The notes under the pieces: generated by a model
What the model saw: only the letters and a program-made list of their open reading frames with translations
Databases searched by the model: none
What the model was told of the DNA's origin: nothing
Shown: positions 1 to 64,000 of the stretch, one piece after another
Numbering within the stretch: the first letter of the stretch is position 1
Layout of the letters: every line of letters starts with the position of its first letter
Position numbers and translations under genes: made by a program
Assembly: GCF_003236295.1 (NCBI RefSeq)
Contig: NZ_POTW01000020.1
Coordinates: 1-64,000, forward strand
Length of the DNA: 64,000 nucleotides
From: Jiangella anatolica
GTDB lineage: Bacteria; Actinomycetota; Actinomycetes; Jiangellales; Jiangellaceae
Direction: 5' to 3'

Positions 1-120
1 CTCACCCAGGCCGACCTCGACACCGTCGCCGACCAACTCAACACCCGCCCCCGCCACACCCTGAACTGGCAGACTCCAGCCCAGCGGCTCAACCAGCTGC
101 TCGTTGCAACCACCACTTGA
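1..120 (+). mobile_element. 3' end of an IS30-family transposase gene
   Basis: The window opens inside a reading frame that ends with TGA at 118-120. Its last 39 codons read [20 protein letters not shown] near the end, which matches the C-terminal motif of IS30-family DDE transposases (L-N-x-R-P-R-x-T-L-x-W-x-T-P). Only this tail is visible, so whether the element is intact cannot be judged. The right terminal inverted repeat should lie in roughly 121-140, just before a 19-bp repeat (138-156) that also occurs at 58205-58223. Known family behaviour: cut-out-paste-in transposition through a DDE catalytic triad, which is outside the window. Confidence 0.8.
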
Positions 121-137
121 GCCTGCCCAGGGCGACC

Positions 138-156
138 CAGAAGGTTGATGATCATG
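138..156. repeat. 19-bp dispersed repeat, half of the terminator palindrome at 58170-58223
   Basis: The sequence cagaaggttgatgatcatg is identical to the right arm of the perfect inverted repeat found at 58205-58223. Here only one arm is present, directly after the IS30 transposase tail. The simplest reading is that an IS30-type element landed in or next to a copy of this terminator-like palindrome and that the other arm lies beyond the left end of the element. This is inference; the left flank is not in the window. Confidence 0.6.
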
Positions 157-170
157 GGAGGACGGGGCGT

Positions 171-629
171 ATGGGCGATACTGGCGGCATGGGCGTCGAC
201 GTCGTGACCGAGGTCGTCATCGCCAGGCCGCCGGACGAGGTCGCTGCCTACGCCGGCGACCCGTCGAACGCGCCCGAGTGGTACGCGAACATCGACTCGG
301 TGCACTGGCAGACCCCGCCGCCGGTGGGCGTGGGATCGCGACTGGACTTCGTCGCCCGGTTCCTCGGCCGGACGCTCGCCTACACCTACGAGGTCGTCGA
401 GCACGGCCCGGGGCGTCTGGTCATGCGGACGGCGCAGGGACCGTTCCCGATGGAGACGACCTACACGTGGGAGCCCGCGGGCGACGGCGGGACCCGCATG
501 ACGCTGCGCAACCGTGGTGAGCCGGCCGGGTTCGCCAAGGTCGCCGGCCCGGTGCTGGCGGCGGCGATGCGGCGCGCGAACGAGAAGGACCTCGCCCGGC
601 TCAAGCGGCTGCTCGAAGCCGGCCGATGA
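171..629 (+). CDS. SRPBCC (polyketide cyclase/START-like) family protein
   Basis: A small protein of about 152 residues with the START/SRPBCC layout: an N-terminal strand (VTEVVIARPPDEVAAYAGDP), a central sheet, and a long C-terminal helix (KVAGPVLAAAMRRANEKDLARLKRLLEAG). Members bind hydrophobic ligands in a deep pocket; no specific ligand can be named. I choose ATG 171 because GGGAGG lies 9-14 bases upstream; ATG 189 is an alternative, and a longer TTG frame from 117 would run through the repeat and transposase end. Its stop overlaps the start of the Nudix gene by 4 bases (ATGA), so the two are probably co-translated. Confidence 0.8.
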   Translation: MGDTGGMGVDVVTEVVIARPPDEVAAYAGDPSNAPEWYANIDSVHWQTPPPVGVGSRLDFVARFLGRTLAYTYEVVEHGPGRLVMRTAQGPFPMETTYTWEPAGDGGTRMTLRNRGEPAGFAKVAGPVLAAAMRRANEKDLARLKRLLEAGR

Positions 630-1156
630 CGGACGCTCAGTTCGACGAGGACGTCCGTGCCGAGGGCGAGCCGGAGCGTGAGTTCCACGCCGGTGTCGCC
701 GCACGGCTACCGCGCAAGACCGCGGCCGGCGGGGCGCTGTTCCGCGACGAGGCCGGGCGGATCCTCTTCCTCGAGCCGACCTACAAGCCCACGCTGGAGA
801 TCCCCGGCGGCAACTGCGAGGCCGACGAGTCGCCGCTGCGGGCCTGTTGCCGAGAGGTGCGCGAGGAGCTCGGCGTCGACCTTCCCGTCGGCCGCGCGCT
901 GGTGGTCGACTGGGTCCCGGCCAGCGGCCCCTGGCTCGACAAGATCGTCTTCGTGTTCGACGGCGGCGTGCTGGACGCCGCGACGACCGCCCGCATCACC
1001 GCCGACCCGGTCGAGGTCCGCGGGCTCGTGTTCCTCCCGCTCGACGAGGCAAGTCGCCGGCTCCGTCCGTCGATGGCCCGCCGGCTGGCGACCGCACTGC
1101 TGGCGCTGGAGTCCGGCGAGACCCTGTACGCCGAGTTCGGCCGCCCGGCCGGCTAG
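626..1156 (+). CDS. Nudix hydrolase
   Basis: A 176-residue protein with a perfect Nudix box G-x5-E-x7-REVREELG-V (starting GGNCEADES, around residues 60-83), the metal-binding motif of nucleoside-diphosphate-X hydrolases. The substrate cannot be read from the sequence; related small actinobacterial proteins are housecleaning pyrophosphatases for (d)NTPs, nucleotide sugars or coenzymes. The N-terminal 28 residues are charged and probably not part of the fold. Start ATG 626 overlaps the preceding SRPBCC stop. The stop codon (1154-1156) interlocks with the stop of the convergent gene at 1153, leaving no room for a terminator between them. Confidence 0.88.
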   Translation: MTDAQFDEDVRAEGEPEREFHAGVAARLPRKTAAGGALFRDEAGRILFLEPTYKPTLEIPGGNCEADESPLRACCREVREELGVDLPVGRALVVDWVPASGPWLDKIVFVFDGGVLDAATTARITADPVEVRGLVFLPLDEASRRLRPSMARRLATALLALESGETLYAEFGRPAG

Positions 1157-2193
1157 GACGTGGGCGTCCGCGCCACGTGGACGTCGAACGCGCTGGGCGC
1201 GGTGGTCCGGGCGTAGGTGAACAGCGTGGCGTCCAGGCTGATGTCGCCGGGGAACACGTCCTGCCCGAACTCGTACGTCGCGACGTCGGCGCCGGTCAGC
1301 GTGCTGGTGAAGGTCAGCGTCCGGCGCGGCGCGACGAGCCGGTGGGTGAGCGCCAGCGTGCCGTCGTCGGTCACGTCGGACACGCCGTCGTAGAGGTCCA
1401 GGTCGAGCGAGCGCTGCACGGCGCCGCTCGGCATGCTCACCAGCCGGATCCCGGTGGGCACACCGGGCAGGATGCGCTTGGTCCACAGCCCGGCGCCGTC
1501 CGGCGTCCAGCGGACCAGCAGGTTGCCGTCGGCCAGCGACAGCGTGGAGGCCCAGGTGTCGGTGCGGAACACCCGCACTCCGGGGACCGCGCGACCGTCG
1601 GCCACGACGCGGTCGTTGGCGGCGAGGAACCGCCCGTCCGGCGAGAAGCGCACCCCGGCCGTCGTGGCGGGCACGGTCAGCAGCCTGACGCGGGCGCCGT
1701 CGGACACCCGGTGGACGTGTACCTGGCCGCCGCGTTCGTAGGACCGGGCGTCCATCGCCGCGATGGTCTGCCCGTCCGGCGCGAAGTGCAGGCTGTCCAG
1801 CTCCCGGGCGGCCGACGTCGGGATGGACCGCACCAGCGCGCCGGTCGAGACCCGGTAGAGGCGGATCGTCCGCACGGTCGCCCCGGAACTGGTGTCGGTG
1901 ACGGTGGCGGCGATGGTCTGGTTGTCCGCCGACAGCGCCACGGCGTGGAACTTGAACGGGCTGGTCACGACGCGGACGACGGCGCCGGTGCCGGCCTGAC
2001 GGAGCTCGAGGCGACCCCCGGCGGCGGTGTTCCCGGCGGACAGGACGAGGGTCCCGTCGTCGGAGAAGAGCGCCCAGGACTGGCCGGGGGCGGTCCAGGC
2101 CTCGGTGGGGGTCGTGGCGACGGCCGGAGTGCTCTGGCCCGCGAGCGCGACGGCGACCGCGATCATCAGGGGAATCAGACGACGGAGGATCAT
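1153..2193 (-). CDS. Secreted WD40/TolB-like beta-propeller protein
   Basis: A 346-residue protein with a Sec signal peptide (MILRR followed by a hydrophobic core, likely cleaved after AVA near residue 26). The mature part holds at least five WD40-like PD40 units of the form FSPDGxxLAA (FSDDGTLVLSA, LSADNQTIAAT, FAPDGQTIAAM, FSPDGRFLAAN, WTPDGAGLWT), which fold as propeller blades. No catalytic residues are recognised, so the role is unknown; it may be a scaffold or ligand-binding partner. It starts one base after the phytase gene ends on the same strand, with GGAGG just upstream, so both are likely exported products of one transcript. Confidence 0.8.
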   Translation of the reverse strand: MILRRLIPLMIAVAVALAGQSTPAVATTPTEAWTAPGQSWALFSDDGTLVLSAGNTAAGGRLELRQAGTGAVVRVVTSPFKFHAVALSADNQTIAATVTDTSSGATVRTIRLYRVSTGALVRSIPTSAARELDSLHFAPDGQTIAAMDARSYERGGQVHVHRVSDGARVRLLTVPATTAGVRFSPDGRFLAANDRVVADGRAVPGVRVFRTDTWASTLSLADGNLLVRWTPDGAGLWTKRILPGVPTGIRLVSMPSGAVQRSLDLDLYDGVSDVTDDGTLALTHRLVAPRRTLTFTSTLTGADVATYEFGQDVFPGDISLDATLFTYARTTAPSAFDVHVARTPTS

Positions 2194-2194
2194 G

Positions 2195-3493
2195 TCAGTA
2201 CCTCGGATCGTTGCCGGGTTCGGTGCTGATCTTCAGGTCGAGCGCGTCGGCCACCTGGCCCCAGTCGACGTAGGAGAAGTTGGTGGCGTCGCGCTCGGGG
2301 TCGGTGCCGGGACCGGTCTCCGGCTCGTCGTGGGTGACCAGCAGGCCCTCGCGGTAGTCGCCGACGACGCGGTTGGTGACCGCGAGGCCGTCGGACCCGT
2401 TGACGTCGTCGACGCCGTCGCCCTCGACGCGGAAGGTGCCGAGCGAGCGGTTGTGACCCAGCGTGGAGTAGACGGCGAACCGGTCGTCGCCCTGGCTGGA
2501 GACGATGACGTAGCCGACCCGGCCGCGCCCGTAGTAGACGTCGACGCCCTCCGCGTCGGCGACCAGGTTCGGCCCGCCGAGGCCGGGCTGGTCCGGGTCG
2601 GCCGGGACGCACTCCTCAGTCTCCTGGTCGTACACGTCATGGACGCCGAAGTCGGCGACCGTGTCGATCAGCCGCGGCTCGCCGGAGCCCAGCGGCAGCG
2701 GGATCCGCCACAGGCCGACGTCCTCCTGCGTCGCGTACAGCACACCGGTGCGCTGGTCGACGGCGACGCCTTCCAGTTGCGGCTCGACGCCGGGCTCCTC
2801 GCACGGCGTCCAGGTGCCGCCGCCGGGGAGCGGGAAGCTGCCGGGCAGCTCCAGGTGCTCGACGCCGGTGTAGGCGACGGTGCCGTCGCTCCGCGGAGTG
2901 ATCCGGGCCGTCGCGATCGTCGTGGCGCCCTCCTGCGTGACGACGGCGTACGTCTCGGCCTCGCTGGGCTGCCACACCGCGACGCCGTACGCCGTCTGCT
3001 CGTCGTCGACCGTCGCGCGGTCCGGGCTGAACAGGAACTCCTGCTCCGAAGCCGTGACCTCGCGCAGCGGCGTCGCGGCCCGGGACCCGGCCGGGTCGAT
3101 GGTGAAGAACCGCAGCTGGTCGTTGTACCGGTCCGACACCACCGCGACGTCGACCGTGCGGCCGCCGACGCTCAGCCCGTAGGCGATGTCGACGTTGTTG
3201 TACCGCCCGTCCACGCCGTCGGCGCGCGGCGCCGGTGTCGCCGGCAGCGACTGCAGCTCACGCGAGTCCAGGTCGTAGACGCGCAGCCCGCCCTCCTTCG
3301 CCGTCACGACGACGATCGACCGGTCCGAGCGGCTCGGATGCACCCAGATCGCCGGGTCGTCGCCGGACGCGTTCCCGCCCTCATCGTCGTCGTACAGCAC
3401 GGGCGTCTCGTTGTCCGTGGTGACGACGTCGGGCTGCGGCACGAGCGCGAAGAGGAGCGGGGCGACGGCGGCGAGGGCGGCGGATCGGCGCAT
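2195..3493 (-). CDS. Secreted beta-propeller phytase (3-phytase)
   Basis: A 432-residue protein with a signal peptide (MRRSAALAAVAPLLFALVPQ). It shows the hallmark motifs of the beta-propeller phytase family: DDPAIWVHP (near residue 45), NNVDIAYG, EGVAVDQRTGVLYATQED, and the acidic EGVDVYYG and NGSDGLAVTN segments that ligate calcium and phosphate. Family activity is Ca2+-dependent removal of phosphate from myo-inositol hexakisphosphate, outside the cell. Start ATG at 3493 is chosen because the signal peptide begins there. It heads a two-gene unit with the downstream propeller protein and diverges from yaaA, suggesting phosphate scavenging; no PHO box was recognised. Confidence 0.88.
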   Translation of the reverse strand: MRRSAALAAVAPLLFALVPQPDVVTTDNETPVLYDDDEGGNASGDDPAIWVHPSRSDRSIVVVTAKEGGLRVYDLDSRELQSLPATPAPRADGVDGRYNNVDIAYGLSVGGRTVDVAVVSDRYNDQLRFFTIDPAGSRAATPLREVTASEQEFLFSPDRATVDDEQTAYGVAVWQPSEAETYAVVTQEGATTIATARITPRSDGTVAYTGVEHLELPGSFPLPGGGTWTPCEEPGVEPQLEGVAVDQRTGVLYATQEDVGLWRIPLPLGSGEPRLIDTVADFGVHDVYDQETEECVPADPDQPGLGGPNLVADAEGVDVYYGRGRVGYVIVSSQGDDRFAVYSTLGHNRSLGTFRVEGDGVDDVNGSDGLAVTNRVVGDYREGLLVTHDEPETGPGTDPERDATNFSYVDWGQVADALDLKISTEPGNDPRY

Positions 3494-3580
3494 GATCGGG
3501 AGCCTGCTCCCGCAATCTTGCCGCCCGCGTGGCCGGTGAGCGAACGGTCGGCGAACACGTCCGGTCCTACGCTGGTCAAC

Positions 3581-4333
3581 GTGCTGATCGTGCTGCCGCC
3601 GTCGGAGACGCAGGCGTGGCCGGAGAGCGGCGCCGGCCTCGACCTGGCGGGGCTGTCGTTCCCCGAGCTGACGTCCGCGCGCGGGCAGGTGCTCGACGCG
3701 ATGGTGCGGACGAGCCGGCTGCCGGACGCGGTGCGCCGGCTGGATGCGCCGGCCGGTGCGGCGGCGGAGGTCGCCCGCAACGTGGGGGTGTGGACGGCGC
3801 CCACCGTCGCGGCCGGGCGCCTGTACCGGGGGGTGCTGTACGCGGCGTTCGACCCGGCGACGTTGGCCAGGGAGGCGGCGCGGCGAGTGGTCATCGTGTC
3901 GTCGCTGTTCGGGGCGTTGCGCCTGAGCGATCGGGTGCCCGCGTACCGGCTGGGAATCTGCGCGCGTCTGGACGGGCTGGAGGCGCCGGGGCTGGAGGCG
4001 TTCTGGCGCGGCCGGCTCGGCCCGGTGCTGACGGACGCGGCCGGCGACGGCGTCGTCGTCGACCTGAGATCGAGCAGCTACACGCCGGTGTGGCGGCCGG
4101 GGCCGGAGCTGGCCGGGCGCTGGGTGCTGCTGCGCGTGCCCGGCTCGCCGCATGCCGCCAAGGCCGCCCGCGGCCGGGTCGCCCGGCTGCTCAGCGAGGA
4201 GCCGGAGGAACCGCGCGACGTGACAGAGGTGGCGGCCGTCGTGGGCGCGGCATTCGACGTCGAGCTGCACGCGCCGGCACGGGCGCGGGCGCCGTGGATG
4301 CTGGACGTGCGAGCGGTGGCGCCGGTTCGGTGA
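3581..4333 (+). CDS. yaaA: YaaA family peroxide-stress protein (UPF0246/DUF328)
   Basis: A 250-residue protein starting MLIVLPPSETQ and containing family-typical stretches LPPSETK-like at the N-terminus, RLYRGVLYAAFDP, VSSLFGALRLSDRVPAYRLG and VVDLRSSSYTPVW. YaaA proteins in E. coli lower intracellular free iron under H2O2 stress and bind DNA; biochemical activity remains poorly defined. GTG 3581 is the start; a TACGCT -10-like box lies 7 bases before it with no Shine-Dalgarno, so the mRNA may be leaderless. The last about 30 codons were tandemly duplicated downstream (see 4230-4680). Confidence 0.85.
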   Translation: MLIVLPPSETQAWPESGAGLDLAGLSFPELTSARGQVLDAMVRTSRLPDAVRRLDAPAGAAAEVARNVGVWTAPTVAAGRLYRGVLYAAFDPATLAREAARRVVIVSSLFGALRLSDRVPAYRLGICARLDGLEAPGLEAFWRGRLGPVLTDAAGDGVVVDLRSSSYTPVWRPGPELAGRWVLLRVPGSPHAAKAARGRVARLLSEEPEEPRDVTEVAAVVGAAFDVELHAPARARAPWMLDVRAVAPVR

Positions 4334-4680
4334 GCTGCACGACCGCGTGAATTTCGGCGACCGTTGCGGTAGGTGGACCCCGCCCGGCTGGGTGGGTCAC
4401 CCAACCCTACGGGCGGGCACCGACAGTGGCGATCGCGGCGGCCGTGGTGGGGACGGCGTTCGACGTCGAGCAGCACGCGCGGCGGCGCGGGGCGCGGGCC
4501 CCGTGGGTGCTGGACGGCGGCCGGTGGCGCCGAGCCGGTGAGCTGCAGGCCGCGTGACTTTCGGCGACCGGTGGTGGTAGGTGGACCCCGTCCGGCTGGG
4601 TGGGTCACCCAACCCTATGGGCGGGCACCGACAGTGGCGTGCGTGGCGACCGTGGCGGCCGCCACGAACGCGGCAACCGG
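4230..4680 (+). repeat. Tandem duplication of the yaaA 3' end plus its downstream palindrome (about 207-bp unit, 2 copies and a fragment)
   Basis: The segment starting with GGCGGCCGT at 4231 recurs at 4437, and the GC-rich palindrome GGTGGGTCAC at 4391 recurs at 4599, i.e. a unit of 206-208 bp. The second copy still encodes a diverged version of the YaaA C-terminus (AAAVVGTAFDVEQHARRRGA, then RAPWVLDGGRWRRAGELQAA) ending in TGA near 4555, but has no start. A third, shorter and more diverged copy begins near 4645. The palindrome (GGGT-C-ACCC core) at 4390-4409 and 4598-4617 may act as terminator. The rest of 4334-4802 shows no convincing gene. Confidence 0.75.
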
Positions 4681-4802
4681 CGACGGCGGATGCGGAGGCG
4701 ACGGCCGTTGAGCGGCGTCGGGTGAGCGGCGTGGGCAGCCGGTCACGGCCGCCGGCACCGGCCGAGCGCCGGCGGTTGCATCACCAGCGACGAGCGTCCG
4801 GG

Positions 4803-5759
4803 TCAGGCGAGCAGGAACGTCCGCAGCGCGGCGCGCAGCCGCTCGTCGTCGGCGGCCTGGTCCGGGTACTCGGTGTGGCCGGCGCCCAGCACCACCAGTT
4901 GCTTCGGGCCGGGGATCGCGTTGTGGACGGCGAACTGGCCGGGAGGCGGGACGGCGGGGTCCCAGAGCGCCGGTGCCACCAGCATCGGGATCCGCAGCCG
5001 CCGCGCCGCCGTCGCCGCGTCGAAGAACCGCAGCACCTCGCGCGCCTCCGGATGCCGGGCGACGTGCTGACGGACGGCCTCGCCGCTGCCGGTGCACGGC
5101 ATCGTGAGGCGCAGGTCGTGGTTGCCGAAGCTGGGCACCGTCAGCGCGCCGCGGTCGAACCGGTCGTCCCAGGGCAGCGCCAGCGCGCCGATCCCGCCGC
5201 CGAAGCTGGCGCCGGCATGACCGACCCGGGACAGCGACGGCACCAGCGTCAGCAGCGCTGACGCAGCGCACCAGACGTCGGCGACGCTGCCGCCGTGCAC
5301 GTACGTGTCGCGCGACCCGATCCCGTGCAGCACGTGCTCGGCGCCGACGGCCGGGATGCCGGGGACCAGACCGCGCGACGGCAGCCCGCGCGACGCGGCG
5401 AAGAGGACGGCGGCGCCGGGCAGCGCGAGGTCCTCGTCGGGCTCGTCCCGGCCGCCGTAGCCGTGCCCAACGACGACAGCGCGCGAGACGACGCCGTCCG
5501 GCGGCAGCCACAGCCAGCCGCCCAGCCGCACGCCGTCGAGGGAGGTGAACTCGGCGTCGTGCCAGCCGGGACGCCCGGGCACCGGCCGGACGACCGGCTC
5601 CGGGTCGACCGCGAGCGCCCGCGCGTACAGCGCCGTCCAGAACTCGGCGAACCCGTCCGGCTCGTCCGGCGCCCCGGCGGCCAGCAGCGCGTCGAGGTCG
5701 TAGCCGTAGGTCGCGTCGAAGGCGTCCGGACCGAACCACGTGTCGTATGGGGTGCGCAC
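4803..5759 (-). CDS. Acetylxylan esterase (AXE1)-like alpha/beta hydrolase
   Basis: A 318-residue protein of the AXE1/cephalosporin-C deacetylase type. Visible elements: an N-terminal DLDALLA...FWTALYARAL helix pair, the oxyanion region VVVGHGYGGR, a nucleophile elbow GASFGGG with Ser near residue 185, an acidic ALWDPAVPPPGQFAVHNAIPG segment, and a late catalytic His in GAGHTEYP. Family enzymes remove acetyl groups from xylo-oligosaccharides or other small esters; no signal peptide is present, so it acts in the cytoplasm on imported sugars. GTG 5759 lies 11 bases after the LacI gene stop on the same strand, so the repressor and esterase form one transcript, opposite the ABC importer and GH2 gene. 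Confidence 0.82.
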   Translation of the reverse strand: MRTPYDTWFGPDAFDATYGYDLDALLAAGAPDEPDGFAEFWTALYARALAVDPEPVVRPVPGRPGWHDAEFTSLDGVRLGGWLWLPPDGVVSRAVVVGHGYGGRDEPDEDLALPGAAVLFAASRGLPSRGLVPGIPAVGAEHVLHGIGSRDTYVHGGSVADVWCAASALLTLVPSLSRVGHAGASFGGGIGALALPWDDRFDRGALTVPSFGNHDLRLTMPCTGSGEAVRQHVARHPEAREVLRFFDAATAARRLRIPMLVAPALWDPAVPPPGQFAVHNAIPGPKQLVVLGAGHTEYPDQAADDERLRAALRTFLLA

Positions 5760-5770
5760 GGTTCGCGACC

Positions 5771-6799
5771 CTAGCCGGTGCGGTCCGCGACCCGGGTGCT
5801 GTCCCGCTCGATCAGCGTGTGCGGGACGACGATCTGGGTGGCCGGGCGGTCCGGCTCCTCGATCCGCCGGACCAGCTGCTCCAGCGCCTTGGTCGCGATG
5901 ACGTCCTTGTCCAGGGCGACGGTGCTCAGCGACGGGATCGCGTACCGGCCCTCCTCGATGTCGTCGATGCCGACGATCGCGACGTCGTCGGGGATGCGCC
6001 GGCCGGCGTCCTGGACCGCCCGCATCGCGCCCATCGCGAGCAGGTCGGAGTAGCAGAAGATCGCGTCCGGCGGAGTGTCCAGCGTGAGCAGCCGGCGGGC
6101 CGCGTCGTAGCCGTTGCGGCGGTGGTACTGCGCGGCCGGCACGACGAGGTCGTCGTCGGGCTGGAGGCCGGCGTCGGCCAGCGCGCGCAGGTAGCCGGCG
6201 GTGCGCTGCCGGGGCGTGCGGTACGTCTCGCGCGGCTGCACGCCGACGGCGGCGATGCGGCGCCGTCCGGTCGCGACCAGGTGCGTCGTGGCCTCGTGTG
6301 CGGCCCGCTCGTTGTCGATGGCGATGTGGTCGAACCGGCCGGTGAACGTGTGCTCGCCGAGCAGGATCATCGGCAGGACGGTGGCAGCGTCGATGCCGTC
6401 GATCTCGTCCTGCGTGACCAACGGGCTGAACAGGATGCCGTCGAAGAGCATGGTGCGATCGCTGCCGGTGAGCAGCTGCCGCTCCCGTTCGTGGTCGTGC
6501 CCGGTCTGGTCGATCATCACCCGGTAGCCGTGCGCCGACGCGACGTCGATGACCGCCCGGGCCAGCTCGCTGAAGTAGGGGACGTCGATCTCGGGGACGA
6601 TCAGCGCGAGCAGGCCGGTGCGCCCAGTGCGCAGGTTGCGTGCGACGAGGTTGGGCCGGTAGCCCAGCTCGTCGATGGCGGCCAGGACCCGGCGCCGGAC
6701 GTCGGCGCTGACGTGCGTGTAGTCGTTCACGACGTTCGACACCGTGCGGGGCGACACCTTGGCCAGCCGGGCCACGTCCTTCACGGTGACCTGGCTCAT
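5771..6799 (-). CDS. LacI-family transcriptional repressor of the adjacent glycoside locus
   Basis: 342 residues. The N-terminal helix-turn-helix and hinge are classic (VTVKDVARLAKVSPRTVSNV...YRPNLVARNLRTGRT, residues 4-62), followed by a periplasmic-binding-protein-like sugar domain (LLALIVPEIDVPYFSELARA; GILFSP; DAIFCYSDLLAMGAMRAVQD; DVAIVGIDD). Expected role: repression of the sugar locus, relieved by a sugar inducer. Two palindromic LacI-type sites (6850-6866 and 6880-6895) lie in the gap to the divergent lipoprotein gene, so the protein very likely controls both arms, including itself. Confidence 0.93.
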   Translation of the reverse strand: MSQVTVKDVARLAKVSPRTVSNVVNDYTHVSADVRRRVLAAIDELGYRPNLVARNLRTGRTGLLALIVPEIDVPYFSELARAVIDVASAHGYRVMIDQTGHDHERERQLLTGSDRTMLFDGILFSPLVTQDEIDGIDAATVLPMILLGEHTFTGRFDHIAIDNERAAHEATTHLVATGRRRIAAVGVQPRETYRTPRQRTAGYLRALADAGLQPDDDLVVPAAQYHRRNGYDAARRLLTLDTPPDAIFCYSDLLAMGAMRAVQDAGRRIPDDVAIVGIDDIEEGRYAIPSLSTVALDKDVIATKALEQLVRRIEEPDRPATQIVVPHTLIERDSTRVADRTG

Positions 6800-6849
6800 C
6801 CCCGACCTCCCGCTCGACCGCCGCCGTCCATGATCCCGACAAGGATAGC

Positions 6850-6866
6850 TTTTGCCACGTGGAAAA
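6850..6866. promoter_or_regulatory. LacI-type operator 1
   Basis: ttttgccacgtggaaaa has the symmetric core CCACGTGG flanked by T-run and A-run, as in LacI-family operators with a central CG. It lies between the repressor gene and the lipoprotein gene. Confidence 0.7.
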
Positions 6867-6879
6867 TTGCGCTACATTC

Positions 6880-6895
6880 TTTGCCACGTTGCAAA
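6880..6895. promoter_or_regulatory. LacI-type operator 2
   Basis: tttgccacgttgcaaa has arms TTTGC/GCAAA around CACGTT and shares TTTGCCACGT with operator 1. The two centres are about 30 bp apart, close to three helical turns, which would let two dimers bind the same DNA face. It sits 29 bp before the lipoprotein ATG. Confidence 0.7.
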
Positions 6896-6924
6896 TCTGC
6901 TGGTGGTTCACACAAAGGAGTGTC

Positions 6925-8301
6925 ATGAAGCGCACCCAGCTCCGCCGGCGGGCCGTCGCGGCCGCCGCCGGTCTGACGGCGGTCGTGCTGGCCGCCTGCG
7001 GCCCCGACGTCAGCTCCGGGCCGGAGTCCGGCGGCACCGGCACCGGCCCGTCCGAGGGCACGCTGGCCGCGCCGGACACCGACGCGCCGTCCGGCGAGAT
7101 CACCATCTGGGACCGCTCCGGCGACCTGTTCGAGGTCTTCGACGGCGTCATCGAGCGGTTCAACGAGCGCTACCCCGACATCGTCGTGCACCACGAGGCC
7201 GTCGACATCGACACCAAGCTGCCGACCACGCTGGTCGCCGGCGCCGACGTGCCGGACGGGGTGTTCCTCGACGACGCCAAGGTCGCCGGCCTGTCCGACC
7301 ACTTCTACGACCTGTCGGCCGTGCTGGAGCCGTATCTCGGCGACATCGCCGCGCAGAAGGCCGAGGTCAACACCGTCGACGGGCGCATCTACGGCGTGCC
7401 GTGGGACCTCAACCCCGGCCTGCTCTACTACCGCGCCGACATCCTCGACGAGGCCGGCATCGACCCGGCGTCCATCGAGACCTACGACGACCTGTTCGCC
7501 GCCGCCGAGCAGCTGAAGGCGGCCCGGCCGGACGCCGCGCCGATCCATCTGGAGAAGGAGCCGTTCCTCGGCCAGCTCTGGCTGGAGATGTTCGCCAGCC
7601 AGCTGGGCACCAGCCTGGCCGACGAGGACGGCGAGCTGCGGCTGGACTCGCCCGAGTACCTGCAGATCCTCACCTGGCTTGACGAGGTGAACAAGGCCGG
7701 CCTCGGCACCCGCGCGGAGTACCTCGGCCCGGCCGACCTCGCGACGCTGGAGAGCGGCCAGCAGGTGTTCGTCCCGTGGGCGATCTGGTGGGACTTCGCG
7801 CCACAGCAGCTGCTGCCGCAGACCACCGGCCAGTGGCGGGCGATGCCGCTGCCGGCGTGGACCGACGGCGGCGCTCGCAGCGGCGCCATGGGCGGGTCGA
7901 GCTTCGTCATCCCGCGCGACGGGCAGAACCCGGAGCTGGCGTGGCTGTTCTACGAGTTCCTGGTGTTCGACCCGGAGGGCTTCCAGGCCGTCTACGGACC
8001 CAACGCGATCTACCCGGACGGCCTCAACACGTCGGTGCCCAGCTACGCGCCGGCGGCCGACCCGGCCACGCCGCTGTTCGGGCCGCTGGCCGCGCTCGGC
8101 GGGCAGGACCTGTGGCCGGTCGCGATCGAGGCCGGTGAGCAGATCCCCGGCGGGACGCCGATCCCGAGCTGGTGGGCCGGCGCCGTGGACTACCTCGGCG
8201 ACAACCTGCAGCGGATGTTCGACGGCGAGCTGACACCGGAGCAGGTGATCGCCGAGTCCACCGAGCAGATCCAGACCAACCTGGTGGACCGCGCGTCGTG
8301 A
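6925..8301 (+). CDS. ABC sugar importer, extracellular substrate-binding lipoprotein
   Basis: 458 residues with a lipoprotein signal ending in the lipobox LAACG (Cys near residue 25), a Gly/Thr/Ser linker, then a type-1 solute-binding fold (ITIWDRSGDLFEVFDGVIER; RIYGVPWDLNPGLLYYRADI; WLDEVNKAGLGT; GAMGGSSFVIPRDG). It captures an oligosaccharide at the outer membrane face and hands it to the two permeases that follow. ATG 6925 has AAAGGAG 5 bases upstream; a longer frame from 6859 would run through the operators. Its stop overlaps the GTG of the first permease. No ATPase is encoded in the locus, so a shared MsiK-type ATPase elsewhere probably energises it. Confidence 0.9.
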   Translation: MKRTQLRRRAVAAAAGLTAVVLAACGPDVSSGPESGGTGTGPSEGTLAAPDTDAPSGEITIWDRSGDLFEVFDGVIERFNERYPDIVVHHEAVDIDTKLPTTLVAGADVPDGVFLDDAKVAGLSDHFYDLSAVLEPYLGDIAAQKAEVNTVDGRIYGVPWDLNPGLLYYRADILDEAGIDPASIETYDDLFAAAEQLKAARPDAAPIHLEKEPFLGQLWLEMFASQLGTSLADEDGELRLDSPEYLQILTWLDEVNKAGLGTRAEYLGPADLATLESGQQVFVPWAIWWDFAPQQLLPQTTGQWRAMPLPAWTDGGARSGAMGGSSFVIPRDGQNPELAWLFYEFLVFDPEGFQAVYGPNAIYPDGLNTSVPSYAPAADPATPLFGPLAALGGQDLWPVAIEAGEQIPGGTPIPSWWAGAVDYLGDNLQRMFDGELTPEQVIAESTEQIQTNLVDRAS

Positions 8302-9224
8302 CGATCACCCGCAGCGCGGCGCCGGCCCGGCGACCGTCCGGCCGCAGGCCGACGGCCAGCCGGCGACCGTCCGGCCGCCGGCTGGCGCCGTACGCGTTCG
8401 TGCTCCCGTTCGTGGTGCTGTTCCTCGCGTTCGGCGTCTACCCGCTGATCTACACGTTCCGGCTCAGCTTCACCTCGTGGAGCGGGTCCGGGCCGGCCCA
8501 GTGGGTCGGCTGGGACAACTACACGTACCTGCTCGGCAGCGACGCGTTCTGGTCCTCACTGGCCGACTCGGCGGTGCTGTGGCTGCTCATCGTGCCGGCC
8601 CAGGTGGTGATCGCGCTGATCGCCGCGGTGCTGCTGAACAACGCGAAGCTGCGGATGCGCGGCTTCTACCGGACGGTCGCGCTGGTTCCGTTCGTGACGC
8701 CGCTGGTGGCGATGGCGCAGATCTGGATCGTGGTCTTCGACGCGGACTACGGCGCGGTGAACCGGCTGCTCGGCGCCGCCGGGCTGCCGCAGCTGGACTG
8801 GCTGACGTCGACGACGTGGGCCAAGCCGACGCTGGCGCTGCTGTTCCTCTGGAAGACGACCGGGTTCGCGATCGTCATCCTGCTGTCCGGGCTGCAGTCG
8901 ATCCCGGCGTCGGTGTACGAGGCGGCCGAGCTCGACGGCGCGTCCCGGACCCGGCAGCTGGTCAGCATCACCGTGCCGCTGGTCCGCCGGGTCGTGCTGT
9001 TCCTCGTCGTCATGCAGACGCTGGCGGTGTTCCAGATGTTCGCCGAGCCCTACGTCGTCACCGGCGGCGGCCCGTACGGCTCGACGACCACCGCCGGCCT
9101 CTACCTCTACGAACATCTCGGCCGGTCCGACCTCGGCACCGGCTCGGCCAACTCGTTCCTGCTGGTGGCGCTCGTGATGCTGATCTCCCTGCTGTTCGTC
9201 CGGCTGCTGCGGGAGCGGGACTGA
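8298..9224 (+). CDS. ABC sugar importer permease, MalF/UgpA type
   Basis: 308 residues, Arg-rich cytosolic N-terminus then six predicted membrane helices (LAPYAFVLPFVVLFLAFGVY; VLWLLIVPAQVVIALIAAVL; TVALVPFVTPLVAMAQIWIV; TLALLFLWKTTGFAIVILLS; VVLFLVVMQTLAVFQMFAEP; SFLLVALVMLISLLFVRLL). The EAA loop that contacts the ATPase is EAAELDGASRTRQLVSITVP. GTG 8298 overlaps the lipoprotein stop and its own TGA overlaps the next ATG, so the three transporter genes are translationally coupled. Confidence 0.92.
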   Translation: MTITRSAAPARRPSGRRPTASRRPSGRRLAPYAFVLPFVVLFLAFGVYPLIYTFRLSFTSWSGSGPAQWVGWDNYTYLLGSDAFWSSLADSAVLWLLIVPAQVVIALIAAVLLNNAKLRMRGFYRTVALVPFVTPLVAMAQIWIVVFDADYGAVNRLLGAAGLPQLDWLTSTTWAKPTLALLFLWKTTGFAIVILLSGLQSIPASVYEAAELDGASRTRQLVSITVPLVRRVVLFLVVMQTLAVFQMFAEPYVVTGGGPYGSTTTAGLYLYEHLGRSDLGTGSANSFLLVALVMLISLLFVRLLRERD

Positions 9225-10075
9225 TGCGGCGGGCGAGCCGGCCCGCCATCGGGTCGCACGTGTTCCTGATCGTGCTGACGGCGGCGTTCCTCGCGCCCGT
9301 CGTGTGGGCGGTGCTGTCGTCGCTGAAGGAGCCGGCGACGATCATCACAGACCCGCTCGGCGTCGACCCCGGGTCGTTCACGCTCGGCAACTACAGGGCG
9401 ATGTTCGAGGACGTCCCGATCGGCTCCGGCTTCCTCAACACCGCGATCGTCCTGGTGCTCAAGGGCGGGCTGACGCTGTTCTTCGCACCGCTCGCCGGGT
9501 TCGCGTTCGCCAAATACCGGTTCGCCGGGCAGAACGTGATCTTCGGCGCCGTCCTGCTCACGCTCATGCTGCCGACGATCGTGCTGGTCGTGCCACTGCT
9601 GCTGCAGATGCGCGAGCTGGGCTGGGTGAACACCTACCAGGCGCTGGTGCTGCCCGGCGCCGTCGACGCGTTCGCGATCTTCTGGATGAGGCAGGTCATC
9701 GCGGCCGTGCCGGACGAGTTGCTGGACGCGGCCCGGGTCGACGGGTGCGGCGAGTTCCGCATCTACGTCTCGATCGTGCTGCCGGTGATCCGGCCCGGGC
9801 TGGCCGGCCTCGCCGTGCTGACGGTGATGAACATCTACAACGACTTCGTCTGGCCGGTCGTGGTCACCTCGCAGGAGTCCATGCAGACGCTCCAGGTCGT
9901 GCTGGCGACGCTGGCGCAGAACATCACCGGCAACCGCATCGGCGCGGACTTCGCCACCGTCTGGGGCGAGCTCCTGGCGGCCAGCTCGATCGCGCTCATC
10001 CCGCTCCTCGTGGTGTTCGTGCTGCTGCAACGCCACTTCATCAACGGCATCCTCGCCGGCTCGGTCAAAGGCTGA
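9224..10075 (+). CDS. ABC sugar importer permease, MalG/UgpE type
   Basis: 283 residues with six membrane helices. The EAA-type loop reads LLDAARVDGCGEFRIYVSIV. A full central helix pair (LAGFAFAKYRFAGQNVIFGA onward to LQMRELGWVNTY) is present here; the same segment is deleted from the paralogue at 38675, which makes this gene a useful reference. Cytoplasmic membrane partner of the MalF-type protein. ATG 9224 shares its first base with the TGA of the upstream gene. Confidence 0.92.
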   Translation: MRRASRPAIGSHVFLIVLTAAFLAPVVWAVLSSLKEPATIITDPLGVDPGSFTLGNYRAMFEDVPIGSGFLNTAIVLVLKGGLTLFFAPLAGFAFAKYRFAGQNVIFGAVLLTLMLPTIVLVVPLLLQMRELGWVNTYQALVLPGAVDAFAIFWMRQVIAAVPDELLDAARVDGCGEFRIYVSIVLPVIRPGLAGLAVLTVMNIYNDFVWPVVVTSQESMQTLQVVLATLAQNITGNRIGADFATVWGELLAASSIALIPLLVVFVLLQRHFINGILAGSVKG

Positions 10076-10109
10076 CCGCGCCCGACCGCTCGACGAAAGG
10101 CACCGACCC

Positions 10110-12155
10110 GTGACGCACCCGCACGAGTTCCCCCGCCCGGACCGCGACCGCTCGGCGGCCTGGCTCCCGCTCGACGGACGGTGGGAGTTCCGGCCCGACG
10201 AGACCGCCGAGGCGAGCGGCCCCGACGACCTGCCGTCCGGCCCGTGGGCGGAGTCGATCGTCGTGCCGTTCGCCTGGGAGACACCGGCGTCGGGCGTCGG
10301 CCGGACCTGGCTGGAGACGGCCTGGTACCGGACGACGGTGACCGTCCCGGCCGCGTGGGCCGGACAGCAGGCGTTCCTCTGCTTCGGCGCGGTGCACCAC
10401 GAGGCGCTCGTGTGGGTGAACGGCGTGCCGGTGGGCCGGCACACCGGCGGCTACACGCCGTTCGAGCTCGGGCTCGGCGACGTCGCGGCGCCGGGGGAGC
10501 GGGCCGAGATCGTCGTACGGGTGCATGCGCCGGCGGACAAGCGGGAGATCCCGCACGGCAAGCAGCGCTCCATCCCGCGCGACGACTACGACGGCGTCAG
10601 CTTCACCCCGACGTCGGGCATCTGGCAGCCGGTCTGGCTGGAGCGCCGGCCGGCCACCCACGTCGAGGCCGTCGAGCTGCGCGGCGACTCGCTCACCGGC
10701 ATCGACGTGACGGTCACGGCGACCGGTCCGGCCGCCGCCGGCGCCGTCGTCACCCTGCACACTGAGAGCGTCGTCGCGCAGCTGACCTGCGACGCGACCG
10801 GCGTCGCCCGGGGCCGGCTGGCGCTGGACGCGCCCCGCCTCTGGTCGCCCGCGGACCCGCACCTGTACCGCGTCGACGTCACGCTGCGCACCGCCGGCGG
10901 CGTCGACACGCTCGCCGCGCACACGGGCCTGCGCCGCGTCGGCTCCGACGGGACGCGGCTGACCCTCAACGGCGAGCCGCTCTACGTCCGCGGCGTCCTC
11001 GACCAGGGCTACTGGCCCGGCACCGGCCTCACGGCGCCGGACGTCGAGGCACTGCGCGCGGACCTCCGGCTGGCCGCCGCGGCCGGCTACAACCTCGTCC
11101 GCAAGCACCTGAAGTTCGAGGACCCGCGCTGGCTGCACGAGGCCGACCGCGCCGGGATGCTCGTGTGGGCCGAGCCCGCCAGCACGAGCCGGTTCACCGA
11201 CGCCGCGTGCGCGGCGTTCGAGGACCAGCTGGCCGCGATGGTCTGCCGCGACGGCAACCACCCGTCCATCGTCGTGTGGGGCCTCTACAACGAGGAGTGG
11301 GGGCTGGACTGGGACATCCCCGGCGACGAGCGCAAGCGCGAGGCCGTCCGCCGCGCCTACGACCTGCTCGCCGCGCTGGACCGGACCCGCCCGATCGTCG
11401 ACAACTCCGGCTGGACGCACGTGCGCACCGACCTGGTGGACTGGCACCACTACGACGAGGACCCGGTCTCGTGGGCGCGGACCGTCGCCGCCCTGGCGGC
11501 CGGCGAGCGCGCCGACTTCCCCGTCCGGCTCGGCCCGGACCACGTCGAGCACAAGGCGATCTACGCCTCCGACGCGGTGCCGAGGTCCGGCGTGCCGTTC
11601 CTCAACAGCGAGTACGGCGGCGGCTTCACCAGCCTGGAGCGCGGCTGGCACCTGCGCTGGCAGACGCAGGAGCTGCGACGGCACGACCGCATCGCCGGCT
11701 ACGTCTACACCGAGCTGGCCGACGTCGAGCACGAGAGCGCCGGGCTGCTGGCCGCGGACCGGTCGGCGAAGGACCTCGGCGGCTTCGACCCGGCGATCGT
11801 CAACGCGGTCACGACGCTCGTCTTCGACGTCGAGCCGCTGGCCGCCGGCACCGACCTCGCGCCCGGCGACGCCGAGTTCGAGGTCCCGGTGCGGGTGTCG
11901 CACCACGGTCCCGGGTCGCTGCACACCACAGTCCGGGCCGCGTGGGCCCCGGCCGGCGCACCCCGTCCCGGCGCCGACACGAAGCCGGACCTGGAGTCCG
12001 CGCCGCTGACCGCCGAGCCGTTCGCGCTCAGCGAGCCGGTGCTGCTGCGCACCGCACTGCCGGACGGGTGGCGCACCGGCCGGCTGTGGTGCTGGACCGA
12101 CGGCGACGACGCGGCCGGCTTCCTCGACGTCGGCTACGTGGAGCCGGCTCGCTGA
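10110..12155 (+). CDS. Glycoside hydrolase family 2 protein (beta-galactosidase/glucuronidase-like)
   Basis: 681 residues with the GH2 order: sugar-binding jelly roll (about 20-165, with TAWYRTTVTVPAAW and SFTPTSGIWQPVWLE), Ig-like domain (about 170-275), TIM barrel (from GLRRVGSDGTRLTLNGEPLY). The general acid/base is Glu 395 in LYNEEWG and the nucleophile Glu 501 in LNSEYGGG. No signal peptide, so it cleaves sugars after import by the ABC system. GTG 10110 is preceded by GAAAGG and follows the permease by 34 bp. Exact sugar (galactose, glucuronate, arabinose) cannot be told; linkage with an acetyl esterase fits a decorated plant polysaccharide fragment. Confidence 0.85.
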   Translation: MTHPHEFPRPDRDRSAAWLPLDGRWEFRPDETAEASGPDDLPSGPWAESIVVPFAWETPASGVGRTWLETAWYRTTVTVPAAWAGQQAFLCFGAVHHEALVWVNGVPVGRHTGGYTPFELGLGDVAAPGERAEIVVRVHAPADKREIPHGKQRSIPRDDYDGVSFTPTSGIWQPVWLERRPATHVEAVELRGDSLTGIDVTVTATGPAAAGAVVTLHTESVVAQLTCDATGVARGRLALDAPRLWSPADPHLYRVDVTLRTAGGVDTLAAHTGLRRVGSDGTRLTLNGEPLYVRGVLDQGYWPGTGLTAPDVEALRADLRLAAAAGYNLVRKHLKFEDPRWLHEADRAGMLVWAEPASTSRFTDAACAAFEDQLAAMVCRDGNHPSIVVWGLYNEEWGLDWDIPGDERKREAVRRAYDLLAALDRTRPIVDNSGWTHVRTDLVDWHHYDEDPVSWARTVAALAAGERADFPVRLGPDHVEHKAIYASDAVPRSGVPFLNSEYGGGFTSLERGWHLRWQTQELRRHDRIAGYVYTELADVEHESAGLLAADRSAKDLGGFDPAIVNAVTTLVFDVEPLAAGTDLAPGDAEFEVPVRVSHHGPGSLHTTVRAAWAPAGAPRPGADTKPDLESAPLTAEPFALSEPVLLRTALPDGWRTGRLWCWTDGDDAAGFLDVGYVEPAR

Positions 12156-12793
12156 GCGCCGATGCCGGCCCAGAACCTCTCCGTGTCGTTGAGGTGCGGG
12201 TACGGCTCGGCTGGGACGGTGACGCCGAGGAAGTCGCACAGCGGTCCCCAGCCGGCGCCGGGCGTGACGACGAGCAGCCGGTCCGGGTCGACGTCGCGGA
12301 TGACAGCGGCGTTGTGGCGCTCGTACCTGCCGATCGCGGCCGCCCGGTCGGCGAACCGGCCGCCGAAGAAGCCGTCCCAGATCACCTTGCGGTGCAGGTC
12401 GGTGAAGACGTCCAGGCCGGGAACGGTGCGCCGCGCCGCTGACACGCGCTCGTCGGCCGGGCCGTCGCCGAACATCCGGTAGATCGTCCGCTCGACGCTG
12501 TCGTACCAGGCCTCCGCCTCGCGCACCGTCAGAACGACCCGCGCCTCCGGGAACGCCTCGGTGAGCTGTCGCCAGAACGCCGCGGCCGGCCAGTCGACGG
12601 TGGACCGGTAGCCGGCCAGCACCGCCGTCCAGTCCACCGGCCGGCCGGCCGCCGCGGCCTCCCACAGCGGCAGCCGGCCCGGATGGTCAAGCAGGTGCCG
12701 GCCGTGGAAGCACGGCCCACGGCCCAGCCGCTCCAGCGCGGCCTTCAGCGAGAGCGTGCCCGTGCGTCCGACCCCGACCCCGATCACCTTCAC
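12134..12793 (-). CDS. Sulfotransferase-like P-loop protein
   Basis: 219 residues. The N-terminus VKVIGVGVGRTGTLSLKAAL is the PAPS-binding 5' phosphosulfate loop of the family that contains NAD-dependent-epimerase-associated and Nodulation-H-like sulfotransferases; a second match is FPEARVVLTVREAEAWYDSV (3' phosphate loop, Arg and Ser). Expected reaction is transfer of sulfate from PAPS to an unknown acceptor, but many actinobacterial members are uncharacterised. GTG 12793 has GGTGGAG before it and begins right at the P-loop strand. Its 3' end overlaps the GH2 gene by 22 bp, tail to tail. Confidence 0.78.
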   Translation of the reverse strand: MKVIGVGVGRTGTLSLKAALERLGRGPCFHGRHLLDHPGRLPLWEAAAAGRPVDWTAVLAGYRSTVDWPAAAFWRQLTEAFPEARVVLTVREAEAWYDSVERTIYRMFGDGPADERVSAARRTVPGLDVFTDLHRKVIWDGFFGGRFADRAAAIGRYERHNAAVIRDVDPDRLLVVTPGAGWGPLCDFLGVTVPAEPYPHLNDTERFWAGIGAQRAGST

Positions 12794-12917
12794 GGCTCCA
12801 CCCGATCTCCGACCGTCTCCCCCGGCGAGTTGTTGTACGCGAAACCGGATCGAAGGGATTGCGCCGCGTGCGCGCCTGCTCACCGGCGAGGACGCCGGAA
12901 AAGTCCGGTTCCGGCCC

Positions 12918-12942
12918 GTTTGCGGCGAGAGCCAGGTGGTAA
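12918..12942 (+). promoter_or_regulatory. Possible weak SigB/SigF-type promoter before the gas-vesicle locus
   Basis: GTTT (12918-12921), a 15-base spacer, and TGGTAA (12937-12942), which matches GGGTAC in the inner GGTA only. It lies 39 bp before the small gene at 12981. Weak on its own; noted because the spacing equals that of the perfect match at 13228. Confidence 0.35.
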
Positions 12943-12980
12943 CCGATCAGAGTCGAGTTCTCGGCCGTGCAGGAGGGGTC

Positions 12981-13202
12981 ATGCCGAACCAACGGGAAGC
13001 CATCCGGAAGGCCGTCGTCGAGGCGCTCATGCGCAAGGTCGCGGCGGACCAGTACCCGTCGGCGACGATGCTCGACTACATCGAGGCGCTGCTCACCGAC
13101 GACGACGTCGCCGACTATGTCGCGCTGCTGATCGAGCGCGTCGACGAGGACTACTACCCGAGCATTCCGATGCTCCAGCGGCTGCTGCGGCTGGCCGCCT
13201 GA
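12981..13202 (+). CDS. Small conserved-looking protein at the head of the gas-vesicle locus
   Basis: 73 residues, predicted all-helical and acidic. It contains two copies of a short pattern: YPSATMLDYIEALL (near 27) and YPSIPMLQRLLRL (near 58), each preceded by D-rich residues, so the protein may be an internally duplicated helical hairpin. No family is recognised. A strong Shine-Dalgarno (AGGAGGGG) sits 2-9 bases before ATG 12981. Position and strand suggest an accessory role in vesicle assembly or control, but this is only context. Confidence 0.65.
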   Translation: MPNQREAIRKAVVEALMRKVAADQYPSATMLDYIEALLTDDDVADYVALLIERVDEDYYPSIPMLQRLLRLAA

Positions 13203-13227
13203 CCGGCATCGGCGCTGGGCGGCCGTC

Positions 13228-13252
13228 GTTTGCGACAGCCTCCTCCGGGTAC
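13228..13252 (+). promoter_or_regulatory. SigB/SigF-type promoter of the gas-vesicle operon
   Basis: GTTT (13228-13231), exactly 15 bases, GGGTAC (13247-13252): a perfect match to the general-stress sigma consensus described for Streptomyces SigB-like factors. It is 51 bp upstream of the ATG at 13304. Confidence 0.7.
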
Positions 13253-13303
13253 GCGCAGCGAATACCCACAAAGATCTACAAACCCCTACAAAGGGAGCGC
13301 GTC

Positions 13304-13855
13304 ATGAACACGGCCACCCGGGTCGCCGCAGCGGCGGCCGCCGGCTACGTCCTGGGCCGGAGAAAGAGACTCAAGCTGGCCATCGCGGTCGGCAGCATGC
13401 TGGCCGGCAAGCGGCTGGCCACCGACCCGCGCGGCATGGTGCGGCAGGCCGGCGAGTTCGTCGAGAGCCGCCCCGAGCTGGCGAAGCTCTCCGACCAGGT
13501 CCGGACCACGCTGTACACGGCCGCCCGCGGCGCGGCGACCGGCGTCGTCGGGCAGCGCATCGACAAGTTCAGTGACTCCATCCGCGACCGCTCGGACCGG
13601 CTGACCGGCGCGCTCACCGAGCGTGTACCCGTCGGCGGCTCCGACCGGAGCGAGGAGCCCGAGGAGCCCGAGGAAGAGGAGCGGCCGCGGCCCCGCAAGC
13701 GGGCGGCCAAGAAGGTGCCGGCCAAGCGCTCGGCGTCGGCTCGCAAGGAGGCCCCGGCCCGCAAGGAGGCGCCGGCCCGCAAGGAGGCGCCGGCCCGCAA
13801 GCGGACGGCGAAGAAGAGCACGTCCGGCCGGTCCCGCTCCGGATCGAGGAAGTGA
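13304..13855 (+). CDS. Gas-vesicle-locus protein with a histone-H1-like basic tail
   Basis: 183 residues. The first 45 residues contain two short hydrophobic/glycine segments (VAAAAAAGYVLGRRKRLKLA; IAVGSMLAGKRLA). A helical middle follows (QAGEFVESRPELAKLSDQVR), then a tail from about residue 107 that is first acidic (EEPEEPEEEER) and then strongly basic, with three PARKEA repeats and KRAAKKVPAKRS-type runs. A gas-vesicle accessory (GvpQ/T-like) is possible but not proven. RBS AAGGGAG; the SigB-type promoter lies just upstream. It is 3 bases from the next gene. The charged tails look complementary to the poly-acidic tail of the neighbour. Confidence 0.7.
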   Translation: MNTATRVAAAAAAGYVLGRRKRLKLAIAVGSMLAGKRLATDPRGMVRQAGEFVESRPELAKLSDQVRTTLYTAARGAATGVVGQRIDKFSDSIRDRSDRLTGALTERVPVGGSDRSEEPEEPEEEERPRPRKRAAKKVPAKRSASARKEAPARKEAPARKEAPARKRTAKKSTSGRSRSGSRK

Positions 13856-13858
13856 CCC

Positions 13859-14896
13859 ATGGCGCGCACCGACACAGACGCCCGTCCTGACCAGAGCATG
13901 CGCGGACTGCTCGACGAGCTGCCGCTGGACCGGCTCAAGGACGAGGCGAAGCATGGGCTGACGTCGCTCGGCGAATGGGCCATCCAGTCCGCCGGCGAAC
14001 GCATCGGCAGGGCGACAGACAAGCTCGACGACATCGCCGCCGGCGGCCCGATCGGCGCCGCCGCGCTGGCGGGCGCGGCGAAGGGCGGCCTGCCCGGCGC
14101 GGTCAAGGGCGCCGTCGGCGGCGTCAAGGACAAGGTCGTCGGCGCGTTCTCGCGGAGCTCGAACGAGGGCACGAAGGGCGACAGGGCGACCCGCTCGACC
14201 AACATCGTCGAGGAGATCGACATCGGCGCGCCGGTCGACGTCGTCTACAACCAGTGGACGCAGTTCCAGGACTTCTCCGGCTTCATGAAGAAGGTCGAGA
14301 GCGTCGAGCAGAAGAGCGACGAGAAGGTCGACTTCAAGGCGCAGGTGCTCTGGTCACACCGCACCTGGTCGGCGACGATCCTCGAGCAGGTGCCGGACGA
14401 GCTGATCGTCTGGCGCTCGAGCGGCGACAAGGGTCACGTCGACGGCGCGGTGACGTTCCACGAGCTGGCGCCGCGGCTGACCAGGGTCGTCATCGTGCTC
14501 GAGTACTACCCGCAGGGCCTGTTCGAGCGCACCGGAAACCTATGGCGGGCGCAGGGCCGCCGGGCCCGGCTGGAGCTCAAGCACTTCCGCCGCCACGTCA
14601 TGGTGCACCTGCTGCGCGACCCCGACGAGGTCGAGGGCTGGCGCGGCGAGATCCACGACAGCCAGGTCGAGGAGACCGACGAGGAGGCGCGCGAGCGCGA
14701 GGCCGCCGAGGCGGAAGAGGCCGAGGAGTACGAGGAGGAGGAGCCCGAGGAGGCCGAGGACCTCGCCGACGAGGAGTACGAGGAGGAGGAGCCCGAGGAG
14801 GAGCCCGAGGAGGAGCCCGAAGAGGCCGAGGACCTCGGCGAAGAGGAATACGAGGACGAGGAAGAACCGGCCGAGGACGACGAGAGCGAGAGGTGA
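13859..14896 (+). CDS. SRPBCC protein with poly-acidic C-terminal tail, gas-vesicle associated
   Basis: 345 residues in three parts: a helical/Gly-Ala-rich lead (1-100), a coenzyme-Q-binding/START-like SRPBCC domain (about 115-265, with [20 protein letters not shown] and [20 protein letters not shown]), and a tail of about 80 residues made almost only of E, D and A with Y every 6-18 residues. The SRPBCC core resembles the protein at 21276 (shared YNQWTQF...F.FM..VE.V), so they are paralogues. Such cyclase-like proteins occur beside actinobacterial gvp genes; their function is unknown. The tail may help solubilise or charge-pair with the basic GvpA tail. Confidence 0.78.
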
Positions 14897-14900
14897 TGGC

Positions 14901-15323
14901 ATGACCATGGTCAACCAACGACGCTCCGGAGGGGGTCAGCTGCAACGGCCCTCGTCCAGCGGGCTGGCCGACGTCGTCGACATCATCCTGGACAAGGGTC
15001 TGGTGATCGACGCGTACGTGCGGGTCTCCCTGGTCGGCATCGAGTTGCTGACCATCGACGCCCGCGTCGTCGTCGCCAGCGTCGACACCTACCTGCGCTT
15101 CGCGGAGGCGACCAACCGGCTCGACCTGTACGAGCACGGAGGCAAGGACCTCACCGAGCTGATGGGTGACGGCGTGCACCAGGCCGCCAGGGGCAAGACC
15201 TCCGGCGCCATCGAGGGCATCAAGGAGGCCTTCACCGGCGGCGGCGACGAGGAGGAGGACGAGGAACGGCGCCGGCCGGCCAAGAAGGCGCCGGCTCGCC
15301 GCCGAAGGAGCCAGAGCGAATGA
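14901..15323 (+). CDS. gvpA: Gas vesicle structural protein GvpA, with basic C-terminal extension
   Basis: 140 residues. Residues 22-75 are a clear GvpA core: [55 protein letters not shown]. This amphiphilic strand-helix unit builds the ribbed gas-permeable shell. Classical GvpA is about 70 residues; actinobacterial forms are longer, and here the extra 65 residues end in EEEDEERRR and [11 protein letters not shown]. Start ATG 14901 follows the previous stop by 4 bases; ATG 14907 is possible. The stop overlaps the next ATG by 4 bases. Confidence 0.9.
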
Positions 15324-16123
15324 CCCTGACGGATTCGGGAGCCACGATGGACGACCGTACGGCCGGCCCGGCCGCGCTGACGGCGCAGTACGTGTATGCG
15401 ATCGTTCCGGCCGGCACGTCCGTGCCGGACGACCTGACAGGGATCGACGACAACGGCATCGAGCTGATCGCGCACGGCCCCGTGGCCGCCGTCGTCGGCA
15501 AGGTCGAGACGGATCGGGCCTTCGGCCTGCGCGACGACCTGCTGGCGCACAGCCGGGTCACGGACGCGCTGGCGGGACGGTGCGCGCTGATCCCGGTGCG
15601 GTTTGGCGCCGTCGTCACCGACACCGACGCGGTCGTCGGCGAGCTGCTCGCGCCGAACGTGGACTACTTCGCGGACGTGCTCGACGATCTGGCCGGTCAC
15701 CGGCAGTACGTCGTCCGGGCCCGCTATGACGAGGAGGCCGTTCTGGCCGAGATCGTCCGGGAGGAGCCGGAGATCGCCGCGCTGCGCGACCACACTCGCG
15801 ACCTCGCCGTCGAGGCGAGCTGGACCGAGCGGCTCCGGCTCGGCGAGCTGGTGGCCCGGGCGCTGGAGATCAAGCGCGACATCGACAGCGCGGCCCTGCT
15901 GGACCTGCTCGTGCCGCACTGCGGCGCCTGGAACATCCGGGCCGCCGGCGAGGTGGACCACCTCGTCGACGTCGCGTTCCTGGTCGCCGACGAGCAGCTG
16001 GAGGCGTTCGAGCAGGCCGCCGAGCAGGCGGCGCGTGACCTGGCCGGTCGCGGCCGGGTCCGGCTCGTCGGGCCGATGGCGCCGTACGACTTCGTGCCGG
16101 GCGACGACCGATGGGTCTCCTGA
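15320..16123 (+). CDS. gvpF: Gas vesicle protein GvpF/GvpL family (first copy)
   Basis: 267 residues with the GvpF/L layout: N-terminal domain beginning [11 protein letters not shown], the conserved core [20 protein letters not shown], and a C-terminal domain ([30 protein letters not shown]). GvpF/L proteins bind GvpA and prevent its aggregation or start shell nucleation. The first methionine is in the ATGA overlap with gvpA; an internal ATG at 15347 would remove 9 residues. The 3' end overlaps gvpG by 13 bases. Confidence 0.92.
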
Positions 16124-16329
16124 CCGGGCTGGTCACCTGGCCACTGGCGCCGGTCCGCGGCGTCGTGGCGATTGCCCGGCTGATCGGTGAGGAGGCCGAA
16201 CGGCAGTACCACGACCCGGTCGCGATCCGCGCGGCGCTGGAGCAGGTGGACGCGGACCGGGCCGCCGGGCTGCTGTCCGAGGAGGAGGCCGCGGCGATGG
16301 AGGACGAGCTGATCGGGCGGTTGCTGTGA
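16111..16329 (+). CDS. gvpG: Gas vesicle protein GvpG
   Basis: 72 residues. [20 protein letters not shown] followed by an amphipathic helix ending EEEAAAMEDELIGRLL is the standard GvpG pattern (short hydrophobic N-terminus, coiled-coil-like remainder). It is an assembly factor found with GvpF/L. It overlaps gvpF by 13 bases and gvpO by 4. Confidence 0.9.
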   Translation: MGLLTGLVTWPLAPVRGVVAIARLIGEEAERQYHDPVAIRAALEQVDADRAAGLLSEEEAAAMEDELIGRLL

Positions 16330-16580
16330 AGGCGACGGAGGCGGTCGCGCGGGCGGTCGAGCAGCTCGAGGAGCTGAGCGGGCGCACGGCCGAGTCCGTC
16401 ATCGGCATCGAGCGGAGCGACGACGGCTGGCAGGTGCGGGTCGAGGTGCTCGAGCTGGAGCGGATCCCGCACTCGACCGACGTGATGGCCGAGTACGCCG
16501 TCGACCTGGACTCCGACGGTGACCTGACCGGCTACCGGCGCGTGCGGCGCTACTCGCGCGGCGCGTCGAGGGAGGACTGA
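16326..16580 (+). CDS. gvpO: Gas vesicle protein GvpO
   Basis: 84 residues; typical GvpO: an N-terminal helix (AVARAVEQLEELSGRTAESV) then two or three beta strands (WQVRVEVLELERIPHSTDVM, YAVDLDSDGDLTGYRRVRRY). GvpO is required for vesicle formation in several systems, with undefined mechanism. The GTG start lies in a GTGA overlap with the gvpG stop. Confidence 0.92.
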   Translation: MKATEAVARAVEQLEELSGRTAESVIGIERSDDGWQVRVEVLELERIPHSTDVMAEYAVDLDSDGDLTGYRRVRRYSRGASRED

Positions 16581-16583
16581 CGC

Positions 16584-16886
16584 ATGACGGAGGGCAGAGA
16601 GCGCGCGCCGCTGACCCGGCCGTACGGGTCGGCGCTGGCGGCGCCGCCGCAGCCGGCGAACCTCGCCGACATCCTGGAACGGGTGCTGGACAAGGGCATC
16701 GTCATCGCCGGCGACATCCGGGTGAACCTGCTCGACATCGAGCTGCTGACGATCCGGATCCGGCTGCTGGTGGCGTCGGTCGACAAGGCGCAGGAGATGG
16801 GCATCGACTGGTGGCGCCGCGATCCGATGCTGTCGGGCAACGGCGACCGCAACGGCGACAGGGAGCGCGATGACGCAGACCGGTAG
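16584..16886 (+). CDS. gvpJ: Gas vesicle protein GvpJ (GvpA-like minor shell protein)
   Basis: 100 residues with a GvpA-type core at 26-75 (LADILERVLDKGIVIAGDIR, VNLLDIELLTIRIRLLVASV) but with the GvpJ/GvpM signature AGDIRVNL in place of DAYVRVSL. Minor shell components of this class are thought to shape the conical tips. The tail ends in a hydrophilic N/G/D/R stretch. It overlaps gvpL by 17 bases. Confidence 0.88.
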   Translation: MTEGRERAPLTRPYGSALAAPPQPANLADILERVLDKGIVIAGDIRVNLLDIELLTIRIRLLVASVDKAQEMGIDWWRRDPMLSGNGDRNGDRERDDADR

Positions 16887-17649
16887 CTACCTGTACGCGA
16901 TCGCGGCGCCGGTCGGCGACGACGTCCTCGGCGGGCTGCGCGGCGTGGCGGACGAGCCGGTGCGCGCCGTGCGGCACCGCGACCTCGTCGCGGTCGTCGG
17001 GACCGTCGACATCGGCCCGGACGGCCCGTTCGGCGAGGAGGCGCTGGCGCAGAATCTCTCTGACGCCGGCTGGCTGGCGGCGGTGGCGCGGGCCCACCAC
17101 GCCGTCATCGACGGGGTGGCGCGTGCCGTCCCGGCCGCGCCGCTGCGGCTGGCCACCATCGTGGCCGACGACGACGGCGTCCGCGACCGACTGGAGCGCT
17201 GGCAGGACGGGCTGCGTCGCACGCTGGACGAGATCGCCGGGCACGCGGAGTGGAGCGTGAAGGTGCACGCGCCGCAGCCGGCGGATCCGGACACCGACCC
17301 GCAGCCGGCGGCCGGTGCGCCGGGCGCCGGAGCGGCCTACCTGCTGCGTCGCAAGGCCGTCGCCACCGCCCGCGACGACGCGCTGGCCCGGGCCTCCGCC
17401 GTCGCCGGGCAGGTGCACGAGGAGCTGGCCCGGCACGCCACCGACGCGCGCCGGCTCGCCGTCCAGGACCAGCGGCTGACCGGCGCCGACACCCCGATGA
17501 GCCTCAACGGCGCCTACCTCGTCCCGGTCGCCGGAGCGGACGCGTTCGTCGCGACCGTCGAGGAGCTGCGGGAGCGGTACCCGGACTGCCGGTTCGAGCT
17601 GGCCGGGCCGTGGCCGGCGTACTCGTTCGTGACCGTGGAGGAGCCGTGA
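16870..17649 (+). CDS. gvpL: Gas vesicle protein GvpF/GvpL family (second copy)
   Basis: 259 residues, the same fold as the product of 15320 (SYLYAIAAPVGDD at the start; RAVPAAPLRLATIVADDDGV in the core; YLVPVAGADAFVATVEELRE and FELAGPWPAYSFV at the end). A proline/alanine insert (QPADPDTDPQPAAGAPGAG) separates the two domains. Two divergent GvpF/L copies per cluster are usual in actinobacteria. The stop overlaps gvpS by 4 bases. Confidence 0.9.
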   Translation: MTQTGSYLYAIAAPVGDDVLGGLRGVADEPVRAVRHRDLVAVVGTVDIGPDGPFGEEALAQNLSDAGWLAAVARAHHAVIDGVARAVPAAPLRLATIVADDDGVRDRLERWQDGLRRTLDEIAGHAEWSVKVHAPQPADPDTDPQPAAGAPGAGAAYLLRRKAVATARDDALARASAVAGQVHEELARHATDARRLAVQDQRLTGADTPMSLNGAYLVPVAGADAFVATVEELRERYPDCRFELAGPWPAYSFVTVEEP

Positions 17650-17828
17650 CGGTCGCGCCGGTGCGGCCGGATGGCGCCCAGATCGCGCTGGTCGACCTGC
17701 TCGACCGGCTGCTCGGCGCCGGCGTCGTGCTGTCCGGCGACATCGTGATCTCGCTGGCCGGCGTCGACCTGGTCGAGGTCCGGCTGCGCGCGCTGATCCG
17801 CTCGATCCGGGCCGAGGAGCGACGGTGA
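17646..17828 (+). CDS. gvpS: Gas vesicle protein GvpS (short GvpA/J-like)
   Basis: 60 residues covering only a GvpA-like core (IALVDLLDRLLGAGVVLSGD, IVISLAGVDLVEVRLRALIR). It lacks both N- and C-terminal extensions. Actinobacterial clusters carry this shortest paralogue just before gvpK. GTG 17646 in a GTGA overlap; the stop overlaps gvpK in another GTGA. Confidence 0.88.
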   Translation: MTVAPVRPDGAQIALVDLLDRLLGAGVVLSGDIVISLAGVDLVEVRLRALIRSIRAEERR

Positions 17829-18121
17829 CCGCGCCGGTCCACGCCCTGCCGGCCCGCATCGACGCCGACGCGGACTCCGTCGAACGGGACCTGTTCAAGC
17901 TCGTCCTCACCGTCATCGAGCTGATCCGCCAGCTGATGGAGCGCCAGGCGCTGCGCCGCGTCGACGAGGGCGACCTCAGCGACGCACAGGTCGAGGCGCT
18001 CGGCCAGGCGCTGCTGCGACTGGACACCGCGATGGCTGAGCTGCGTGGCCGGTACGGGCTGACCGTCCGCGACCTCGACATCGACCTCGGCCCGCTCGGC
18101 TCCCTGCTAGGGGGTGGCTGA
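17825..18121 (+). CDS. gvpK: Gas vesicle protein GvpK, 3' end altered by a MITE-like insertion
   Basis: 98 residues: VERDLFKLVLTVIELIRQLM and QALRRVDEGDLSDAQVEALG are the GvpK signature helices. GvpK is essential for vesicle formation in studied clusters. The last codons and the TGA (18119-18121) lie inside the left end of the repeat-flanked element at 18107-18273: excising the element would give a reading frame ending Leu-Leu-Gly-Asp-stop instead of Leu-Leu-Gly-Gly-Gly-stop. The protein is therefore nearly unchanged and probably functional. Confidence 0.92.
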   Translation: MTAPVHALPARIDADADSVERDLFKLVLTVIELIRQLMERQALRRVDEGDLSDAQVEALGQALLRLDTAMAELRGRYGLTVRDLDIDLGPLGSLLGGG

Positions 18122-18273
18122 CGGATCTTCGGCGGCGCGGATCGACGCCCAGACGCCGACCAGCTGCGTTGCCGTCGTCGCCCGATGACACCGCATCGAT
18201 CTCCTCCGGCGCCTTGCTGGATCGACGCCTGGACGCCGCCCGCATCCGCCAATATCCGTCAGCCACCCCCTAG
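18107..18273. mobile_element. MITE-like element: 159 bp with 16-bp perfect inverted repeats and CTAG duplication
   Basis: The 20 bases from 18107 (ctagggggtggctgacggat) return as exact reverse complement at 18254-18273. Read as biology, CTAG at 18107-18110 and 18270-18273 is a 4-bp target duplication and the 16-bp repeats at 18111-18126 and 18254-18269 are the element ends. CTAG duplications are typical of several IS5-family elements. The interior codes for nothing convincing but has a 20-bp direct repeat, 18 of 20 identical, at 18139-18158 and 18219-18238. It sits across the end of gvpK. Confidence 0.72.
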
Positions 18274-18294
18274 GCGACTGACTCGCGCCTCGTC

Positions 18295-18300
18295 GGGTAC
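18295..18300 (+). promoter_or_regulatory. SigB/SigF-like -10 box of the ThDP enzyme gene
   Basis: GGGTAC at 18295-18300, 35 bp before the ATG at 18336, is embedded in cgggtacgggccgag, a 15-mer identical to the one at the promoter of the SRPBCC gene at 21227-21241. No GTTT is found at the right distance upstream, so the -35 is weak or different. Confidence 0.45.
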
Positions 18301-18335
18301 GGGCCGAGGACAGGCACGCCGAGCGAGGAGGGATC

Positions 18336-20126
18336 ATGGCCGAGACGGTGGCCGGCCGGTTGCTGGGACGGCTGCGCGAGTGGGGCGTCGAGCAGGTCTT
18401 CGGATATCCGGGCGACGGGATCAACGGGATCGTCGCCGCGTTCGGCGCGGCGGACGACCGGCCGCGGTTCGTGCAGACGCGGCACGAGGAGCTGGCGGCG
18501 CTGGCCGCGGTCGGGTACGCGAAGTTCAGCGGCCGGCCCGGCGTGTGCGTCGCGACCTCCGGGCCCGGCGCGATCCACCTGCTCAACGGCCTCTACGACG
18601 CGAAGCTGGACCACGTGCCGGTGGTGGCGATCGTCGGGCAGACCGACCGGGCCGCGATGGGCGGGCACTACCAGCAGGAGGTCGACCTGCACGCGCTGTT
18701 CAAGGACGTCGCGAGCGAGTACCTGGCCGACGTGAACGTCCCCGAGCAGCTGCCGAACGTCGTCGACCGGGCCTTCCGGACGGCGCTGGCCCGGCGCGCC
18801 CCGACGGCGGTCATCGTCCCGGCCGACGTGCAGGAGCTGGACTACAGCGCGCCGGCACACGTGTTCCGGCAGGTGCCGTCCGGCCCGCCGGACGAGCCCT
18901 CGTCCGTCGCCGTCCCCTCCGACGCGGAGCTGGCCGCGGCGGCCGAGGTGCTCAACGCGGGCTCGAAGGTGGCGATCCTCGTCGGGCAGGGCGCCCGCGG
19001 CGCGGCCGGCGAGATCATGGAGGTGGCCGAGACGACCGGCGCCGGCGTGGCGAAGGCGCTGCTCGGGAAGGACGTGCTCACCGACGACCTCCGGTACGTC
19101 ACCGGGTCGATCGGGCTGCTCGGCACCCGGGCCAGCTACGAGCTGATGGACGGCTGCGACACGTTGCTGATCGTCGGCTCCAGCTTCCCGTACAGCCAGT
19201 TCCTGCCCGGCTTCGACCAGGCCCGCGCGGTCCAGATCGACATCGACGGGCGCATGGCCGGGCTGCGGTACCCGACCGAGGTCAACCTGATCGGCGACGC
19301 CGGCGCGACGCTGCGGGCGCTGCTACCGCTGCTGCGACCGGTGACCGACCGGTCGTGGCGGGCCCGGGTCGAGTCGTCGGTCGCGGACTGGTGGGACACC
19401 GTCGAGCGACAGGCGTCGGTCGACGCGGCGCCGCTCAACCCGATGCGGATCGTGCACGAGCTGTCGCTGCGCATCCCCGACGACGCGATCGTCACCGCCG
19501 ACTCCGGCTCGTCGACCAACTGGTACGCACGGCTGCTGCGGATGCGCGGCACCATGCGCGGCTCGCTGTCCGGCACGCTGGCGACGATGGGCGCGGCGGT
19601 GCCGTACGCGATCGGCGCGAAGTTCGCGCACCCGGACCGCCCGGTCGTCGCGCTCGTCGGCGACGGCGCGATGCAGATGAACGGGCTGGCCGAGCTGCTG
19701 ACGATCACCCGCTATCAGGACCGCTGGACCGACCGGCGGCTGATCGTCTGCGTGTTCCACAACAACGACCTCAACCAGGTGACGTGGGAGCTGCGGGCGC
19801 TCGGCGGCGCGCCGAAGTTCGAGGAGTCGCAGTCCCTTCCCGACATCGACTACGCGGCGGTGGCGCGCGGTTTCGGCTTCGACGCCCTGAACGTCGACGA
19901 CCCGTCCGAGCTGGGCGACGCCTGGGACCACGCGCTGGCCGCCGGCGGCCCCGTCCTGCTGGACGTCCGCTGCGACCCCGAGGTGCCGCCGATCCCGCCG
20001 CACGCGACGTTCGACCAGCTGAAGGAGACGACGGAGGCGCTGCTCAGGGGCGATCCGAACGCCTGGCACGTGCTGGTCCAGGGCGTGAAGGCGAAGGCCC
20101 AGGACCTCGTGCCGGGCCGCCGTTAG
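18336..20126 (+). CDS. Thiamine-diphosphate-dependent enzyme, pyruvate-oxidase (PoxB)-like
   Basis: 596 residues with the three domains of the POX/AHAS family: Pyr domain (1-175; catalytic Glu in QTRHEELAALAAVGYAKFSG), central domain (190-330) and PP domain (365-560; ThDP/Mg motif GDGAMQMNGLAELLTITRYQ ending in HNNDLNQ). In this subgroup the product is usually annotated pyruvate dehydrogenase (quinone) or acetolactate-synthase-like; the C-terminal membrane-binding tail of PoxB is not evident, so electron acceptor and product are uncertain. RBS GAGGAGGG. The SigB-like -10 motif and position between gas-vesicle and topoisomerase genes suggest stress control. Confidence 0.85.
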   Translation: MAETVAGRLLGRLREWGVEQVFGYPGDGINGIVAAFGAADDRPRFVQTRHEELAALAAVGYAKFSGRPGVCVATSGPGAIHLLNGLYDAKLDHVPVVAIVGQTDRAAMGGHYQQEVDLHALFKDVASEYLADVNVPEQLPNVVDRAFRTALARRAPTAVIVPADVQELDYSAPAHVFRQVPSGPPDEPSSVAVPSDAELAAAAEVLNAGSKVAILVGQGARGAAGEIMEVAETTGAGVAKALLGKDVLTDDLRYVTGSIGLLGTRASYELMDGCDTLLIVGSSFPYSQFLPGFDQARAVQIDIDGRMAGLRYPTEVNLIGDAGATLRALLPLLRPVTDRSWRARVESSVADWWDTVERQASVDAAPLNPMRIVHELSLRIPDDAIVTADSGSSTNWYARLLRMRGTMRGSLSGTLATMGAAVPYAIGAKFAHPDRPVVALVGDGAMQMNGLAELLTITRYQDRWTDRRLIVCVFHNNDLNQVTWELRALGGAPKFEESQSLPDIDYAAVARGFGFDALNVDDPSELGDAWDHALAAGGPVLLDVRCDPEVPPIPPHATFDQLKETTEALLRGDPNAWHVLVQGVKAKAQDLVPGRR

Positions 20127-21151
20127 GCGAACTCGTCGAGCAGGTCGAGGACGGCGCGCTCGACGCGCTCCCGGTCCGCGTCGGCGACCAGGACCTCGTC
20201 CGCGCCGAGCCGCTCCAGCGTGGGCCGGACCGTGACGCCCTGCTCGAACGCCTCGATCACCGCGGGGTCGACGTAGGCGGAGCGGCATACGGCCGGGGTG
20301 TTGCCGAGGTACTCGGCGACCTCCTTGATGGCGCGCGTCTCGGCCCGGCGGCGGGCGGTCCGGCTGAGCCCGGCCGGATCGTCGGACACCGTCGCCAGCG
20401 CCACGGCGGCGAGCACGGTGCCGTGCCAGGTGCGGAAGTCCTTGGCGCTGTTGTCGTCGCCGCAGATCTCGTGCAGGTACTCGTTGACGTCGGCCGAGTG
20501 GACGTCGTGCCAGGACCGGCCCTCGTAGTAGGCGAGCAGCCGCTCCTCCGGCGCGCGCCGGCGCAGCAGCGCCCGCACCACCGCGACCACGTCGGCGTCG
20601 GCGACCGCCTGGACGCGCTCCTGGCCGGACTTCGCCGGGTACTCGAACACGACCGACCCACCGCGGGCGAGGCCGACGTGCGAGCGGAGCACGGTGGCCA
20701 AGCCGTGCGAGCCGTTCTCCTGTGCGTAGGCCTCGCCGCCGATCCGGAAGAACCCGATGTCGAGCAGCCGGGCGGCCGTCGCCAGGACGCGGCGCCGGTT
20801 CAGCCCGCGCGTCGCGAGGTCGGCGGCGATGCGGGCGCGGGCCTTCGGCAGCGTCCGGCCGAACTCGCGGACGCGGGCGAACTTCTCGCGGTCCCGCTGC
20901 ACGCGCCAGGCCTCGTGGTACAGGTACTGCTTGCGGCCGGCGTCGTCGGTGCCGACGGCCTGCAGGTGACCGTGCGGCCACGGGCAGATCCGGACGTCGG
21001 CCCAGGCCGGTGGGATCACCAGGGCCCGGATGCGGGCCAGTGTCGCCTCGTCGCGCAGCGCCTCGCCGTCGACGTCGAGGTAGCCGAAGCCACTGCCGTG
21101 GCGGCGCCGCCGGATCGCCGGCCCGGCGGGGTCCCATCGTCGCAGCCGCAT
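20123..21151 (-). CDS. DNA topoisomerase IB (eukaryotic/poxvirus-like)
   Basis: 342 residues. N-terminal domain has GFGYLDVDGEALRDEATLAR, IPPAWADVRICPWPHGHLQA and GRKQYLYHEAWRVQRDREKF, all typical of bacterial TopIB; the catalytic domain has SKDFRTWHGTVL-like AKDFRTWHGTVLAAVAL and the nucleophile Tyr in NTPAVCRSAYVDP. It relaxes both positive and negative supercoils without ATP through a 3'-phosphotyrosyl link. ATG 21151 is chosen for the GGGGAGGGG just upstream and because the family starts there. A GTGT-N16-GGGTAC motif precedes it on the same strand, so it likely shares stress control with the divergent SRPBCC gene. Confidence 0.92.
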   Translation of the reverse strand: MRLRRWDPAGPAIRRRRHGSGFGYLDVDGEALRDEATLARIRALVIPPAWADVRICPWPHGHLQAVGTDDAGRKQYLYHEAWRVQRDREKFARVREFGRTLPKARARIAADLATRGLNRRRVLATAARLLDIGFFRIGGEAYAQENGSHGLATVLRSHVGLARGGSVVFEYPAKSGQERVQAVADADVVAVVRALLRRRAPEERLLAYYEGRSWHDVHSADVNEYLHEICGDDNSAKDFRTWHGTVLAAVALATVSDDPAGLSRTARRRAETRAIKEVAEYLGNTPAVCRSAYVDPAVIEAFEQGVTVRPTLERLGADEVLVADADRERVERAVLDLLDEFA

Positions 21152-21179
21152 CCACCCCTCCCCTTCGTGCTGGCCGTTC

Positions 21180-21205
21180 GTACCCGATCCGGGCCGGCCG
21201 CACAC
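21180..21205 (-). promoter_or_regulatory. SigB/SigF-type promoter of the topoisomerase IB gene
   Basis: On the minus strand GTGT (21205-21202), 16 bases, GGGTAC (21185-21180), about 28 bases before the ATG at 21151. One mismatch to GTTT. Confidence 0.55.
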
Positions 21206-21208
21206 GTT

Positions 21209-21233
21209 GTTACCGGGCTGGGCAGCCGGGTAC
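21209..21233 (+). promoter_or_regulatory. SigB/SigF-type promoter of the SRPBCC gene at 21276
   Basis: GTTA (21209-21212), 15 bases, GGGTAC (21228-21233), 42 bases before the ATG. It lies back to back with the topoisomerase promoter; the two cores overlap the same 55 bp. Confidence 0.62.
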
Positions 21234-21275
21234 GGGCCGAGAGACCGCACAACCGACCGATGAGAGGAGCACCCG

Positions 21276-21734
21276 ATGGCCACGGCTACGAAGTTCGTCG
21301 ACGTGCACGTCCCGATCACGACCGCCTACAACCAGTGGACCCAGTTCGAGGAGTTCCCGCAGTTCATGGACGGTGTCGAGACGGTCCGCCAGCTCGACGA
21401 CCGGCACCTGCACTGGACGGTGAAGATCGCCGGGGTCGAGCGCGAGTTCGACGCCGAGATCACCGAGCAGCACCCCGACGAGCGGATCGCCTGGCGCGCC
21501 ACCACCGGGGTAGACCAGTCCGGCGTCGTGACGTTCCACAAGCTGGATGCCGAGACGACGCGGGTGACGCTGCAGCTGGAGATGGAGCCCGAGGGCGTGG
21601 CGGAGACCGTCGGCGAGAAGACCGGCCTGGTCTCGATGGCCGCCGAGCGGGACATGGCGAACTTCAAGGAGTTCATCGAGTCGCGCGGCCTCGCCTCCGG
21701 CGCCTGGCGCGGCGACGTTCCCCGTGAGGGCTGA
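21276..21734 (+). CDS. SRPBCC family protein, paralogue of the gas-vesicle-linked one
   Basis: 152 residues forming a single START-like domain (FVDVHVPITTAYNQWTQFEE; LHWTVKIAGVEREFDAEITE; GVVTFHKLDAETTRVTLQLE; long C-terminal helix ERDMANFKEFIE). It is the stand-alone version of the domain in the protein at 13859, sharing YNQWTQF and the spacing of the following F, FM and VE residues. Ligand unknown. RBS GAGGAG. Stress-type promoter upstream (21209-21233), which ties it to the gas-vesicle regulon. Confidence 0.82.
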   Translation: MATATKFVDVHVPITTAYNQWTQFEEFPQFMDGVETVRQLDDRHLHWTVKIAGVEREFDAEITEQHPDERIAWRATTGVDQSGVVTFHKLDAETTRVTLQLEMEPEGVAETVGEKTGLVSMAAERDMANFKEFIESRGLASGAWRGDVPREG

Positions 21735-21826
21735 CGCCGACCATGCCGGCGTCGCCGTGGGCCGCGTGGCGGCCGAGCCACCACGCGGCCCTCACACTCG
21801 CGCTACGGCGCGCAGGTGCTGCCCGA

Positions 21827-22012
21827 TCAGGGCCAGTAGTCGCAGCGGTCGGAGTTGTACCAGGTGCCGTAGCCGCCGGTCTCGGTGTCGATGAAGAAGT
21901 AGTGGTGTCCGACGCAGGTGCCCGCCTGCACGGCGTTCGCGGGCGCCGCCGCGACGACTCCCGCCCCCACGAGGCCGATACCCACCAGGGCGCTCACGAT
22001 CACTCGACGCAT
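21827..22012 (-). CDS. Small secreted peptide with two cysteines
   Basis: 61 residues: MRRVIVSALVGIGLVGAGVV and a short AAAPANA end form a clean Sec signal peptide, cleaved after ANA (about residue 27). The mature piece of about 34 residues is aromatic-rich (HHYFF, YGTWYN, CDYWP) with Cys near 33 and 57 that could form one disulfide. No family recognised. It is divergent from the large STAND regulator at 22135 with about 120 bp between them, so shared control is possible. Function unknown; lectin-like, inhibitor or signalling roles are all open. Confidence 0.7.
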   Translation of the reverse strand: MRRVIVSALVGIGLVGAGVVAAAPANAVQAGTCVGHHYFFIDTETGGYGTWYNSDRCDYWP

Positions 22013-22134
22013 GCCATCACGCTCCGTACTTCCAGACAGTGGACAATGACCACTGGCACGCTAACCGCGATCGGCCGCCGGACCGCCCGCCGTGGACGGA
22101 GTCCGAACGACCCCGAACAACCGAGGGAGCGTCG

Positions 22135-24756
22135 ATGGGGGAGGACCGCCCGCAGGCGGTTGGGTTGTGGAGCCTCGACGACCTCGCGGCCGGGCTGACC
22201 CGGCTCCGGGTCTGGGCCGGCTCGCCGTCGTATGCGCAGATCACCCGGCGGATCGGCGAGCTGCGGGATGCCCGTGGGGTGCCCGCCGCGGCCGCGCGTC
22301 CCGGCCGCGTCACCGTCTATGACGCCTTCCAGCCGGGCCGGCGCCGGGTCGACGCCGAGCTGGTCGGCGACATCGTCGCGGCACTCGGGCTGCCGGAGGC
22401 GGAGGCGCTGACCTGGCGGCTGGCCGCCGGCCGGGCGATGGGCTCGGCGCCGGACCAGTTGGCGCTCGTCGCCGAGACGCTGACCGACGCGGTGCCGGAG
22501 TTCACCGGACGTGGGCCGGAGCTGGCCGCGATCAGGTCCGCGCCGCCGACCACCGCGACGGTGATCACGGGGATGGCCGGGGTCGGCAAGACCGAGCTGG
22601 CGCTCCGGTCGGCCGCTGTGCTGCGGCCCGGCCGGAGCGTCCTGCACGTCAACCTGCGCGGCTTCGAGCCCGACGGCGCCGCGCCGCTCGCACCGGGCGC
22701 GGTGCTGGTGAGCGTCCTGCGGCTGCTCGGCGAGCCGGACCATCGCTGGCAGGCCGGCGACCTGGACGAGCTGGTCGCGCAGTGCCGGCGCCGGCTCGCG
22801 GACCGGCCCGCCCTGGTCGTCCTCGACAACGCCGGCGACGAGCGGCAACTGGCGCCGCTGCTGGCTGCCACGACGCCCGCCCGGGTCCTGGTGACGAGCC
22901 GGCTGACGCTGCCGGGCGGCGGCGCCGGCGCGCGCAGGCCGGTGCAGCGGGTCGAACTCGAGCCGTTCACCGACGACGAGGCGCTGGAGCTGTTCCGGCG
23001 GCTGGCCGGTGCGGAGCGGATCGACACCGAGCCTGAGCCGGCGCTGGAGATCGTCCGGGCCAACGGCCGGCTGCCGCTGTCGCTGGGCATCACGGCCCGG
23101 CGGATCGCCGAGCGCGCCGACTGGACGCTGGCCGAGGTCGCCGAGCAGCTGCGGCAGCGGCTCGCCGGGCTGCGGCTGGAGCCGGACGTCGAGGCGTCGC
23201 TGGCGCTGTCGTACCGGGCGCTGTCCGGCGACGACCAGCGGTTCCTCCGGCTGCTCGCGCTTCATCCCGCGCACCTGCTGGACGCGCCGGCGGCCGCCGC
23301 GCTGGCCAATGTGCCGGTTGCCGAGGCGGTCGACCGGCTGGCGTTCCTCGCCGGCCGTTACCTGCTGCGGCGCAGCGGACCCGGCACCTACGACCTGCAC
23401 GACCTCGTCCGGGCGCAGCTCATCGCGCTGTCCGTCGACGAGGATCGGCCGTCGGACCGGTCGGCGGCGGTGGCCCGGCTGCTCGCCCACTACCGGCACG
23501 CGGCCGCGCCCATGGCCGCCGAGCTCGGCTTGCCGGATCCGGACTCGGTCGGGCTGCCGCTGCTGGCGCGCGACCCGGCGGATCCCGTCGCGCCCGCGCC
23601 GGCCGACCGAGCCGCGGCCCTGGCGTGGCTGGACGCCAAGGCGGCGACGCTGGTCGCGCTGATCCAGAGCGAGGCCGCCGCCTCGCACGCCGAGGCGACC
23701 GTGGCGCTGGTGCTGACGCTCGCGCCGTACCTGCGGCTGCGGGCGGATCTGCAGGTCGTGCTCGATCTGCAGTTGCGGGCGCGGGACGCCGCCGAGCGGC
23801 ACGGCGATCCCGTCGTGATCGCGCTGACCGAACGTCAGCTCGGCGGGACCTGGCTGCGGATCGGCGATCTGGCCGCCGCCCGCCGGCACCTCACCGAGGC
23901 GGCCGCCCGGTTCGCCGAGACCGATCACGAGCTGGGCGTGGCCCAGGCGGTCAGCTCGCTGGCGATCATCGACGCCGAGTCCGGCGACCTGCACAAGGCC
24001 GCCGACGGGTTCCGGGCCGCCCAGGAGATCTTCCGCCGGCACGGCATTGACCGGCAGGTGCGGGTGATCGCGAACAACCTGGCCCTGACCCAGGTCCAGG
24101 CCGGCGAGCTGGCCGAGGGGCTGGCCCACTTCGAGCGGGAGATCGCCACCTGCCGGGAGAACGGCGAGCACGACCGCGAGACGTGGGCGCTCACCAACGC
24201 GGCGTCCGCCTGCCTGCAGCTCGGCCGCTTCGCCGCGGCCCGCGAGCACTCCGAGCGGGGGCTGGTGCTGTGCCGCCGGCTCGGCGACCGCGTCGGCGAG
24301 GCGTACCTCGAGCAGAGCCTGACCGAGGCGCTGACGGCGTCGGGCGAGTTCGACGCGGCCGCCGGCCGGCGCCTGGCCGCCCTCGCGCTGGCCCGTGAGC
24401 TCGGCGACCGTGGGCTGGAGATGCACGTCCACCACACCACCGGCGTGGCCGCCCGCTACCGCGGCGACCTCGACGACGCGGAGCAGGCGTTCACCACCGC
24501 CCGGGCCGTCGCCACCGAGCTGTCCGACCAGCTCGGTGTGGCGGCTGCGGACGAGGGGCTCGCCGCCGTCGCCTGCGCCCGCGGCGACCGTGCCGCGGCC
24601 CGCGAGCTGTGGGCCCGCGCCGGCGAGCGCTACCGGGCCGCCTCCCTCCCCGAGGCCGCCCGCGTCGCCGCCCACCTCGACGCCGGCGACGACTGCGGCT
24701 GTCAGCGCCCGGACGCCCCGCTGGTCACCGGCCGCGCCCTGACCCGGGTGATGTGA
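22135..24756 (+). CDS. STAND (NB-ARC) ATPase regulator with N-terminal HTH and TPR repeats
   Basis: 873 residues. Residues 10-95 look like an XRE-type helix-turn-helix (DDLAAGLTRLRVWAGSPSYA...VTVYDAFQPGRRRVDAELVG). An NB-ARC ATPase follows: Walker A ITGMAGVGKTELAL, Walker B ALVVLDNA, RNBS-like VLVTSRLTLP, GLPL-like NGRLPLSLG. From about 500 to the end there are five or more tetratricopeptide repeats (LAIIDAESGDLHKAADGFRA, LALTQVQAGELAEGLAHFER, TNAASACLQLGRFAAAREHS, VAARYRGDLDDAEQAFTTAR). Such proteins switch transcription on upon ligand binding. ATG 22135 is chosen for GAGGGAG 7 bases upstream; a frame from 22039 lacks a signal. Confidence 0.88.
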   Translation: MGEDRPQAVGLWSLDDLAAGLTRLRVWAGSPSYAQITRRIGELRDARGVPAAAARPGRVTVYDAFQPGRRRVDAELVGDIVAALGLPEAEALTWRLAAGRAMGSAPDQLALVAETLTDAVPEFTGRGPELAAIRSAPPTTATVITGMAGVGKTELALRSAAVLRPGRSVLHVNLRGFEPDGAAPLAPGAVLVSVLRLLGEPDHRWQAGDLDELVAQCRRRLADRPALVVLDNAGDERQLAPLLAATTPARVLVTSRLTLPGGGAGARRPVQRVELEPFTDDEALELFRRLAGAERIDTEPEPALEIVRANGRLPLSLGITARRIAERADWTLAEVAEQLRQRLAGLRLEPDVEASLALSYRALSGDDQRFLRLLALHPAHLLDAPAAAALANVPVAEAVDRLAFLAGRYLLRRSGPGTYDLHDLVRAQLIALSVDEDRPSDRSAAVARLLAHYRHAAAPMAAELGLPDPDSVGLPLLARDPADPVAPAPADRAAALAWLDAKAATLVALIQSEAAASHAEATVALVLTLAPYLRLRADLQVVLDLQLRARDAAERHGDPVVIALTERQLGGTWLRIGDLAAARRHLTEAAARFAETDHELGVAQAVSSLAIIDAESGDLHKAADGFRAAQEIFRRHGIDRQVRVIANNLALTQVQAGELAEGLAHFEREIATCRENGEHDRETWALTNAASACLQLGRFAAAREHSERGLVLCRRLGDRVGEAYLEQSLTEALTASGEFDAAAGRRLAALALARELGDRGLEMHVHHTTGVAARYRGDLDDAEQAFTTARAVATELSDQLGVAAADEGLAAVACARGDRAAARELWARAGERYRAASLPEAARVAAHLDAGDDCGCQRPDAPLVTGRALTRVM

Positions 24757-24816
24757 CCGGGCGGCCTATGACAGCGATCCCACACCGGGCGCCGGTACCC
24801 GCGATGACGGCCGATG

Positions 24817-24892
24817 CCCGCGAAACCGCCGGACACAAACCGACGCGGGCCAGGAGCCTGGCTGTGTGGCGCGCATCCGCCGGTTTCGCGGG
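24817..24892 (+). terminator. Long nested stem-loop after the STAND gene
   Basis: cccgcgaaaccgccgg (24817-24832) pairs with ccgccggtttcgcggg (24877-24892) with one mismatch, and inside the loop gccagg-ag-cctggc (24849-24862) forms a second hairpin. Likely terminator of the upstream gene; there is no U-tract, as is common at this GC content. Confidence 0.55.
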
Positions 24893-24975
24893 TACCGCCG
24901 GTTCCCCAGGGGTCGCTTCCGTCACAGGAGCACGGCAGAGCCGGGCCCACACGGTGGCCGGTTAGGGTGGGTCCG

Positions 24976-25404
24976 GTGAGGATCCGACGGCACGCGATAC
25001 GGCTGCTGGCCGTCGCTGCCCTGGTCCTCGGCATCGTGCTGATGCACCACGTCGCCCGGTCCGGGCACGAGGCGGCCGCGAGCGAACAGCCGTCCGCCGG
25101 CATGAGCACGAGCATGAGCATGAGCATGAGCATGAGCATGAGCCCGCAGGCCGACCCCGGCTGCGACTGCCCGCCCGGCGCGGGCGACCACGACCAGCCG
25201 TCCGGTCACGGCCTGCTGCACCTGTGCCTGGCGGTGCTGACGGCCGCCGCGGCGGCGCTGGCCGGGTGGCTGCTGCTGGCCACCCGCCCGATCGCCGTCC
25301 TGCCCCGCGAGTGGCGGCCGGGCGCGTGGCGGCGGGCCGAGCGAGGCCCGCCGCGGCCGCACGGCTCGGCGCTCCTGGTGTCCCTGTGCGTGATGCGGAC
25401 CTAG
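24976..25404 (+). CDS. DUF6153-type small membrane protein with Met-Ser repeat
   Basis: 142 residues: an N-terminal membrane helix (AIRLLAVAALVLGIVLMHHV), an outer loop with (Ser-Met)5-6 followed by CDCPPGAGDHDQPSGHG, a second helix (LLHLCLAVLTAAAAALAGWL), and an Arg/Pro-rich tail. Met-, His- and Cys-rich loops of this sort often bind copper; paired with the DUF305 gene downstream this suggests metal handling, but that is inference. GTG 24976 is preceded 7 bases upstream by TAGGGT and no Shine-Dalgarno, fitting a leaderless mRNA. Confidence 0.72.
   Translation: MRIRRHAIRLLAVAALVLGIVLMHHVARSGHEAAASEQPSAGMSTSMSMSMSMSMSPQADPGCDCPPGAGDHDQPSGHGLLHLCLAVLTAAAAALAGWLLLATRPIAVLPREWRPGAWRRAERGPPRPHGSALLVSLCVMRT
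25111..25143 (+). repeat. Hexanucleotide microsatellite (agcatg)n inside the DUF6153-type gene
   Basis: Five near-perfect copies of AGCATG encode the Ser-Met run. Slippage here would add or remove Ser-Met pairs without breaking frame, so the length of the putative metal-binding loop could vary. Confidence 0.75.
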
Positions 25405-25463
25405 CCGGTCGGATCCGTCCGACCCGCAGGTTCGCAGGTTCACGTCACTGAAGGGAACACCCG

Positions 25464-26087
25464 ATGCACCGCAAGCGCTTCACCCTGCCCATCGTCGCGA
25501 TCGCGCTGGCCGGCGCCGTGCTGGCCGGCTGCGGCAGCGACTCCGGCGACGACACCGGCGGCGGCACCGTCGCGCCCGGCGACAGCGCGACGACGGCGTC
25601 GTCGAACGCGGCCGACGTCGAGTTCGCGCAGGCCATGATCGTGCACCACACCCAGGCCGTCGAGATGGCCCGGATGGTGCCCGCCAACGGCGTCAGCGCC
25701 GAGCTGACCGAGCTCGCCGCCGCCGTCGAGGCGGCCCAGCAGCCCGAGATCGACCAGCTGACCGCCATGCTCGACCGCTGGGGCGCGGACGCCGCCCCGA
25801 CGGGAGGCGGCGGTGGCGGCCACGCCGGTCACGGCGGCGGCGACACAGCCGGCATGGAGGGCATGATGTCCGCCGAGGACATGGACGCCCTCGCCGCGGC
25901 CACCGGCGCGGAGTTCGAGCGGCTGTGGCTCACCATGATGATCGAGCACCACGAGGGCGCCATCGCGATGGCCGGGACCGAGCTGGCCGACGGCGCCGAC
26001 GCGGAGGCGCAGGCGCTCGCGCAGACGATCGTCGACGCGCAGCAGGCGGAGATCACGCGGATGGAGGAGCTGCTCCAGGCGTCCTGA
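25464..26087 (+). CDS. DUF305 lipoprotein (ferritin-like, putative copper-related)
   Basis: 207 residues. Lipoprotein signal with lipobox LAGCG (Cys 23). Two DUF305 helical repeats, each with the hallmark His-His pair: FAQAMIVHHTQAVEMARMV and LWLTMMIEHHEGAIAMAGTE; between them a GGGGGGHAGHGGG linker with His and Met. DUF305 proteins are predicted four-helix, surface-exposed and often near copper resistance genes; no enzymatic role is proved. RBS GAAGGGA. It follows the DUF6153 gene by 59 bp on the same strand and ends in a strong terminator. Confidence 0.87.
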   Translation: MHRKRFTLPIVAIALAGAVLAGCGSDSGDDTGGGTVAPGDSATTASSNAADVEFAQAMIVHHTQAVEMARMVPANGVSAELTELAAAVEAAQQPEIDQLTAMLDRWGADAAPTGGGGGGHAGHGGGDTAGMEGMMSAEDMDALAAATGAEFERLWLTMMIEHHEGAIAMAGTELADGADAEAQALAQTIVDAQQAEITRMEELLQAS

Positions 26088-26093
26088 CGGCGT

Positions 26094-26130
26094 GCGGTGG
26101 CGCCGGGACGCGCGCGCCCGGCGCCACCGC
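26094..26130. terminator. Perfect 14-bp stem terminator between convergent genes
   Basis: gcggtggcgccggg (26094-26107) and cccggcgccaccgc (26117-26130) with a 9-base loop. It starts 6 bp after the DUF305 stop; because it is symmetric it can serve both that gene and the convergent response regulator. Confidence 0.75.
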
Positions 26131-26208
26131 GAGCCGAGGTCAGTCCGGCCGGCTCCCCGCCGGATGCAACGTGCCGCGCGGGATGACGCGAGCAGGCGAG
26201 CTCGTGGC

Positions 26209-26910
26209 TCAGGAACTTCCGCGCAGGTAGGTCAGGACCGCCGTCACGCGACGGTCGGAGTCGGGATCGAGGTGGAGCTTGGCGAAGATGTTCCCGACGT
26301 GTTTGCGCACCGCGGCCTCGCTGACGAACAGGCGCGCGGCGATGGTGGGGTTGGTGTAGCCCTCGGCCATCAGGGCGAGGACCTCGTGCTCGCGTTCGGT
26401 CAGCGCGGTCAGTGGCCCGTCGTTGCGCCGCCGGGCCAGCAGGTGGCGCACGACGTCGGGGTCGACGACGGTGCCGCCCTGGGCGACCCGGTCGAGGCTG
26501 TCGAGGAACTCGCGGACGTGCCCGACGCGGTCCTTGAGGAGGTAGCCGATGCCGGCCTGGCTGGTGGCGGCCGTCGAGTCGAGCAGGTCGGCCACGTAGG
26601 CCTCGGCGATGTAGGCCGAGAGCAGCACGATCGCGATGCCCGGGTGCCGCGCGCGGATGGCGACCGCGGCCCGGAGCCCCTCGTCGGTGTGCGTGGGCGG
26701 CATCCTGATGTCGGTGACGACGACGTCGGGCTCGTGCCGCGCGGTGTAGGCCAGCAGGGCGTCGGCGTCGGCCACCGCGGCGAGCAGCTGGTGACCGGCC
26801 TTCTCCAGGATGCCGGCGAGCCCCTCGCGCAGCAGGGCAGAGTCCTCGGCGAGCACGATCCGCAGCGCGGTCCGGCCGGGCGCGGCCGGGGCGGTCAGGT
26901 CGTCGGGCAT
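26209..26910 (-). CDS. NarL/LuxR-type response regulator
   Basis: 233 residues. Receiver domain 15-135: acidic pair in VLAEDSALLREGL, phospho-acceptor Asp in DVVVTDIRMPP, switch Ser in IVLLSAYIAE, Lys in GYLLKDR. C-terminal LuxR helix-turn-helix LTEREHEVLALMAEGYTNPT, VSEAAVRKHVGNIFAKL. It is the partner of the kinase encoded just upstream on the same strand; the start overlaps the kinase stop by 16 bases. Probable target: the palindrome at 28203-28222 in front of the divergent ABC genes. Confidence 0.93.
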   Translation of the reverse strand: MPDDLTAPAAPGRTALRIVLAEDSALLREGLAGILEKAGHQLLAAVADADALLAYTARHEPDVVVTDIRMPPTHTDEGLRAAVAIRARHPGIAIVLLSAYIAEAYVADLLDSTAATSQAGIGYLLKDRVGHVREFLDSLDRVAQGGTVVDPDVVRHLLARRRNDGPLTALTEREHEVLALMAEGYTNPTIAARLFVSEAAVRKHVGNIFAKLHLDPDSDRRVTAVLTYLRGSS

Positions 26911-28169
26911 GTCATCCTCACGGTGGTGGGGCCGCCGGGCGGGCTCGTGACCTCCAGGGTGCCGTCGATCGCCTCGAGCCGCGCGGCGAGGCCGGCGAGG
27001 CCGCTCCCGTCGGCCGGCTCGGCGCCGCCACGGCCGTCGTCGATGACCGTCACGGTCAGCGTCTGGCCGGTCACCCAGGCGTGGACCTGTGCCCGCGTGG
27101 CGCCCGAGTGCCGGGCGGTGTTGGTGAGCGCCTCGCTGACCACGAAGTACGCGGCCGTCTCGACCGGTGCGGGCAGGCGCCCGTCGAGGTGGAGGTCGGT
27201 GTCCACCGGGACCGGGGAGCGGCCGGCGAGCTCGTGGATCGCCGCCGCCAGGCCATGGTCGGTCAGCACCTGGGGGTGGATGCCGCGGACGGTGGCGCGC
27301 AGCTCCGCCAGCGCCTCCTCCGCCAGTCCGTGCGCCTTCGTGACCAGGTCCAGCCCGGGTCCTCGGTCGAGCTCCAGCTCGGCCTGGCCGAGCGTCATGG
27401 TGAGGGCCACGAGACGCTGCTGCGCGCCGTCGTGCAGGTCGCGCTCGATGCGGCGGCGCTCGGCCGCGAACGCGTCCACGAGCCCGGCCCGGGACCGCCG
27501 CAGCTGGTTGACGGCGTCGACCAGCCGGGCTTCGAGGGGATCGAGCAGGACCCTGGCGAGTGCGGCCTGGCCACACGCCAGCGCGGTGATCAGATAGGCC
27601 ACCGTCGCCGCGGCGACCAGGCCGATGCCGAACGCCGGCCAGGCCTCGGCCGCGGTGTCGATCTGCCACCCGGCGACGTCCATCGTGTCGACCCGGACCA
27701 GCAGCGGCGCCAGGATCAGCACGCCCGGCACGGCCAGCGCCAGGATCAGCACGAGGCCGTCGACGACCCAGAACACGGTGGCGAGCAGGACGGCGTACCC
27801 GAGCTCCGACCACGACATCGGCAGCGTCCGCCAGGCGCGCAGCCGTTCCCGCGGCGTGGTCGCCGGCCCGCCGGCCGGTGTCGTGGCGTGCGCCTGGGGC
27901 AGGACGAGGCGGAGCCTGGCCCGCTCGACCTCGGCCACGACGGTCGTGATCAGCGGCACGCTGGTCAGGAGCAGCAGCCCGACCACGATGACCGCGGTCA
28001 GCGCACCGAGCCCGATCACCGCGGCGAGCGCCACCAGCACGACCAGCCCCACCGGGACGGTCGACACCAGGTAGGCCAGGCAGCGCCACGGCCAGACCGA
28101 CGTCAGGAACCGCCACGGCCGCCCGCGCAGGGCGGACCATGCGTCGGGGTACGTCGCGGGGCGGGTCAC
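26895..28169 (-). CDS. Sensor histidine kinase (NarX/DesK type, HisKA_3)
   Basis: 424 residues: a DUF-like sensor region with four or more membrane helices (VVLVALAAVIGLGALTAVIV; VVGLLLLTSVPLITTVV; VVDGLVLILALAVPGVLILA; FGIGLVAAATVAYLITALAC), then the HisKA_3 dimer helix with the phospho-His in ERRRIERDLHDGAQQRLVAL and an HATPase_c domain (EALTNTARHSGAT, VIDDGRGG, GSGLAGLAARLEAIDGTLEV). No extracellular sensing domain, so it likely senses through the membrane, as in systems paired with ABC exporters. GTG 28169 begins the protein just before the first Pro/Trp-rich segment. Confidence 0.93.
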   Translation of the reverse strand: MTRPATYPDAWSALRGRPWRFLTSVWPWRCLAYLVSTVPVGLVVLVALAAVIGLGALTAVIVVGLLLLTSVPLITTVVAEVERARLRLVLPQAHATTPAGGPATTPRERLRAWRTLPMSWSELGYAVLLATVFWVVDGLVLILALAVPGVLILAPLLVRVDTMDVAGWQIDTAAEAWPAFGIGLVAAATVAYLITALACGQAALARVLLDPLEARLVDAVNQLRRSRAGLVDAFAAERRRIERDLHDGAQQRLVALTMTLGQAELELDRGPGLDLVTKAHGLAEEALAELRATVRGIHPQVLTDHGLAAAIHELAGRSPVPVDTDLHLDGRLPAPVETAAYFVVSEALTNTARHSGATRAQVHAWVTGQTLTVTVIDDGRGGAEPADGSGLAGLAARLEAIDGTLEVTSPPGGPTTVRMTCPTT

Positions 28170-28202
28170 GGGGCCAGCGTAGAAGGCTGGCCGGGGTGCC
28201 GG

Positions 28203-28222
28203 CGGTAGCGCCGGCGCTACCG
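28203..28222. promoter_or_regulatory. 20-bp perfect palindrome between kinase and ABC genes
   Basis: cggtagcgccggcgctaccg is its own reverse complement. It lies 34 bp from the kinase start and 56 bp from the ABC ATPase start, an ideal place for a dimeric response regulator controlling both directions. Confidence 0.6.
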
Positions 28223-28277
28223 GTGATGTCGCGTGCGGGCCCGGGTGTCCCGGCGACGCGGCGGCTGGACTGGATGC

Positions 28278-29045
28278 ATGACGACATCGACGATCACCAC
28301 GCCACCTCGGCCGCCCGTGGCGGCGCCGGCGGTCGCCCTCGACGACGTGACCCGCACCTACAAGTCGCGCGCCGAGAGCGTCCACGCCCTGCGCGGCGTC
28401 ACCCATGCGTTCGCCACCGGCACCTACACCGCGATCATGGGCCCCTCGGGCTCCGGGAAGTCGACGCTGCTGCAGCTCGCGGCCGGGCTGGACACGCCCA
28501 CGCGCGGGCAGGTCAGCATCAGCGGCACCGACCTCGGCCGGCTCGGCCAGAACGCGCTGACGAAGTTCCGGCGCACCGCCATGGCCTTCGTGTTCCAGTC
28601 CTACAACCTCCTCGACGCGCTCTCCGCCTTCGAGAACGTCGCCCTTCCCGCCCGCCTCGCCGGCCAGCGGATCGACCGCCGGGCCGTCCACGACGCCCTG
28701 GACCAGGTCGGGCTGCGGGACCTGGCCCGGCGGCGCCCAACCGAGCTGTCCGGCGGTCAGCAACAGCGCGTCGCCATCGCCCGCGCTCTCTACGGACGAC
28801 CCGATGTGCTCTTCGCCGACGAGCCCACCGGCGCGCTGGACCGCACCACCGGCCGCGACGTCCTCGACCTGCTCCGATCGCTGGCCGACGGCGGGCAGAC
28901 CGTGGTCATGGTGACCCACGACCCCCTCGCCGCCTCGTACGCCGACGAGACGCTGTTCCTCGCCGACGGCCAGATCGTCGGACGGCTCCGGCATGCCGAC
29001 GCCACCGCGATCGCGCAGCGCATGAGCGAACTGGAGCAGCGATGA
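28278..29045 (+). CDS. ABC transporter ATP-binding protein (MacB/LolD-like)
   Basis: 255 residues with all ATPase motifs: Walker A MGPSGSGKSTLLQLAAGLD, Q-loop FVFQSYNLLDALSAFENV, signature LSGGQQQRVAIARAL, Walker B DVLFADEPTGALD, H-loop VMVTHDP. The Q-loop region and LD-A-L-S-A pattern are those of exporters acting on antimicrobial peptides or lipids. ATG 28278 gives the usual short Thr/Pro lead. Its stop overlaps the permease ATG by 4 bases. Divergent from the two-component system. Confidence 0.93.
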   Translation: MTTSTITTPPRPPVAAPAVALDDVTRTYKSRAESVHALRGVTHAFATGTYTAIMGPSGSGKSTLLQLAAGLDTPTRGQVSISGTDLGRLGQNALTKFRRTAMAFVFQSYNLLDALSAFENVALPARLAGQRIDRRAVHDALDQVGLRDLARRRPTELSGGQQQRVAIARALYGRPDVLFADEPTGALDRTTGRDVLDLLRSLADGGQTVVMVTHDPLAASYADETLFLADGQIVGRLRHADATAIAQRMSELEQR

Positions 29046-31000
29046 GCATCGCCGGCACGCTCACCAGCCCCGTCACCGGTCCGATGAGCCGGCTGGCCCG
29101 GCAGACCGTCCGCACGTCCTGGGCGGCCTACCTCGGCGCGTTCGTCGCCCTGGCCAGCGGCGTGGTCCTGATCGCGACCACCGTGAACCTGATCGCCTCC
29201 GTCGACGCCACCCTGGCCCACCTCGGCCCGGCCGCGACCCAGGAGCAACGCGAGCAGCTCGACGGCTTGACGTCGATGTTCGGCATCATGTCCGGGGTCT
29301 CGATGTTCATGGCGCTGTTCGTGGTCGGGTCGACCTTCGGGTTCGTGATCGCCACCCGGCGCCGTGAGCTCGGACTGCTCCGCCTCGTCGGCGCGACGGG
29401 CAGGCAGGTGCGACGCCTCGTCCTCGGGGAGTCGCTGGCGGTCGCGCTCGCCGCCTCCGTCGCCGGCTGCCTGGTCGCCACCCCGCTGGTCCCGCCGATC
29501 CTGGCGCTGGTGCGGCACGTCGGGGTCACCGACCAGCACCTCATCGCGCCGTCGCCGTCGCTGGCCTGGGCCATCGCGGCGCCGACCGGCCTGGTCGTGG
29601 CGCTGCTCGGCGCCTGGCGCTCGTCGCGGCGCGCCGCCAAGGTCTCGCCCAGCGCCGCGCTGCGAGAGGCATCGATCGAGCGTGGCCGCCCCAGCCTGCC
29701 GCAGTGGATCGTCGGCACGATCTGCCTGGCCGGGGTGGTCGCGGCCGCACTTCTCGCCCAGCGCAGCGACCCGCTGTTCATGCTGGTCGCCTCGATGCTG
29801 CTGCCCGAGGTCGTCGTGATCGGGATCATGTGCTTCGGCTCGCTCCTGATCCCGCGCCTCGCCGCCCTGCTCGGCCGGCCGTTCGTCCACCGCGACGTCG
29901 CGGCCCGGATCGCCCGCGACGAGCTGCGCGCCGCCGTGCGCACCACCACCTCGGTCGCCGCGCCCGTCCTCGCGATCTCCGCCATCGCCGGCTCGATGAT
30001 CCTCTCGCTCAGCTTCACCGCCGACTGGACCTCCGCACAGGACCGCGCCCGGCTCGATGCCCCGCTGGTCGTCCAGACCGACCCGGCGCACGCGCAGGAG
30101 GCCGTCACCACCATCGCCGCCGACCCGGACGTGCGGCTGGCCGACCCCCGTCGCATCACCGCCATCGCCCTCGCGGACGGCGACGAGGAGGTCGACGCCG
30201 TCGACGTCGCCACCGCCACGGTCGCCCGCGGGCTGGAGGCGGTCGACGGCAGCCTCGACGACCTGCACGGCGCCACCGTCGCGGTGACCGAGACCTGGGT
30301 GAGCGACTCCGGCCAGGACCTCGGGGACCACCTGCCCGCTCGCATCGACGGCAGCCCTGTCGACCTGCGCATCGTCGCCGTCGTCCACGACGCCCCCGGC
30401 CTCTACGGCGAGCTCCTCGTGCCCACGGATCTCGTTGCCGGGCAGCTGGCCGGGACCAGTCCGAGCGAGCTGTTCGTCGTCCTCGAGCCCGGTGCCGACC
30501 CGGCCGCGGTGCGCGCGCGACTGGCCGAGCAGCTGGCCGGCGCCGGCAGCCAGGTCCGCACCGCCGACGAGTGGATCGACGCCGTCACCGCCGAGACCCG
30601 GCGGGCCAACAGCCTCGGCCTCACGATCCTGCTGGGCCCGGCCGGCTTCTACGCCGCCATCGCCGTCGTCAACGCCACCCTGATCGGTGCGACCCAACGA
30701 CGTCGCCAGCACCGCACGCTCGCCCTGCTGGGAGCGACCGGCGACCAGCTCCGCCGCACCGCGATCTGGCAGGCGGTGCTGATCACCGGCGCCGGGCTCG
30801 CCCTCGGCGGGCTCACCACGCTCCTCCTCGGGATCCTCACGCGCCGCGCCATCTCCGCCGACCTCGCCGGCACCGGCGTCGAACCGGCCATGACCATCCC
30901 GTGGCTTCCGCTCGCCGCGATCGGTGTCACGTGCGGCGTCCTCGCCCTGGCGGCGGCCCTCGCCGGAGCCCGTCCGAACCGATCTTCCGCCCGCGCCTGA
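29042..31000 (+). CDS. ABC transporter permease, FtsX/MacB type
   Basis: 652 residues, two FtsX domains. Helices: YLGAFVALASGVVLIATTVN, then a loop and three helices with the sequence RRRELGLLRLVGATGRQVRR between them (coupling motif), a second copy near the end (RRRQHRTLALLGATGDQLRR). A large extracytoplasmic domain lies at about 330-520. Together with the ATPase it should pump a lipid or peptide out of the membrane, under control of the neighbouring kinase and regulator (self-resistance or cell-envelope stress module). Confidence 0.9.
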   Translation: MSIAGTLTSPVTGPMSRLARQTVRTSWAAYLGAFVALASGVVLIATTVNLIASVDATLAHLGPAATQEQREQLDGLTSMFGIMSGVSMFMALFVVGSTFGFVIATRRRELGLLRLVGATGRQVRRLVLGESLAVALAASVAGCLVATPLVPPILALVRHVGVTDQHLIAPSPSLAWAIAAPTGLVVALLGAWRSSRRAAKVSPSAALREASIERGRPSLPQWIVGTICLAGVVAAALLAQRSDPLFMLVASMLLPEVVVIGIMCFGSLLIPRLAALLGRPFVHRDVAARIARDELRAAVRTTTSVAAPVLAISAIAGSMILSLSFTADWTSAQDRARLDAPLVVQTDPAHAQEAVTTIAADPDVRLADPRRITAIALADGDEEVDAVDVATATVARGLEAVDGSLDDLHGATVAVTETWVSDSGQDLGDHLPARIDGSPVDLRIVAVVHDAPGLYGELLVPTDLVAGQLAGTSPSELFVVLEPGADPAAVRARLAEQLAGAGSQVRTADEWIDAVTAETRRANSLGLTILLGPAGFYAAIAVVNATLIGATQRRRQHRTLALLGATGDQLRRTAIWQAVLITGAGLALGGLTTLLLGILTRRAISADLAGTGVEPAMTIPWLPLAAIGVTCGVLALAAALAGARPNRSSARA

Positions 31001-31049
31001 GGTCCGAAACCTTCAAGACGCGGCCGTGGCGCGTTCGGACGATGGAGGT

Positions 31050-32369
31050 ATGGCTATCGAGGGTGTGCGGCCCGGCATGGGCCGCTACGAGGAACTGCGG
31101 GCCGGCTTCAACCTCGCCGTGACGCATCGTCCGGCGGCGATCGTCGAGGCCGGGAGCGCGGACGACGTGGCCGGCGCGGTCGCGGCGGCGGTGCGCGAGA
31201 GCCGCCCGGTGGGCGTCATGAACACCGGGCACGGCCCGTCGCTGCCGGCCGACGACGCGGTGCTGATCCGCACCGGCCGGCTGAGCCGGGTCGACGTCGA
31301 TCCCATACGCCGGACGGCTCGGGTCGAGGCCGGCGTGCGCTGGCGCGCCGTCATCGCGGCCGCGGCACGGCACGGGCTCGCGCCGCTCAACGGCACCAGC
31401 CCCGACGTCGGCGCCGTCGGGTACACGCTCGGTGGCGGCGTCGGCCTGCTGGCCCGGCGGTACGGGTTCGCCGCCGACCACGTGCGCTGGATGGACGTCG
31501 TCAACGCCGACGGCCGGCTCCGGCGCGTCGACGCCGGCCACGACGCGGACCTGTTCTGGGCGCTGCGCGGCGCCGGCGGCAACTTCGGCGTCGTCACCGC
31601 GATGGAGATCGACCTGTTCCCCGTCGCGACGCTGTACGGCGGCGAGCTGTGCTTCGGCCCGGAGGCCGGTGAGGACGCGCTGCACGCCTACGTCGCGTGG
31701 GCGCAGACCGTCCCCGAGACCATGGCGTCGTCGGTGCTGTTGCTGCGCTACCCGGACGACCCGGCGGTGCCGCCGCGGCTGCGCGGCCGGCACGTGACCC
31801 ACGTGCGGCTGGCCTACAGCGACGCCGATCCCGCGGCCGGCGAGGAACTGGCCGGCCGGTTGCGCGCCGTCGGGCCGCGGCTGGTCGACACGGTGCGGCC
31901 GATGCCCTACGCCGACGTCGGCACGATCCACCACGAGCCGACGGCCACGCCGGTCGCCGCGTTCGACCGGAACGTCCTGCTGGGCGAGCTCGACGACGAC
32001 GCGGTGGACGTGCTGGCCAAGCTCGCCGGGCCGGACTCGGGCGCGCCGTTCCTGGCCGAGTTGCGCGCGTGGGGCGGCGCGCTGTCGCGACCGCCGGCGG
32101 TCCCCAACGCCGTCGCCGGGCGCGACGCCGCGTTCTCGCTGCTGGCGATCGCCGGTCCCGACGCCGCCCACCGTGTCGCGCGTGATCAGGTGCTCGACGC
32201 GATGGCGCCCTGGTCCACCGGCGGCAGCTACCCGAACTTCAGCGGCGTCGAGGACGCGACCGCCGAGAGCGCCGGCCGCCGCTTCGGCCCGGACGACCTC
32301 GCCCGGCTGCGGCGGCTCAAGGACCGGTACGACCCGGACGGCACGTTCCGGGTCACGTTCCCGCTCTGA
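31050..32369 (+). CDS. FAD-binding oxidoreductase, berberine-bridge-enzyme (BBE) type
   Basis: 439 residues. PCMH FAD domain (25-200) with the covalent-FAD His in MNTGHGPSLPADDAVLIR and the flavin loop SPDVGAVGYTLGGGVGLLAR; C-terminal BBE motif YPNFSGVED that positions substrate near the flavin. Oxidises an alcohol or C-H of sugars or secondary metabolites with O2. The second covalent Cys expected in bicovalent members is not obvious. Start uncertain: ATG 31050 has GGAGG only one base away; GTG 31026 or ATG 31077 are alternatives. An LLM enzyme follows 14 bp later. Confidence 0.82.
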   Translation: MAIEGVRPGMGRYEELRAGFNLAVTHRPAAIVEAGSADDVAGAVAAAVRESRPVGVMNTGHGPSLPADDAVLIRTGRLSRVDVDPIRRTARVEAGVRWRAVIAAAARHGLAPLNGTSPDVGAVGYTLGGGVGLLARRYGFAADHVRWMDVVNADGRLRRVDAGHDADLFWALRGAGGNFGVVTAMEIDLFPVATLYGGELCFGPEAGEDALHAYVAWAQTVPETMASSVLLLRYPDDPAVPPRLRGRHVTHVRLAYSDADPAAGEELAGRLRAVGPRLVDTVRPMPYADVGTIHHEPTATPVAAFDRNVLLGELDDDAVDVLAKLAGPDSGAPFLAELRAWGGALSRPPAVPNAVAGRDAAFSLLAIAGPDAAHRVARDQVLDAMAPWSTGGSYPNFSGVEDATAESAGRRFGPDDLARLRRLKDRYDPDGTFRVTFPL

Positions 32370-32383
32370 CGAAGGAGGACGGC

Positions 32384-33262
32384 ATGAGGATCGGCATCGG
32401 ACTGCCCGCGGCCGTGCCGGGCGTGGACGCCCGCGTCATCGGCCCGTGGGCCGCGGCCGCCGAGCAGGCCGGGTTCGCCTCGCTCGGCGTCATCGACCGG
32501 CTCGTCTACGACAATCTCGAACCGCTCACCGCGCTGGCCGCGGCGGCCGCGACCACGTCGCGGGTCGAGCTGGTCACGACGGTGCTCAACGTCGGCTGGC
32601 GGGCCGACCCGGTCCTGCTCGGCAAGCAGCTGGCCTCGGTCGAGCTGCTCTCGGGCGGACGGCTCACCGCCGGGCTCGGGCTGGGCGGCTGGCCGGAGGA
32701 CTACGAGGTCAGCGGCGTGCCGGAGCGCGGCCGCGGCGCTCGTCTGGACGCGGCGGTGGCGACCCTGCGGGCCGTCTGGTCGGGGCAGCCGACCGGCCAG
32801 GGCGGGCCCATGCGGCGGCTGCCGGCCGGGCGTCCCGCGCTGCTGTTCGGCGGCCTGGTGCCGGCGGCGTTCGTCCGCGCCGCGACCCTCGGCGACGGCT
32901 GGGTGGCGCCGCTGTTCGGCCTCGAGACCCTGGTGCGCGGCGCCGGCGCGGTCCGGACGGCGTGGGAGCGGGCCGCGCGCCCGGGCGAGCCGCGCATCGT
33001 CACCGGGCGCTACGTCAGCCTGGGCAGCGGCGGCGGGGCGGTCGCCGACCACTACCTGCGGCACTACTACGGCGAGTACTGGACGGCGGCCCGCGCCGAC
33101 ACCGCGACCAGCGCCGGCGAGCTGCACGACGAGCTGGCCCGGCTCGACGACGCCGGCGTCACCGACGTGGTCCTCTACCCCTGCGACGCCGGCCTCGACC
33201 AGGTCACGCGCCTGGCCGACGCGCTGCCGGCCGCGCGTGAGCCGGTGACCGTCGCGCCGTAG
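32384..33262 (+). CDS. LLM-class (luciferase-like) flavin/F420-dependent oxidoreductase
   Basis: 292 residues with the bacterial luciferase TIM barrel: start MRIGIGLPAA, helix and strand VGWRADPVLLGKQLASVELL, GGRLTAGLGLGGWPEDYEV, and the family C-terminal VTDVVLYPCDAGLDQV. In actinobacteria many bind F420 rather than FMN; the sequence does not decide. RBS GAAGGAG. Probably co-transcribed with the BBE enzyme, so the two may act on one metabolite. A strong hairpin follows. Confidence 0.87.
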   Translation: MRIGIGLPAAVPGVDARVIGPWAAAAEQAGFASLGVIDRLVYDNLEPLTALAAAAATTSRVELVTTVLNVGWRADPVLLGKQLASVELLSGGRLTAGLGLGGWPEDYEVSGVPERGRGARLDAAVATLRAVWSGQPTGQGGPMRRLPAGRPALLFGGLVPAAFVRAATLGDGWVAPLFGLETLVRGAGAVRTAWERAARPGEPRIVTGRYVSLGSGGGAVADHYLRHYYGEYWTAARADTATSAGELHDELARLDDAGVTDVVLYPCDAGLDQVTRLADALPAAREPVTVAP

Positions 33263-33291
33263 CGCCGCCGCCGCGTGGACGGTGGCAGCGA

Positions 33292-33313
33292 CGCCCGTGG
33301 TGCGCCACGGGCG
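33292..33313 (+). terminator. Hairpin terminator after the LLM gene
   Basis: cgcccgtgg-tgcg-ccacgggcg (9-bp perfect stem), extendable on both sides by gcga/tcgc with a bulge. It starts 29 bp after the stop at 33262. Confidence 0.65.
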
Positions 33314-33412
33314 GTCGCGCGCGCCGTGATCCCGGCGCCCTGCCTCGTCGCCGTCATCGCCACCGAACGTCGCCCCAGGCCTTGTCAGCGGGTCGGTCAC
33401 CGTCTAACTTAG

Positions 33413-33424
33413 CGGTCTAGACCG
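33413..33424. promoter_or_regulatory. GntR/DasR-like operator candidate
   Basis: cggtctagaccg is a perfect 12-bp palindrome. It differs in the outer base pair from TGGTCTAGACCA, the core of dasR-responsive elements and other GntR/HutC sites. It lies 27 bp before the ATG of the secreted-protein gene at 33451, inside the probable promoter. Confidence 0.5.
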
Positions 33425-33450
33425 GAATCCACTCACCGTTGGAGGCCGTC

Positions 33451-34473
33451 ATGAACGTTCGCACGCTGGCCGCGGCGTCAGTACTCGCGCTGGCCGCCGG
33501 TCTGCTCCAACCCGTGGCCGCCCAGGCGGCCACGTTCGTGTCCTTCACGCCGCGCACGATCCTCGCGCCCGGCCTGCCGACCGAGGAGGAGGGCGGCGGC
33601 GTCGACCAGAACGTGACGCCCGTCGGCACGATCTCGCTCACCATGACCGCGTCGCAGACCGCCTACGTCGTCGCGAAGATGCGGGTCAACAACGCGACCA
33701 TCCGCAGCCTGTTCGACAACGAGGTCGTCTGCTCGGGGCCGGGCGGCTGGACCGAGAACATGGTGATCGGCCAGAACGTCTACGACCGGACCTCCGGCTC
33801 GCCGAACCAGGACGTGACGCTCTACACCCGGTTCCTCGTCCACCCCGGGGTCGCCGGCACGGTCACCTGCACCGCGAACGTCCGGGGCAACTCGCTCAGC
33901 AACGACGACGCCACCTACGACCTCGTGAGCGGCTACCTCCAGTTCGCCGACACCTCGGTCGTCAACGACGCGCTCGGCGAGCCGGTGCAGTCCGGCGTCA
34001 GCGCGGGGGTGTACGGCATGAACGCCACCCACCGGGAGGTGCGGCTGCCCGCGCTGGACTACTTCACCATGCCGGCCGGCGTCACGAATCTCAACGTCGT
34101 CGCCGACTCCGTGCTGATGATCTGCTACCCGAGCACGTCCTGCGACAAGTACGGCTCCTCGCAGGTGAAGTTCACGCTGTTCATCAACCAGTGGCGGTCC
34201 GACGGCACGCTGTGCAAGACCGACAGCAGCGTCCAGATCACGCACGACGTGCCGTACTGGGTGCATCACAAGTACGTGCCGCTGAACAAGCCCGACTTCG
34301 CGGTCAGCGACGCGCCGGGCTGCATCCCGCGGTTCAACGCCTACGTCAAGGCCGAATGGCTGGGCGGTCAGCTGGCGGGGATCCAGGGCACGGCGACCGA
34401 CCTCGTCGACTCCCGCGGCTCGAGCGGCACGCACGACTCCCACATGAGCCACGCTTTCGTCCTGCCGTCCTGA
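33451..34473 (+). CDS. Secreted protein of unknown function (340 residues)
   Basis: Signal peptide MNVRTLAAASVLALAAGLLQ with cleavage near AQA (about residue 26). The mature protein is beta-rich, with paired cysteines (near 95/147, 224/230, 252/290 by eye) that suggest disulfides, and many Tyr/Asn/Thr. No known domain is recognised. RBS TTGGAGG, 7 bases before ATG 33451. It heads an operon with a secreted propeller protein and a damaged sugar importer, so a carbohydrate-binding or cell-surface role is plausible but unproven. Confidence 0.72.
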   Translation: MNVRTLAAASVLALAAGLLQPVAAQAATFVSFTPRTILAPGLPTEEEGGGVDQNVTPVGTISLTMTASQTAYVVAKMRVNNATIRSLFDNEVVCSGPGGWTENMVIGQNVYDRTSGSPNQDVTLYTRFLVHPGVAGTVTCTANVRGNSLSNDDATYDLVSGYLQFADTSVVNDALGEPVQSGVSAGVYGMNATHREVRLPALDYFTMPAGVTNLNVVADSVLMICYPSTSCDKYGSSQVKFTLFINQWRSDGTLCKTDSSVQITHDVPYWVHHKYVPLNKPDFAVSDAPGCIPRFNAYVKAEWLGGQLAGIQGTATDLVDSRGSSGTHDSHMSHAFVLPS

Positions 34474-34499
34474 ACCCCCTACAGGAAGGGTGCACGCGC

Positions 34500-36578
34500 A
34501 TGCGCCTCCGGAAACGACCCTCGTGGCTCCTGGCGGTCTCGGCGCTGATCGCCGCCACCGCCCTGGCCCCCGTCACGGCCGCCACCGCGGAGACCACCTA
34601 CCCGCAGTACACCGACCGCGGCACCGTGCCGCTGACAGCCACGACGACCTCGGGCGGCGAGACGGCCCGCATGCCCGACGGCACGTACCGGACCTGGCTC
34701 GCCGTGACCGGCCTGCCCGCCGCCGGCGTGCCGGCCTACCTGGCCGAGATCGACCCGTTCACCCGGACGGTGGTGAACAAGTACCCCATGGAGAACGCGT
34801 CCGGCGCGTGGGGCGTCTCGGTCGCCGACAACGGCGACGTGTACGTCGCCACCAGCGTCAACGGCGACCTGTTCCGGCTGCCGTGGGGGAGCGGCGCGAT
34901 CGAGAACCTCGGCCGGCCGCTGCCCGACGTGAGCTTCCTCTGGGAGGGTGACACCGACGAGAACGGGACGTACTACATCGGCACGTATCACGGGTACGCC
35001 ACCGGCGGACTGCCGCCGGCGCACCTGGTGAGCTGGGACCCGGACACCCGGCAGTACCGCGACTACGGCACGTTCGGCGACCGGTACACCTACGTCCGCT
35101 CGGTCGAGTACGTCGACGGGCAGCTCTACGTCGGTGTCGGGCCGTTCACCGCGTTCTACCGCGTCGACCCGGTGACGGGCGCCAAGACGGAGATCGCCCT
35201 GCCACCCGGCGTGTCCGGCGACAAGTACACCTATCAGCTCGACGACGCGGGCGGATTCCTCTACGTGCTGTTCGCCGGTGGCATCGAGCCGGCCGTCGGC
35301 TGGGTCTACGACGTCGCACGTCAGCAGTGGAGCCGGCACGGCAGCCTGGGCGCCTACGCCGGCCAGTCCGTGACCAGCGCGGCCCGCAACGGTGAGGTGT
35401 ACATGGTGCGCGGCGGTGAGCTGACGGCGTACCAGCCGCACGGCGGGCGGTTCCGGCCGACCGGGTTCGTGGGCAATCCGGACCTCGGCGGGCTCAGCGC
35501 GGCCAAGGGCATCGAGCGGGTGGTCGATCCGGCCACCGGCCACGAGATGATCGTCGGCGGGCAGCCCACCGGCGTGATCTTCCAGTACGACCTCGAGACC
35601 GGGGAGGGCTCGATCGGCCCCGTCGACGGGCTGACCGGCACGCCGACGGCGCCCCGCTCGCTCGCCGTCGGGCCGGACGACCGGGTCTACGGCGGCGGCT
35701 ACTTCTCCGGCGGCCTGGTCGCGTGGGACCCGGGAACCACCGAGTGGTCGGTGTACCAGTTCCACCACCAGATCGAGGGCATGGCCACGCACAACGGCAT
35801 CCTCTACCTGGGCGTGTACCCGAACGCCGAGATCTACGCCTACGACCCGGCCCTTCCGTTCAGCGACACCAACCCGAAGCTGGTCTTCGACCTCAAGGCC
35901 TACGGGCAGGAACGGCCGTGGACGCTGGTCTCCGCGGGCGACTACCTGGCCGTCGGCACGTCGCCGAAGAACAGCGAGACCGAGGGGGCGCTCGCCCTCT
36001 ACGACCCCGACGACGGCACGTACCGCGTCTTCAAGGGGATCGCCGGGCCGCAGGAGATCAGTGCCCTGACCTACCGCGACGGCATCGTGTACGGCGGTTC
36101 GCTGGGCTGCTGCCCGTCGAAGCAGGACGGCCGGGTGTTCGCGCTCGACGCGGCGACGGGCCAGAAGCTCTGGGAGACCGTCCCGATGCCGGGTGAGCAC
36201 GGCGTCAACGGGCTGGCGTTCGACGACCAGGGCCGGCTGTTCGGCCTGACCGCTGGCAAGAGCTTCGAGCTCGACCTGGCCACGCGCCAGGTGACCCGCT
36301 CGGCCGAGTACGTCGCGTACAACTGGCCGCCGACGGTCGGGTTCCAGCCGCGGGCGGTCAACCTGGTGTTCGACCCGCACGACGGTTTCCTCTACGGCAC
36401 CGTCGTGAGCAGGTTCGTGCGCATCGACCGCGACACGCTGGTCAACACCGCACCCGACGTCCGGGCCCAGCCGAGCCTGTTCGCGGCGCCGCCCACCGGC
36501 GTCGGCCCGAAGTACTTCCTCCAGGGCAACAACCGCCTGGTCGAGAGTCTCTGGTACCCGTCGGAGGAGGCGCCATGA
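34500..36578 (+). CDS. Secreted beta-propeller (quinoprotein/SMP-like) protein
   Basis: 692 residues. Signal peptide MRLRKRPSWLLAVSALIAAT, cleaved after ATA near residue 30. The mature protein carries repeated blades of the form G-x-x-Y-x-x-x-Y-x-x-A-x-x-Y-x-x-D-x-x-T (for example GTYYIGTYHG, GQLYVGVGPF, GILYLGVYPNAEIYAYDP, GIVYGGSLGCC, GRVFALDAATGQKLWETVPM), as in PQQ-like and SMP-30-like propellers. A CC pair occurs in SLGCCPSKQDG. Catalytic residues not identified; may be a lyase or binding module for sugars. RBS AGGAAGGG. The stop overlaps the damaged lipoprotein ATG by 4 bases. Confidence 0.78.
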   Translation: MRLRKRPSWLLAVSALIAATALAPVTAATAETTYPQYTDRGTVPLTATTTSGGETARMPDGTYRTWLAVTGLPAAGVPAYLAEIDPFTRTVVNKYPMENASGAWGVSVADNGDVYVATSVNGDLFRLPWGSGAIENLGRPLPDVSFLWEGDTDENGTYYIGTYHGYATGGLPPAHLVSWDPDTRQYRDYGTFGDRYTYVRSVEYVDGQLYVGVGPFTAFYRVDPVTGAKTEIALPPGVSGDKYTYQLDDAGGFLYVLFAGGIEPAVGWVYDVARQQWSRHGSLGAYAGQSVTSAARNGEVYMVRGGELTAYQPHGGRFRPTGFVGNPDLGGLSAAKGIERVVDPATGHEMIVGGQPTGVIFQYDLETGEGSIGPVDGLTGTPTAPRSLAVGPDDRVYGGGYFSGGLVAWDPGTTEWSVYQFHHQIEGMATHNGILYLGVYPNAEIYAYDPALPFSDTNPKLVFDLKAYGQERPWTLVSAGDYLAVGTSPKNSETEGALALYDPDDGTYRVFKGIAGPQEISALTYRDGIVYGGSLGCCPSKQDGRVFALDAATGQKLWETVPMPGEHGVNGLAFDDQGRLFGLTAGKSFELDLATRQVTRSAEYVAYNWPPTVGFQPRAVNLVFDPHDGFLYGTVVSRFVRIDRDTLVNTAPDVRAQPSLFAAPPTGVGPKYFLQGNNRLVESLWYPSEEAP

Positions 36579-37688
36579 GAGGGCGGCAGCTCGCCGCGGT
36601 GACCGCCGTCGCGTTGTCCACGGCGTTGGTCGCGGCCTGTGGCGGCGACGACTCCGACTCCGGCGCCGGCTCAGGCGACGGCTCGGGGAGGTGTCGCTGA
36701 CCACGGCGATCGCCGGCAACAGCGCGCCGGACGTCGTCTACCTGATCCCGGACCAGCTCGCGGGCTACGCCCGCAACATCGAGCCGATCGACGACTACCT
36801 CAGCGAGGAGGCCAGGAGCGACTACCTCGACAACGCCGTCGAGTCCGTGAGCATCGACGGGCAGCTGATGGGTGCGCCCATCCTGTCCTCGGTGATCCCG
36901 CTCGTCTGCAACAAGCAGGTGCTCGACGCCGTCGGCGTCACCGAGTACCCGTCGACGTGGGACGACATCCTCGAGCTCGGGCCGGTGTTCAAGGACGCGG
37001 GCTACTACGTCACCACCTACGGCGGCGATGCCGCCGGCTCGCTCAACCTCTCCTTCTACCCGCTGCTCTGGCAGGCCGGTGGCGACGTCTACGACGACGA
37101 CGGCACCGAGGTCGCGTTCAACAGCGACGAGGGCGTGCGGGCGCCGGAGTTCGTGCGCGAGCTCGTCGAGAACGGCTTCGTGCCCGAGGACCGGCTGGTC
37201 ACCGAGCCGCCGCTGGAGCAGACGCAGTTCGCGCAGGGCCGGGTCGCGTGCACGATGCACGTCGAGCCGCAGCACCTCACCGCGTTCTGGGGCGAGGAGA
37301 ACACGGTGGTGCTGCCCCGCTGACCGAGAGCGAACAGGTGGCCTACGGCACCGTGGGGTCGTTGTCCATGCCGCGCAGCGCGGAGGACAAGGAGGCGGCC
37401 GGCGCCTGGATCGAGTTCGTGACCGACGCCGAGAACGCCGCCGAGTACGACACGGCGGCGAGCTTCTTCTCCACCAAGGAGTCCGTCGGCGCGCTCTACG
37501 AGGGTGACCCGATCTTCGGCGAGTCGGAGAAGTACACCGAGTTCGCGACCGTCGGACCTCTCGTCGAGTCCGCTCGCGAGGTGATGGGCGTGCTGGGACC
37601 GGAGATCCAGAGTGTCCTCATCGGGGACAAGGAACCGCGGCAGGCTCTCGACGACGCCGCCGAGGCGGCGCAGCCGCTGCTGCGCTGA
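36575..37688 (+). pseudogene. Broken ABC sugar-binding lipoprotein gene
   Basis: Three frames encode one protein. 36575-36700: lipoprotein signal MRGRQLAAVTAVALSTALVA, lipobox AACG, linker, then stop. From 36688 in another frame: EVSLTTAIAGNSAPDVVYLI onward to 37323. From 37320 in the third frame: LTESEQVAYGTVGSLSMPRS to 37688. By comparison with the intact binding protein at 6925, about 45 codons (first strand and helix) are missing at the first junction; the second junction is explained by loss of one C in the C-run at 37315-37318, which would restore VLPPLTESEQ. No functional binding protein can be made as written. Sequencing error is possible at the second site, less so at the first. Confidence 0.82.
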
Positions 37689-37755
37689 GGGATACGGAGG
37701 GCCGCCGGCAGCAGACCGCGGCGGGCGGTCCTCCCCGCACCGGCGAAGGAGGCCG

Positions 37756-38678
37756 ATGCCCGTGCCGACTCGGACGGTGATGCCTGTCGCGACGCCGGCG
37801 AGCCCGGCGTCGCGACGGCGGGTGTCGTGGCGCGAGGCCCGCGTCGGCCTGCTGTTCGTGCTCCCGTGCCTGCTGTTCTTCGTCGCCTTCCGGTTCGGCC
37901 CGGCGATCGCCGGCGCGCTCCTGGGGTTCACCGACTACCAGCCCGGCGCGGAGACCAGCTGGACCGGGCTGGAGAACTTCCGGCGCATGGCCGACGACCC
38001 GCTGTTCTGGCGGGCGCTGCGGACGACGCTGCTGTACTCCGTCCTCGCGGTGCCGTTGTCGATCCTCGCCGCGCTGGCGATGGCGCTGCTCGTGCGCCGG
38101 GCCTTTCGCGGCGTGCGGCTGTTCCGGTCGATCTGCTTCCTCCCGGTGGTGACCAGCCCGGTCCTCGCCGGCATCGTCTTCACCTGGATCTTCGCGCCGC
38201 ACGGGCCGTGGTCGTCGTTGATGGGCGCCGCCGGGCTGCGGGTCAGTCGTGGCTGTCCGATCCGGCACTGGTCATTCCCGCGCTCGTCGTCGTCGCCGTG
38301 TGGACGAGGTTCGGCTACGGCATGCTCATCCTGCTGGCCCGCCTGCAGGACATCCCGCGCGAGCTGGAGGAGGCCGCGCTGACCGACGGCGCCGGCCCGT
38401 GGCAGCGCTTCCGCCACGTCGTCCTGCCGGAGCTGCGCGGGGCGATCTTCTTCCTGGCCGTCATCGAGACGACCGTCTCGTTCCAGGTCTTCGACACCGT
38501 CTACGTCATGACCGGCGGCGGGCCGGCCAACGCGAGCTACATGGTCGTCTTCCAGATCTACGACCAGGCGTTCCGGTACTTCGACTTCGGCTACGCCAGC
38601 GCGATCGGCGTCGCCCTCTTCGTCATGACGCTGGCCGTCGCCGTCATCCAGCGTCTCACCGTGGGGAGGGACCGATGA
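37756..38678 (+). pseudogene. Frameshifted ABC sugar permease gene (MalF type)
   Basis: ATG 37756 opens a good MalF-type protein (RVGLLFVLPCLLFFVAFRFG; LYSVLAVPLSILAALAMALL) up to MGAAGL near 38238, then the frame is lost. The rest continues in the next frame: QSWLSDPALVIPALVVVAVW, EAA loop EEAALTDGAGPWQRFRHVVL, to TGA at 38678. Adding one C after 38239 would read LPGQSWLSD, the family-typical text, so a single C deletion is the lesion. RBS GAAGGA. TGA overlaps the next ATG, showing that coupling was conserved. Confidence 0.85.
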
Positions 38679-39451
38679 CCGCGGTGATCCCGGAGACGTC
38701 CCCGGTCGCCGGCGGCGGCGAGCCTCGGCGCGCGGGGCGCCGCCCCTACGAGACGTTCCGGCCCGGCCGCGCCGGCCGTGTCGTCCGCGCCGCCCTGCTG
38801 CTGCTCGCCGCGATCGTCACCCTTTTCCCCTTCTACGTGATGGTCGTGCTGTCGCTCAAGCCGGTAGGCCCCGTCACATTCCCCGGGAGCCTCGCGCCGA
38901 CCGGGCTCACCACGGAGGCGTTCGGCCAGATCCTCGGCGTGCGCGACGTGCTGCGCTGGGCGCTGAACACGCTCGTCTACTCGGTGGTCTCGGTGGTGGG
39001 CGTGCTCTTCCTCGTCTCCCAGGCCGGCGGGGTCAACACGTACTGGTGCCAGATCCTGCCGACGCCGGCCAACGCCCAGGCCGTCTTCCTCATCCGCCAG
39101 TTCGTCCGCTCCCTGCCCGACTCGCTGTTCGAGGCGGCGACCATCGACGGCTGCTCGGAGTGGCGCATCTACCGCTCGATCGTGCTGCCCCTCATCAAGC
39201 CCATCCTCGCCACCCTCGGCGTCTTCGTCTTCCTCTGGCACTGGAACGACTTCCTCTGGCCCCTGATCGTCGGCCAGGCGCAGGAGATGCGGACGCTGAC
39301 CACCGGGCTCGCGTCGCTCAACGCGGAGCAGGTCCCGCTCAGCGTCGTCCTGGCCGGGTCGGTGGTGGCCTTCGTCCCCATCTTCATGGCCTACCTCGTC
39401 GGCCAGCGCTACTTCACCGAGGGCATCACGATGACGGGCCAGAAGGGGTGA
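38675..39451 (+). pseudogene. ABC sugar permease gene (MalG type) with internal deletion
   Basis: 258 residues in one open frame, but against the intact paralogue at 9224 about 43 residues are absent between VVSVVGVLFLVSQAG and GVNTYWCQILPT: the AGYA-AKKRF loop, a membrane helix, and the start of the next. Residues just around the junction (LVSQAGGVNTYWCQILPTPA) also deviate. The EAA loop (LFEAATIDGCSEWRIYRSIV) and last two helices are intact. With two of six helices affected it should not fold as a working permease. The frame is preserved, so without comparison it would pass as a normal gene. Confidence 0.72.
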
Positions 39452-39580
39452 CGCCGAGGTGATGTCGTCAGCCCAGAGATGGCACGCGCGTGACTGCTCG
39501 CCGTGCCTGACTCCGCGCTGACCCTCACCGGCGCGCCGCCGGCCCCTTCAGCTTCTGGTGAACAGAGCTTGCGAGGACGC

Positions 39581-39622
39581 GTAGCTTGATGAGTTAGTTA
39601 GCCAACTAACTCATCAAGCTAC
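39581..39622. promoter_or_regulatory. 19+4+19 bp perfect palindrome before the MFS gene (TetR-type operator or RNA switch)
   Basis: gtagcttgatgagttagtt (39581-39599), agcc, aactaactcatcaagctac (39604-39622). The inner gttagttagccaactaac resembles TetR-family operators. Its right edge touches the Shine-Dalgarno TTGGAG (39622-39627), so as RNA it would also hide the ribosome site. The local AT content is far above the surroundings. Confidence 0.75.
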
Positions 39623-39634
39623 TTGGAGTCTCTC

Positions 39635-41089
39635 ATGGTCCAGGCCGTCCCCGACCCGCGGCGCTGGAAGGCGCTGGCGTTGCTGTGCGGCGCGTTCTTC
39701 ATGGTCATCCTCGATTCGGCGATCGTCGTCGTCGCGCTGCCGTCGATCGAGATCGATCTGGGTTTCGCGCCGAGTGATCTGCAGTGGGTGCTGAGCGCGT
39801 ATGCACTGACGTTCGGCGGCTTGTTGCTTCTCGGCGGCCGCTCGGCCGACCTGCTGGGCCGGCGCCGGATGTTCATGGTCGGGCTGGCGCTGTTCACGGC
39901 GGCGTCGTTGCTGTGTGCCCTGGCGTGGTCGCCGGCGGCGCTGATCGCCGCGCGCGCGTTCCAGGGGGTGGGCGCCGCGGTCTTGACACCGACGGCGCTG
40001 TCGATCGTGACGACGACGTTCGAGGAGGGACCGGAGCGGAACAAGGCGCTGGGCATCTGGGGCGCGTTGGGCGGGGTCGGCGGGACGGCCGGCTGGCTGA
40101 TCGGCGGTCCCCTCACCGACATCAGCTGGGAGTGGATCTTCCTGATCAACCTTCCCATCGGGGTAACGGCTCTGGCGCTGGCGCCGCGGCTGCTGCGCGA
40201 GAGCCGGGCCCAGGGGCAGCGCCGCGGCTTCGACCCGCTCGGCGCGCTGTCGGCGACGGCGGCCCTGGTGCTGATGGTCTACGCCGTCGTGGAAGCGCCG
40301 CAGGCCGGATGGACCGGCGCGCAGACGGTCGGCCTGCTGGCCGCGTCGTTGGCGATGTTCGTCCTGTTCACGGTGATCGAGTCGCGTGTCGCGCAGCCGC
40401 TGCTCCCGCTGCGGATCCTGCGGTCGTGGACGCTGGTCGGTGCGAACGTGACGATGCTGGTGTTCTCCACGATCGCTTTCGGGATGCCGTTCATCCTCAC
40501 CCTGTATGCCCAGCAGGTGCTCGGCTACTCGGCCGTCGAGTTCGGCCTCAGCTCGATCGTGTTCCCGCTTGCGGTCACGGTCGCCGCCATCGTCGGCCAG
40601 GGCCTGGTCCTCAAGGCCGGCTTCCGGCTCGTCGCCACCGCGGGCCTGACTCTGCTGGGTATCGGATGCCTCTACCTGACCCAGGTATCGGCCGGTGGCA
40701 GCTACTTCGGTGACATCTTCCTGGGCCTGCTCGTCAGCGGGCTCGGCGTCGGCCTCACGTTCGTCACCTGCTCGATCGCCGCCCTGGCCGGGGTCGACGA
40801 ACGCGAAGCGGGTCTGGCGTCGGGGCTGAGCAACACCACGTTCCAGATCGGCGCGGCGGTCGGGGTGGCCATCGTGTCGACGGTCGCGGTCTCACGGACC
40901 GACGACGTGGTCGCCGGAGGCGGCGAGCCGATCGTCGCGCTCGTCGAAGGCCACCAGGCCGGGTTCCTCGCCGCGACGATCCTGGCCGGCATCGGCATCC
41001 TGTCCGCGCTGCTGCTGCTTCGGCGCCCACCGGTCCCCAGCCCGGACCAACCCCCGTTGGTACCCGTCGCCGAGCACGCCGACGACTGA
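39635..41089 (+). CDS. MFS drug exporter, DHA2 (14-TMS, EmrB/QacA) family
   Basis: 484 residues, 13-14 predicted helices. Motif A GGRSADLLGRRRMF between helices 2 and 3, motif C-like ALGGVGGTAGWLIGGPLT in helix 5, and motif D1 LDSAIVVVALPSIEIDLG in helix 1, all typical of proton-driven drug efflux. ATG 39635 has TTGGAG at 7 bases. A TetR regulator is encoded convergently at 41180; the palindrome at 39581-39622 is its probable operator. The substrate is unknown. Confidence 0.9.
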   Translation: MVQAVPDPRRWKALALLCGAFFMVILDSAIVVVALPSIEIDLGFAPSDLQWVLSAYALTFGGLLLLGGRSADLLGRRRMFMVGLALFTAASLLCALAWSPAALIAARAFQGVGAAVLTPTALSIVTTTFEEGPERNKALGIWGALGGVGGTAGWLIGGPLTDISWEWIFLINLPIGVTALALAPRLLRESRAQGQRRGFDPLGALSATAALVLMVYAVVEAPQAGWTGAQTVGLLAASLAMFVLFTVIESRVAQPLLPLRILRSWTLVGANVTMLVFSTIAFGMPFILTLYAQQVLGYSAVEFGLSSIVFPLAVTVAAIVGQGLVLKAGFRLVATAGLTLLGIGCLYLTQVSAGGSYFGDIFLGLLVSGLGVGLTFVTCSIAALAGVDEREAGLASGLSNTTFQIGAAVGVAIVSTVAVSRTDDVVAGGGEPIVALVEGHQAGFLAATILAGIGILSALLLLRRPPVPSPDQPPLVPVAEHADD

Positions 41090-41179
41090 CCGCACCTGGT
41101 CGCGGGTGGCGGGCCCGGCGCCCGACCGGATCCGCCACCGCCGGCGGCTGCTCTCGAGGGGTGGTCCTGAGTCCGGGGA

Positions 41180-41749
41180 TCAGCCGAGGCTGTCGAGCCA
41201 GCGCTCGATGCGGCGCACCTGCGAGATCAACAGCGCCTCGTCGCCGAAGGTGTTGGCCAGCAACACGGCGCCCTGGATGCCGGAGAGCAACTCGACGGCC
41301 AGCGCGGCCGCGTCCCGTCGTCCCAGTTCGCGGAACTGGGCCTCGGCCCAGTGGAGGATCTCGCGCAGTACCGTCGCCGCATGCTCGGCGAGGCCGTCGT
41401 GGGACTTGTTGAGCTCATAGGACAGGCCGCCCAGTGGACAGCCGTGCGAGGTGATCGTGTCGCTGGACTGCGTCCACGTCTCGGCCAGCCCCTTGAGCCG
41501 GGACTTCGGCGTCCGTCGCTTGTCGAGCCTCGCCAGTTCGGCCCGGACCATGGCCCGCCGGTGCTCGATGACCGCGTCGACGAGCTCGTCGCGACTCTTG
41601 AAGTAGTAGTAGACGTTGCCCTGCGGGACGTCGGCGTGCTGGGCGATCTGCGCCAGGGTCGTGCGCTGCACACCCTGCCGATGCAGGAGGTCCGCGGCAC
41701 CGGCGACGAGGCGCTCCCGCTTCCCTGGACGTGGGTCTAAGTCAGTCAT
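41180..41749 (-). CDS. TetR-family regulator, probably of the MFS exporter
   Basis: 189 residues. N-terminal helix-turn-helix (RERLVAGAADLLHRQGVQRT, IAQHADVPQGNVYYYFKSRD, residues 10-55) and a ligand domain of the TetR_C type with SSDTITSHGCPLGGLSYELN, a motif seen in LfrR/YxaF-like repressors that sense redox or quinone compounds; the Cys in HGCPLG is conserved there. No palindrome like that at 39581 lies in its own promoter, so autoregulation is not evident. Confidence 0.88.
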   Translation of the reverse strand: MTDLDPRPGKRERLVAGAADLLHRQGVQRTTLAQIAQHADVPQGNVYYYFKSRDELVDAVIEHRRAMVRAELARLDKRRTPKSRLKGLAETWTQSSDTITSHGCPLGGLSYELNKSHDGLAEHAATVLREILHWAEAQFRELGRRDAAALAVELLSGIQGAVLLANTFGDEALLISQVRRIERWLDSLG

Positions 41750-41866
41750 CTCACTATCAAGGCTACCTTCGGCGCGCGAAAGTCTCGCGCCGCGCCCACG
41801 TCGAGCTCGCGGCCATGGCTGAGGGCGGCGAGCGTCGCGGCGCTCCAGGCGGTTGCCCAGGTTGTG

Positions 41867-41942
41867 TGGTGCCCCCGGCAGGATTCGAACCTGCGACCCT
41901 CCGCTTAGGAGGCGGATGCTCTATCCCCTGAGCTACGAGGGC
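41867..41942 (-). tRNA. tRNA-Arg (anticodon CCU)
   Basis: On the minus strand: acceptor GCCCTCG pairs with CGGGGGC (one G-U), D arm GCTCAGGGGATAGAGC, anticodon loop CTCCTAA (anticodon CCU), T arm GGTTCGAATCC, discriminator A, and an encoded CCA at 41869-41867. Length 76. It reads AGG codons, which are rare in this DNA. Confidence 0.95.
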
Positions 41943-42007
41943 GGGCTGCGCCATTCTATCGGCCGCGGACCGGCCGCCGCTGCCGGTAGGCGTCTACGCT
42001 CGACAGC

Positions 42008-42973
42008 GTGAGCAACCTCGATGCGCGCCCGGCGGAGACGCGGTGCCGGACGGGCGAGCACGCGGGCCCGGCGGCGGTGCTGCTGGAGCCTCGTGACGTG
42101 CCGTTGGGCGGGATCCGGGCGATGCGGGTGGCGCGCACACTGCCGCACCGCGAGGTGCCCACCGTCGGCGCGTGGTGCTTCCTGGACCAGTTCGGGCCGC
42201 AGCGCACCGACATGATGGTGCTGCCACACCCGCACACCGGGCTGCAGACGGTCACCTGGCCGCTCCGGGGCGAGATCCACCACCGCGACAGTGTCGGCAG
42301 CGACGTCGTCGTGAGGCCGGGGCAGCTGAACCTGATGACGAGCGGGCCCGGTATCGCGCACTCGGAGATCTCGCTCGGCGAGGCGCCGATGCTGCACGGC
42401 CTGCAACTGTGGGTCGCGCTCCCGGAGGGCGCCGACGCGAGACCGGGCTTCGAGCAGCACACCGACCTCCCGGTGTACGACGGCGACGGGGTGCGCGCGA
42501 CGGTCGTGGTCGGCGAGCTCGCCGGGGCGACGTCGCCGGCGACGGCGTACAGTCCGCTGCTCGGCGCCCAGCTGGACGTCGACGACACCGCGACGCTGCC
42601 GCTGCGCGCCGACTTCGAGCACGCCGTCCTCGTGCTGACGGGACGCGCGACCGTGGCCGGCACAGAGCTGGCGCCGGGACCGCTGCTCTACCTCGGCACC
42701 GGACGCACCGAGCTGACGCTGCAGGCGCACGACGACGACACGACGCTGTTCCTGCTCGGCGGCGAGCCGTTCCCCGACGACCTGGTGATGTGGTGGAACT
42801 TCGTCGGCCGCAGCCATGAGGACATCGTCGCCGCGCGGGAGGAGTGGGAGCGGCCGGACCAGCACCGCTTCGGCACCGTCGCCGGGCACGACGGGGCCAG
42901 GATCCCGGCGCCGCCGCTACCGCCGCTGCGCCTCACCCCGCGTCGCCGCCGCCCGGCGCCGCGCCGGCCGTAG
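42008..42973 (+). CDS. Pirin family protein
   Basis: 321 residues with two cupin folds. The metal-binding pattern of the N-terminal cupin is PHPHTGLQTVTWPLRGEIHH (His-His-His/Glu), followed by PGQLNLMTSGPGIAHSE and the Pirin_C segment VLTGRATVAGTELAPGPLLY. Bacterial pirins bind Fe and may act as quercetinase or as modulators of other enzymes (pyruvate dehydrogenase, acyl-CoA dehydrogenase). GTG 42008 follows TACGCT by 7 bases without Shine-Dalgarno: a leaderless start. The last 25 residues are basic and proline-rich. Confidence 0.9.
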   Translation: MSNLDARPAETRCRTGEHAGPAAVLLEPRDVPLGGIRAMRVARTLPHREVPTVGAWCFLDQFGPQRTDMMVLPHPHTGLQTVTWPLRGEIHHRDSVGSDVVVRPGQLNLMTSGPGIAHSEISLGEAPMLHGLQLWVALPEGADARPGFEQHTDLPVYDGDGVRATVVVGELAGATSPATAYSPLLGAQLDVDDTATLPLRADFEHAVLVLTGRATVAGTELAPGPLLYLGTGRTELTLQAHDDDTTLFLLGGEPFPDDLVMWWNFVGRSHEDIVAAREEWERPDQHRFGTVAGHDGARIPAPPLPPLRLTPRRRRPAPRRP

Positions 42974-43007
42974 CGCAAAAGCCGTACCCTTCCGGCCCCT
43001 TCGTGCG

Positions 43008-43601
43008 ATGACGCCTGTGAGGCGTGGCGCACATGGGGAGGGGCACCTGACCATCGGAGCGGAGTTCGACGGCATCCTCGCCGCGGCGCGCGCGGGCGCG
43101 CCGTGGGCCTTCGAGCGCCTGTACGCCGATCTCGCGCCGGTCGTCGGCGGCTACGCGCGCCTGCAGGGATCGCAGGAACCCGAGGACATCACCAGCGAGG
43201 TGTTCCTGGGCGTCTTCGCCGGCCTGTCCTCGTTCACCGGCTCTGAGCAGCAGTTCCGGTCCTGGATCTTCACGATCGCGTACCGGCGGGTGACCGACGA
43301 GCGCCGCCGGCGGTCCCGGCGCCCGGTGACCATGGACGCCGACCTGGAGATCGTCGAGCTGCTGGGCGGTGACGCCGAGCAGGACGCGCTCGACCTGCTC
43401 GGCGAGCGCCGCGTCCACGAGCTGTGCGCAGGCCTGTCGGACGACCAGCGCGAGGTGATCCTGCTGCGCGTCATCGGTGACCTGGCGGTCGAGGACGTGG
43501 CCCACATCGTGGGCAAGACCGCCGGAGCGGTCAAGGCGCTGCAGCGCCGGGGACTGAACGCGTTGCGGCGACAACTCGACCGGGTAGGCGTATCCAGATG
43601 A
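43008..43601 (+). CDS. RNA polymerase sigma-70 family factor (ECF-like)
   Basis: 197 residues with region 2 (AFERLYADLAPVVGGYARLQ, EDITSEVFLGVFAGLSSFTG, FRSWIFTIAYRRVTDERRRR) and region 4 (LSDDQREVILLRVIGDLAVE, VAHIVGKTAGAVKALQRRGL). No region 3, so ECF class. Start ATG 43008 is tentative; a GGGGAGGGG at 43035-43043 sits too close to any in-frame codon to decide. The stop overlaps the next ATG by 4 bases, as expected for a sigma/anti-sigma pair. Confidence 0.88.
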   Translation: MTPVRRGAHGEGHLTIGAEFDGILAAARAGAPWAFERLYADLAPVVGGYARLQGSQEPEDITSEVFLGVFAGLSSFTGSEQQFRSWIFTIAYRRVTDERRRRSRRPVTMDADLEIVELLGGDAEQDALDLLGERRVHELCAGLSDDQREVILLRVIGDLAVEDVAHIVGKTAGAVKALQRRGLNALRRQLDRVGVSR

Positions 43602-44404
43602 GCGGCGCCGGCGATGGCAGGACTGACATGACCCAGACAACAGTGCCTGACGACGCAACGGCTGAGGCGATCCTGCGCGGTGTGCTGCCGCCGGGCGGCC
43701 ACGATCCGCAGGGCCTTGCGGCACTGGCGGACGCGGTCGAAGCCATTCGAAGGAGCGCAGATGAGGCCGTTCCCCCCACGGCTGAGCTCCGTCGCCGGAT
43801 CGCTCTCGGCGACTTCGCCGGCATCACGCCGGCACCGCCGGCCCACGGTCACACCGTCCGGGCCCGATTCCGCAGGCGGGTGGCGGCGATGAGCATGCGG
43901 ACCCGCGCGATCGCCGTCCTGGCGACGATCTTCACCGGATTCACCGGCGTGGCCGCTGCCGGCGCCCTTCCCGACGCCGCGCAGCAGCGCGTCGAGTCGG
44001 TCGTCGAGGCGGTGACCCCCATCACCTTCGACGCGCCCGACGAGGCCAACGACTTCGGGCAGGACGTCGCCGAGGACGCCCAGGACGGCGGCGTCGACGG
44101 CCAGGAGGTCAGCGAGGACGCCCAGGAGCTGGGCAACCGGCCCGACGACCCGGGCCGCGACCCGGAGCTGCCCCCGCTGCCGACCCCCGTCCCGACGACG
44201 CCCGGCGAGCACCGCCCGGACGACCCGGGCCGCCCCGACGACCTTCCGGGCGCGGACCCGACCGCGCCGGAGCAGCAGCCCACCGATCCGGCCGACCCGC
44301 CCGTCTCCCCCGACGAGCGGCCGGCCGACCCCGCCGATCCTCCGTCCGGAGCGGAGGATCGGCAGCCCACCGAGCTGCCCCAGCTCGGTGAACAGCGGCC
44401 CTGA
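43598..44404 (+). CDS. Membrane protein coupled to the sigma factor (anti-sigma-like)
   Basis: 268 residues. Cytosolic N-terminal 100 residues (LPPGGHDPQGLAALADAVEA, TAELRRRIALGDFAG), one membrane helix (RTRAIAVLATIFTGFTGVAA, residues 105-125), then an outer part with DEANDFGQDVAEDAQDGG and a long Pro/Asp-rich disordered tail (PDDPGRPDDLPG, PTDPADPPVS). No ZAS zinc motif is seen, so it is not a classic anti-sigma; topology and translational coupling make a sigma-modulating role likely, resembling DUF5667-like partners. A strong terminator follows. Confidence 0.72.
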   Translation: MSGAGDGRTDMTQTTVPDDATAEAILRGVLPPGGHDPQGLAALADAVEAIRRSADEAVPPTAELRRRIALGDFAGITPAPPAHGHTVRARFRRRVAAMSMRTRAIAVLATIFTGFTGVAAAGALPDAAQQRVESVVEAVTPITFDAPDEANDFGQDVAEDAQDGGVDGQEVSEDAQELGNRPDDPGRDPELPPLPTPVPTTPGEHRPDDPGRPDDLPGADPTAPEQQPTDPADPPVSPDERPADPADPPSGAEDRQPTELPQLGEQRP

Positions 44405-44427
44405 CGTTCTGTCGGCCGCTCTGGGGT

Positions 44428-44457
44428 GCGTCCGGTGATCCCACCCTCACCGGACGC
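44428..44457. terminator. 11-bp stem terminator between convergent genes
   Basis: gcgtccggtga (44428-44438), loop tcccaccc, tcaccggacgc (44447-44457). It separates the sigma operon from trpS, tail to tail. Confidence 0.75.
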
Positions 44458-44472
44458 GCCCCGTTGGGCTCT

Positions 44473-45522
44473 TCAATAGGCGGACATCCCCAGCACGTCC
44501 TGCACGTCGGCCAGCGTCGCCTCCGCGATCGCCGTCGCCCGCTCGGCGCCGTCGCGCAGCAGCGACGACACCAGCCCCGGCTCGGCCGCGAACGCCGCCC
44601 GCCGCTCCCGCACCGGCCGCAGCTCCTCGTTCACGACGTCGGTGACCAGCGCCTTCAGCAGCGCCGACCCGCCCCCGCCGACCTGCGCCGCGACCTCCTC
44701 CGGCGCCACGCCGAGACACAGCGCGGCGATCTCCACCAGCGACGACACGCCGGGCCGCCCGGCCGGGTCGTAGCTGATGTCGCGACGAGCGTCGGTCACG
44801 GACCGCCGGATCAGCCGGGCCGTCTCGTCCGCCGTCGCCTTCAGCGCGATCGCGTTCCCTCGGCTCTTGCTCATCTTCCGCCCGTCGACGCCGAGCAGCC
44901 GCGGCGCCGGCGACAGCAGCGCCTGCGGCTCGCCGAAGACCGCGCGCCCGCCGGCGTAGCGCTCGTTGAACCGGCGTGCGACCAGCCGGGTCTGCTCGAC
45001 GTGCGGCAACTGGTCGTCGCCGACGGGGACCAGGTTGCCGTGGCAGAACAGGATGTCCGCGGCCTGGTGAACCGGGTAGGTCAGCAGCAGCCCGCTGACC
45101 GACCCCAGACCGGACGCGGCGGCCTCGTCCTTCACCGTCGGGTTGCGTTGCAGCTCCGCCACCGTCGTCAGTGAGAGGAACGGCAGCAGCAGCTGGTTCA
45201 GCGCCGGCACCGAGCTGTGCGCGAACACCGTCGTCGACGACGGGTCGATGCCGGCGGCGAGGTTGTCCAGCACCACCTCGCGCACGTTCGCGGCGATCTC
45301 GCCGGGCGACAGCCGGTCGGTGATCACCTGGTAGTCGGCGACGACGAGGAAGGTCTCGACGCCCTGACGCTGCAGCCGGACCCGGTTGAGCAGCGTGCCG
45401 AAGTAGTGGCCGAGGTGCAGCGGACCGGTCGGCCGGTCGCCGGTGAGCACCCGGTAGCGGGACGGATCGGCCGCCACCTGGGCCGGATCGGCCAGCAGCG
45501 GGGTCTCGAGGGTGAGGGTCAT
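44473..45522 (-). CDS. trpS: Tryptophanyl-tRNA synthetase, attenuator-controlled copy
   Basis: 349 residues, class I synthetase: HIGH-type motif HLGH (36-39) in DRPTGPLHLGHYFGTLLNRV and KMSKS (216-220) in VDGRKMSKSRGNAI. Substrate-pocket stretches YQVITDR and QAADILFC are typical. It charges tRNA-Trp. The 5' region (45523-45653) contains a Trp-Trp leader peptide and mutually exclusive hairpins, so expression rises when charged tRNA-Trp is low. By analogy with the Streptomyces auxiliary TrpRS that gives indolmycin resistance and is regulated by ribosome-mediated attenuation, this may be a second, drug-resistant copy; that is inference. Confidence 0.92.
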   Translation of the reverse strand: MTLTLETPLLADPAQVAADPSRYRVLTGDRPTGPLHLGHYFGTLLNRVRLQRQGVETFLVVADYQVITDRLSPGEIAANVREVVLDNLAAGIDPSSTTVFAHSSVPALNQLLLPFLSLTTVAELQRNPTVKDEAAASGLGSVSGLLLTYPVHQAADILFCHGNLVPVGDDQLPHVEQTRLVARRFNERYAGGRAVFGEPQALLSPAPRLLGVDGRKMSKSRGNAIALKATADETARLIRRSVTDARRDISYDPAGRPGVSSLVEIAALCLGVAPEEVAAQVGGGGSALLKALVTDVVNEELRPVRERRAAFAAEPGLVSSLLRDGAERATAIAEATLADVQDVLGMSAY

Positions 45523-45568
45523 GACGCTCTCCGTTCGGTGGACGGGCCACCGCGAGAGCTGTCACCTG

Positions 45569-45653
45569 ATCGGCCGCCGTCGCGGCGGCCGATGAGCATG
45601 CTGAGCAGGGCCGCCTACGAGGGCAGCCACCACACCAGCACGAGGGACTTCAC
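45569..45653 (-). promoter_or_regulatory. Tryptophan attenuator (leader peptide, antiterminator, terminator)
   Basis: Read on the minus strand: the leader ORF (45653-45615), then GGCGGCC starting at its stop codon (45615-45609), then atcggccgcc (45593-45584) and ggcggccgat (45578-45569) with a 5-base loop. The last two make a perfect 10-bp terminator stem. GGCGGCC can instead pair with GGCCGCC of the terminator's first arm, making an antiterminator. A ribosome at the leader stop would cover GGCGGCC; one stalled at the Trp codons would leave it free. Confidence 0.85.
45615..45653 (-). CDS. Trp-rich leader peptide of trpS
   Basis: Twelve codons starting GTG: MKSLVLVWWLPS, with two adjacent Trp codons (45632-45627) four codons before the TAG stop. 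An in-frame TAG 12 bases upstream limits the start to this GTG (or the GTG at 45641). GGAGG is too near for normal spacing, whereas TAGGGT (45665-45660) lies exactly 6 bases before the GTG, so the transcript probably starts at the G of the GTG and is leaderless. Confidence 0.82.
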   Translation of the reverse strand: MKSLVLVWWLPS

Positions 45654-45676
45654 CCCTCCACCCTACCGCGCCGGCG

Positions 45677-46219
45677 TCAGCCGATCGGCGCGCAGTTCAC
45701 CCCGAGCTGCGTCATCCCGCTGACGAAGCCGGCGGTCAGCTCGGCGGCCTGCGCGAGCTGCTCCGGGGTCGGCTCGGCGGAGCCGTCGGTCAGCGCCGTC
45801 CACGCCTGTCCGGCCTGGTCCCCGACGGCGACGACGGCGCCGGCCTGCGCCTGCTCGGCCTCGTCGGCCGGCAGCGGCACGTCATGCACGGACGCGACCA
45901 GCGCGGCCGTCCCTGCCTGAACGGCGCCGAGGTTGGCGGCGTCCAGCCGGACCTCCGGACCTTGCGCCATGATCGGCTGCTCCGCCGCCACCGTCGTGCA
46001 CGCGTCGGTGACGCCGGCGGCCCAGTCGGCGAGCGTCCCGGACGGACGGGGATCCTGGTCGGCCGCGGAGTCCGAGGAGCCGCCGCTGGACGCGACCAGC
46101 ACGACGCCGGCGACGGCGGCGACCAGCATGAACGCCGCGGCCACCGCGAGGGTGAGCTTGGTGCGACGCGGGGGCGGACGGTGGGCAACGGCCGAGGGGA
46201 CGTCCTCGAGCAGTTTCAC
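45677..46219 (-). CDS. Membrane-anchored protein of unknown function
   Basis: 180 residues: short cytosolic N-terminus (with PPPRRTK), one membrane helix (LTLAVAAAFMLVAAVAGVVL, 21-42), a Ser/Gly/Asp linker, then a helical outer domain with two Cys (VTDACTTVAAEQ and GVNCAPIG at the end) likely disulfide-linked. Alanine-rich helices (EQAQAGAVVAVGDQAGQAW) resemble many actinobacterial cell-surface hypothetical proteins. No family recognised. It lies just upstream of the trpS leader on the same strand. Confidence 0.72.
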   Translation of the reverse strand: MKLLEDVPSAVAHRPPPRRTKLTLAVAAAFMLVAAVAGVVLVASSGGSSDSAADQDPRPSGTLADWAAGVTDACTTVAAEQPIMAQGPEVRLDAANLGAVQAGTAALVASVHDVPLPADEAEQAQAGAVVAVGDQAGQAWTALTDGSAEPTPEQLAQAAELTAGFVSGMTQLGVNCAPIG

Positions 46220-46480
46220 GACTCACACCTTTCGAGCCTGACCTGGTTCCGAGCGGTTGTCGTGCCGGAACCCTCGCCCCCCGTGGACCGGCGCCACTCT
46301 AGGCCATGGCGCGGGTCCGGTACGCCACATACCCCGATCCGCGCGTGGCATCCGGCCGGCCGACCGCGAACAGCCTGCGGCTAAACCACCACGCCGGATT
46401 CGGCTCGCCTCCACACCTGCGCGGGTTTCGGGAACTAACCTCCGGGGTGTGAGGCATCCGGTTCCCCAGCTCCCGCGCCC

Positions 46481-49400
46481 GTGAGCGCGATGCGCAGCGA
46501 CGCCGTCGCCGGCCCGGCTCCGACCCGTGCGGAGCTGGTCGCGGACGCCGTCGAGCGGTGGAGCGGCGAGCTCGCCGCACTCGGCGGGCGCGACCCGCTG
46601 CTGTCCTACCGCGATCTCAAGGTGGGGACGCTCGATCTCGCGGCCGCCGAGCCCGAGGCGCGCAAGCAGCTGCTCGAGGGCGAGCCGGTCCTGGTCTCCA
46701 AGCTGTTCCCGTACGAGCCGCTGCGCACGTCGGCGCTGCGCTCGGTGCGGGCCATCCGCGACAAGTCCCGCGAGCTGGCCGAGGAGCGGGGGCTCGCCGT
46801 CTGCCACCTGGCCGTCGGCATCGCGACCTGGGCGAACCCGTTCGCCGCGCGCCGGCCGACGGCGCCGGTCATGCTCCGGCCGGCGGTCGTCGAGGCGCGC
46901 GACCCGGCTGAGACCGACTTCACGATCACGATCGCCGACGACCCGTTCGTCAACCCGGTGCTGCTGTGGGCGCTGGACACCCAGCTCGGCCTGCGGTTCG
47001 CGACCGACGACCTGCGCGACCCGGCCGGCCGGCTGCGGTACGCGACGGTGGTCGAGCGGCTGCGGGAGTTCGCCCCGCCGCACGTCGTCGACGGATTCGC
47101 GATCGCGCACCGGGCGGTGCTCGCCACGTTCACCACGGTCCCGCTGGCGCTGAGTCGCGACCTCGCCGCGCTCGGCGTGGACCTGCAGGGGCACGACGTC
47201 GTCGCCGCGCTGGCCGGCGATCCGGGCGCGCTGGCGGCCGTGGCGCGGTCCGGCAGCCCGGCCGAGCTGCGCTATCGCGTCCTCGACACCGACGGCGAGC
47301 AGGACGACGTCGTCGCCGCGGCCGTCGGCGACGGCCACCTGCGGGTCTCCGCCGCGCCCGGCACCGGCCGCACGCAGACCGTCGCCGCGCTGGTCGCCGA
47401 GCTGGTCGGACGGGGTCAGCGGGTGCTCGTGGTGGGCGAGAAGCGCGCCGTCCTCGACGACCTCGTGACGCGGCTGGACTCCGTCGGCCTGCGCGACGTC
47501 GTCCTCGACGCGGGGCGCACGCCCGCCGTCGCCGCCGTCCAGCAGATCGCCGGGACCGCCCGCCGGCTGCGGCAGGCCCGGCCCGGCGAGTTCGAGCACA
47601 TCACGCCCGGCACCGCGGCCGCACTGGCGGCCGAGCTGGACGCCTACCGCGACGCGATCCACGCGATCCGACAGCCGTGGGGTTCGACGGCGCACGAGGC
47701 GATGGTGCTGGTCGCGACCGCGCAGGAGTTCGCCCGGACGCCCGCGCGGGTCGACCCGGACGTGCTCGCCCGGGCCGGCAGCACGGCGCACGTCCGGCTG
47801 CAGCTGCGCGACTTCGCCAACATCGAGGGCCTGACGCTGACGGAGTCGGGCTCGCCGTGGTTCGGCTCCGACGTCCCCGACATCCGGGCCGCCGACGCGC
47901 TCCTCGGCACCGTCACCGAGCTGCGCGAAAGGGCGCTGCCCCGGCTGAAGAACGCCGCCACCCGGGCCGCCGTCGAGGTCGGCCTCGCCGGGCCGAACAC
48001 CGTCGCCGAGTGCCTGGAGACGGTCGACCTGCTGGCGTCGGTCGGGCGCACCGTCGAGACGCTCGGCGCGCAGATCTGGGACGAGCCGCTCGGCGAGCTG
48101 GCGGTCGCGACCGGCGACCGCGCCTACCGGTCCGCGCACGGCGCCGGTGCCGGCTTCCTCGCCCGTCGCAAGCTGCGCAAACGGCTCGCCGACCTGACCG
48201 GCAAGGCCGGCCGGCCGGACCGTTCGCGTCAGCACGAGGGCCTGATCGCCGCGGAGCGGCAGCTGACCATCTGGCGGGAGCGGTCCCGTGACGGCAAGCC
48301 GCCGCGCACCGGCCCGCACCTGGCCAACGCCGTCGACGCCGCGAAGGGCGTCCGGCACGCGCTGGCCACGCTGGCCGACGGCAACCCGCGCACCGCGGAC
48401 CTGGAGGACCTGTCCTTCGCCGACGTCGCGAAGCGGCTGGACGAGCTGATCGCCGACAGCGGGCACCTGCGGGCGCTGCCGCGGCTGTACGAGCTGCAGG
48501 CCGAGCTGTCCGCGGCCGGGCTGGACGACCTCATCGCCGAGCTGCGCCGTCGCGGCATCGGCGCCGACCAGGTCGAGGCGGTCTTCGACTACGCGTGGTA
48601 CTCGTCGCTGCTGGACCTGTGGCGCTCCACCGATCCCGCGCTCGGCCGGTTCGACCGGTACGCGCACGAACGGCGGCTGGAGGAGTTCCGCGCCGCCGAC
48701 ATGGTCGAGGTGCGGGCGGCCGCCGGCCGGGTGCTGGAGGCCCGGCGGGCCCGGTTCGCCGACATCGCCGAGCAGCACGAGGGCCAGACAGCGGTGCTGA
48801 CGGAGTCGCCGGAGAGCGCGCTGCCGGCGTCGCCGCGGGCGCTCGTCGAGGAGGCGCCTGAGCTGGCGCTGGCGGCGGTGCCGTGCTGGGTGGCGTCGCC
48901 GCTCACCGTCGCCGAACTGCTGCCGCCGCGGCCGCTGTTCGACGTGGTCGTGGTCGAGGACGCCGGGCGGCTCGCCGTCGCCGAGGCGATCGCCGCCGTG
49001 GCCCGCGGCGCACGCGTCGTCCTCGTCGGCGACGACGACGTCGCGCGGCCGCCGTTCACGACCGCCGTCGAGCCCGCGCCGGACCCCGACTCGCAGGAAG
49101 GTCCGTGGGCGCAGGACCCGCCGCCCTCCGTCGTCGACCTGCTGCGAGGTGCGCTGCCGGAGCGGCAGCTCACCGGGCAGCACCGGGTCCGCGACGACCG
49201 TCTCGTCGGGTTCGCCGCCCGCACGACGCACGCCGGCCGGCTCACCACCGTCCCCGGCGTGGGCGGCGCCGACCGCGTCACCATGCAGATCGTCGACTCC
49301 GACCCGATCGCCGACGACCCCGTCGACAGCTCGTCCGACGAGGTCAACCGCGTCGTCGAGCTGGTCCTCGACCACGTCCGCACCCGCCCGCACGAGAGCC

Positions 49401-51397
49401 TCGGCGTCGTGACCCTCGGCCCGCGGCACGCCGAGCGGCTGGACGTCGCGCTGCGGCACGCGCTCATCCGAGCCCCCGAGGTCGCCCCTCACCTGCGCGG
49501 CGACCGCGTCGAGCCCTTCTTCATCAAGGACGTCGAGCGGGTCTCCGGCGACGTGCGCGACGCGATCATCCTCACGCTCGGCTACGGCCGGTCGGTCGAC
49601 GGACGCATCCTCTACCGGTTCGGCGCGTTGGGCCGGCCGGGCGGCGAGCGGCGGCTCAGCGCGGCGACGCTGTGCTCGCGCGAGCGGCTCACCGTCGTCG
49701 CCACCTTCGGCGCCGACGACCTCAGCCCGCGGCGGCTGACGACGCCGGGCGCGCAGGCGCTCGGGCAGTTCCTGGCGTACGTGCAGCAGGGTCCGCAGCC
49801 GGACTGGGTCGAGGGCCCGACGCCGGCGCCCGGCCGCTCCGGCGTCCTGGCCGAGACCGTCGCCGAGCGGCTGCAGGAGGCCGGCGTCGCTGCGGAGATC
49901 GTGCTCGGCCACGGCGGGCCCGGCGGTGTCGCCGTCGCCGTCCGGCACCCGACGCGGCGGTCGCGGTTCGTGCTGGCGATCGAGACCGACGGTGAGACGT
50001 ACGCGGCGCGGCGCAACGCGCGCGAGCGGGAGCGGCTGCGGCAGGAGCAGTTGACGCGGCTGGGCTGGGCGGTACATCGCATCTGGTCGGCGGCGTGGGC
50101 GGCCGATCCGGACGCGGAGACCGAGCGGTTGCTCGCGGCGTACGAGCAGGCGGTCAAGGATGCCGACGCCTACGACTGGGCGGTCGCGGCGGCCGAGGCG
50201 GACATCGTGGCCGGCATGCCGGAGGACGAGCCGCTGCCGGCGCAGGGCAGCGGCGCGGCCGCGTCGCCGCGGCCGTCGGTTGGTCAGCGCCCGCCGGTCG
50301 GCCGCCGGACGGTCGACAGCCGGGCATCGGCTGGTGGCGGAGAGGCGGACACCAACGGCGCGGGCGCGGGCGCGCGGGGTGCGGCCGCGGCGTCCGGCGC
50401 GGGCGGACGTGGTTCCGGTTCGGCCGGAGCGACGACTGACTCGGCCGGACCCGCGTCCGGCTCGGCCGACGGAACGTCGACCTCGCAAGCCCCGGCATCC
50501 GGCTCGGCTGGTTCCGGCGGGTCCGCGGCCGGCTCGAGCGGCCCTGCGGCTGGTTCGGCCGGCGGATCGTCGGCCTCCCAGGACTCGGCGTCCGGCTCGG
50601 CTGGTTCGGGCGGGTCCGTGGCCGGTTCGAGCGGCCCCGTGGTTGGTTCGGCCGGCGGATCGTCGACGTCGCAAGGCCCGGCGTCCGGCTCGGCTGGTTC
50701 CGGCAGGTCCACGGCAGCTTCGGCCGGCACTGCGGCCGGTTCGGCCGGCGCGGCGGCATCCAGCTCGCCTGGTTCGGGCGGCGGATCGTCGGCCTCACAG
50801 GACCCGGCGTCCGGCGCGGCCAGTGGGTCGTCCGCGGTATCGGGTTCGGGCTCGGCCGGATCCGCTGCCGATGGTGCGTCCGCTGGGTCCGGTTCGGCGG
50901 GATCCGGCACAGGTGCGTCCGCCGCAGGACCATCCACGGCCTCCGATTCGGCCGCGTCCGCTGCCGGCGGATCGTCCACCGCGTCCGGCCAGGCTTCGGT
51001 CTCCGGCTCATCCGGCTCCGGCGCTTCGAGTGGGTCGCCGTCGACCGGCGGCTCTGCGGCGGGTTCGCCGGGAACCGCCGCTTCCGGCGCCGCCGATTCC
51101 ACGTCCGGCCCGGCCTCGGGCGGACCAACCGCCATCGACGCAGCCGAAGCGGAGCCCGAGCCGGTGCGCCAGGGCAACCGTCCGCTGATCGTCAGCGGCC
51201 GCCCGGTCAGCGACTACACGGGCCGCGAACTGGCCGCCCTCGCCCGCTGGACCGAGTCCGACGGCATCGCCCGCCGCGTGGACGACGTGGTGGGGCTGCT
51301 CGCCACCGACCTTTCCCTCGACCTCGACGACGCCCGCACCGCCGACGTCCTGCGTCACGCCGTCCGGGTCGCCCGCGCCGGTTCGCCGGCCACCTGA
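46481..51397 (+). CDS. Giant SF1-helicase-like protein (DUF4011/AAA_11 type) with Vsr-like nuclease domain and repeat tail
   Basis: 1638 residues. Layout: DUF4011-like N-terminus (20-250, DPLLSYRDLKVGTLDLAA, LVSKLFPYEPLRTSALRSVR); SF1 helicase core split by a helical insert (290-1100); PD-(D/E)XK Vsr/MTES_1575-like domain (about 1120-1210, AIETDGETYAARRNARERER, LGWAVHRIWSAAW); a 300-residue Ser/Gly/Ala disordered region (about 1245-1550); and a short C-terminal helical domain (SGRPVSDYTGRELAALARW). Key residues look degraded: Walker A is GTGRT (Arg 297 for Lys), Walker B is VEDAG, motif III is VGDDDVARPPF, motif VI has LCSRER, and the nuclease strand expected to carry Asp reads GVAVAV. It may bind nucleic acid or ATP without hydrolysis. 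GTG 46481 or ATG 46490 may be the start. Confidence 0.82.
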   Translation: MSAMRSDAVAGPAPTRAELVADAVERWSGELAALGGRDPLLSYRDLKVGTLDLAAAEPEARKQLLEGEPVLVSKLFPYEPLRTSALRSVRAIRDKSRELAEERGLAVCHLAVGIATWANPFAARRPTAPVMLRPAVVEARDPAETDFTITIADDPFVNPVLLWALDTQLGLRFATDDLRDPAGRLRYATVVERLREFAPPHVVDGFAIAHRAVLATFTTVPLALSRDLAALGVDLQGHDVVAALAGDPGALAAVARSGSPAELRYRVLDTDGEQDDVVAAAVGDGHLRVSAAPGTGRTQTVAALVAELVGRGQRVLVVGEKRAVLDDLVTRLDSVGLRDVVLDAGRTPAVAAVQQIAGTARRLRQARPGEFEHITPGTAAALAAELDAYRDAIHAIRQPWGSTAHEAMVLVATAQEFARTPARVDPDVLARAGSTAHVRLQLRDFANIEGLTLTESGSPWFGSDVPDIRAADALLGTVTELRERALPRLKNAATRAAVEVGLAGPNTVAECLETVDLLASVGRTVETLGAQIWDEPLGELAVATGDRAYRSAHGAGAGFLARRKLRKRLADLTGKAGRPDRSRQHEGLIAAERQLTIWRERSRDGKPPRTGPHLANAVDAAKGVRHALATLADGNPRTADLEDLSFADVAKRLDELIADSGHLRALPRLYELQAELSAAGLDDLIAELRRRGIGADQVEAVFDYAWYSSLLDLWRSTDPALGRFDRYAHERRLEEFRAADMVEVRAAAGRVLEARRARFADIAEQHEGQTAVLTESPESALPASPRALVEEAPELALAAVPCWVASPLTVAELLPPRPLFDVVVVEDAGRLAVAEAIAAVARGARVVLVGDDDVARPPFTTAVEPAPDPDSQEGPWAQDPPPSVVDLLRGALPERQLTGQHRVRDDRLVGFAARTTHAGRLTTVPGVGGADRVTMQIVDSDPIADDPVDSSSDEVNRVVELVLDHVRTRPHESLGVVTLGPRHAERLDVALRHALIRAPEVAPHLRGDRVEPFFIKDVERVSGDVRDAIILTLGYGRSVDGRILYRFGALGRPGGERRLSAATLCSRERLTVVATFGADDLSPRRLTTPGAQALGQFLAYVQQGPQPDWVEGPTPAPGRSGVLAETVAERLQEAGVAAEIVLGHGGPGGVAVAVRHPTRRSRFVLAIETDGETYAARRNARERERLRQEQLTRLGWAVHRIWSAAWAADPDAETERLLAAYEQAVKDADAYDWAVAAAEADIVAGMPEDEPLPAQGSGAAASPRPSVGQRPPVGRRTVDSRASAGGGEADTNGAGAGARGAAAASGAGGRGSGSAGATTDSAGPASGSADGTSTSQAPASGSAGSGGSAAGSSGPAAGSAGGSSASQDSASGSAGSGGSVAGSSGPVVGSAGGSSTSQGPASGSAGSGRSTAASAGTAAGSAGAAASSSPGSGGGSSASQDPASGAASGSSAVSGSGSAGSAADGASAGSGSAGSGTGASAAGPSTASDSAASAAGGSSTASGQASVSGSSGSGASSGSPSTGGSAAGSPGTAASGAADSTSGPASGGPTAIDAAEAEPEPVRQGNRPLIVSGRPVSDYTGRELAALARWTESDGIARRVDDVVGLLATDLSLDLDDARTADVLRHAVRVARAGSPAT
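50477..50755 (+). repeat. 93-bp in-frame tandem repeat, three units
   Basis: Units start at 50477, 50570 and 50663, exactly 93 bp apart, each coding for 31 residues of S/G/A text (first parts STSQAPASGSAGSGG, SASQDSASGSAGSGG, STSQGPASGSAGSGR). A degraded continuation follows to about 51120. The period is a multiple of three, so copy-number change keeps the frame. Confidence 0.8.
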
Positions 51398-51422
51398 GCC
51401 GCTCGACGACACCCGACGCCGA

Positions 51423-51450
51423 GCCTCGGCGCGCCGCCCCGCGCCGAGGC
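51423..51450 (+). terminator. Terminator hairpin after the giant helicase-like gene
   Basis: gcctcggcgc (51423-51432), loop gccgcccc, gcgccgaggc (51441-51450): perfect 10-bp stem, 26 bp after the stop. Confidence 0.65.
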
Positions 51451-51570
51451 AAGCCACGGGCGCCCACGCCCCTGCCGGTGGATCCGGGAAATCCATCGCC
51501 CGCCGCACAGGTGGGTGTTCTACGCTGGTGATCTTCCAGCAGTGAGCAAGTTCAGGGGGAGCAGAGAGCC

Positions 51571-52029
51571 GTGCGCGTCGCCGAGATCATGACCAGTGCC
51601 ACCATCACCGACTCGACCAGCGGGACGCTGCGCAGCGCAGCTGAGCAGATGTGGAAGCAGCAGACCGGGTCGGTGGTCATCGTCGAAGGCGACGCGATCG
51701 TGGGCATCGTCACCGAGCGCGACGTCATGCGGGCGGTCGGCCGCGGCGCCGATCCGGACCAGGCACCGATCGCCGAGGTCATGACCCGCGACGTCATCAC
51801 CGTCGAGCCGGACACACACGTGCGCGACGCGGCGCGGCTGATGGCGCAGCACTGGATCCGGCACCTGCCGATCGTGGAGAATGGAAAGCTGGCCGGGATC
51901 CTCAGCCAGCGAGACGTCATCGGCGTGTTCGCGGCGCTCTGGTACCAGACCGGTGTGCCGGAGATCGACGTCGACAACCTGGTCCGGCAGCGCCGTCTCG
52001 CCCGCGTCGAGGCCGGCGACCTGGACTGA
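51571..52029 (+). CDS. CBS-domain pair protein
   Basis: 152 residues, two CBS motifs in tandem: VAEIMTSATITDSTSGTLRS...VIVEGDAIVGIVTERDVMRA and IAEVMTRDVITVEPDTHVRD...LPIVENGKLAGILSQRDVIG. Stand-alone CBS pairs bind adenosyl ligands (AMP, ATP, NADH, SAM) and act as energy sensors on partner proteins. A C-terminal 25 residues (VPEIDVDNLVRQRRLARVEA) extends past the domains. GTG 51571 has AGGGGGAG at about 10 bases. The partner is unknown. Confidence 0.88.
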   Translation: MRVAEIMTSATITDSTSGTLRSAAEQMWKQQTGSVVIVEGDAIVGIVTERDVMRAVGRGADPDQAPIAEVMTRDVITVEPDTHVRDAARLMAQHWIRHLPIVENGKLAGILSQRDVIGVFAALWYQTGVPEIDVDNLVRQRRLARVEAGDLD

Positions 52030-52095
52030 GCGCCTGATCGAGCGGCCGGCAGCGCGGCCGGCCGGGCGATCTCCAGCAACGGGGAGGAACCAGTC

Positions 52096-52233
52096 ATGAG
52101 CAGCGCATCCGGGTGGGAGGACGACCTCGAGGTCCTGCCCGACACCACGACCGACGAACGCCCCACCGGTTGGGGCGACGACGACGCCACCAATGACGCG
52201 CGGCTGCTCGAGGAGCGCCCGCCGCACTGGTGA
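52096..52233 (+). CDS. 45-residue acidic protein ending in RPPHW
   Basis: MSSASGWEDDLEVLPDTTTD and the remainder give 13 Asp/Glu in 45 residues, with a C-terminus LLEERPPHW. A strong Shine-Dalgarno (GGGGAGGA) stands 7 bases before the ATG, and codon use matches its neighbours, so it is very likely translated. Similar short acidic actinobacterial proteins with RPPHW ends come to mind, without known function. It follows the CBS gene by 66 bp. Confidence 0.7.
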   Translation: MSSASGWEDDLEVLPDTTTDERPTGWGDDDATNDARLLEERPPHW

Positions 52234-52297
52234 CCGCCGCGGCGAGGGGGCGCCGCCCGCACTGGTGACCGCCGCGAAGGGGCGCCGCCCGCACCGC
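52224..52297 (+). repeat. 35-bp tandem repeat over the stop codon of the small acidic protein
   Basis: gcactggtgaccgccgcg starts at 52224 and again at 52259; a third copy begins near 52288 but breaks off. The first copy contains the last codons (His-Trp-stop). Confidence 0.75.
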
Positions 52298-52310
52298 GGA
52301 CGACGCCCCT
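52278..52310. terminator. Hairpin between the small acidic gene and mscL
   Basis: aggggcg (52278-52284) pairs with cgcccct (52304-52310); the loop has further local pairing. Lies between convergent genes. Confidence 0.5.
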
Positions 52311-52325
52311 GACGTGCGCGAAGGC

Positions 52326-52715
52326 TCAGACGCGGTCGCGCAGCGAGTCGCGGATCTCGCGGAGCAGCAGGATCTCCTCCGGCGGCACGGACTCCTCCTC
52401 GGACTCGGGCTCCTTCGCCCGCATCTCCCGCATCTTGTTGATCGGCACGACGATGAAGAAGTAGACGGCCGCTGCGACGCAGAGGAAGTTGAAGACCGCG
52501 GCGAGGATCAGGCCGATCGAGAACTCGCCCTCGTTGATGGTGAAGTTGCCGACGGCCGCGAGGTTCGGCTCACCGAAGATGGCCGCGATCAGCGGGTTGA
52601 TGAAGCCTTCGACGATCGCGTTCACGATGGCGGTGAACGCCGCGCCGATCACGACCGCGACCGCGAGGTCGACGACGTTCCCCCTGCTGACGAAGTCCCT
52701 GAAGCCCTTGACCAT
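52326..52715 (-). CDS. mscL: Large-conductance mechanosensitive channel MscL
   Basis: 129 residues: N-terminal amphipathic helix MVKGFRDFVSRGNVVDLAVA, pore-lining TM1 (AVVIGAAFTAIVNAIVEGFI), periplasmic loop, TM2 (IGLILAAVFNFLCVAAAVYF), and cytoplasmic helix EEILLLREIRDSLRDRV. It opens under membrane tension to release osmolytes on hypo-osmotic shock. ATG 52715 with AGAAGGGA upstream; family starts exactly there. Confidence 0.95.
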   Translation of the reverse strand: MVKGFRDFVSRGNVVDLAVAVVIGAAFTAIVNAIVEGFINPLIAAIFGEPNLAAVGNFTINEGEFSIGLILAAVFNFLCVAAAVYFFIVVPINKMREMRAKEPESEEESVPPEEILLLREIRDSLRDRV

Positions 52716-52792
52716 CCGCTGTCCCTTCTCTCCCGTGTACGGACGCCTGGCCCGGGACACCTTAGCCGCTGAACCGTCGTGATCAGGGGAAA

Positions 52793-53419
52793 TCACGACA
52801 CACCGACGGTAAACGACAGGCGTGAGGTGACGGCGGCAGCGGCCAGCCCGGCGGCCTGATCGGGCGTCGCCGCGACGAGCACCAGCGCGCCCTCGGCGAG
52901 CATCGCCTCGCCGGCGGACGGCACCGCCAGCACCGGCACACCCGCCGCGACGACGTCAGTACCCCCGGCGCCGTCGACCGAGGTCGCGAGCAGGTCGATG
53001 CGGTCGCCGGGACGCAGCAACCCGACAGCGCCGGCGTCGGCCACCCGTACCGGCGCCGCGACGACATCCGTACCCCACCCGGCCAGCAGGCCGGGCCCGA
53101 GTAATCGCCGGTCGGTGATCGGCTCGCCGGCTCGCACCGGCGCCGCCAGCAGCGCACCTAGAGCCTGAGACCGCTCCACCACCCCGTCCGGCACGGCGCC
53201 GGGCGGGAACGCGGCCATCGTCACCTGGTCGTCGGCGAGGACGACGCCGCCGGGCAGGTCGCGGGCCGCGACGACCACGTCGACCGTGCGGGGCGGCGCC
53301 GGCGACGCGGCCTGGATCGCGAACGCGACGGCAGCAGCGGCCAGCCCGGCGGCGAGCAGCCGACGATGCCAGCCGGCCGTGCGGAGCAGGCGCTGAAGGG
53401 CGGAGCGGAGGTCGTCCAT
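52793..53419 (-). CDS. SAF-domain membrane protein (CpaB/RcpC-like)
   Basis: 208 residues: cytosolic N-terminus, one membrane helix (LLAAGLAAAAVAFAIQAASP), then a SAF domain (VDVVVAARDLPGGVVLADDQ, PVRAGEPITDRRLLGPGLLA) and a RcpC-type beta domain (GDRIDLLATSVDGAGGTDVV). In tad/Flp pilus systems CpaB is an envelope component; here no other pilus gene is nearby, and stand-alone copies occur in many actinobacteria. It overlaps nothing and lies upstream of mscL on the same strand. Confidence 0.82.
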   Translation of the reverse strand: MDDLRSALQRLLRTAGWHRRLLAAGLAAAAVAFAIQAASPAPPRTVDVVVAARDLPGGVVLADDQVTMAAFPPGAVPDGVVERSQALGALLAAPVRAGEPITDRRLLGPGLLAGWGTDVVAAPVRVADAGAVGLLRPGDRIDLLATSVDGAGGTDVVAAGVPVLAVPSAGEAMLAEGALVLVAATPDQAAGLAAAAVTSRLSFTVGVS

Positions 53420-53516
53420 GCCGACGACGCTAGGTGCTCCGGAACCCGCCGAACCGGTTGTCCACAGGGCCGATTCGGGCCGGCCCCGGCTGTGGACAGA
53501 CCGGACTGTGGACAGA

Positions 53517-53843
53517 TCAGGCGGCGGGGGAGGACGCCTTCGTGCTGGAGGAGTCCTTCGAGGTCTTCGACGCCGAGTCGCCGCTGCTCTTGCCCGAGTC
53601 GCTCGACGACGAGGAGGACGACGACGAGCCGTTGCCGTTGCTCGCCGGCGTGCTGGACGTCGTGGTGGAGCGGCTGTCGTTGCGGTAGAAGCCCGAGCCC
53701 TTGAACACGACGCCGACCGCGGAGAACACCTTGCGCAGGCGGCCGCCGCACGCGGGGCACTCGGTCAGGGCGTCGTCGCTGAACTTCTGCACTGCCTCCA
53801 AGGGCTCGCCGCAGTCAGTGCAGACGTACTGGTAGGTGGGCAC
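53517..53843 (-). CDS. FmdB-type zinc-ribbon protein with Ser-rich disordered tail, Ruc-like
   Basis: 108 residues. Start VPTYQYVCTDCGEPLEAVQK; zinc ribbon Cys at 8, 11, 29 and 32 (CTDC and CPACGG); then VFKGSGFYRND and a tail of about 55 residues of Ser, Thr, Asn, Lys. The size, ribbon and disordered tail resemble mycobacterial Rv0991c (Ruc), a redox-activated chaperone that I recall being HrcA controlled. A CIRCE operator and a sigma-70-like promoter lie upstream, supporting a heat-shock role. RBS GGAGGA. Confidence 0.88.
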   Translation of the reverse strand: MPTYQYVCTDCGEPLEAVQKFSDDALTECPACGGRLRKVFSAVGVVFKGSGFYRNDSRSTTTSSTPASNGNGSSSSSSSSSDSGKSSGDSASKTSKDSSSTKASSPAA

Positions 53844-53883
53844 GCGTGGATCCTCCCGGGTCGCCGTCGGAGGTCGACGGCTC

Positions 53884-53910
53884 TTAGCACTCTCAACCCT
53901 CGACTGCCAA
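53884..53910. promoter_or_regulatory. CIRCE element (HrcA operator)
   Basis: TTAGCACTC (53884-53892), 9 bases, GACTGCCAA (53902-53910). The consensus is TTAGCACTC-N9-GAGTGCTAA: left arm perfect, right arm 7 of 9. It lies between the promoter and start codon of the FmdB gene, 41-67 bp before the start on the minus strand. Confidence 0.82.
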
Positions 53911-53912
53911 GA

Positions 53913-53942
53913 ATAATGCCCGGTCCGGTACGACATTGTCCA
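53913..53942 (-). promoter_or_regulatory. Sigma-70-like promoter of the FmdB gene
   Basis: On the minus strand TGGACA (53942-53937), 18 bases, CATTAT (53918-53913), directly followed by the CIRCE repeat. This order (promoter then CIRCE) is usual for HrcA-controlled genes. Confidence 0.65.
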
Positions 53943-53996
53943 CGCGGGCACGCGGCCGCCGCTCCGGCCGGCGCCGACGGCGCCGGCAGCGCAGCG

Positions 53997-54566
53997 TCAC
54001 GTCTGCACGGCGACGACGACCCCGAACGCGGCGACCGCCCACAGCACGCTGGCCAGCGTCCCGATGATGAACCGCTCCGCGGCGGCCGGCCGGCGCAGCT
54101 CCGGATACCGGCCGAGCCCCTTCACACCGAGGACGAGCGCGAGCCCTTCCGGCCAGCCGGCCAATAGCGTGACGGCGACGGCGATCCGCTCCAGCGCCCC
54201 GATCGACGTGCCGCCGCGCAGCGTCCGCGGATCGGACACGGCCTCCGACGCGTCGCCGGTCGTGTCGTCGTCGCTGGTGACGCCGGTGCCGCGGTCGGCG
54301 ACCCGCAGTAGCGCCGTCGCGACCAGGCTGCCGCCGGTCACCGCGGCGACGACCGCCGCCGCCCGCGCGACGTTCAGGAGTCCCTCGCCGGCCGGCGAGC
54401 CGCGTAGACCGAACAACGTCGCCGTCCCCGCCAGCACGACCGGAACGGCGGCCGCTGCCAGCCACACGGCGGTCGACGCCCCCGGCCGGCGGTGTTCGAC
54501 GGCGTACCAGGCGACGGCTCCGGCCACGCCCGCGACGGCGAGCAGGACGACCGCGGCGACGGTCAT
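53997..54566 (-). CDS. Membrane protein of the SatD operon
   Basis: 189 residues with four predicted helices (VAAVVLLAVAGVAGAVAWYA; TAVWLAAAAVPVVLAGTATL; VARAAAVVAAVTGGSLVATA; FIIGTLASVLWAVAAFGVVV) and a region ALERIAVAVTLLAGWPEGLALVLGVKGLGRYPELRRPAA between helices 3 and 4, given here in parts (GWPEGLALVLGVKGLGRYPE). Function unknown. ATG 54566 overlaps the stop of the 102-residue gene upstream by 4 bases. Its N-terminus (MTVAAVVLLAVAGVAGA) recurs in diverged form upstream. Confidence 0.75.
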   Translation of the reverse strand: MTVAAVVLLAVAGVAGAVAWYAVEHRRPGASTAVWLAAAAVPVVLAGTATLFGLRGSPAGEGLLNVARAAAVVAAVTGGSLVATALLRVADRGTGVTSDDDTTGDASEAVSDPRTLRGGTSIGALERIAVAVTLLAGWPEGLALVLGVKGLGRYPELRRPAAAERFIIGTLASVLWAVAAFGVVVAVQT

Positions 54567-54871
54567 GCGGCCTCCAGGAGTAGGACGGGTCGAGCGATCT
54601 GCCGCTGGCGCGCAGCAGTGTGCCAGGCGACGCCCGCCAGGGCGAGCCGTGCGCTCGCGACGACCGTCATGCGGCCTCCTGGGATGCCCGCATCCCGGTG
54701 GGCCGAGGGTTCTGCTGTCAGGACCCGGCTGAGTGCCGGGCCCGCGGCGGCGACCACGACGACGCGACGACGGTCATGCCGCCTCCTGTGGCCACCGAGC
54801 CACGACCCGGCCGTGCGTCCTGCCGCCAGAGCCCCGACTAGGGTGAGCAGGACGACCGCGGCGACGGTCAC
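54563..54871 (-). CDS. 102-residue linker gene built of degenerate copies of its neighbour's start
   Basis: GTG 54871 overlaps the SatD stop by 4 bases and the TGA at 54565-54563 overlaps the next ATG by 4, so it fits exactly between two coupled genes. The N-terminus MTVAAVVLLTLVGALAAG repeats that of the protein at 54566, and a second such start (MTVVASARLALAGVAW) appears in frame at 54670; a third at 54777 is out of frame. The middle is Arg-rich. It is probably the remnant of tandemly duplicated membrane genes kept open to preserve coupling; a real product is uncertain. Confidence 0.5.
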   Translation of the reverse strand: MTVAAVVLLTLVGALAAGRTAGSWLGGHRRRHDRRRVVVVAAAGPALSRVLTAEPSAHRDAGIPGGRMTVVASARLALAGVAWHTAARQRQIARPVLLLEAA

Positions 54872-55455
54872 ACGGCCTCCCGGAGCAGCCGAGCCACGAC
54901 CGGCCGGGCGTCGCGTTCCTGCTGCCAGAGCGCGACCGTCAGCCGCTGGCCGACGGCCTGGCGGCTGACGCCCAGGATGTCGGCGGCCTCGGCGAACGTG
55001 TGGCCGGCCTCGACGAGGTCGATGGCGGCCCAGCCAGCCGGGCTGCGCCGCGCGACAACGGCGGCGATCAGGGTCAGGACGGCGTCGGCCTCGGCGGCCC
55101 GCTCGGCGTCGGACCCGGCGACGGCGACGTGCTGCGGCCGCTGCTTGGCCGCGTCCAGTGCCTCCCGGGCGTGCACGAACGCCGGTCCGCGCGCCGACCG
55201 CGTGCTGGCCGGCAGCGGCTCCTCGACCGGACCGGCGCCGATGCCCACGCTCCACGCGTCGACGCGCAGCAGCAGCCGGGCCGCGTCGACGGCGGCGTCG
55301 GGCTCGGCCAGCACGCCCTGGAACTCGTCGCCGGCGGTGCGCTCGAACGGCAGCAGCGGCTCGTGGACCAGCTGCTTCAGCGTGGACAGGGCGTCCTCGA
55401 CCAGGTCGCGGCTGCGGCGGCTGCCGCGCTGGTCGACGGTCAGGACGAACGGCAT
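54868..55455 (-). CDS. SatD-family protein with C-terminal HTH
   Basis: 195 residues. N-terminal SatD-type domain (MPFVLTVDQRGSRRSRDLVE; RTAGDEFQGVLAEPDAAVDA; WSVGIGAGPVEEPLPASTRS; GPAFVHAREALDAAK), reminiscent of nucleotide-cyclase folds (GDEFQG as in GGDEF-like RTAGDEF). The C-terminal 55 residues form a helix-turn-helix (AGHTFAEAADILGVSRQAVG). A DNA-binding autoregulator is likely. Upstream (55482-55538) there are repeated CTGCAAGC and GCTTGCCTGCC boxes. First gene of the three-gene operon. Confidence 0.78.
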   Translation of the reverse strand: MPFVLTVDQRGSRRSRDLVEDALSTLKQLVHEPLLPFERTAGDEFQGVLAEPDAAVDAARLLLRVDAWSVGIGAGPVEEPLPASTRSARGPAFVHAREALDAAKQRPQHVAVAGSDAERAAEADAVLTLIAAVVARRSPAGWAAIDLVEAGHTFAEAADILGVSRQAVGQRLTVALWQQERDARPVVARLLREAV

Positions 55456-55481
55456 GGCGCAAGGCTACGCCCTGGCGCCGC

Positions 55482-55538
55482 CTGCAAGCAAGCCTGCAAG
55501 CTTGCCTGCCAGTACGAAAGCCACCAGGCTTGCCTGCC
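55482..55538. promoter_or_regulatory. Array of CAAGC/GCTTG boxes upstream of the SatD gene
   Basis: ctgcaagc at 55482-55489 and 55494-55501 (12 bp apart), the palindrome gcaagcttgc at 55496-55505, and gcttgcctgcc at 55500-55510 and again at 55528-55538. They lie 27-83 bp before the SatD start and are a good operator candidate for its own HTH domain. Confidence 0.55.
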
Positions 55539-55615
55539 GCGACAAGGATCGGGCGTCCGGACCGAACGGGACGACGGCAGGCAGACTGCCCTGATCGGTC
55601 GCCTAGTCTGTCCCG

Positions 55616-58174
55616 GTGACTCGTCGCCGCATCGCCGCCGGACTCGCCGTCCTGGCCGGCCTGGTCGTGCTGGCGCTCGTCGTGACCGCCTCCGTCGGTG
55701 TCTGGTCGGTGCGCCGCGCCTACCCCGACTACGACGGCACGGCCGAGATCCCGCGGCTGTCGGCGGAGGTCGAGGTCATCCGCGACGAGAACGGCATCCC
55801 GCACATCTACGCGGACACGCCGGAGGACCTGTTCCGGGCGCAGGCGTACGTGCACTCGCAGGACCGGTTCTGGCAGATGGACTTCCGCCGGCACGTCACG
55901 TCCGGCCGGCTGGCGGAGCTGTTCGGCGAGGACCAGGTCGACACCGACGCGTTCATCCGGACGCTCGGCTGGACCGATGTCGCCCGCGCCGAGCTGCCGC
56001 TGCTCAGCCCCGAGAGCCGCCGCTACTTCGACGCCTACGCCGACGGCGTCAACGCCTGGCTCGACCAGACCGACGGCGGCGACCGCGGCCTCGCCTACAC
56101 GCTGCTGGGACTGACCGGCGGCGACGACGCACCCAGCCGCTGGACCCCGGTCGACTCGCTGAGCTGGCTCAAGGCGATGGCGTGGGACCTGCGCGGCAAC
56201 ATGCAGGACGAGATCAGCCGGTCGCTGCTCGCGGCGAGCGGGCTGCCGATCGACCGCGTCGAGCAGCTCTGGCCGGACCCGCCGGAGGCGCTCACGCCGC
56301 CGATCGTCCCCGACGAGTACGTGTCGCCGCTGCTGCCCGAGGCGTTGACCGGCCCCGACGGCGCGCCCGTTCCGCTGGCCCCGGCGGCCGCCGACGCCAT
56401 CGAGCGGGCCGCCGACGGCCTCGACGCCGCGCCGGTCACGTTCGGCGACGGTGACGGTGTCGGCTCGAACTCGTGGGTGGTCGGCGGCGATCTGACGGAG
56501 TCCGGCGCGCCGTTGCTGGCCAACGACCCGCACCTGGCGCCGTCGATGCCGTCGATCTGGTACCAGGTCGGCCTGCACTGCCGCGACGTCGGCCCGGCCT
56601 GCCCGTTCGACGTCGTCGGCTACTCGTTCGCCGGGCTGCCGGGCGTGATCATCGGCCACAACCAGGACGTCGCGTGGGGGTTCACGAACCTCGGGCCGGA
56701 CGTCACCGACCTGTATCTGGAGCAGGTCCGCGGCGACACCTACCGCGTCGGCGACGAGTGGGTGCCGATGGACGTCCACGAGGAGACCATCCAGGTGGCC
56801 GGCGGCGACGACGTCACCGTCACCGTGCGCCGCACGCGACACGGTCCGCTGCTGTCCGACCGCGACGACGACATCGAGGACGTCGGCGACGCCGCCCAGG
56901 TGGAGAGTGACGACGCGGACGGCTACGAGGTCGCGCTGCGCTGGACGGCGCTCGACCCGGGCCGCACGGCGGACGCGATCTTCGCGCTGAACCGGGCCAC
57001 CGACTGGGAGTCGTTCCGCTCCGCCGCCGCGCTGTTCGACGTGCCGTCGCAGAACCTCGTCTACGCCGACACCGAGGGCAACATCGGCTACCAGGCGCCC
57101 GGCCGGGTTCCCGTCCGCACCAGCTACGACGGGCGCTGGCCGGTGCCCGGCTGGACCGGCGAGTACGAGTGGGCCGGATACATCCCGTTCGCCAGCATGC
57201 CCAGCGTCCTCAACCCGGAGCAGGGCTACGTCGTCACCGCCAACCAGCCGGTCACCAGCGACCGCTACCCGTTCCTGCTCACCGGCGACTTCGACCCCGG
57301 TCACCGGGCCGGCCGGATCAACGAGCTGATCGACGCGGCGGTCGAGGACGACGAGCGGTTCGACGTCGCGGACATGGCCGCGATCCAGGCCGACGCGCAC
57401 AGCGACGCCGCCGACATCCTGGTGCCGTTCCTGCTGGAGCTGGAGGCGCCGGACGGCTACTACGGCGACGGCCTGCGGCTGCTGCGCGACTGGGACCGGT
57501 CGATGACGGCGGACTCCGCCGCGGCCGCGTACTTCAACGCCGTCTGGCGCAACCTGCTCGAGCTCACCTTCCACGACGACCTGCCCGAGGACGAGTGGCC
57601 CGACGGCGGCGGCCGCTGGTTCGAGGTCATGCGCGACCTGCTGGAGACGCCGGGCGACCCGTTCTGGGACGACGTCGACAGCGAGAACGTCACCGAGAAC
57701 CGCGACGTCATCCTGGTCGAGGCGGTCCGCGACGCCCGCAACGAGATGACGGTCGAGCAGGGCAAGGACGCCTCGACGTGGGAGTGGGGCCGGCTGCACA
57801 CGCTGGAGCTGACAGAGCAGACCTTCGGCACGTCGGACATCGGGCTGGTCGAGTGGATGTTCAACCGCGGCCCGGTCGAGGTCGGTGGCGGCGGGTCGAT
57901 CGTGCTGGCCAACGCGTGGGACGCCGCCGAGGGCTACGAGACGATCTGGTCGCCGTCGATGCGGATGATCGTCGACCTCGACGACCTCGACGCGTCGCGC
58001 TGGATCGACCTCACCGGCGTCAGCGGCCACCCATTCCACGACCACTACTGGGACCAGACCGAGCTCTGGCGCGACGGCGAGACGCTGCCGATGCGCTGGG
58101 ACGAGGAGTCCGTCCGCGCGGCCGGCGAGCACACGTTCACGTTCCAGCCGCCGGAGCCGTCCGAGTCCCCATGA
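55616..58174 (+). CDS. Penicillin acylase family protein (Ntn hydrolase)
   Basis: 852 residues. A single N-terminal membrane anchor/signal (IAAGLAVLAGLVVLALVVTA). Alpha subunit (about 45-280: VIRDENGIPHIYADTPEDLF, AQAYVHSQDRFWQMDFRRHV). Autocleavage site G-S: nucleophile Ser 284 in DGVGSNSWVVGG. Beta subunit with LANDPHLAPSMPSIWYQVGL and catalytic Asn in QGYVVTANQPV-like EQGYVVTANQPVTS. It hydrolyses amide bonds of acylated substrates (beta-lactams, acyl-homoserine lactones, lipopeptides); the true substrate is unknown. GTG 55616 follows TAGTCT by 6 bases without RBS, so leaderless. Confidence 0.9.
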   Translation: MTRRRIAAGLAVLAGLVVLALVVTASVGVWSVRRAYPDYDGTAEIPRLSAEVEVIRDENGIPHIYADTPEDLFRAQAYVHSQDRFWQMDFRRHVTSGRLAELFGEDQVDTDAFIRTLGWTDVARAELPLLSPESRRYFDAYADGVNAWLDQTDGGDRGLAYTLLGLTGGDDAPSRWTPVDSLSWLKAMAWDLRGNMQDEISRSLLAASGLPIDRVEQLWPDPPEALTPPIVPDEYVSPLLPEALTGPDGAPVPLAPAAADAIERAADGLDAAPVTFGDGDGVGSNSWVVGGDLTESGAPLLANDPHLAPSMPSIWYQVGLHCRDVGPACPFDVVGYSFAGLPGVIIGHNQDVAWGFTNLGPDVTDLYLEQVRGDTYRVGDEWVPMDVHEETIQVAGGDDVTVTVRRTRHGPLLSDRDDDIEDVGDAAQVESDDADGYEVALRWTALDPGRTADAIFALNRATDWESFRSAAALFDVPSQNLVYADTEGNIGYQAPGRVPVRTSYDGRWPVPGWTGEYEWAGYIPFASMPSVLNPEQGYVVTANQPVTSDRYPFLLTGDFDPGHRAGRINELIDAAVEDDERFDVADMAAIQADAHSDAADILVPFLLELEAPDGYYGDGLRLLRDWDRSMTADSAAAAYFNAVWRNLLELTFHDDLPEDEWPDGGGRWFEVMRDLLETPGDPFWDDVDSENVTENRDVILVEAVRDARNEMTVEQGKDASTWEWGRLHTLELTEQTFGTSDIGLVEWMFNRGPVEVGGGGSIVLANAWDAAEGYETIWSPSMRMIVDLDDLDASRWIDLTGVSGHPFHDHYWDQTELWRDGETLPMRWDEESVRAAGEHTFTFQPPEPSESP

Positions 58175-58223
58175 TCATCAACCTTCTGTGCTGTCAGGAC
58201 GACACAGAAGGTTGATGATCATG
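58170..58223. terminator. 21-bp perfect inverted repeat terminator holding both stop codons
   Basis: Left arm 58170-58190 and right arm 58203-58223 are exact reverse complements (left begins catgatcatcaaccttctg). The TGA of the acylase (58172-58174) and the TGA of the convergent cyclo-ligase (58221-58219) lie symmetrically in the arms. The same right arm (19 bp) is found at 138-156 beside the IS30 tail. Confidence 0.82.
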
Positions 58224-58827
58224 AGGACGCGGGGCGCAGCAGGTGGGCTCCGCTCGGCGTGGCGGCGGCGTCGACGGGGACGTCGTGCGGCTCGCGGGGC
58301 ACCGGCATGTCCAGCACCTCGCCGTCGTGCAGCAGCACGCAGGCGAACGCCGGCGGCGACACCGCGAGCATCCGGGCCAGCACCCGGTCGTAGGACCCGC
58401 CGCCGCGGCCCAGCCGGTGACCGTGCCGGTCCACCGCCAGGCCCGGGACCAGCAGCACCGTCGCCGCCGTCACCGCCGCCGGGCCGAGCCGGTCGCCGTC
58501 GGGCTCCAGCAGCCCACGCGCCGCCGGCACCAGATGCTGCGGACCCGTGTAACGAGCCCAGTCCAGGTCGCCGCCGGGCAGCAGCACCGGCAGCAGCACA
58601 TCGACGCCGTCGTCACTGAGCGCCTCGACGAGCGGGCCGGTGCCGGGCTCGCGGCCGACCGCGACGTACGCCGCGACCGTCGAGGCGGCCGCGACCTCGG
58701 GCAGGCCCCGGACGACGTCGCGCAAGCGGCCCGCGGCCGACGCCAGCGCCGTCGCGTCGAGCTCGGCCCGGCGGGCCAGGATCCGGCCCCGCAGCGCCCG
58801 CTTCGCCTCGCGCACCGTCGTCGTCAC
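58219..58827 (-). CDS. 5-formyltetrahydrofolate cyclo-ligase
   Basis: 202 residues. ATP-binding and catalytic motifs: AKRALRGRILARRAELDATA at the start, VLLPVLLPGGDLDWARY, and the signature LGRGGGSYDRVLA. It converts 5-formyl-THF to 5,10-methenyl-THF with ATP. GTG 58827 starts just before the family start. The gene faces galU with 68 bp between; the same order (cyclo-ligase, galU, moeA, rimJ) is seen in mycobacteria. Confidence 0.92.
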   Translation of the reverse strand: MTTTVREAKRALRGRILARRAELDATALASAAGRLRDVVRGLPEVAAASTVAAYVAVGREPGTGPLVEALSDDGVDVLLPVLLPGGDLDWARYTGPQHLVPAARGLLEPDGDRLGPAAVTAATVLLVPGLAVDRHGHRLGRGGGSYDRVLARMLAVSPPAFACVLLHDGEVLDMPVPREPHDVPVDAAATPSGAHLLRPASS

Positions 58828-58895
58828 CCCCTCACCGTACGGCCGACCGCACGCCCCCCTTCTGACTCTCCGCCGGTCTTTGTAGGGTGACGCCC

Positions 58896-59828
58896 ATGAC
58901 TCCAGCGCGAACGGCACAGGACAGCGCGGTGACGAAGGTGGTCATCCCGGTCGCGGGACTCGGCACGAGGTTCCTGCCGGCCACCAAGGCGACGCCGAAG
59001 GAGATGCTTCCGGTCGTCGACAAGCCGGCCATCCAGTACGTCGTCGAGGAGGCCGTCGCGGCCGGGCTGTCCGACGTGCTGCTGGTCACCGGGCGCAACA
59101 AGGACGCCATCGAGAACCACTTCGACCGCGCGTGGGAGCTGGAGCGCGCCTTGGAACAGAAGGGCGACCAGGAGCGGTTGCGACGGGTCATGAAGTCGCA
59201 GATCCTGGGCGACATCCACTACGTCCGTCAGGGCGACCCGCGCGGCCTCGGCCACGCCGTCCTCTGCGGCGCGCTGCACGTCGGCGACGAGCCGTTCGCC
59301 GTCATGCTCGGCGACGACCTCATCGACCCGCGCGACCCGCTGCTGCCGCACATGCTCGACGTGCAGCGGCGCCACGGCGGCAGCGTCATCGCGCTCATCG
59401 AGGTGCCGCCGGAGCTGGCGCACATGTACGGCTGCGCGTCGGTCGAGCCGGCCGAGAACGACGTCATGCGTGTCACCGACCTGGTCGAGAAGCCCGAGCC
59501 CGGCACCGCGCCGAGCAACCTGGCGGTCATCGGCCGGTACGTGCTGAACCCCGCCGTCTTCGGCGTACTGCGCGAGACCGAGCCCGGCCGCGGCGGCGAG
59601 ATCCAGCTCACCGACGCGCTCAAGACGCTGGCCGGCATGCCCGCCGAGCAGGGCGGCGGCGTGCATGCCGTCGTGTTCCGCGGCCGCCGCTACGACACCG
59701 GGGACCGCCTCGACTACCTGCGCACGATCGTCAGCCTCGCCAGCGAGCGCTCCGATCTGGGCCAGGACTTCCGTGCCTTCCTGCGCGAGTTCGTTGCGCA
59801 GCTCCCGCCCGAGGTCGAGGATGACTGA
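58896..59828 (+). CDS. galU: UTP-glucose-1-phosphate uridylyltransferase GalU
   Basis: 310 residues. Nucleotide site VVIPVAGLGTRFLPATKATP with the catalytic KEMLPVVDKPAIQYVVEEAV; further EYGCASVE-like HMYGCASVEPAENDVMRVTD and RYVLNPAVFGVLRETEPGRG. Makes UDP-glucose for cell-wall glycans and trehalose. ATG 58896 follows TAGGGT by 7 bases: leaderless start; GTG 58887 would add three residues. Ends one base before moeA. Confidence 0.93.
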   Translation: MTPARTAQDSAVTKVVIPVAGLGTRFLPATKATPKEMLPVVDKPAIQYVVEEAVAAGLSDVLLVTGRNKDAIENHFDRAWELERALEQKGDQERLRRVMKSQILGDIHYVRQGDPRGLGHAVLCGALHVGDEPFAVMLGDDLIDPRDPLLPHMLDVQRRHGGSVIALIEVPPELAHMYGCASVEPAENDVMRVTDLVEKPEPGTAPSNLAVIGRYVLNPAVFGVLRETEPGRGGEIQLTDALKTLAGMPAEQGGGVHAVVFRGRRYDTGDRLDYLRTIVSLASERSDLGQDFRAFLREFVAQLPPEVEDD

Positions 59829-61055
59829 GTGAAGCGTGTCGCGGACCATCTCTCGGACATCCTCGCTGCGGTCCGGCCGCTGAGCGAGCTGGACTTCCAG
59901 CTGCTCGACGCCCACGGCTGCGTCCTCACCGAGGACGTGATCGCGCCGTGGTCGCTGCCACAGTTCGACAACACCGCGATGGACGGCTACGCGGTCCGGG
60001 CCGAGGACGTCGCCGCGGCGACCGCCGACGAGCCGGTCGTGCTGCCCGTCGTCGCCGACATCCCCGCCGGTGACACGCGGGTGAACGCGATCGGCCCCGG
60101 GCTGTCCGCGCGGATCATGACCGGCGCACCGGTGCCGTCCGGCGCCGACGCGATCGTGCCGGTCGAGGACACCGACGGCGGCACCGCGCGGGTCCGCATC
60201 ACGGCGCCGGCCAAGCCCGGCGCGCACATCCGGCGGGCCGGCGGCGACGTCGGCGAGGGCGACGTCGTGCTCGGCGCCGGGACGTATCTCGGCGCGGCGC
60301 AGATCGGCCTGCTGGCCGCCGTCGGCCGCGACCGCGTCGTCGTCCGGCCGCGGCCCCGCGTCGTCGTCATCTCCACCGGCAGCGAACTGGTCGAGCCGGG
60401 ATACCCGCTGACCACCGGGCAGATCTCCGACTCCAACTCGTTCACGCTGACCGCTGCCGCGCGCGAGGCCGGCGCCGTCGCCTACCGCGTCCCTCCGGTC
60501 CCCGACGACAAGGACCGGCTGCTCGGGCTGATCGAGGACCAGCTGATCCGCGCCGACATGGTCATCACGACCGGCGGGGTCAGCGCGGGCGCCTACGACA
60601 TCGTCAAGGAGGTCCTGTCCGGCATCGGCACGGTGAGCTTCGACAGCGTCGCGATGCAGCCGGGCAAGCCGCAGGGCTTCGGCACGATCGGCGACGACCG
60701 CACGCCGATCTTCGCGCTCCCCGGCAACCCGGTCAGCGCGTTCGTCTCGTTCGAGGTGTTCGTGCGCCCGGCGATCCGCAAGATGCTCGGCTCGCCGCGG
60801 CTGCACCGGCCCAGCGTCAAGGCCGTCCTGCAGGAGCGGCTGCGCTCGCCCGAGGGCCGGCGGCAGTTCGCCCGGGCCCGGGTGCAGACGGCTCAGGACG
60901 GGACGCACCAGGTCCGGCCGATCGGGGCGCAGCAGTCGCACCTCATGGGCGACCTCGCCTATGCCAACGCGCTGATCGTCGTCCCCGAGCACGTCACCGA
61001 GGTCGCGGCCGGGCAGGTGGTCGACACCGTCATGCTGGAACGGCGGCGCGAGTGA
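59829..61055 (+). CDS. moeA: Molybdopterin molybdenumtransferase MoeA / gephyrin-like protein Glp
   Basis: 408 residues, full MoeA architecture: domains I/II (QFDNTAMDGYAVRAEDVAAA, IMTGAPVPSGADAIVPVEDT), central MoCF domain (VVVISTGSELVEPGYPLTTG, ISDSNSFTLTAAAREAG, MVITTGGVSAGAYDIVKEVL, FALPGNPVSAFVSFEVFVRP) and domain IV. MoeA inserts Mo into adenylated molybdopterin. In corynebacteria and streptomycetes a MoeA paralogue beside galU (Glp) instead binds FtsZ and a membrane receptor (GlpR/SepX); the same neighbourhood is found here, with a SepX-like gene at 63487. Dual function cannot be resolved from sequence. Confidence 0.92.
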   Translation: MKRVADHLSDILAAVRPLSELDFQLLDAHGCVLTEDVIAPWSLPQFDNTAMDGYAVRAEDVAAATADEPVVLPVVADIPAGDTRVNAIGPGLSARIMTGAPVPSGADAIVPVEDTDGGTARVRITAPAKPGAHIRRAGGDVGEGDVVLGAGTYLGAAQIGLLAAVGRDRVVVRPRPRVVVISTGSELVEPGYPLTTGQISDSNSFTLTAAAREAGAVAYRVPPVPDDKDRLLGLIEDQLIRADMVITTGGVSAGAYDIVKEVLSGIGTVSFDSVAMQPGKPQGFGTIGDDRTPIFALPGNPVSAFVSFEVFVRPAIRKMLGSPRLHRPSVKAVLQERLRSPEGRRQFARARVQTAQDGTHQVRPIGAQQSHLMGDLAYANALIVVPEHVTEVAAGQVVDTVMLERRRE

Positions 61056-61525
61056 GCTCTGGTTTCACGCATCTGGACGCCGAGGGTGCGGCGCGCATGG
61101 TCGACGTCTCCGGCAAGGACGTGACGGTCCGGACGGCGACGGCGTCGGGTCGCGTGCTGGTCTCTTCTGCTGTCGTCGCGGCACTGCGGTCCGGGGACGT
61201 GCCGAAGGGCGACGCGCTCTCCGTCGCGCGGCTGGCCGGGATCATGGGCGCGAAGAAGACGCCGGACCTCATCCCGCTGTGCCACCCGCTCGCGCTGCAC
61301 GGCGTCGACGTCTCGCTGACGGTGCAGGACGACTGCGTGTCGATCGTGGCGACGGTGCGGACGGCCGACCGGACCGGCGTCGAGATGGAGGCGCTGACCG
61401 CCGTCGCGACGGCCGCGCTCACCGTCGTCGACATGGTGAAGTCGATCGACAAGGGCGCCGTGATCTCCGACGTCCGGATCGAGGAGAAGACCGGCGGCAA
61501 GTCCGGGACCTGGCGGCGACCATGA
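61052..61525 (+). CDS. moaC: Cyclic pyranopterin monophosphate synthase MoaC
   Basis: 157 residues. MVDVSGKDVTVRTATASGRV, LAGIMGAKKTPDLIPLCHPL, and the catalytic GVEMEALTAVATAALTVVDM, KSIDKGAVISDVRI are all canonical. It makes cPMP from the MoaA product in the first step of Moco synthesis. GTG start overlaps the moeA stop by 4 bases; the stop overlaps mogA by 4. Confidence 0.95.
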   Translation: MSSGFTHLDAEGAARMVDVSGKDVTVRTATASGRVLVSSAVVAALRSGDVPKGDALSVARLAGIMGAKKTPDLIPLCHPLALHGVDVSLTVQDDCVSIVATVRTADRTGVEMEALTAVATAALTVVDMVKSIDKGAVISDVRIEEKTGGKSGTWRRP

Positions 61526-62013
61526 GAGCGCTGGTCGTGACGGTGTCGACGCGGGCGGCCACAGGGGTGTACGAGGACCGCGGCGGGCCGCTCATCGTCG
61601 CCGGCCTGACCGATGTGGGGTTCGAGGTGTCCGGGCCGGTCGTCGTGCCCGACGGCGACGAGGTCGAGGCGGCGCTGCGGTCCGCGGTCGCCGAGGGCTA
61701 CGACGTCGTCGTCACCACCGGCGGCACCGGCCTCAGCCCGACCGACCACACGCCGGAGCTGACCCGTCGCGTCCTCGACGCCGAGGTGCCGGGCGTGGCC
61801 GAGGCCATCCGTGCCTACGGCGTCGCCGCCGGGGTGGCGACGGCCGCGCTCTCCCGCGGCGTGGCCGGACGGGCCGGCCGGACGTTCGTCGTCAACCTGC
61901 CCGGCTCGCCCGGCGGCGTGCGCGACGGTCTCGCCGTCCTCACGCCGATCCTCCCGCACGCCGTCGACCAGCTGCGCGGCGGCGACCACGTCCGTCCGGA
62001 GGGTGCGTCGTGA
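61522..62013 (+). CDS. mogA: Molybdopterin adenylyltransferase, MogA/MoaB type
   Basis: 163 residues of the MoCF-biosynthesis fold: MRALVVTVSTRAATGVYEDR, DVVVTTGGTGLSPTDHTPEL, RTFVVNLPGSPGGVRDGLAV. It adenylates molybdopterin before Mo insertion by MoeA. Translationally coupled at both ends (ATGA, GTGA). Confidence 0.93.
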   Translation: MRALVVTVSTRAATGVYEDRGGPLIVAGLTDVGFEVSGPVVVPDGDEVEAALRSAVAEGYDVVVTTGGTGLSPTDHTPELTRRVLDAEVPGVAEAIRAYGVAAGVATAALSRGVAGRAGRTFVVNLPGSPGGVRDGLAVLTPILPHAVDQLRGGDHVRPEGAS

Positions 62014-62627
62014 GGTCGCGGTCGACGCGACTGGGCTGGCCGGTCGAGCTGCACGAGGGCCCCGTCGGGCTGCGGCCGCTGCACGCCCGAGACCTGCGGG
62101 CCTGGTCAGAGGTGCGGCAGCGCAGCGAGTCGTGGCTGCGGCCGTGGGAGGCGACGCCCCCGCCGCCGGCCGACCCGTACACGATGTCGTTCCGGCAGAT
62201 GGTGCGCTTGCACGCCGCCCAGGGCCGCGCCGACGAGTCGCTGCCGTGGGCCGTCACGTACCACGGACGGCTGTGCGGGCAGCTCAACGTCTCGAACATC
62301 ATCTGGGGCTCGGCCCGCATGGGCACGGTCGGCTACTGGCTCGACGTCGACCTCGCCGGCCGCGGCATCATGCCCACCGCCGTCGCGCTGGGCGTGGACT
62401 ACTGCTTCTTCGTCGCCGGGCTGCACCGGCTCGAGGTCAACATCCGGCCGGAGAACCGCGCGTCGCTGCGCGTCGTCGAGAAGCTGGGCTTCCGCGAGGA
62501 GGGCCTGCGGCCGAAGCTGCTGCACATCGACGGGGAGTGGCGCGACCACCGATCGTTCGCGCTGACCGCCGAGGACGTCCCCGAGGGACTCCTGCGACGG
62601 TGGCGTTCGTCGCGTCTGGCGCCCTGA
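62010..62627 (+). CDS. GNAT N-acetyltransferase, RimJ/RimL-like
   Basis: 205 residues. Acetyltransf_3 fold: ELHEGPVGLRPLHARDLRAW, the acetyl-CoA region WLDVDLAGRGIMPTAVALGV, and the end LEVNIRPENRASLRVVEKLG, FREEGLRPKLLHIDGEWRDH. The mycobacterial gene in the same place is called rimJ (ribosomal S5 alanine acetyltransferase), though the actual substrate there is not established. GTG start overlaps mogA; so galU to this gene may form one transcript. Confidence 0.88.
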   Translation: MRSRSTRLGWPVELHEGPVGLRPLHARDLRAWSEVRQRSESWLRPWEATPPPPADPYTMSFRQMVRLHAAQGRADESLPWAVTYHGRLCGQLNVSNIIWGSARMGTVGYWLDVDLAGRGIMPTAVALGVDYCFFVAGLHRLEVNIRPENRASLRVVEKLGFREEGLRPKLLHIDGEWRDHRSFALTAEDVPEGLLRRWRSSRLAP

Positions 62628-62760
62628 GCGCTCTTGGTCTTGTGCTGCTGACCTGCGGTTCTGACGGAGAGTGACCGTTTCGACCGCATTCGTTGCAGTG
62701 TGTGCACGTTTGACTGTGCGATTATTGCTGCGGAATGTGTCGATGCTATCGGGGGATTGC

Positions 62761-63393
62761 ATGAACGACTCTGCCGGCGTGCGGCTGTGGAACGGGGCGA
62801 TGCTCCCGACCCCGGGCGTCTTCCAGATCGATCCCGCGCACACCACCGCCGGCTTCGTCGCCCGGCATCTGATGGTCACCCAGGTGCGCGGCCGGTTCGA
62901 GCAGGTCGAGGGCACGGTCCACGTCGCGGAGGACCCGCTGGACTCGTCCGCGAGCGCCGTCATCGACACCGGCTCGATCACCACCGGGGCTGCCGAGCGT
63001 GATGCTCACCTACGCAGCGCCGACTTCCTCGACGTCGAGACGTTCCCGAAGATGAGCTTCATCTCCCGCCAGGTCCACGGCGGCTCGACCGGGCCCAAGT
63101 GGGCGGTCGTCAACGGCCAGATGGTCCGCCGTCGCCGCGGCGGCTCGGGCAAGTTCGTCTGCGTCGGCGACCTGACGATCAAGGGCGTGACCCGGCCGAT
63201 CGAGCTGGACGTCTCCATCGACGGCGTCAAGGGCGACCCCTGGGGCGGCGAGCGGCTGGCGCTGTCCGCCACCGGTGAGATCGACCGCGAGGCGTATGGC
63301 ATGACCTGGAACGTCGCGCTCGAGGCCGGCGGCTGGCTGGTGTCGCAGCGGGTGCAGCTGGAGATCCGGGCGCAAGCGATCAGGATGACCTGA
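62761..63393 (+). CDS. YceI family protein
   Basis: 210 residues with the YceI lipocalin-like barrel: GVFQIDPAHTTAGFVARHLM, VRGRFEQVEGTVHVAEDPLD, DAHLRSADFLDVETFPKMSF, VCVGDLTIKGVTRPIELDVS, AYGMTWNVALEAGGWLVSQR. Family members bind isoprenoids such as polyprenyl chains. No signal peptide with ATG 62761, chosen for the GGGGGA 5-10 bases before it; a frame from 62671 would add 30 residues partly hydrophobic (FVAVCARLTVRLLLR), which could act as a signal. Preceded by an AT-richer stretch (62628-62760) that should hold the promoter. Confidence 0.88.
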   Translation: MNDSAGVRLWNGAMLPTPGVFQIDPAHTTAGFVARHLMVTQVRGRFEQVEGTVHVAEDPLDSSASAVIDTGSITTGAAERDAHLRSADFLDVETFPKMSFISRQVHGGSTGPKWAVVNGQMVRRRRGGSGKFVCVGDLTIKGVTRPIELDVSIDGVKGDPWGGERLALSATGEIDREAYGMTWNVALEAGGWLVSQRVQLEIRAQAIRMT

Positions 63394-63486
63394 CGTCCCT
63401 CTGGTCACACCCGTCACGTGCGTTGCGGACGACACACCGGGGCAGGTCCAACGAGTGAGTTGTCTTGCACCGTAGCGTTTTGGGGC

Positions 63487-64000
63487 ATGGGGTACAGCGG
63501 TCTCATCTATGCGGCGATCGTCGCAGCGTGGGCCGCCTTTCTCGTGCCCCGCTGGGTTCGTCGCAACGAAGAGGTCGAGCGCGCCCGCGAGGTCGATCAG
63601 GAGCGCGGCGTCCGCGTTCTTTCGCGGCGTTCGGGTCCGCCGCAGGCGCCTCACGGCTCGGTGACGCTACCGCCGCCGTCCGCTTCGGCGGTTGCCTCGG
63701 GGACGCCCGGGTATGGCGCGCCCGAGGCCGGTGCCGGGCCGGCGCGGGCCGCCTCGGCACCCATAGTCTCTGATGACGCCTTCGCCCTCGCCGCCCGCCG
63801 CCGTCGCCGCATGCTCGGCGTGCTGCTGCTGTTGGTCGTGGGATCTCTTGCTCTCGTCGTGCTCGGCCGTGCGCCCGGTTGGGCGCCGCTCGGGCCTGGC
63901 GTGCTCCTGGCGCTGTTCCTGTTCCTCGCTCGCCGTGCCGCCGTCGTCCAGGCCCGCCGGCGCCGCGTGGCGGCCCACCGCGCCGCCGTCGCCTCCCGCC
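63487..64000 (+). CDS. SepX/GlpR-like divisome membrane protein, partial (runs off the window)
   Basis: The first 171 residues are visible: an N-terminal membrane helix (MGYSGLIYAAIVAAWAAFLV), then PRWVRRNEEVERAREVDQER, a Pro/Ala linker, RRRRRMLGVLLLLVVGSLAL with two further helices, and an Arg-rich end. The N-terminal YAAIVAAWAAFLVPRWVRR is the trademark of the GlpR/SepX family, reported to stabilise the divisome and act as receptor for the gephyrin-like Glp. The gene order with galU and moeA supports this. TAGCGT lies 8 bases before the ATG. Confidence 0.82.
   Translation, partial: MGYSGLIYAAIVAAWAAFLVPRWVRRNEEVERAREVDQERGVRVLSRRSGPPQAPHGSVTLPPPSASAVASGTPGYGAPEAGAGPARAASAPIVSDDAFALAARRRRRMLGVLLLLVVGSLALVVLGRAPGWAPLGPGVLLALFLFLARRAAVVQARRRRVAAHRAAVASR

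Follow-up and report, generated by a model that had tools for sequence, protein, structure and literature searches.

A very probable ribosome-mediated tryptophan attenuator in front of a spare TrpRS-II-clade synthetase gene in Jiangella and other actinobacteria

Why should a tryptophanyl-tRNA synthetase (TrpRS) gene be preceded by a very short reading frame with two adjacent Trp codons? This question is raised by a 64,000-nt stretch of Jiangella anatolica DNA (contig NZ_POTW01000020.1, positions 1 to 64,000), hereafter the window. On its minus strand, the sequence TAGGGT, six bases, a leader ORF, the motif GGCGGCC, a terminator-like 3:4 hairpin, a Shine-Dalgarno hairpin and trpS follow each other in this order (Table 1). 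Judged from sequence analysis, this arrangement is very probably a ribosome-mediated Trp attenuator controlling a spare TrpRS gene. The locus combines the features by which such attenuators are recognized, i.e., a Trp-rich short ORF, mutually exclusive pairings and an upstream promoter element with a predicted start.

The leader ORF reads GTG AAG TCC CTC GTG CTG GTG TGG TGG CTG CCC TCG TAG (45653-45615), with the GTG start codon at 45653-45651, the adjacent TGG TGG as codons 8-9 at 45632-45627 and TAG at 45617-45615. The motif GGCGGCC begins on the final G of TAG; thus, segment 2 abuts the stop codon. As the original prediction had it, a 12-codon leader with two adjacent Trp codons and a TAG placed directly on GGCGGCC is indeed read on this strand. 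When the whole window was scanned for ORFs of 6-20 codons containing TrpTrp and preceded by a TAnnnT box at 6-7 nt, only this leader ORF was obtained. All 60 leaders compared (48 from named actinobacterial loci and 12 from Jiangella) have an in-frame start codon with a TAnnnT box at a distance of 6 or 7 nt on its 5' side; arbitrary start codons have one in 8.4% of cases. The former count is helped somewhat by the use of the box to pick the start among in-frame candidates. In Streptomyces lividans, TAnnnT lies ~6.3 nt from the transcription start site (PMC8079986). Since the spacing in the leaders matches this distance, translation of the leader probably takes place on a leaderless transcript, with transcription starting at the leader start codon or within about one base. 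A GGAGG sequence is present upstream of the leader GTG, but its spacing is too short for a Shine-Dalgarno sequence, and it is not conserved (loci L093 and L095). A promoter scan of the 64-kb window gave no sigma-70-type match with a -35 element. The leader -10 box lies 11 nt downstream of the end of a gene (45677-46219, minus strand) for a membrane-anchored-looking protein without a Pfam match, and this gene end stays adjacent to trpS across Jiangella. Another neighboring region, 46481-51397, encodes a 1638-aa protein that looks like a large helicase-nuclease, combining DUF4011, AAA helicase and MTES_1575 endonuclease domains with a long Ser/Gly/Ala-rich tail.

Folding of the leader RNA revealed alternative pairings among its segments. 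The 1:2 protector hairpin (45641-45598) has a predicted folding energy of -26.7 kcal/mol, and the 3:4 hairpin, AUCGGCCGCCG-CGA-CGGCGGCCGAU (45593-45569), comprises 11 bp with -21.5 kcal/mol. The GGCGGCC of segment 2 is perfectly complementary to GGCCGCC in arm 3 (7/7 pairs). Since both 2:3 and 3:4 use segment 3, they are mutually exclusive. A perfect 10-bp terminator stem sharing the partner GGCCGCC had been expected; the shared partner stands, while the stem is 11 bp long. The geometry proposed for a ribosome at the stop codon was likewise borne out, as segment 2 starts at that codon and 2:3 competes with 3:4 for segment 3. The 138-nt leader RNA is more stable than all 200 of its dinucleotide shuffles (z = -4.0). 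An Rfam search covering T-box, trp leaders, dauA and others gave nothing above the gathering score; a dauA riboswitch match overlapping the Shine-Dalgarno hairpin reached 26.6 bits against a threshold of 45 and was dropped.

Table 1. Positions of the leader elements and trpS in the window.
Feature	Positions	Strand	Basis
-10 element TAGGGT, 6 nt 5' of the leader start codon	45660..45665	minus	TAnnnT at 6-7 nt spacing across leaders
Leader ORF GTG...TAG, peptide MKSLVLVWWLPS*, 12 codons	45615..45653	minus	peptide retained in Jiangella genomes (n = 12)
Segment 1 (GUGCUGG...GGCUGCC), holding the Trp codons and forming the 5' arm of the 1:2 protector hairpin	45622..45641	minus	fold
Segment 2, GGCGGCC (45615-45609) and UCAGCAU (45604-45598)	45598..45615	minus	pairs with segment 1, or with segment 3 as antiterminator
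Segment 3 (AUCGGCCGCCG), common partner of segments 2, 4 and 5	45583..45593	minus	complementarity
Loop CGA of the 3:4 hairpin, complementary to segment 5 as well	45580..45582	minus	complementarity
Segment 4 (CGGCGGCCGAU), 3' arm of the terminator-like 3:4 hairpin	45569..45579	minus	fold; no U-tract after
Hairpin pairing the trpS Shine-Dalgarno sequence (GGAGA, 45532-45528) with GCUCUC; segment 5 in its 5' half	45523..45563	minus	fold, conservation
Segment 5 (UCGCGGUGGCC), 11-bp complement of segment 3 and loop	45545..45555	minus	shuffles, recurrence
trpS, encoding a 349-aa auxiliary tryptophanyl-tRNA synthetase (TrpRS-II clade)	44473..45522	minus	TIGR00233 (227 bits), PF00579, best PDB match 1yi8

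Comparison with related loci showed that the element is conserved. In all 12 Jiangella genomes, hardly any letters change in the leader, the two 3:4 arms and the downstream hairpin, whereas the flanks and the first trpS codons vary; the first leader-peptide residues differ in two of the 12. Among the family's other genera, six relatives whose trpS proteins are 68-74% identical to that of the window keep a TrpTrp or TrpTrpTrp leader. An adjacent-Trp leader of the same plan precedes 48 of 80 named actinobacterial loci, and a single-Trp version occurs in 4-5 more. In 47 of the 62 leaders compared for this, the first base of segment 2 is at +2 or +3, counted from the stop codon. In both the family relatives and the named loci, the layout is kept while the letters differ. 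Indeed, 17 distinct segment 2/3/4 sets were found, for example GGCGGCC/GGCCGCC/GGCGGCC, GAGCGGC/GCCGUUC/GGACGGC and GCAGCCG/GGGCUGC/GCAGCUC. Within a locus, 6.7 of 7 pairs form on average for 2:3 and 7 for 3:4, against 3.6 and 3.8 when segments are mixed between loci. Selecting the register by best fit favors pairing and so inflates the absolute values, yet the contrast within versus between loci is large. The three segments have thus changed in concert.

The enzyme encoded downstream belongs to the TrpRS-II clade. Its closest solved structure is PDB 1yi8, the Deinococcus radiodurans TrpRS II, and over the aligned part it is 46% identical to that protein. Its identity is 36% both to housekeeping TrpRS proteins and to a protein from Streptomyces sp. 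TBY4 (L143), which we presume to be of the TrpRS1 type on account of its Lys9. The residue equivalent to Bst Gln9 is Arg in the window TrpRS, Gln in the housekeeping copy and Lys in the TrpRS1 type, and that equivalent to Bst His43 is Gln in the window TrpRS and His in the other two. The corresponding motifs are GDRPTG in the window TrpRS and GVKPTG in the TrpRS1 type. With GDRPTG, its Arg residue and the higher identity to TrpRS II, the window protein does not belong to the indolmycin-resistant TrpRS1 type of Streptomyces to which the original prediction had likened it. Since His43 is replaced and H43N confers indolmycin resistance (PMC4899734), a reduced sensitivity of the window TrpRS to indolmycin is plausible from its sequence.

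A second, housekeeping trpS had been anticipated elsewhere in the genome, and it was found (C245; 344 bits to TIGR00233, 36% identical to the window protein). All 11 other Jiangella genomes also contain a second TrpRS. Of the 54 named genomes with a housekeeping-type TrpRS, 50 have the leader, but only three of the 25 without such a copy do (Fisher p = 1e-12; locus L012, whose upstream DNA is cut, was excluded), a p value that is optimistic because related loci were counted separately and are not independent. In other words, 50 of the 53 leader-bearing named genomes have this trpS as a spare. Streptomyces sp. TBY4, with three TrpRS genes, is instructive: its TrpRS-II gene (L032) has no leader, whereas its GVKPTG gene (L143, G050:C7) is preceded by a leader, MTTRALTLDLRWWAA*, with TrpTrp and, at the leaderless spacing, a -10 box. 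The leader on the TrpRS1-type gene and not on the TrpRS-II gene suggests that it goes with the regulated spare. Cryobacterium algoritolerans carries two near-identical TrpRS-II genes (L145 and L146) with near-identical leaders besides its housekeeping copy.

From this arrangement we infer ribosome stalling, an on/off logic, an inducing signal and a block at the level of either transcription or translation. By the usual ribosome footprint, segment 2 is accessible while a ribosome waits at Trp8/Trp9 and is covered once it stands at the stop codon. With ample charged tRNA-Trp, the ribosome would reach the stop codon and cover segment 2; the 3:4 hairpin would then form and expression would be off, with the transcript ended or the message untranslatable. 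When charged tRNA-Trp is short, by starvation or by inhibition of the housekeeping TrpRS, the ribosome would wait at the Trp codons and cover segment 1, so that segment 2 captures segment 3, 3:4 is not formed and trpS is expressed. The newly made TrpRS would restore charged tRNA-Trp. Equilibrium folds with ribosome masks did not distinguish the on from the off state, as 3:4 is thermodynamically dominant and is favored even with segment 1 masked. The attenuator model therefore relies on the co-transcriptional order of folding.

How the 3:4 hairpin might act is complicated by its 3' side. No U-run follows the stem in the Jiangella locus, where the tail is CAGGUGACA, and a scan for intrinsic terminators found none. 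At most Streptomyces loci of this gene, 3:4 is followed by a U-rich tail and so has the form of a standard terminator. Intrinsic termination at the Jiangella hairpin is therefore no more than a possibility. The attenuator had been described as complete; its ribosome-type Trp layout holds, being conserved and covarying, but the word complete is too strong, as the U-tract of an intrinsic terminator is absent. Downstream, the Shine-Dalgarno hairpin has a predicted energy of -19.9 kcal/mol, and its stem letters are the same in the 12 Jiangella genomes except for the outer GAC:GUC pairs. It is predicted in both the on and off states and would thus limit expression after antitermination. The 11-bp complementarity of segment 5 within this hairpin to segment 3 and the loop is unlikely to arise by shuffling (p = 0.001, 1000 shuffles), and a 3:5 complementarity of different sequence is seen again in family relatives, Mycolicibacterium, Cryobacterium, Nocardioides and others. 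In two classes of loci, aligned separately and with segments picked by fit, 3 and 2 pairs are changed on both sides, and the scores are reached by 14/500 and 17/500 shuffles, respectively; this covariation is suggestive of a 3:5 helix in the relatives. The idea that 3:5 substitutes for the U-tract was weakened by Kitasatospora-like loci, which have both. Candidate roles for segment 5 are translational control or strand invasion after read-through. In seven Streptomyces loci (L013, L043, L047, L054, L058, L060 and L072), an element GGGCCGUCCUCC lies 3' of the terminator and repeats segment 3; it ends in the anti-Shine-Dalgarno sequence CCUCC, and its possible partners are segment 4 or the Shine-Dalgarno sequence.

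These downstream features invite other readings of the locus. A mainly translational switch, with the Shine-Dalgarno hairpin as its output and the ribosome position deciding through segments 3, 4 and 5 if the Shine-Dalgarno sequence is accessible, would fit the missing U-tract, the near invariance of this hairpin in the genus and the recurring, partly covarying 3:5 helix inside it. Yet folds forced into 2:3, 3:4 or 3:5 leave the Shine-Dalgarno sequence paired in Jiangella. Forced 3:5 frees it in some Microbacteriaceae, Actinomadura and Streptomyces loci, with an inconsistent result overall. Moreover, 3:5 is present in some loci with a U-rich tail, and its last pairs are broken in several family loci; a translational switch is possible but is judged clearly the less probable outcome. 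The absent U-tract would also suit Rho-dependent attenuation, where ribosome stalling versus completion changes the access of Rho and 3:4 is a pause or protection element. Actinobacterial leaders without intrinsic terminators are known, and Rho is discussed for cys leaders (PMC1262725). However, the complementarity of segments 2, 3 and 4 changes in concert, as classical attenuation requires, and Streptomyces relatives of the element have U-rich tails, which makes a Rho mechanism quite unlikely. Hairpins are common in GC-rich DNA, and three other TrpTrp mini-ORFs occur in the window, so that a chance ORF beside GC-rich hairpins of no regulatory role might be considered; this is refuted by the conservation in the genus and beyond, and the -10 spacing, the concerted change, the association with spare copies and the poorer folding of shuffled sequences also argue against it.

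A further alternative concerns the purpose of the enzyme and is compatible with an attenuator. The spare TrpRS might serve nitric oxide chemistry, through nitrotryptophan or as a partner of nitric oxide synthase (NOS) like Deinococcus TrpRS II, with the leader tuning it to Trp supply and not to drugs; both indolmycin-resistant TrpRS1 and nitrating TrpRS II have been reviewed (PMC9437257). In addition to the clade of the enzyme, this idea is favored by the presence of a bacterial NOS gene (PF02898, e.g., G000:C232:8906-9949) in all 12 Jiangella genomes, each of which has a TrpRS-II-type gene. Outside the family, two or more TrpRS occur in 22 of 30 genomes with NOS and in 45 of 247 without it, but this tally mixes TrpRS types and follows phylogeny, both of which confound it. 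The 45 genomes that have two TrpRS in the absence of NOS, and the location of the Jiangella NOS gene on another contig, unlinked to trpS, argue against the idea, which we regard as unlikely.

Returning to ribosome-mediated attenuation of the spare gene, a more elaborate form can be envisaged for many actinobacterial families, in which segment 3 chooses among the antiterminator, the terminator arm and a Shine-Dalgarno-proximal strand that invades through the loop, and the place of one ribosome governs the spare TrpRS at transcription as well as at translation; this is speculative and judged unlikely. The attenuator itself would carry Trp attenuation beyond the one Streptomyces synthetase studied, to another TrpRS branch and to many actinobacterial genera. 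Its retention mainly where the TrpRS-II-clade enzyme is the spare suggests a testable rule: the leader marks TrpRS reserve copies for drug or starvation stress. Lineages without a U-tract but with a suggestively covarying extra helix may also offer a natural series for studying attenuation in GC-rich bacteria seemingly lacking standard terminators. A literature search, with most subscription papers outside its scope, found no paper on a TrpRS-II-clade leader across actinobacteria or on the extra segment 5.

Compared with known systems, the Jiangella element shares the 1:2, 2:3, 3:4 logic and the two Trp codons of the E. coli-type trp operon attenuator. Unlike the latter, it controls a synthetase, is apparently leaderless, has a stop codon abutting segment 2 and no U-tract, and possesses extra downstream helices. 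The likeness to D. radiodurans TrpRS II, which also has R and Q at Bst Q9 and H43, concerns the enzyme only, at an identity of 46% in the aligned part. Ribosome-mediated attenuation at the S. coelicolor trpRS1 leader is reported to have been studied by Vecchione and Sello. The product of trpRS1 is an indolmycin-resistant auxiliary TrpRS (Kitabatake 2002, cited in PMC9437257). Both loci have a Trp-codon leader, a spare TrpRS and a housekeeping copy elsewhere, but the Jiangella locus differs in its TrpRS-II clade, its leader, the lack of a U-tract, and the extra segment 5 and Shine-Dalgarno hairpin. In S. lividans, a leaderless trpL2 with hairpins and no U-rich stretch precedes trpS (PMC8079986). 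The Jiangella leader resembles it in all three respects, although trpL2 has a single Trp codon (MMTRTCTQLWRAA*) and the comparison is made by leader, not by trpS clade. Attenuation of a synthetase gene is not as unusual as the original prediction held: S. lividans has leaders before alaS, leuS and thrS besides trpS (PMC8079986), and predictions of 2005 (PMC1262725) placed classical Trp attenuators before trp operons and leaders before trpS and leuS in Streptomyces. Among them, the S. avermitilis trpS2 candidate is likewise a predicted classical Trp attenuator in front of a spare trpS, and it is by this description that the Jiangella locus is likened to it.
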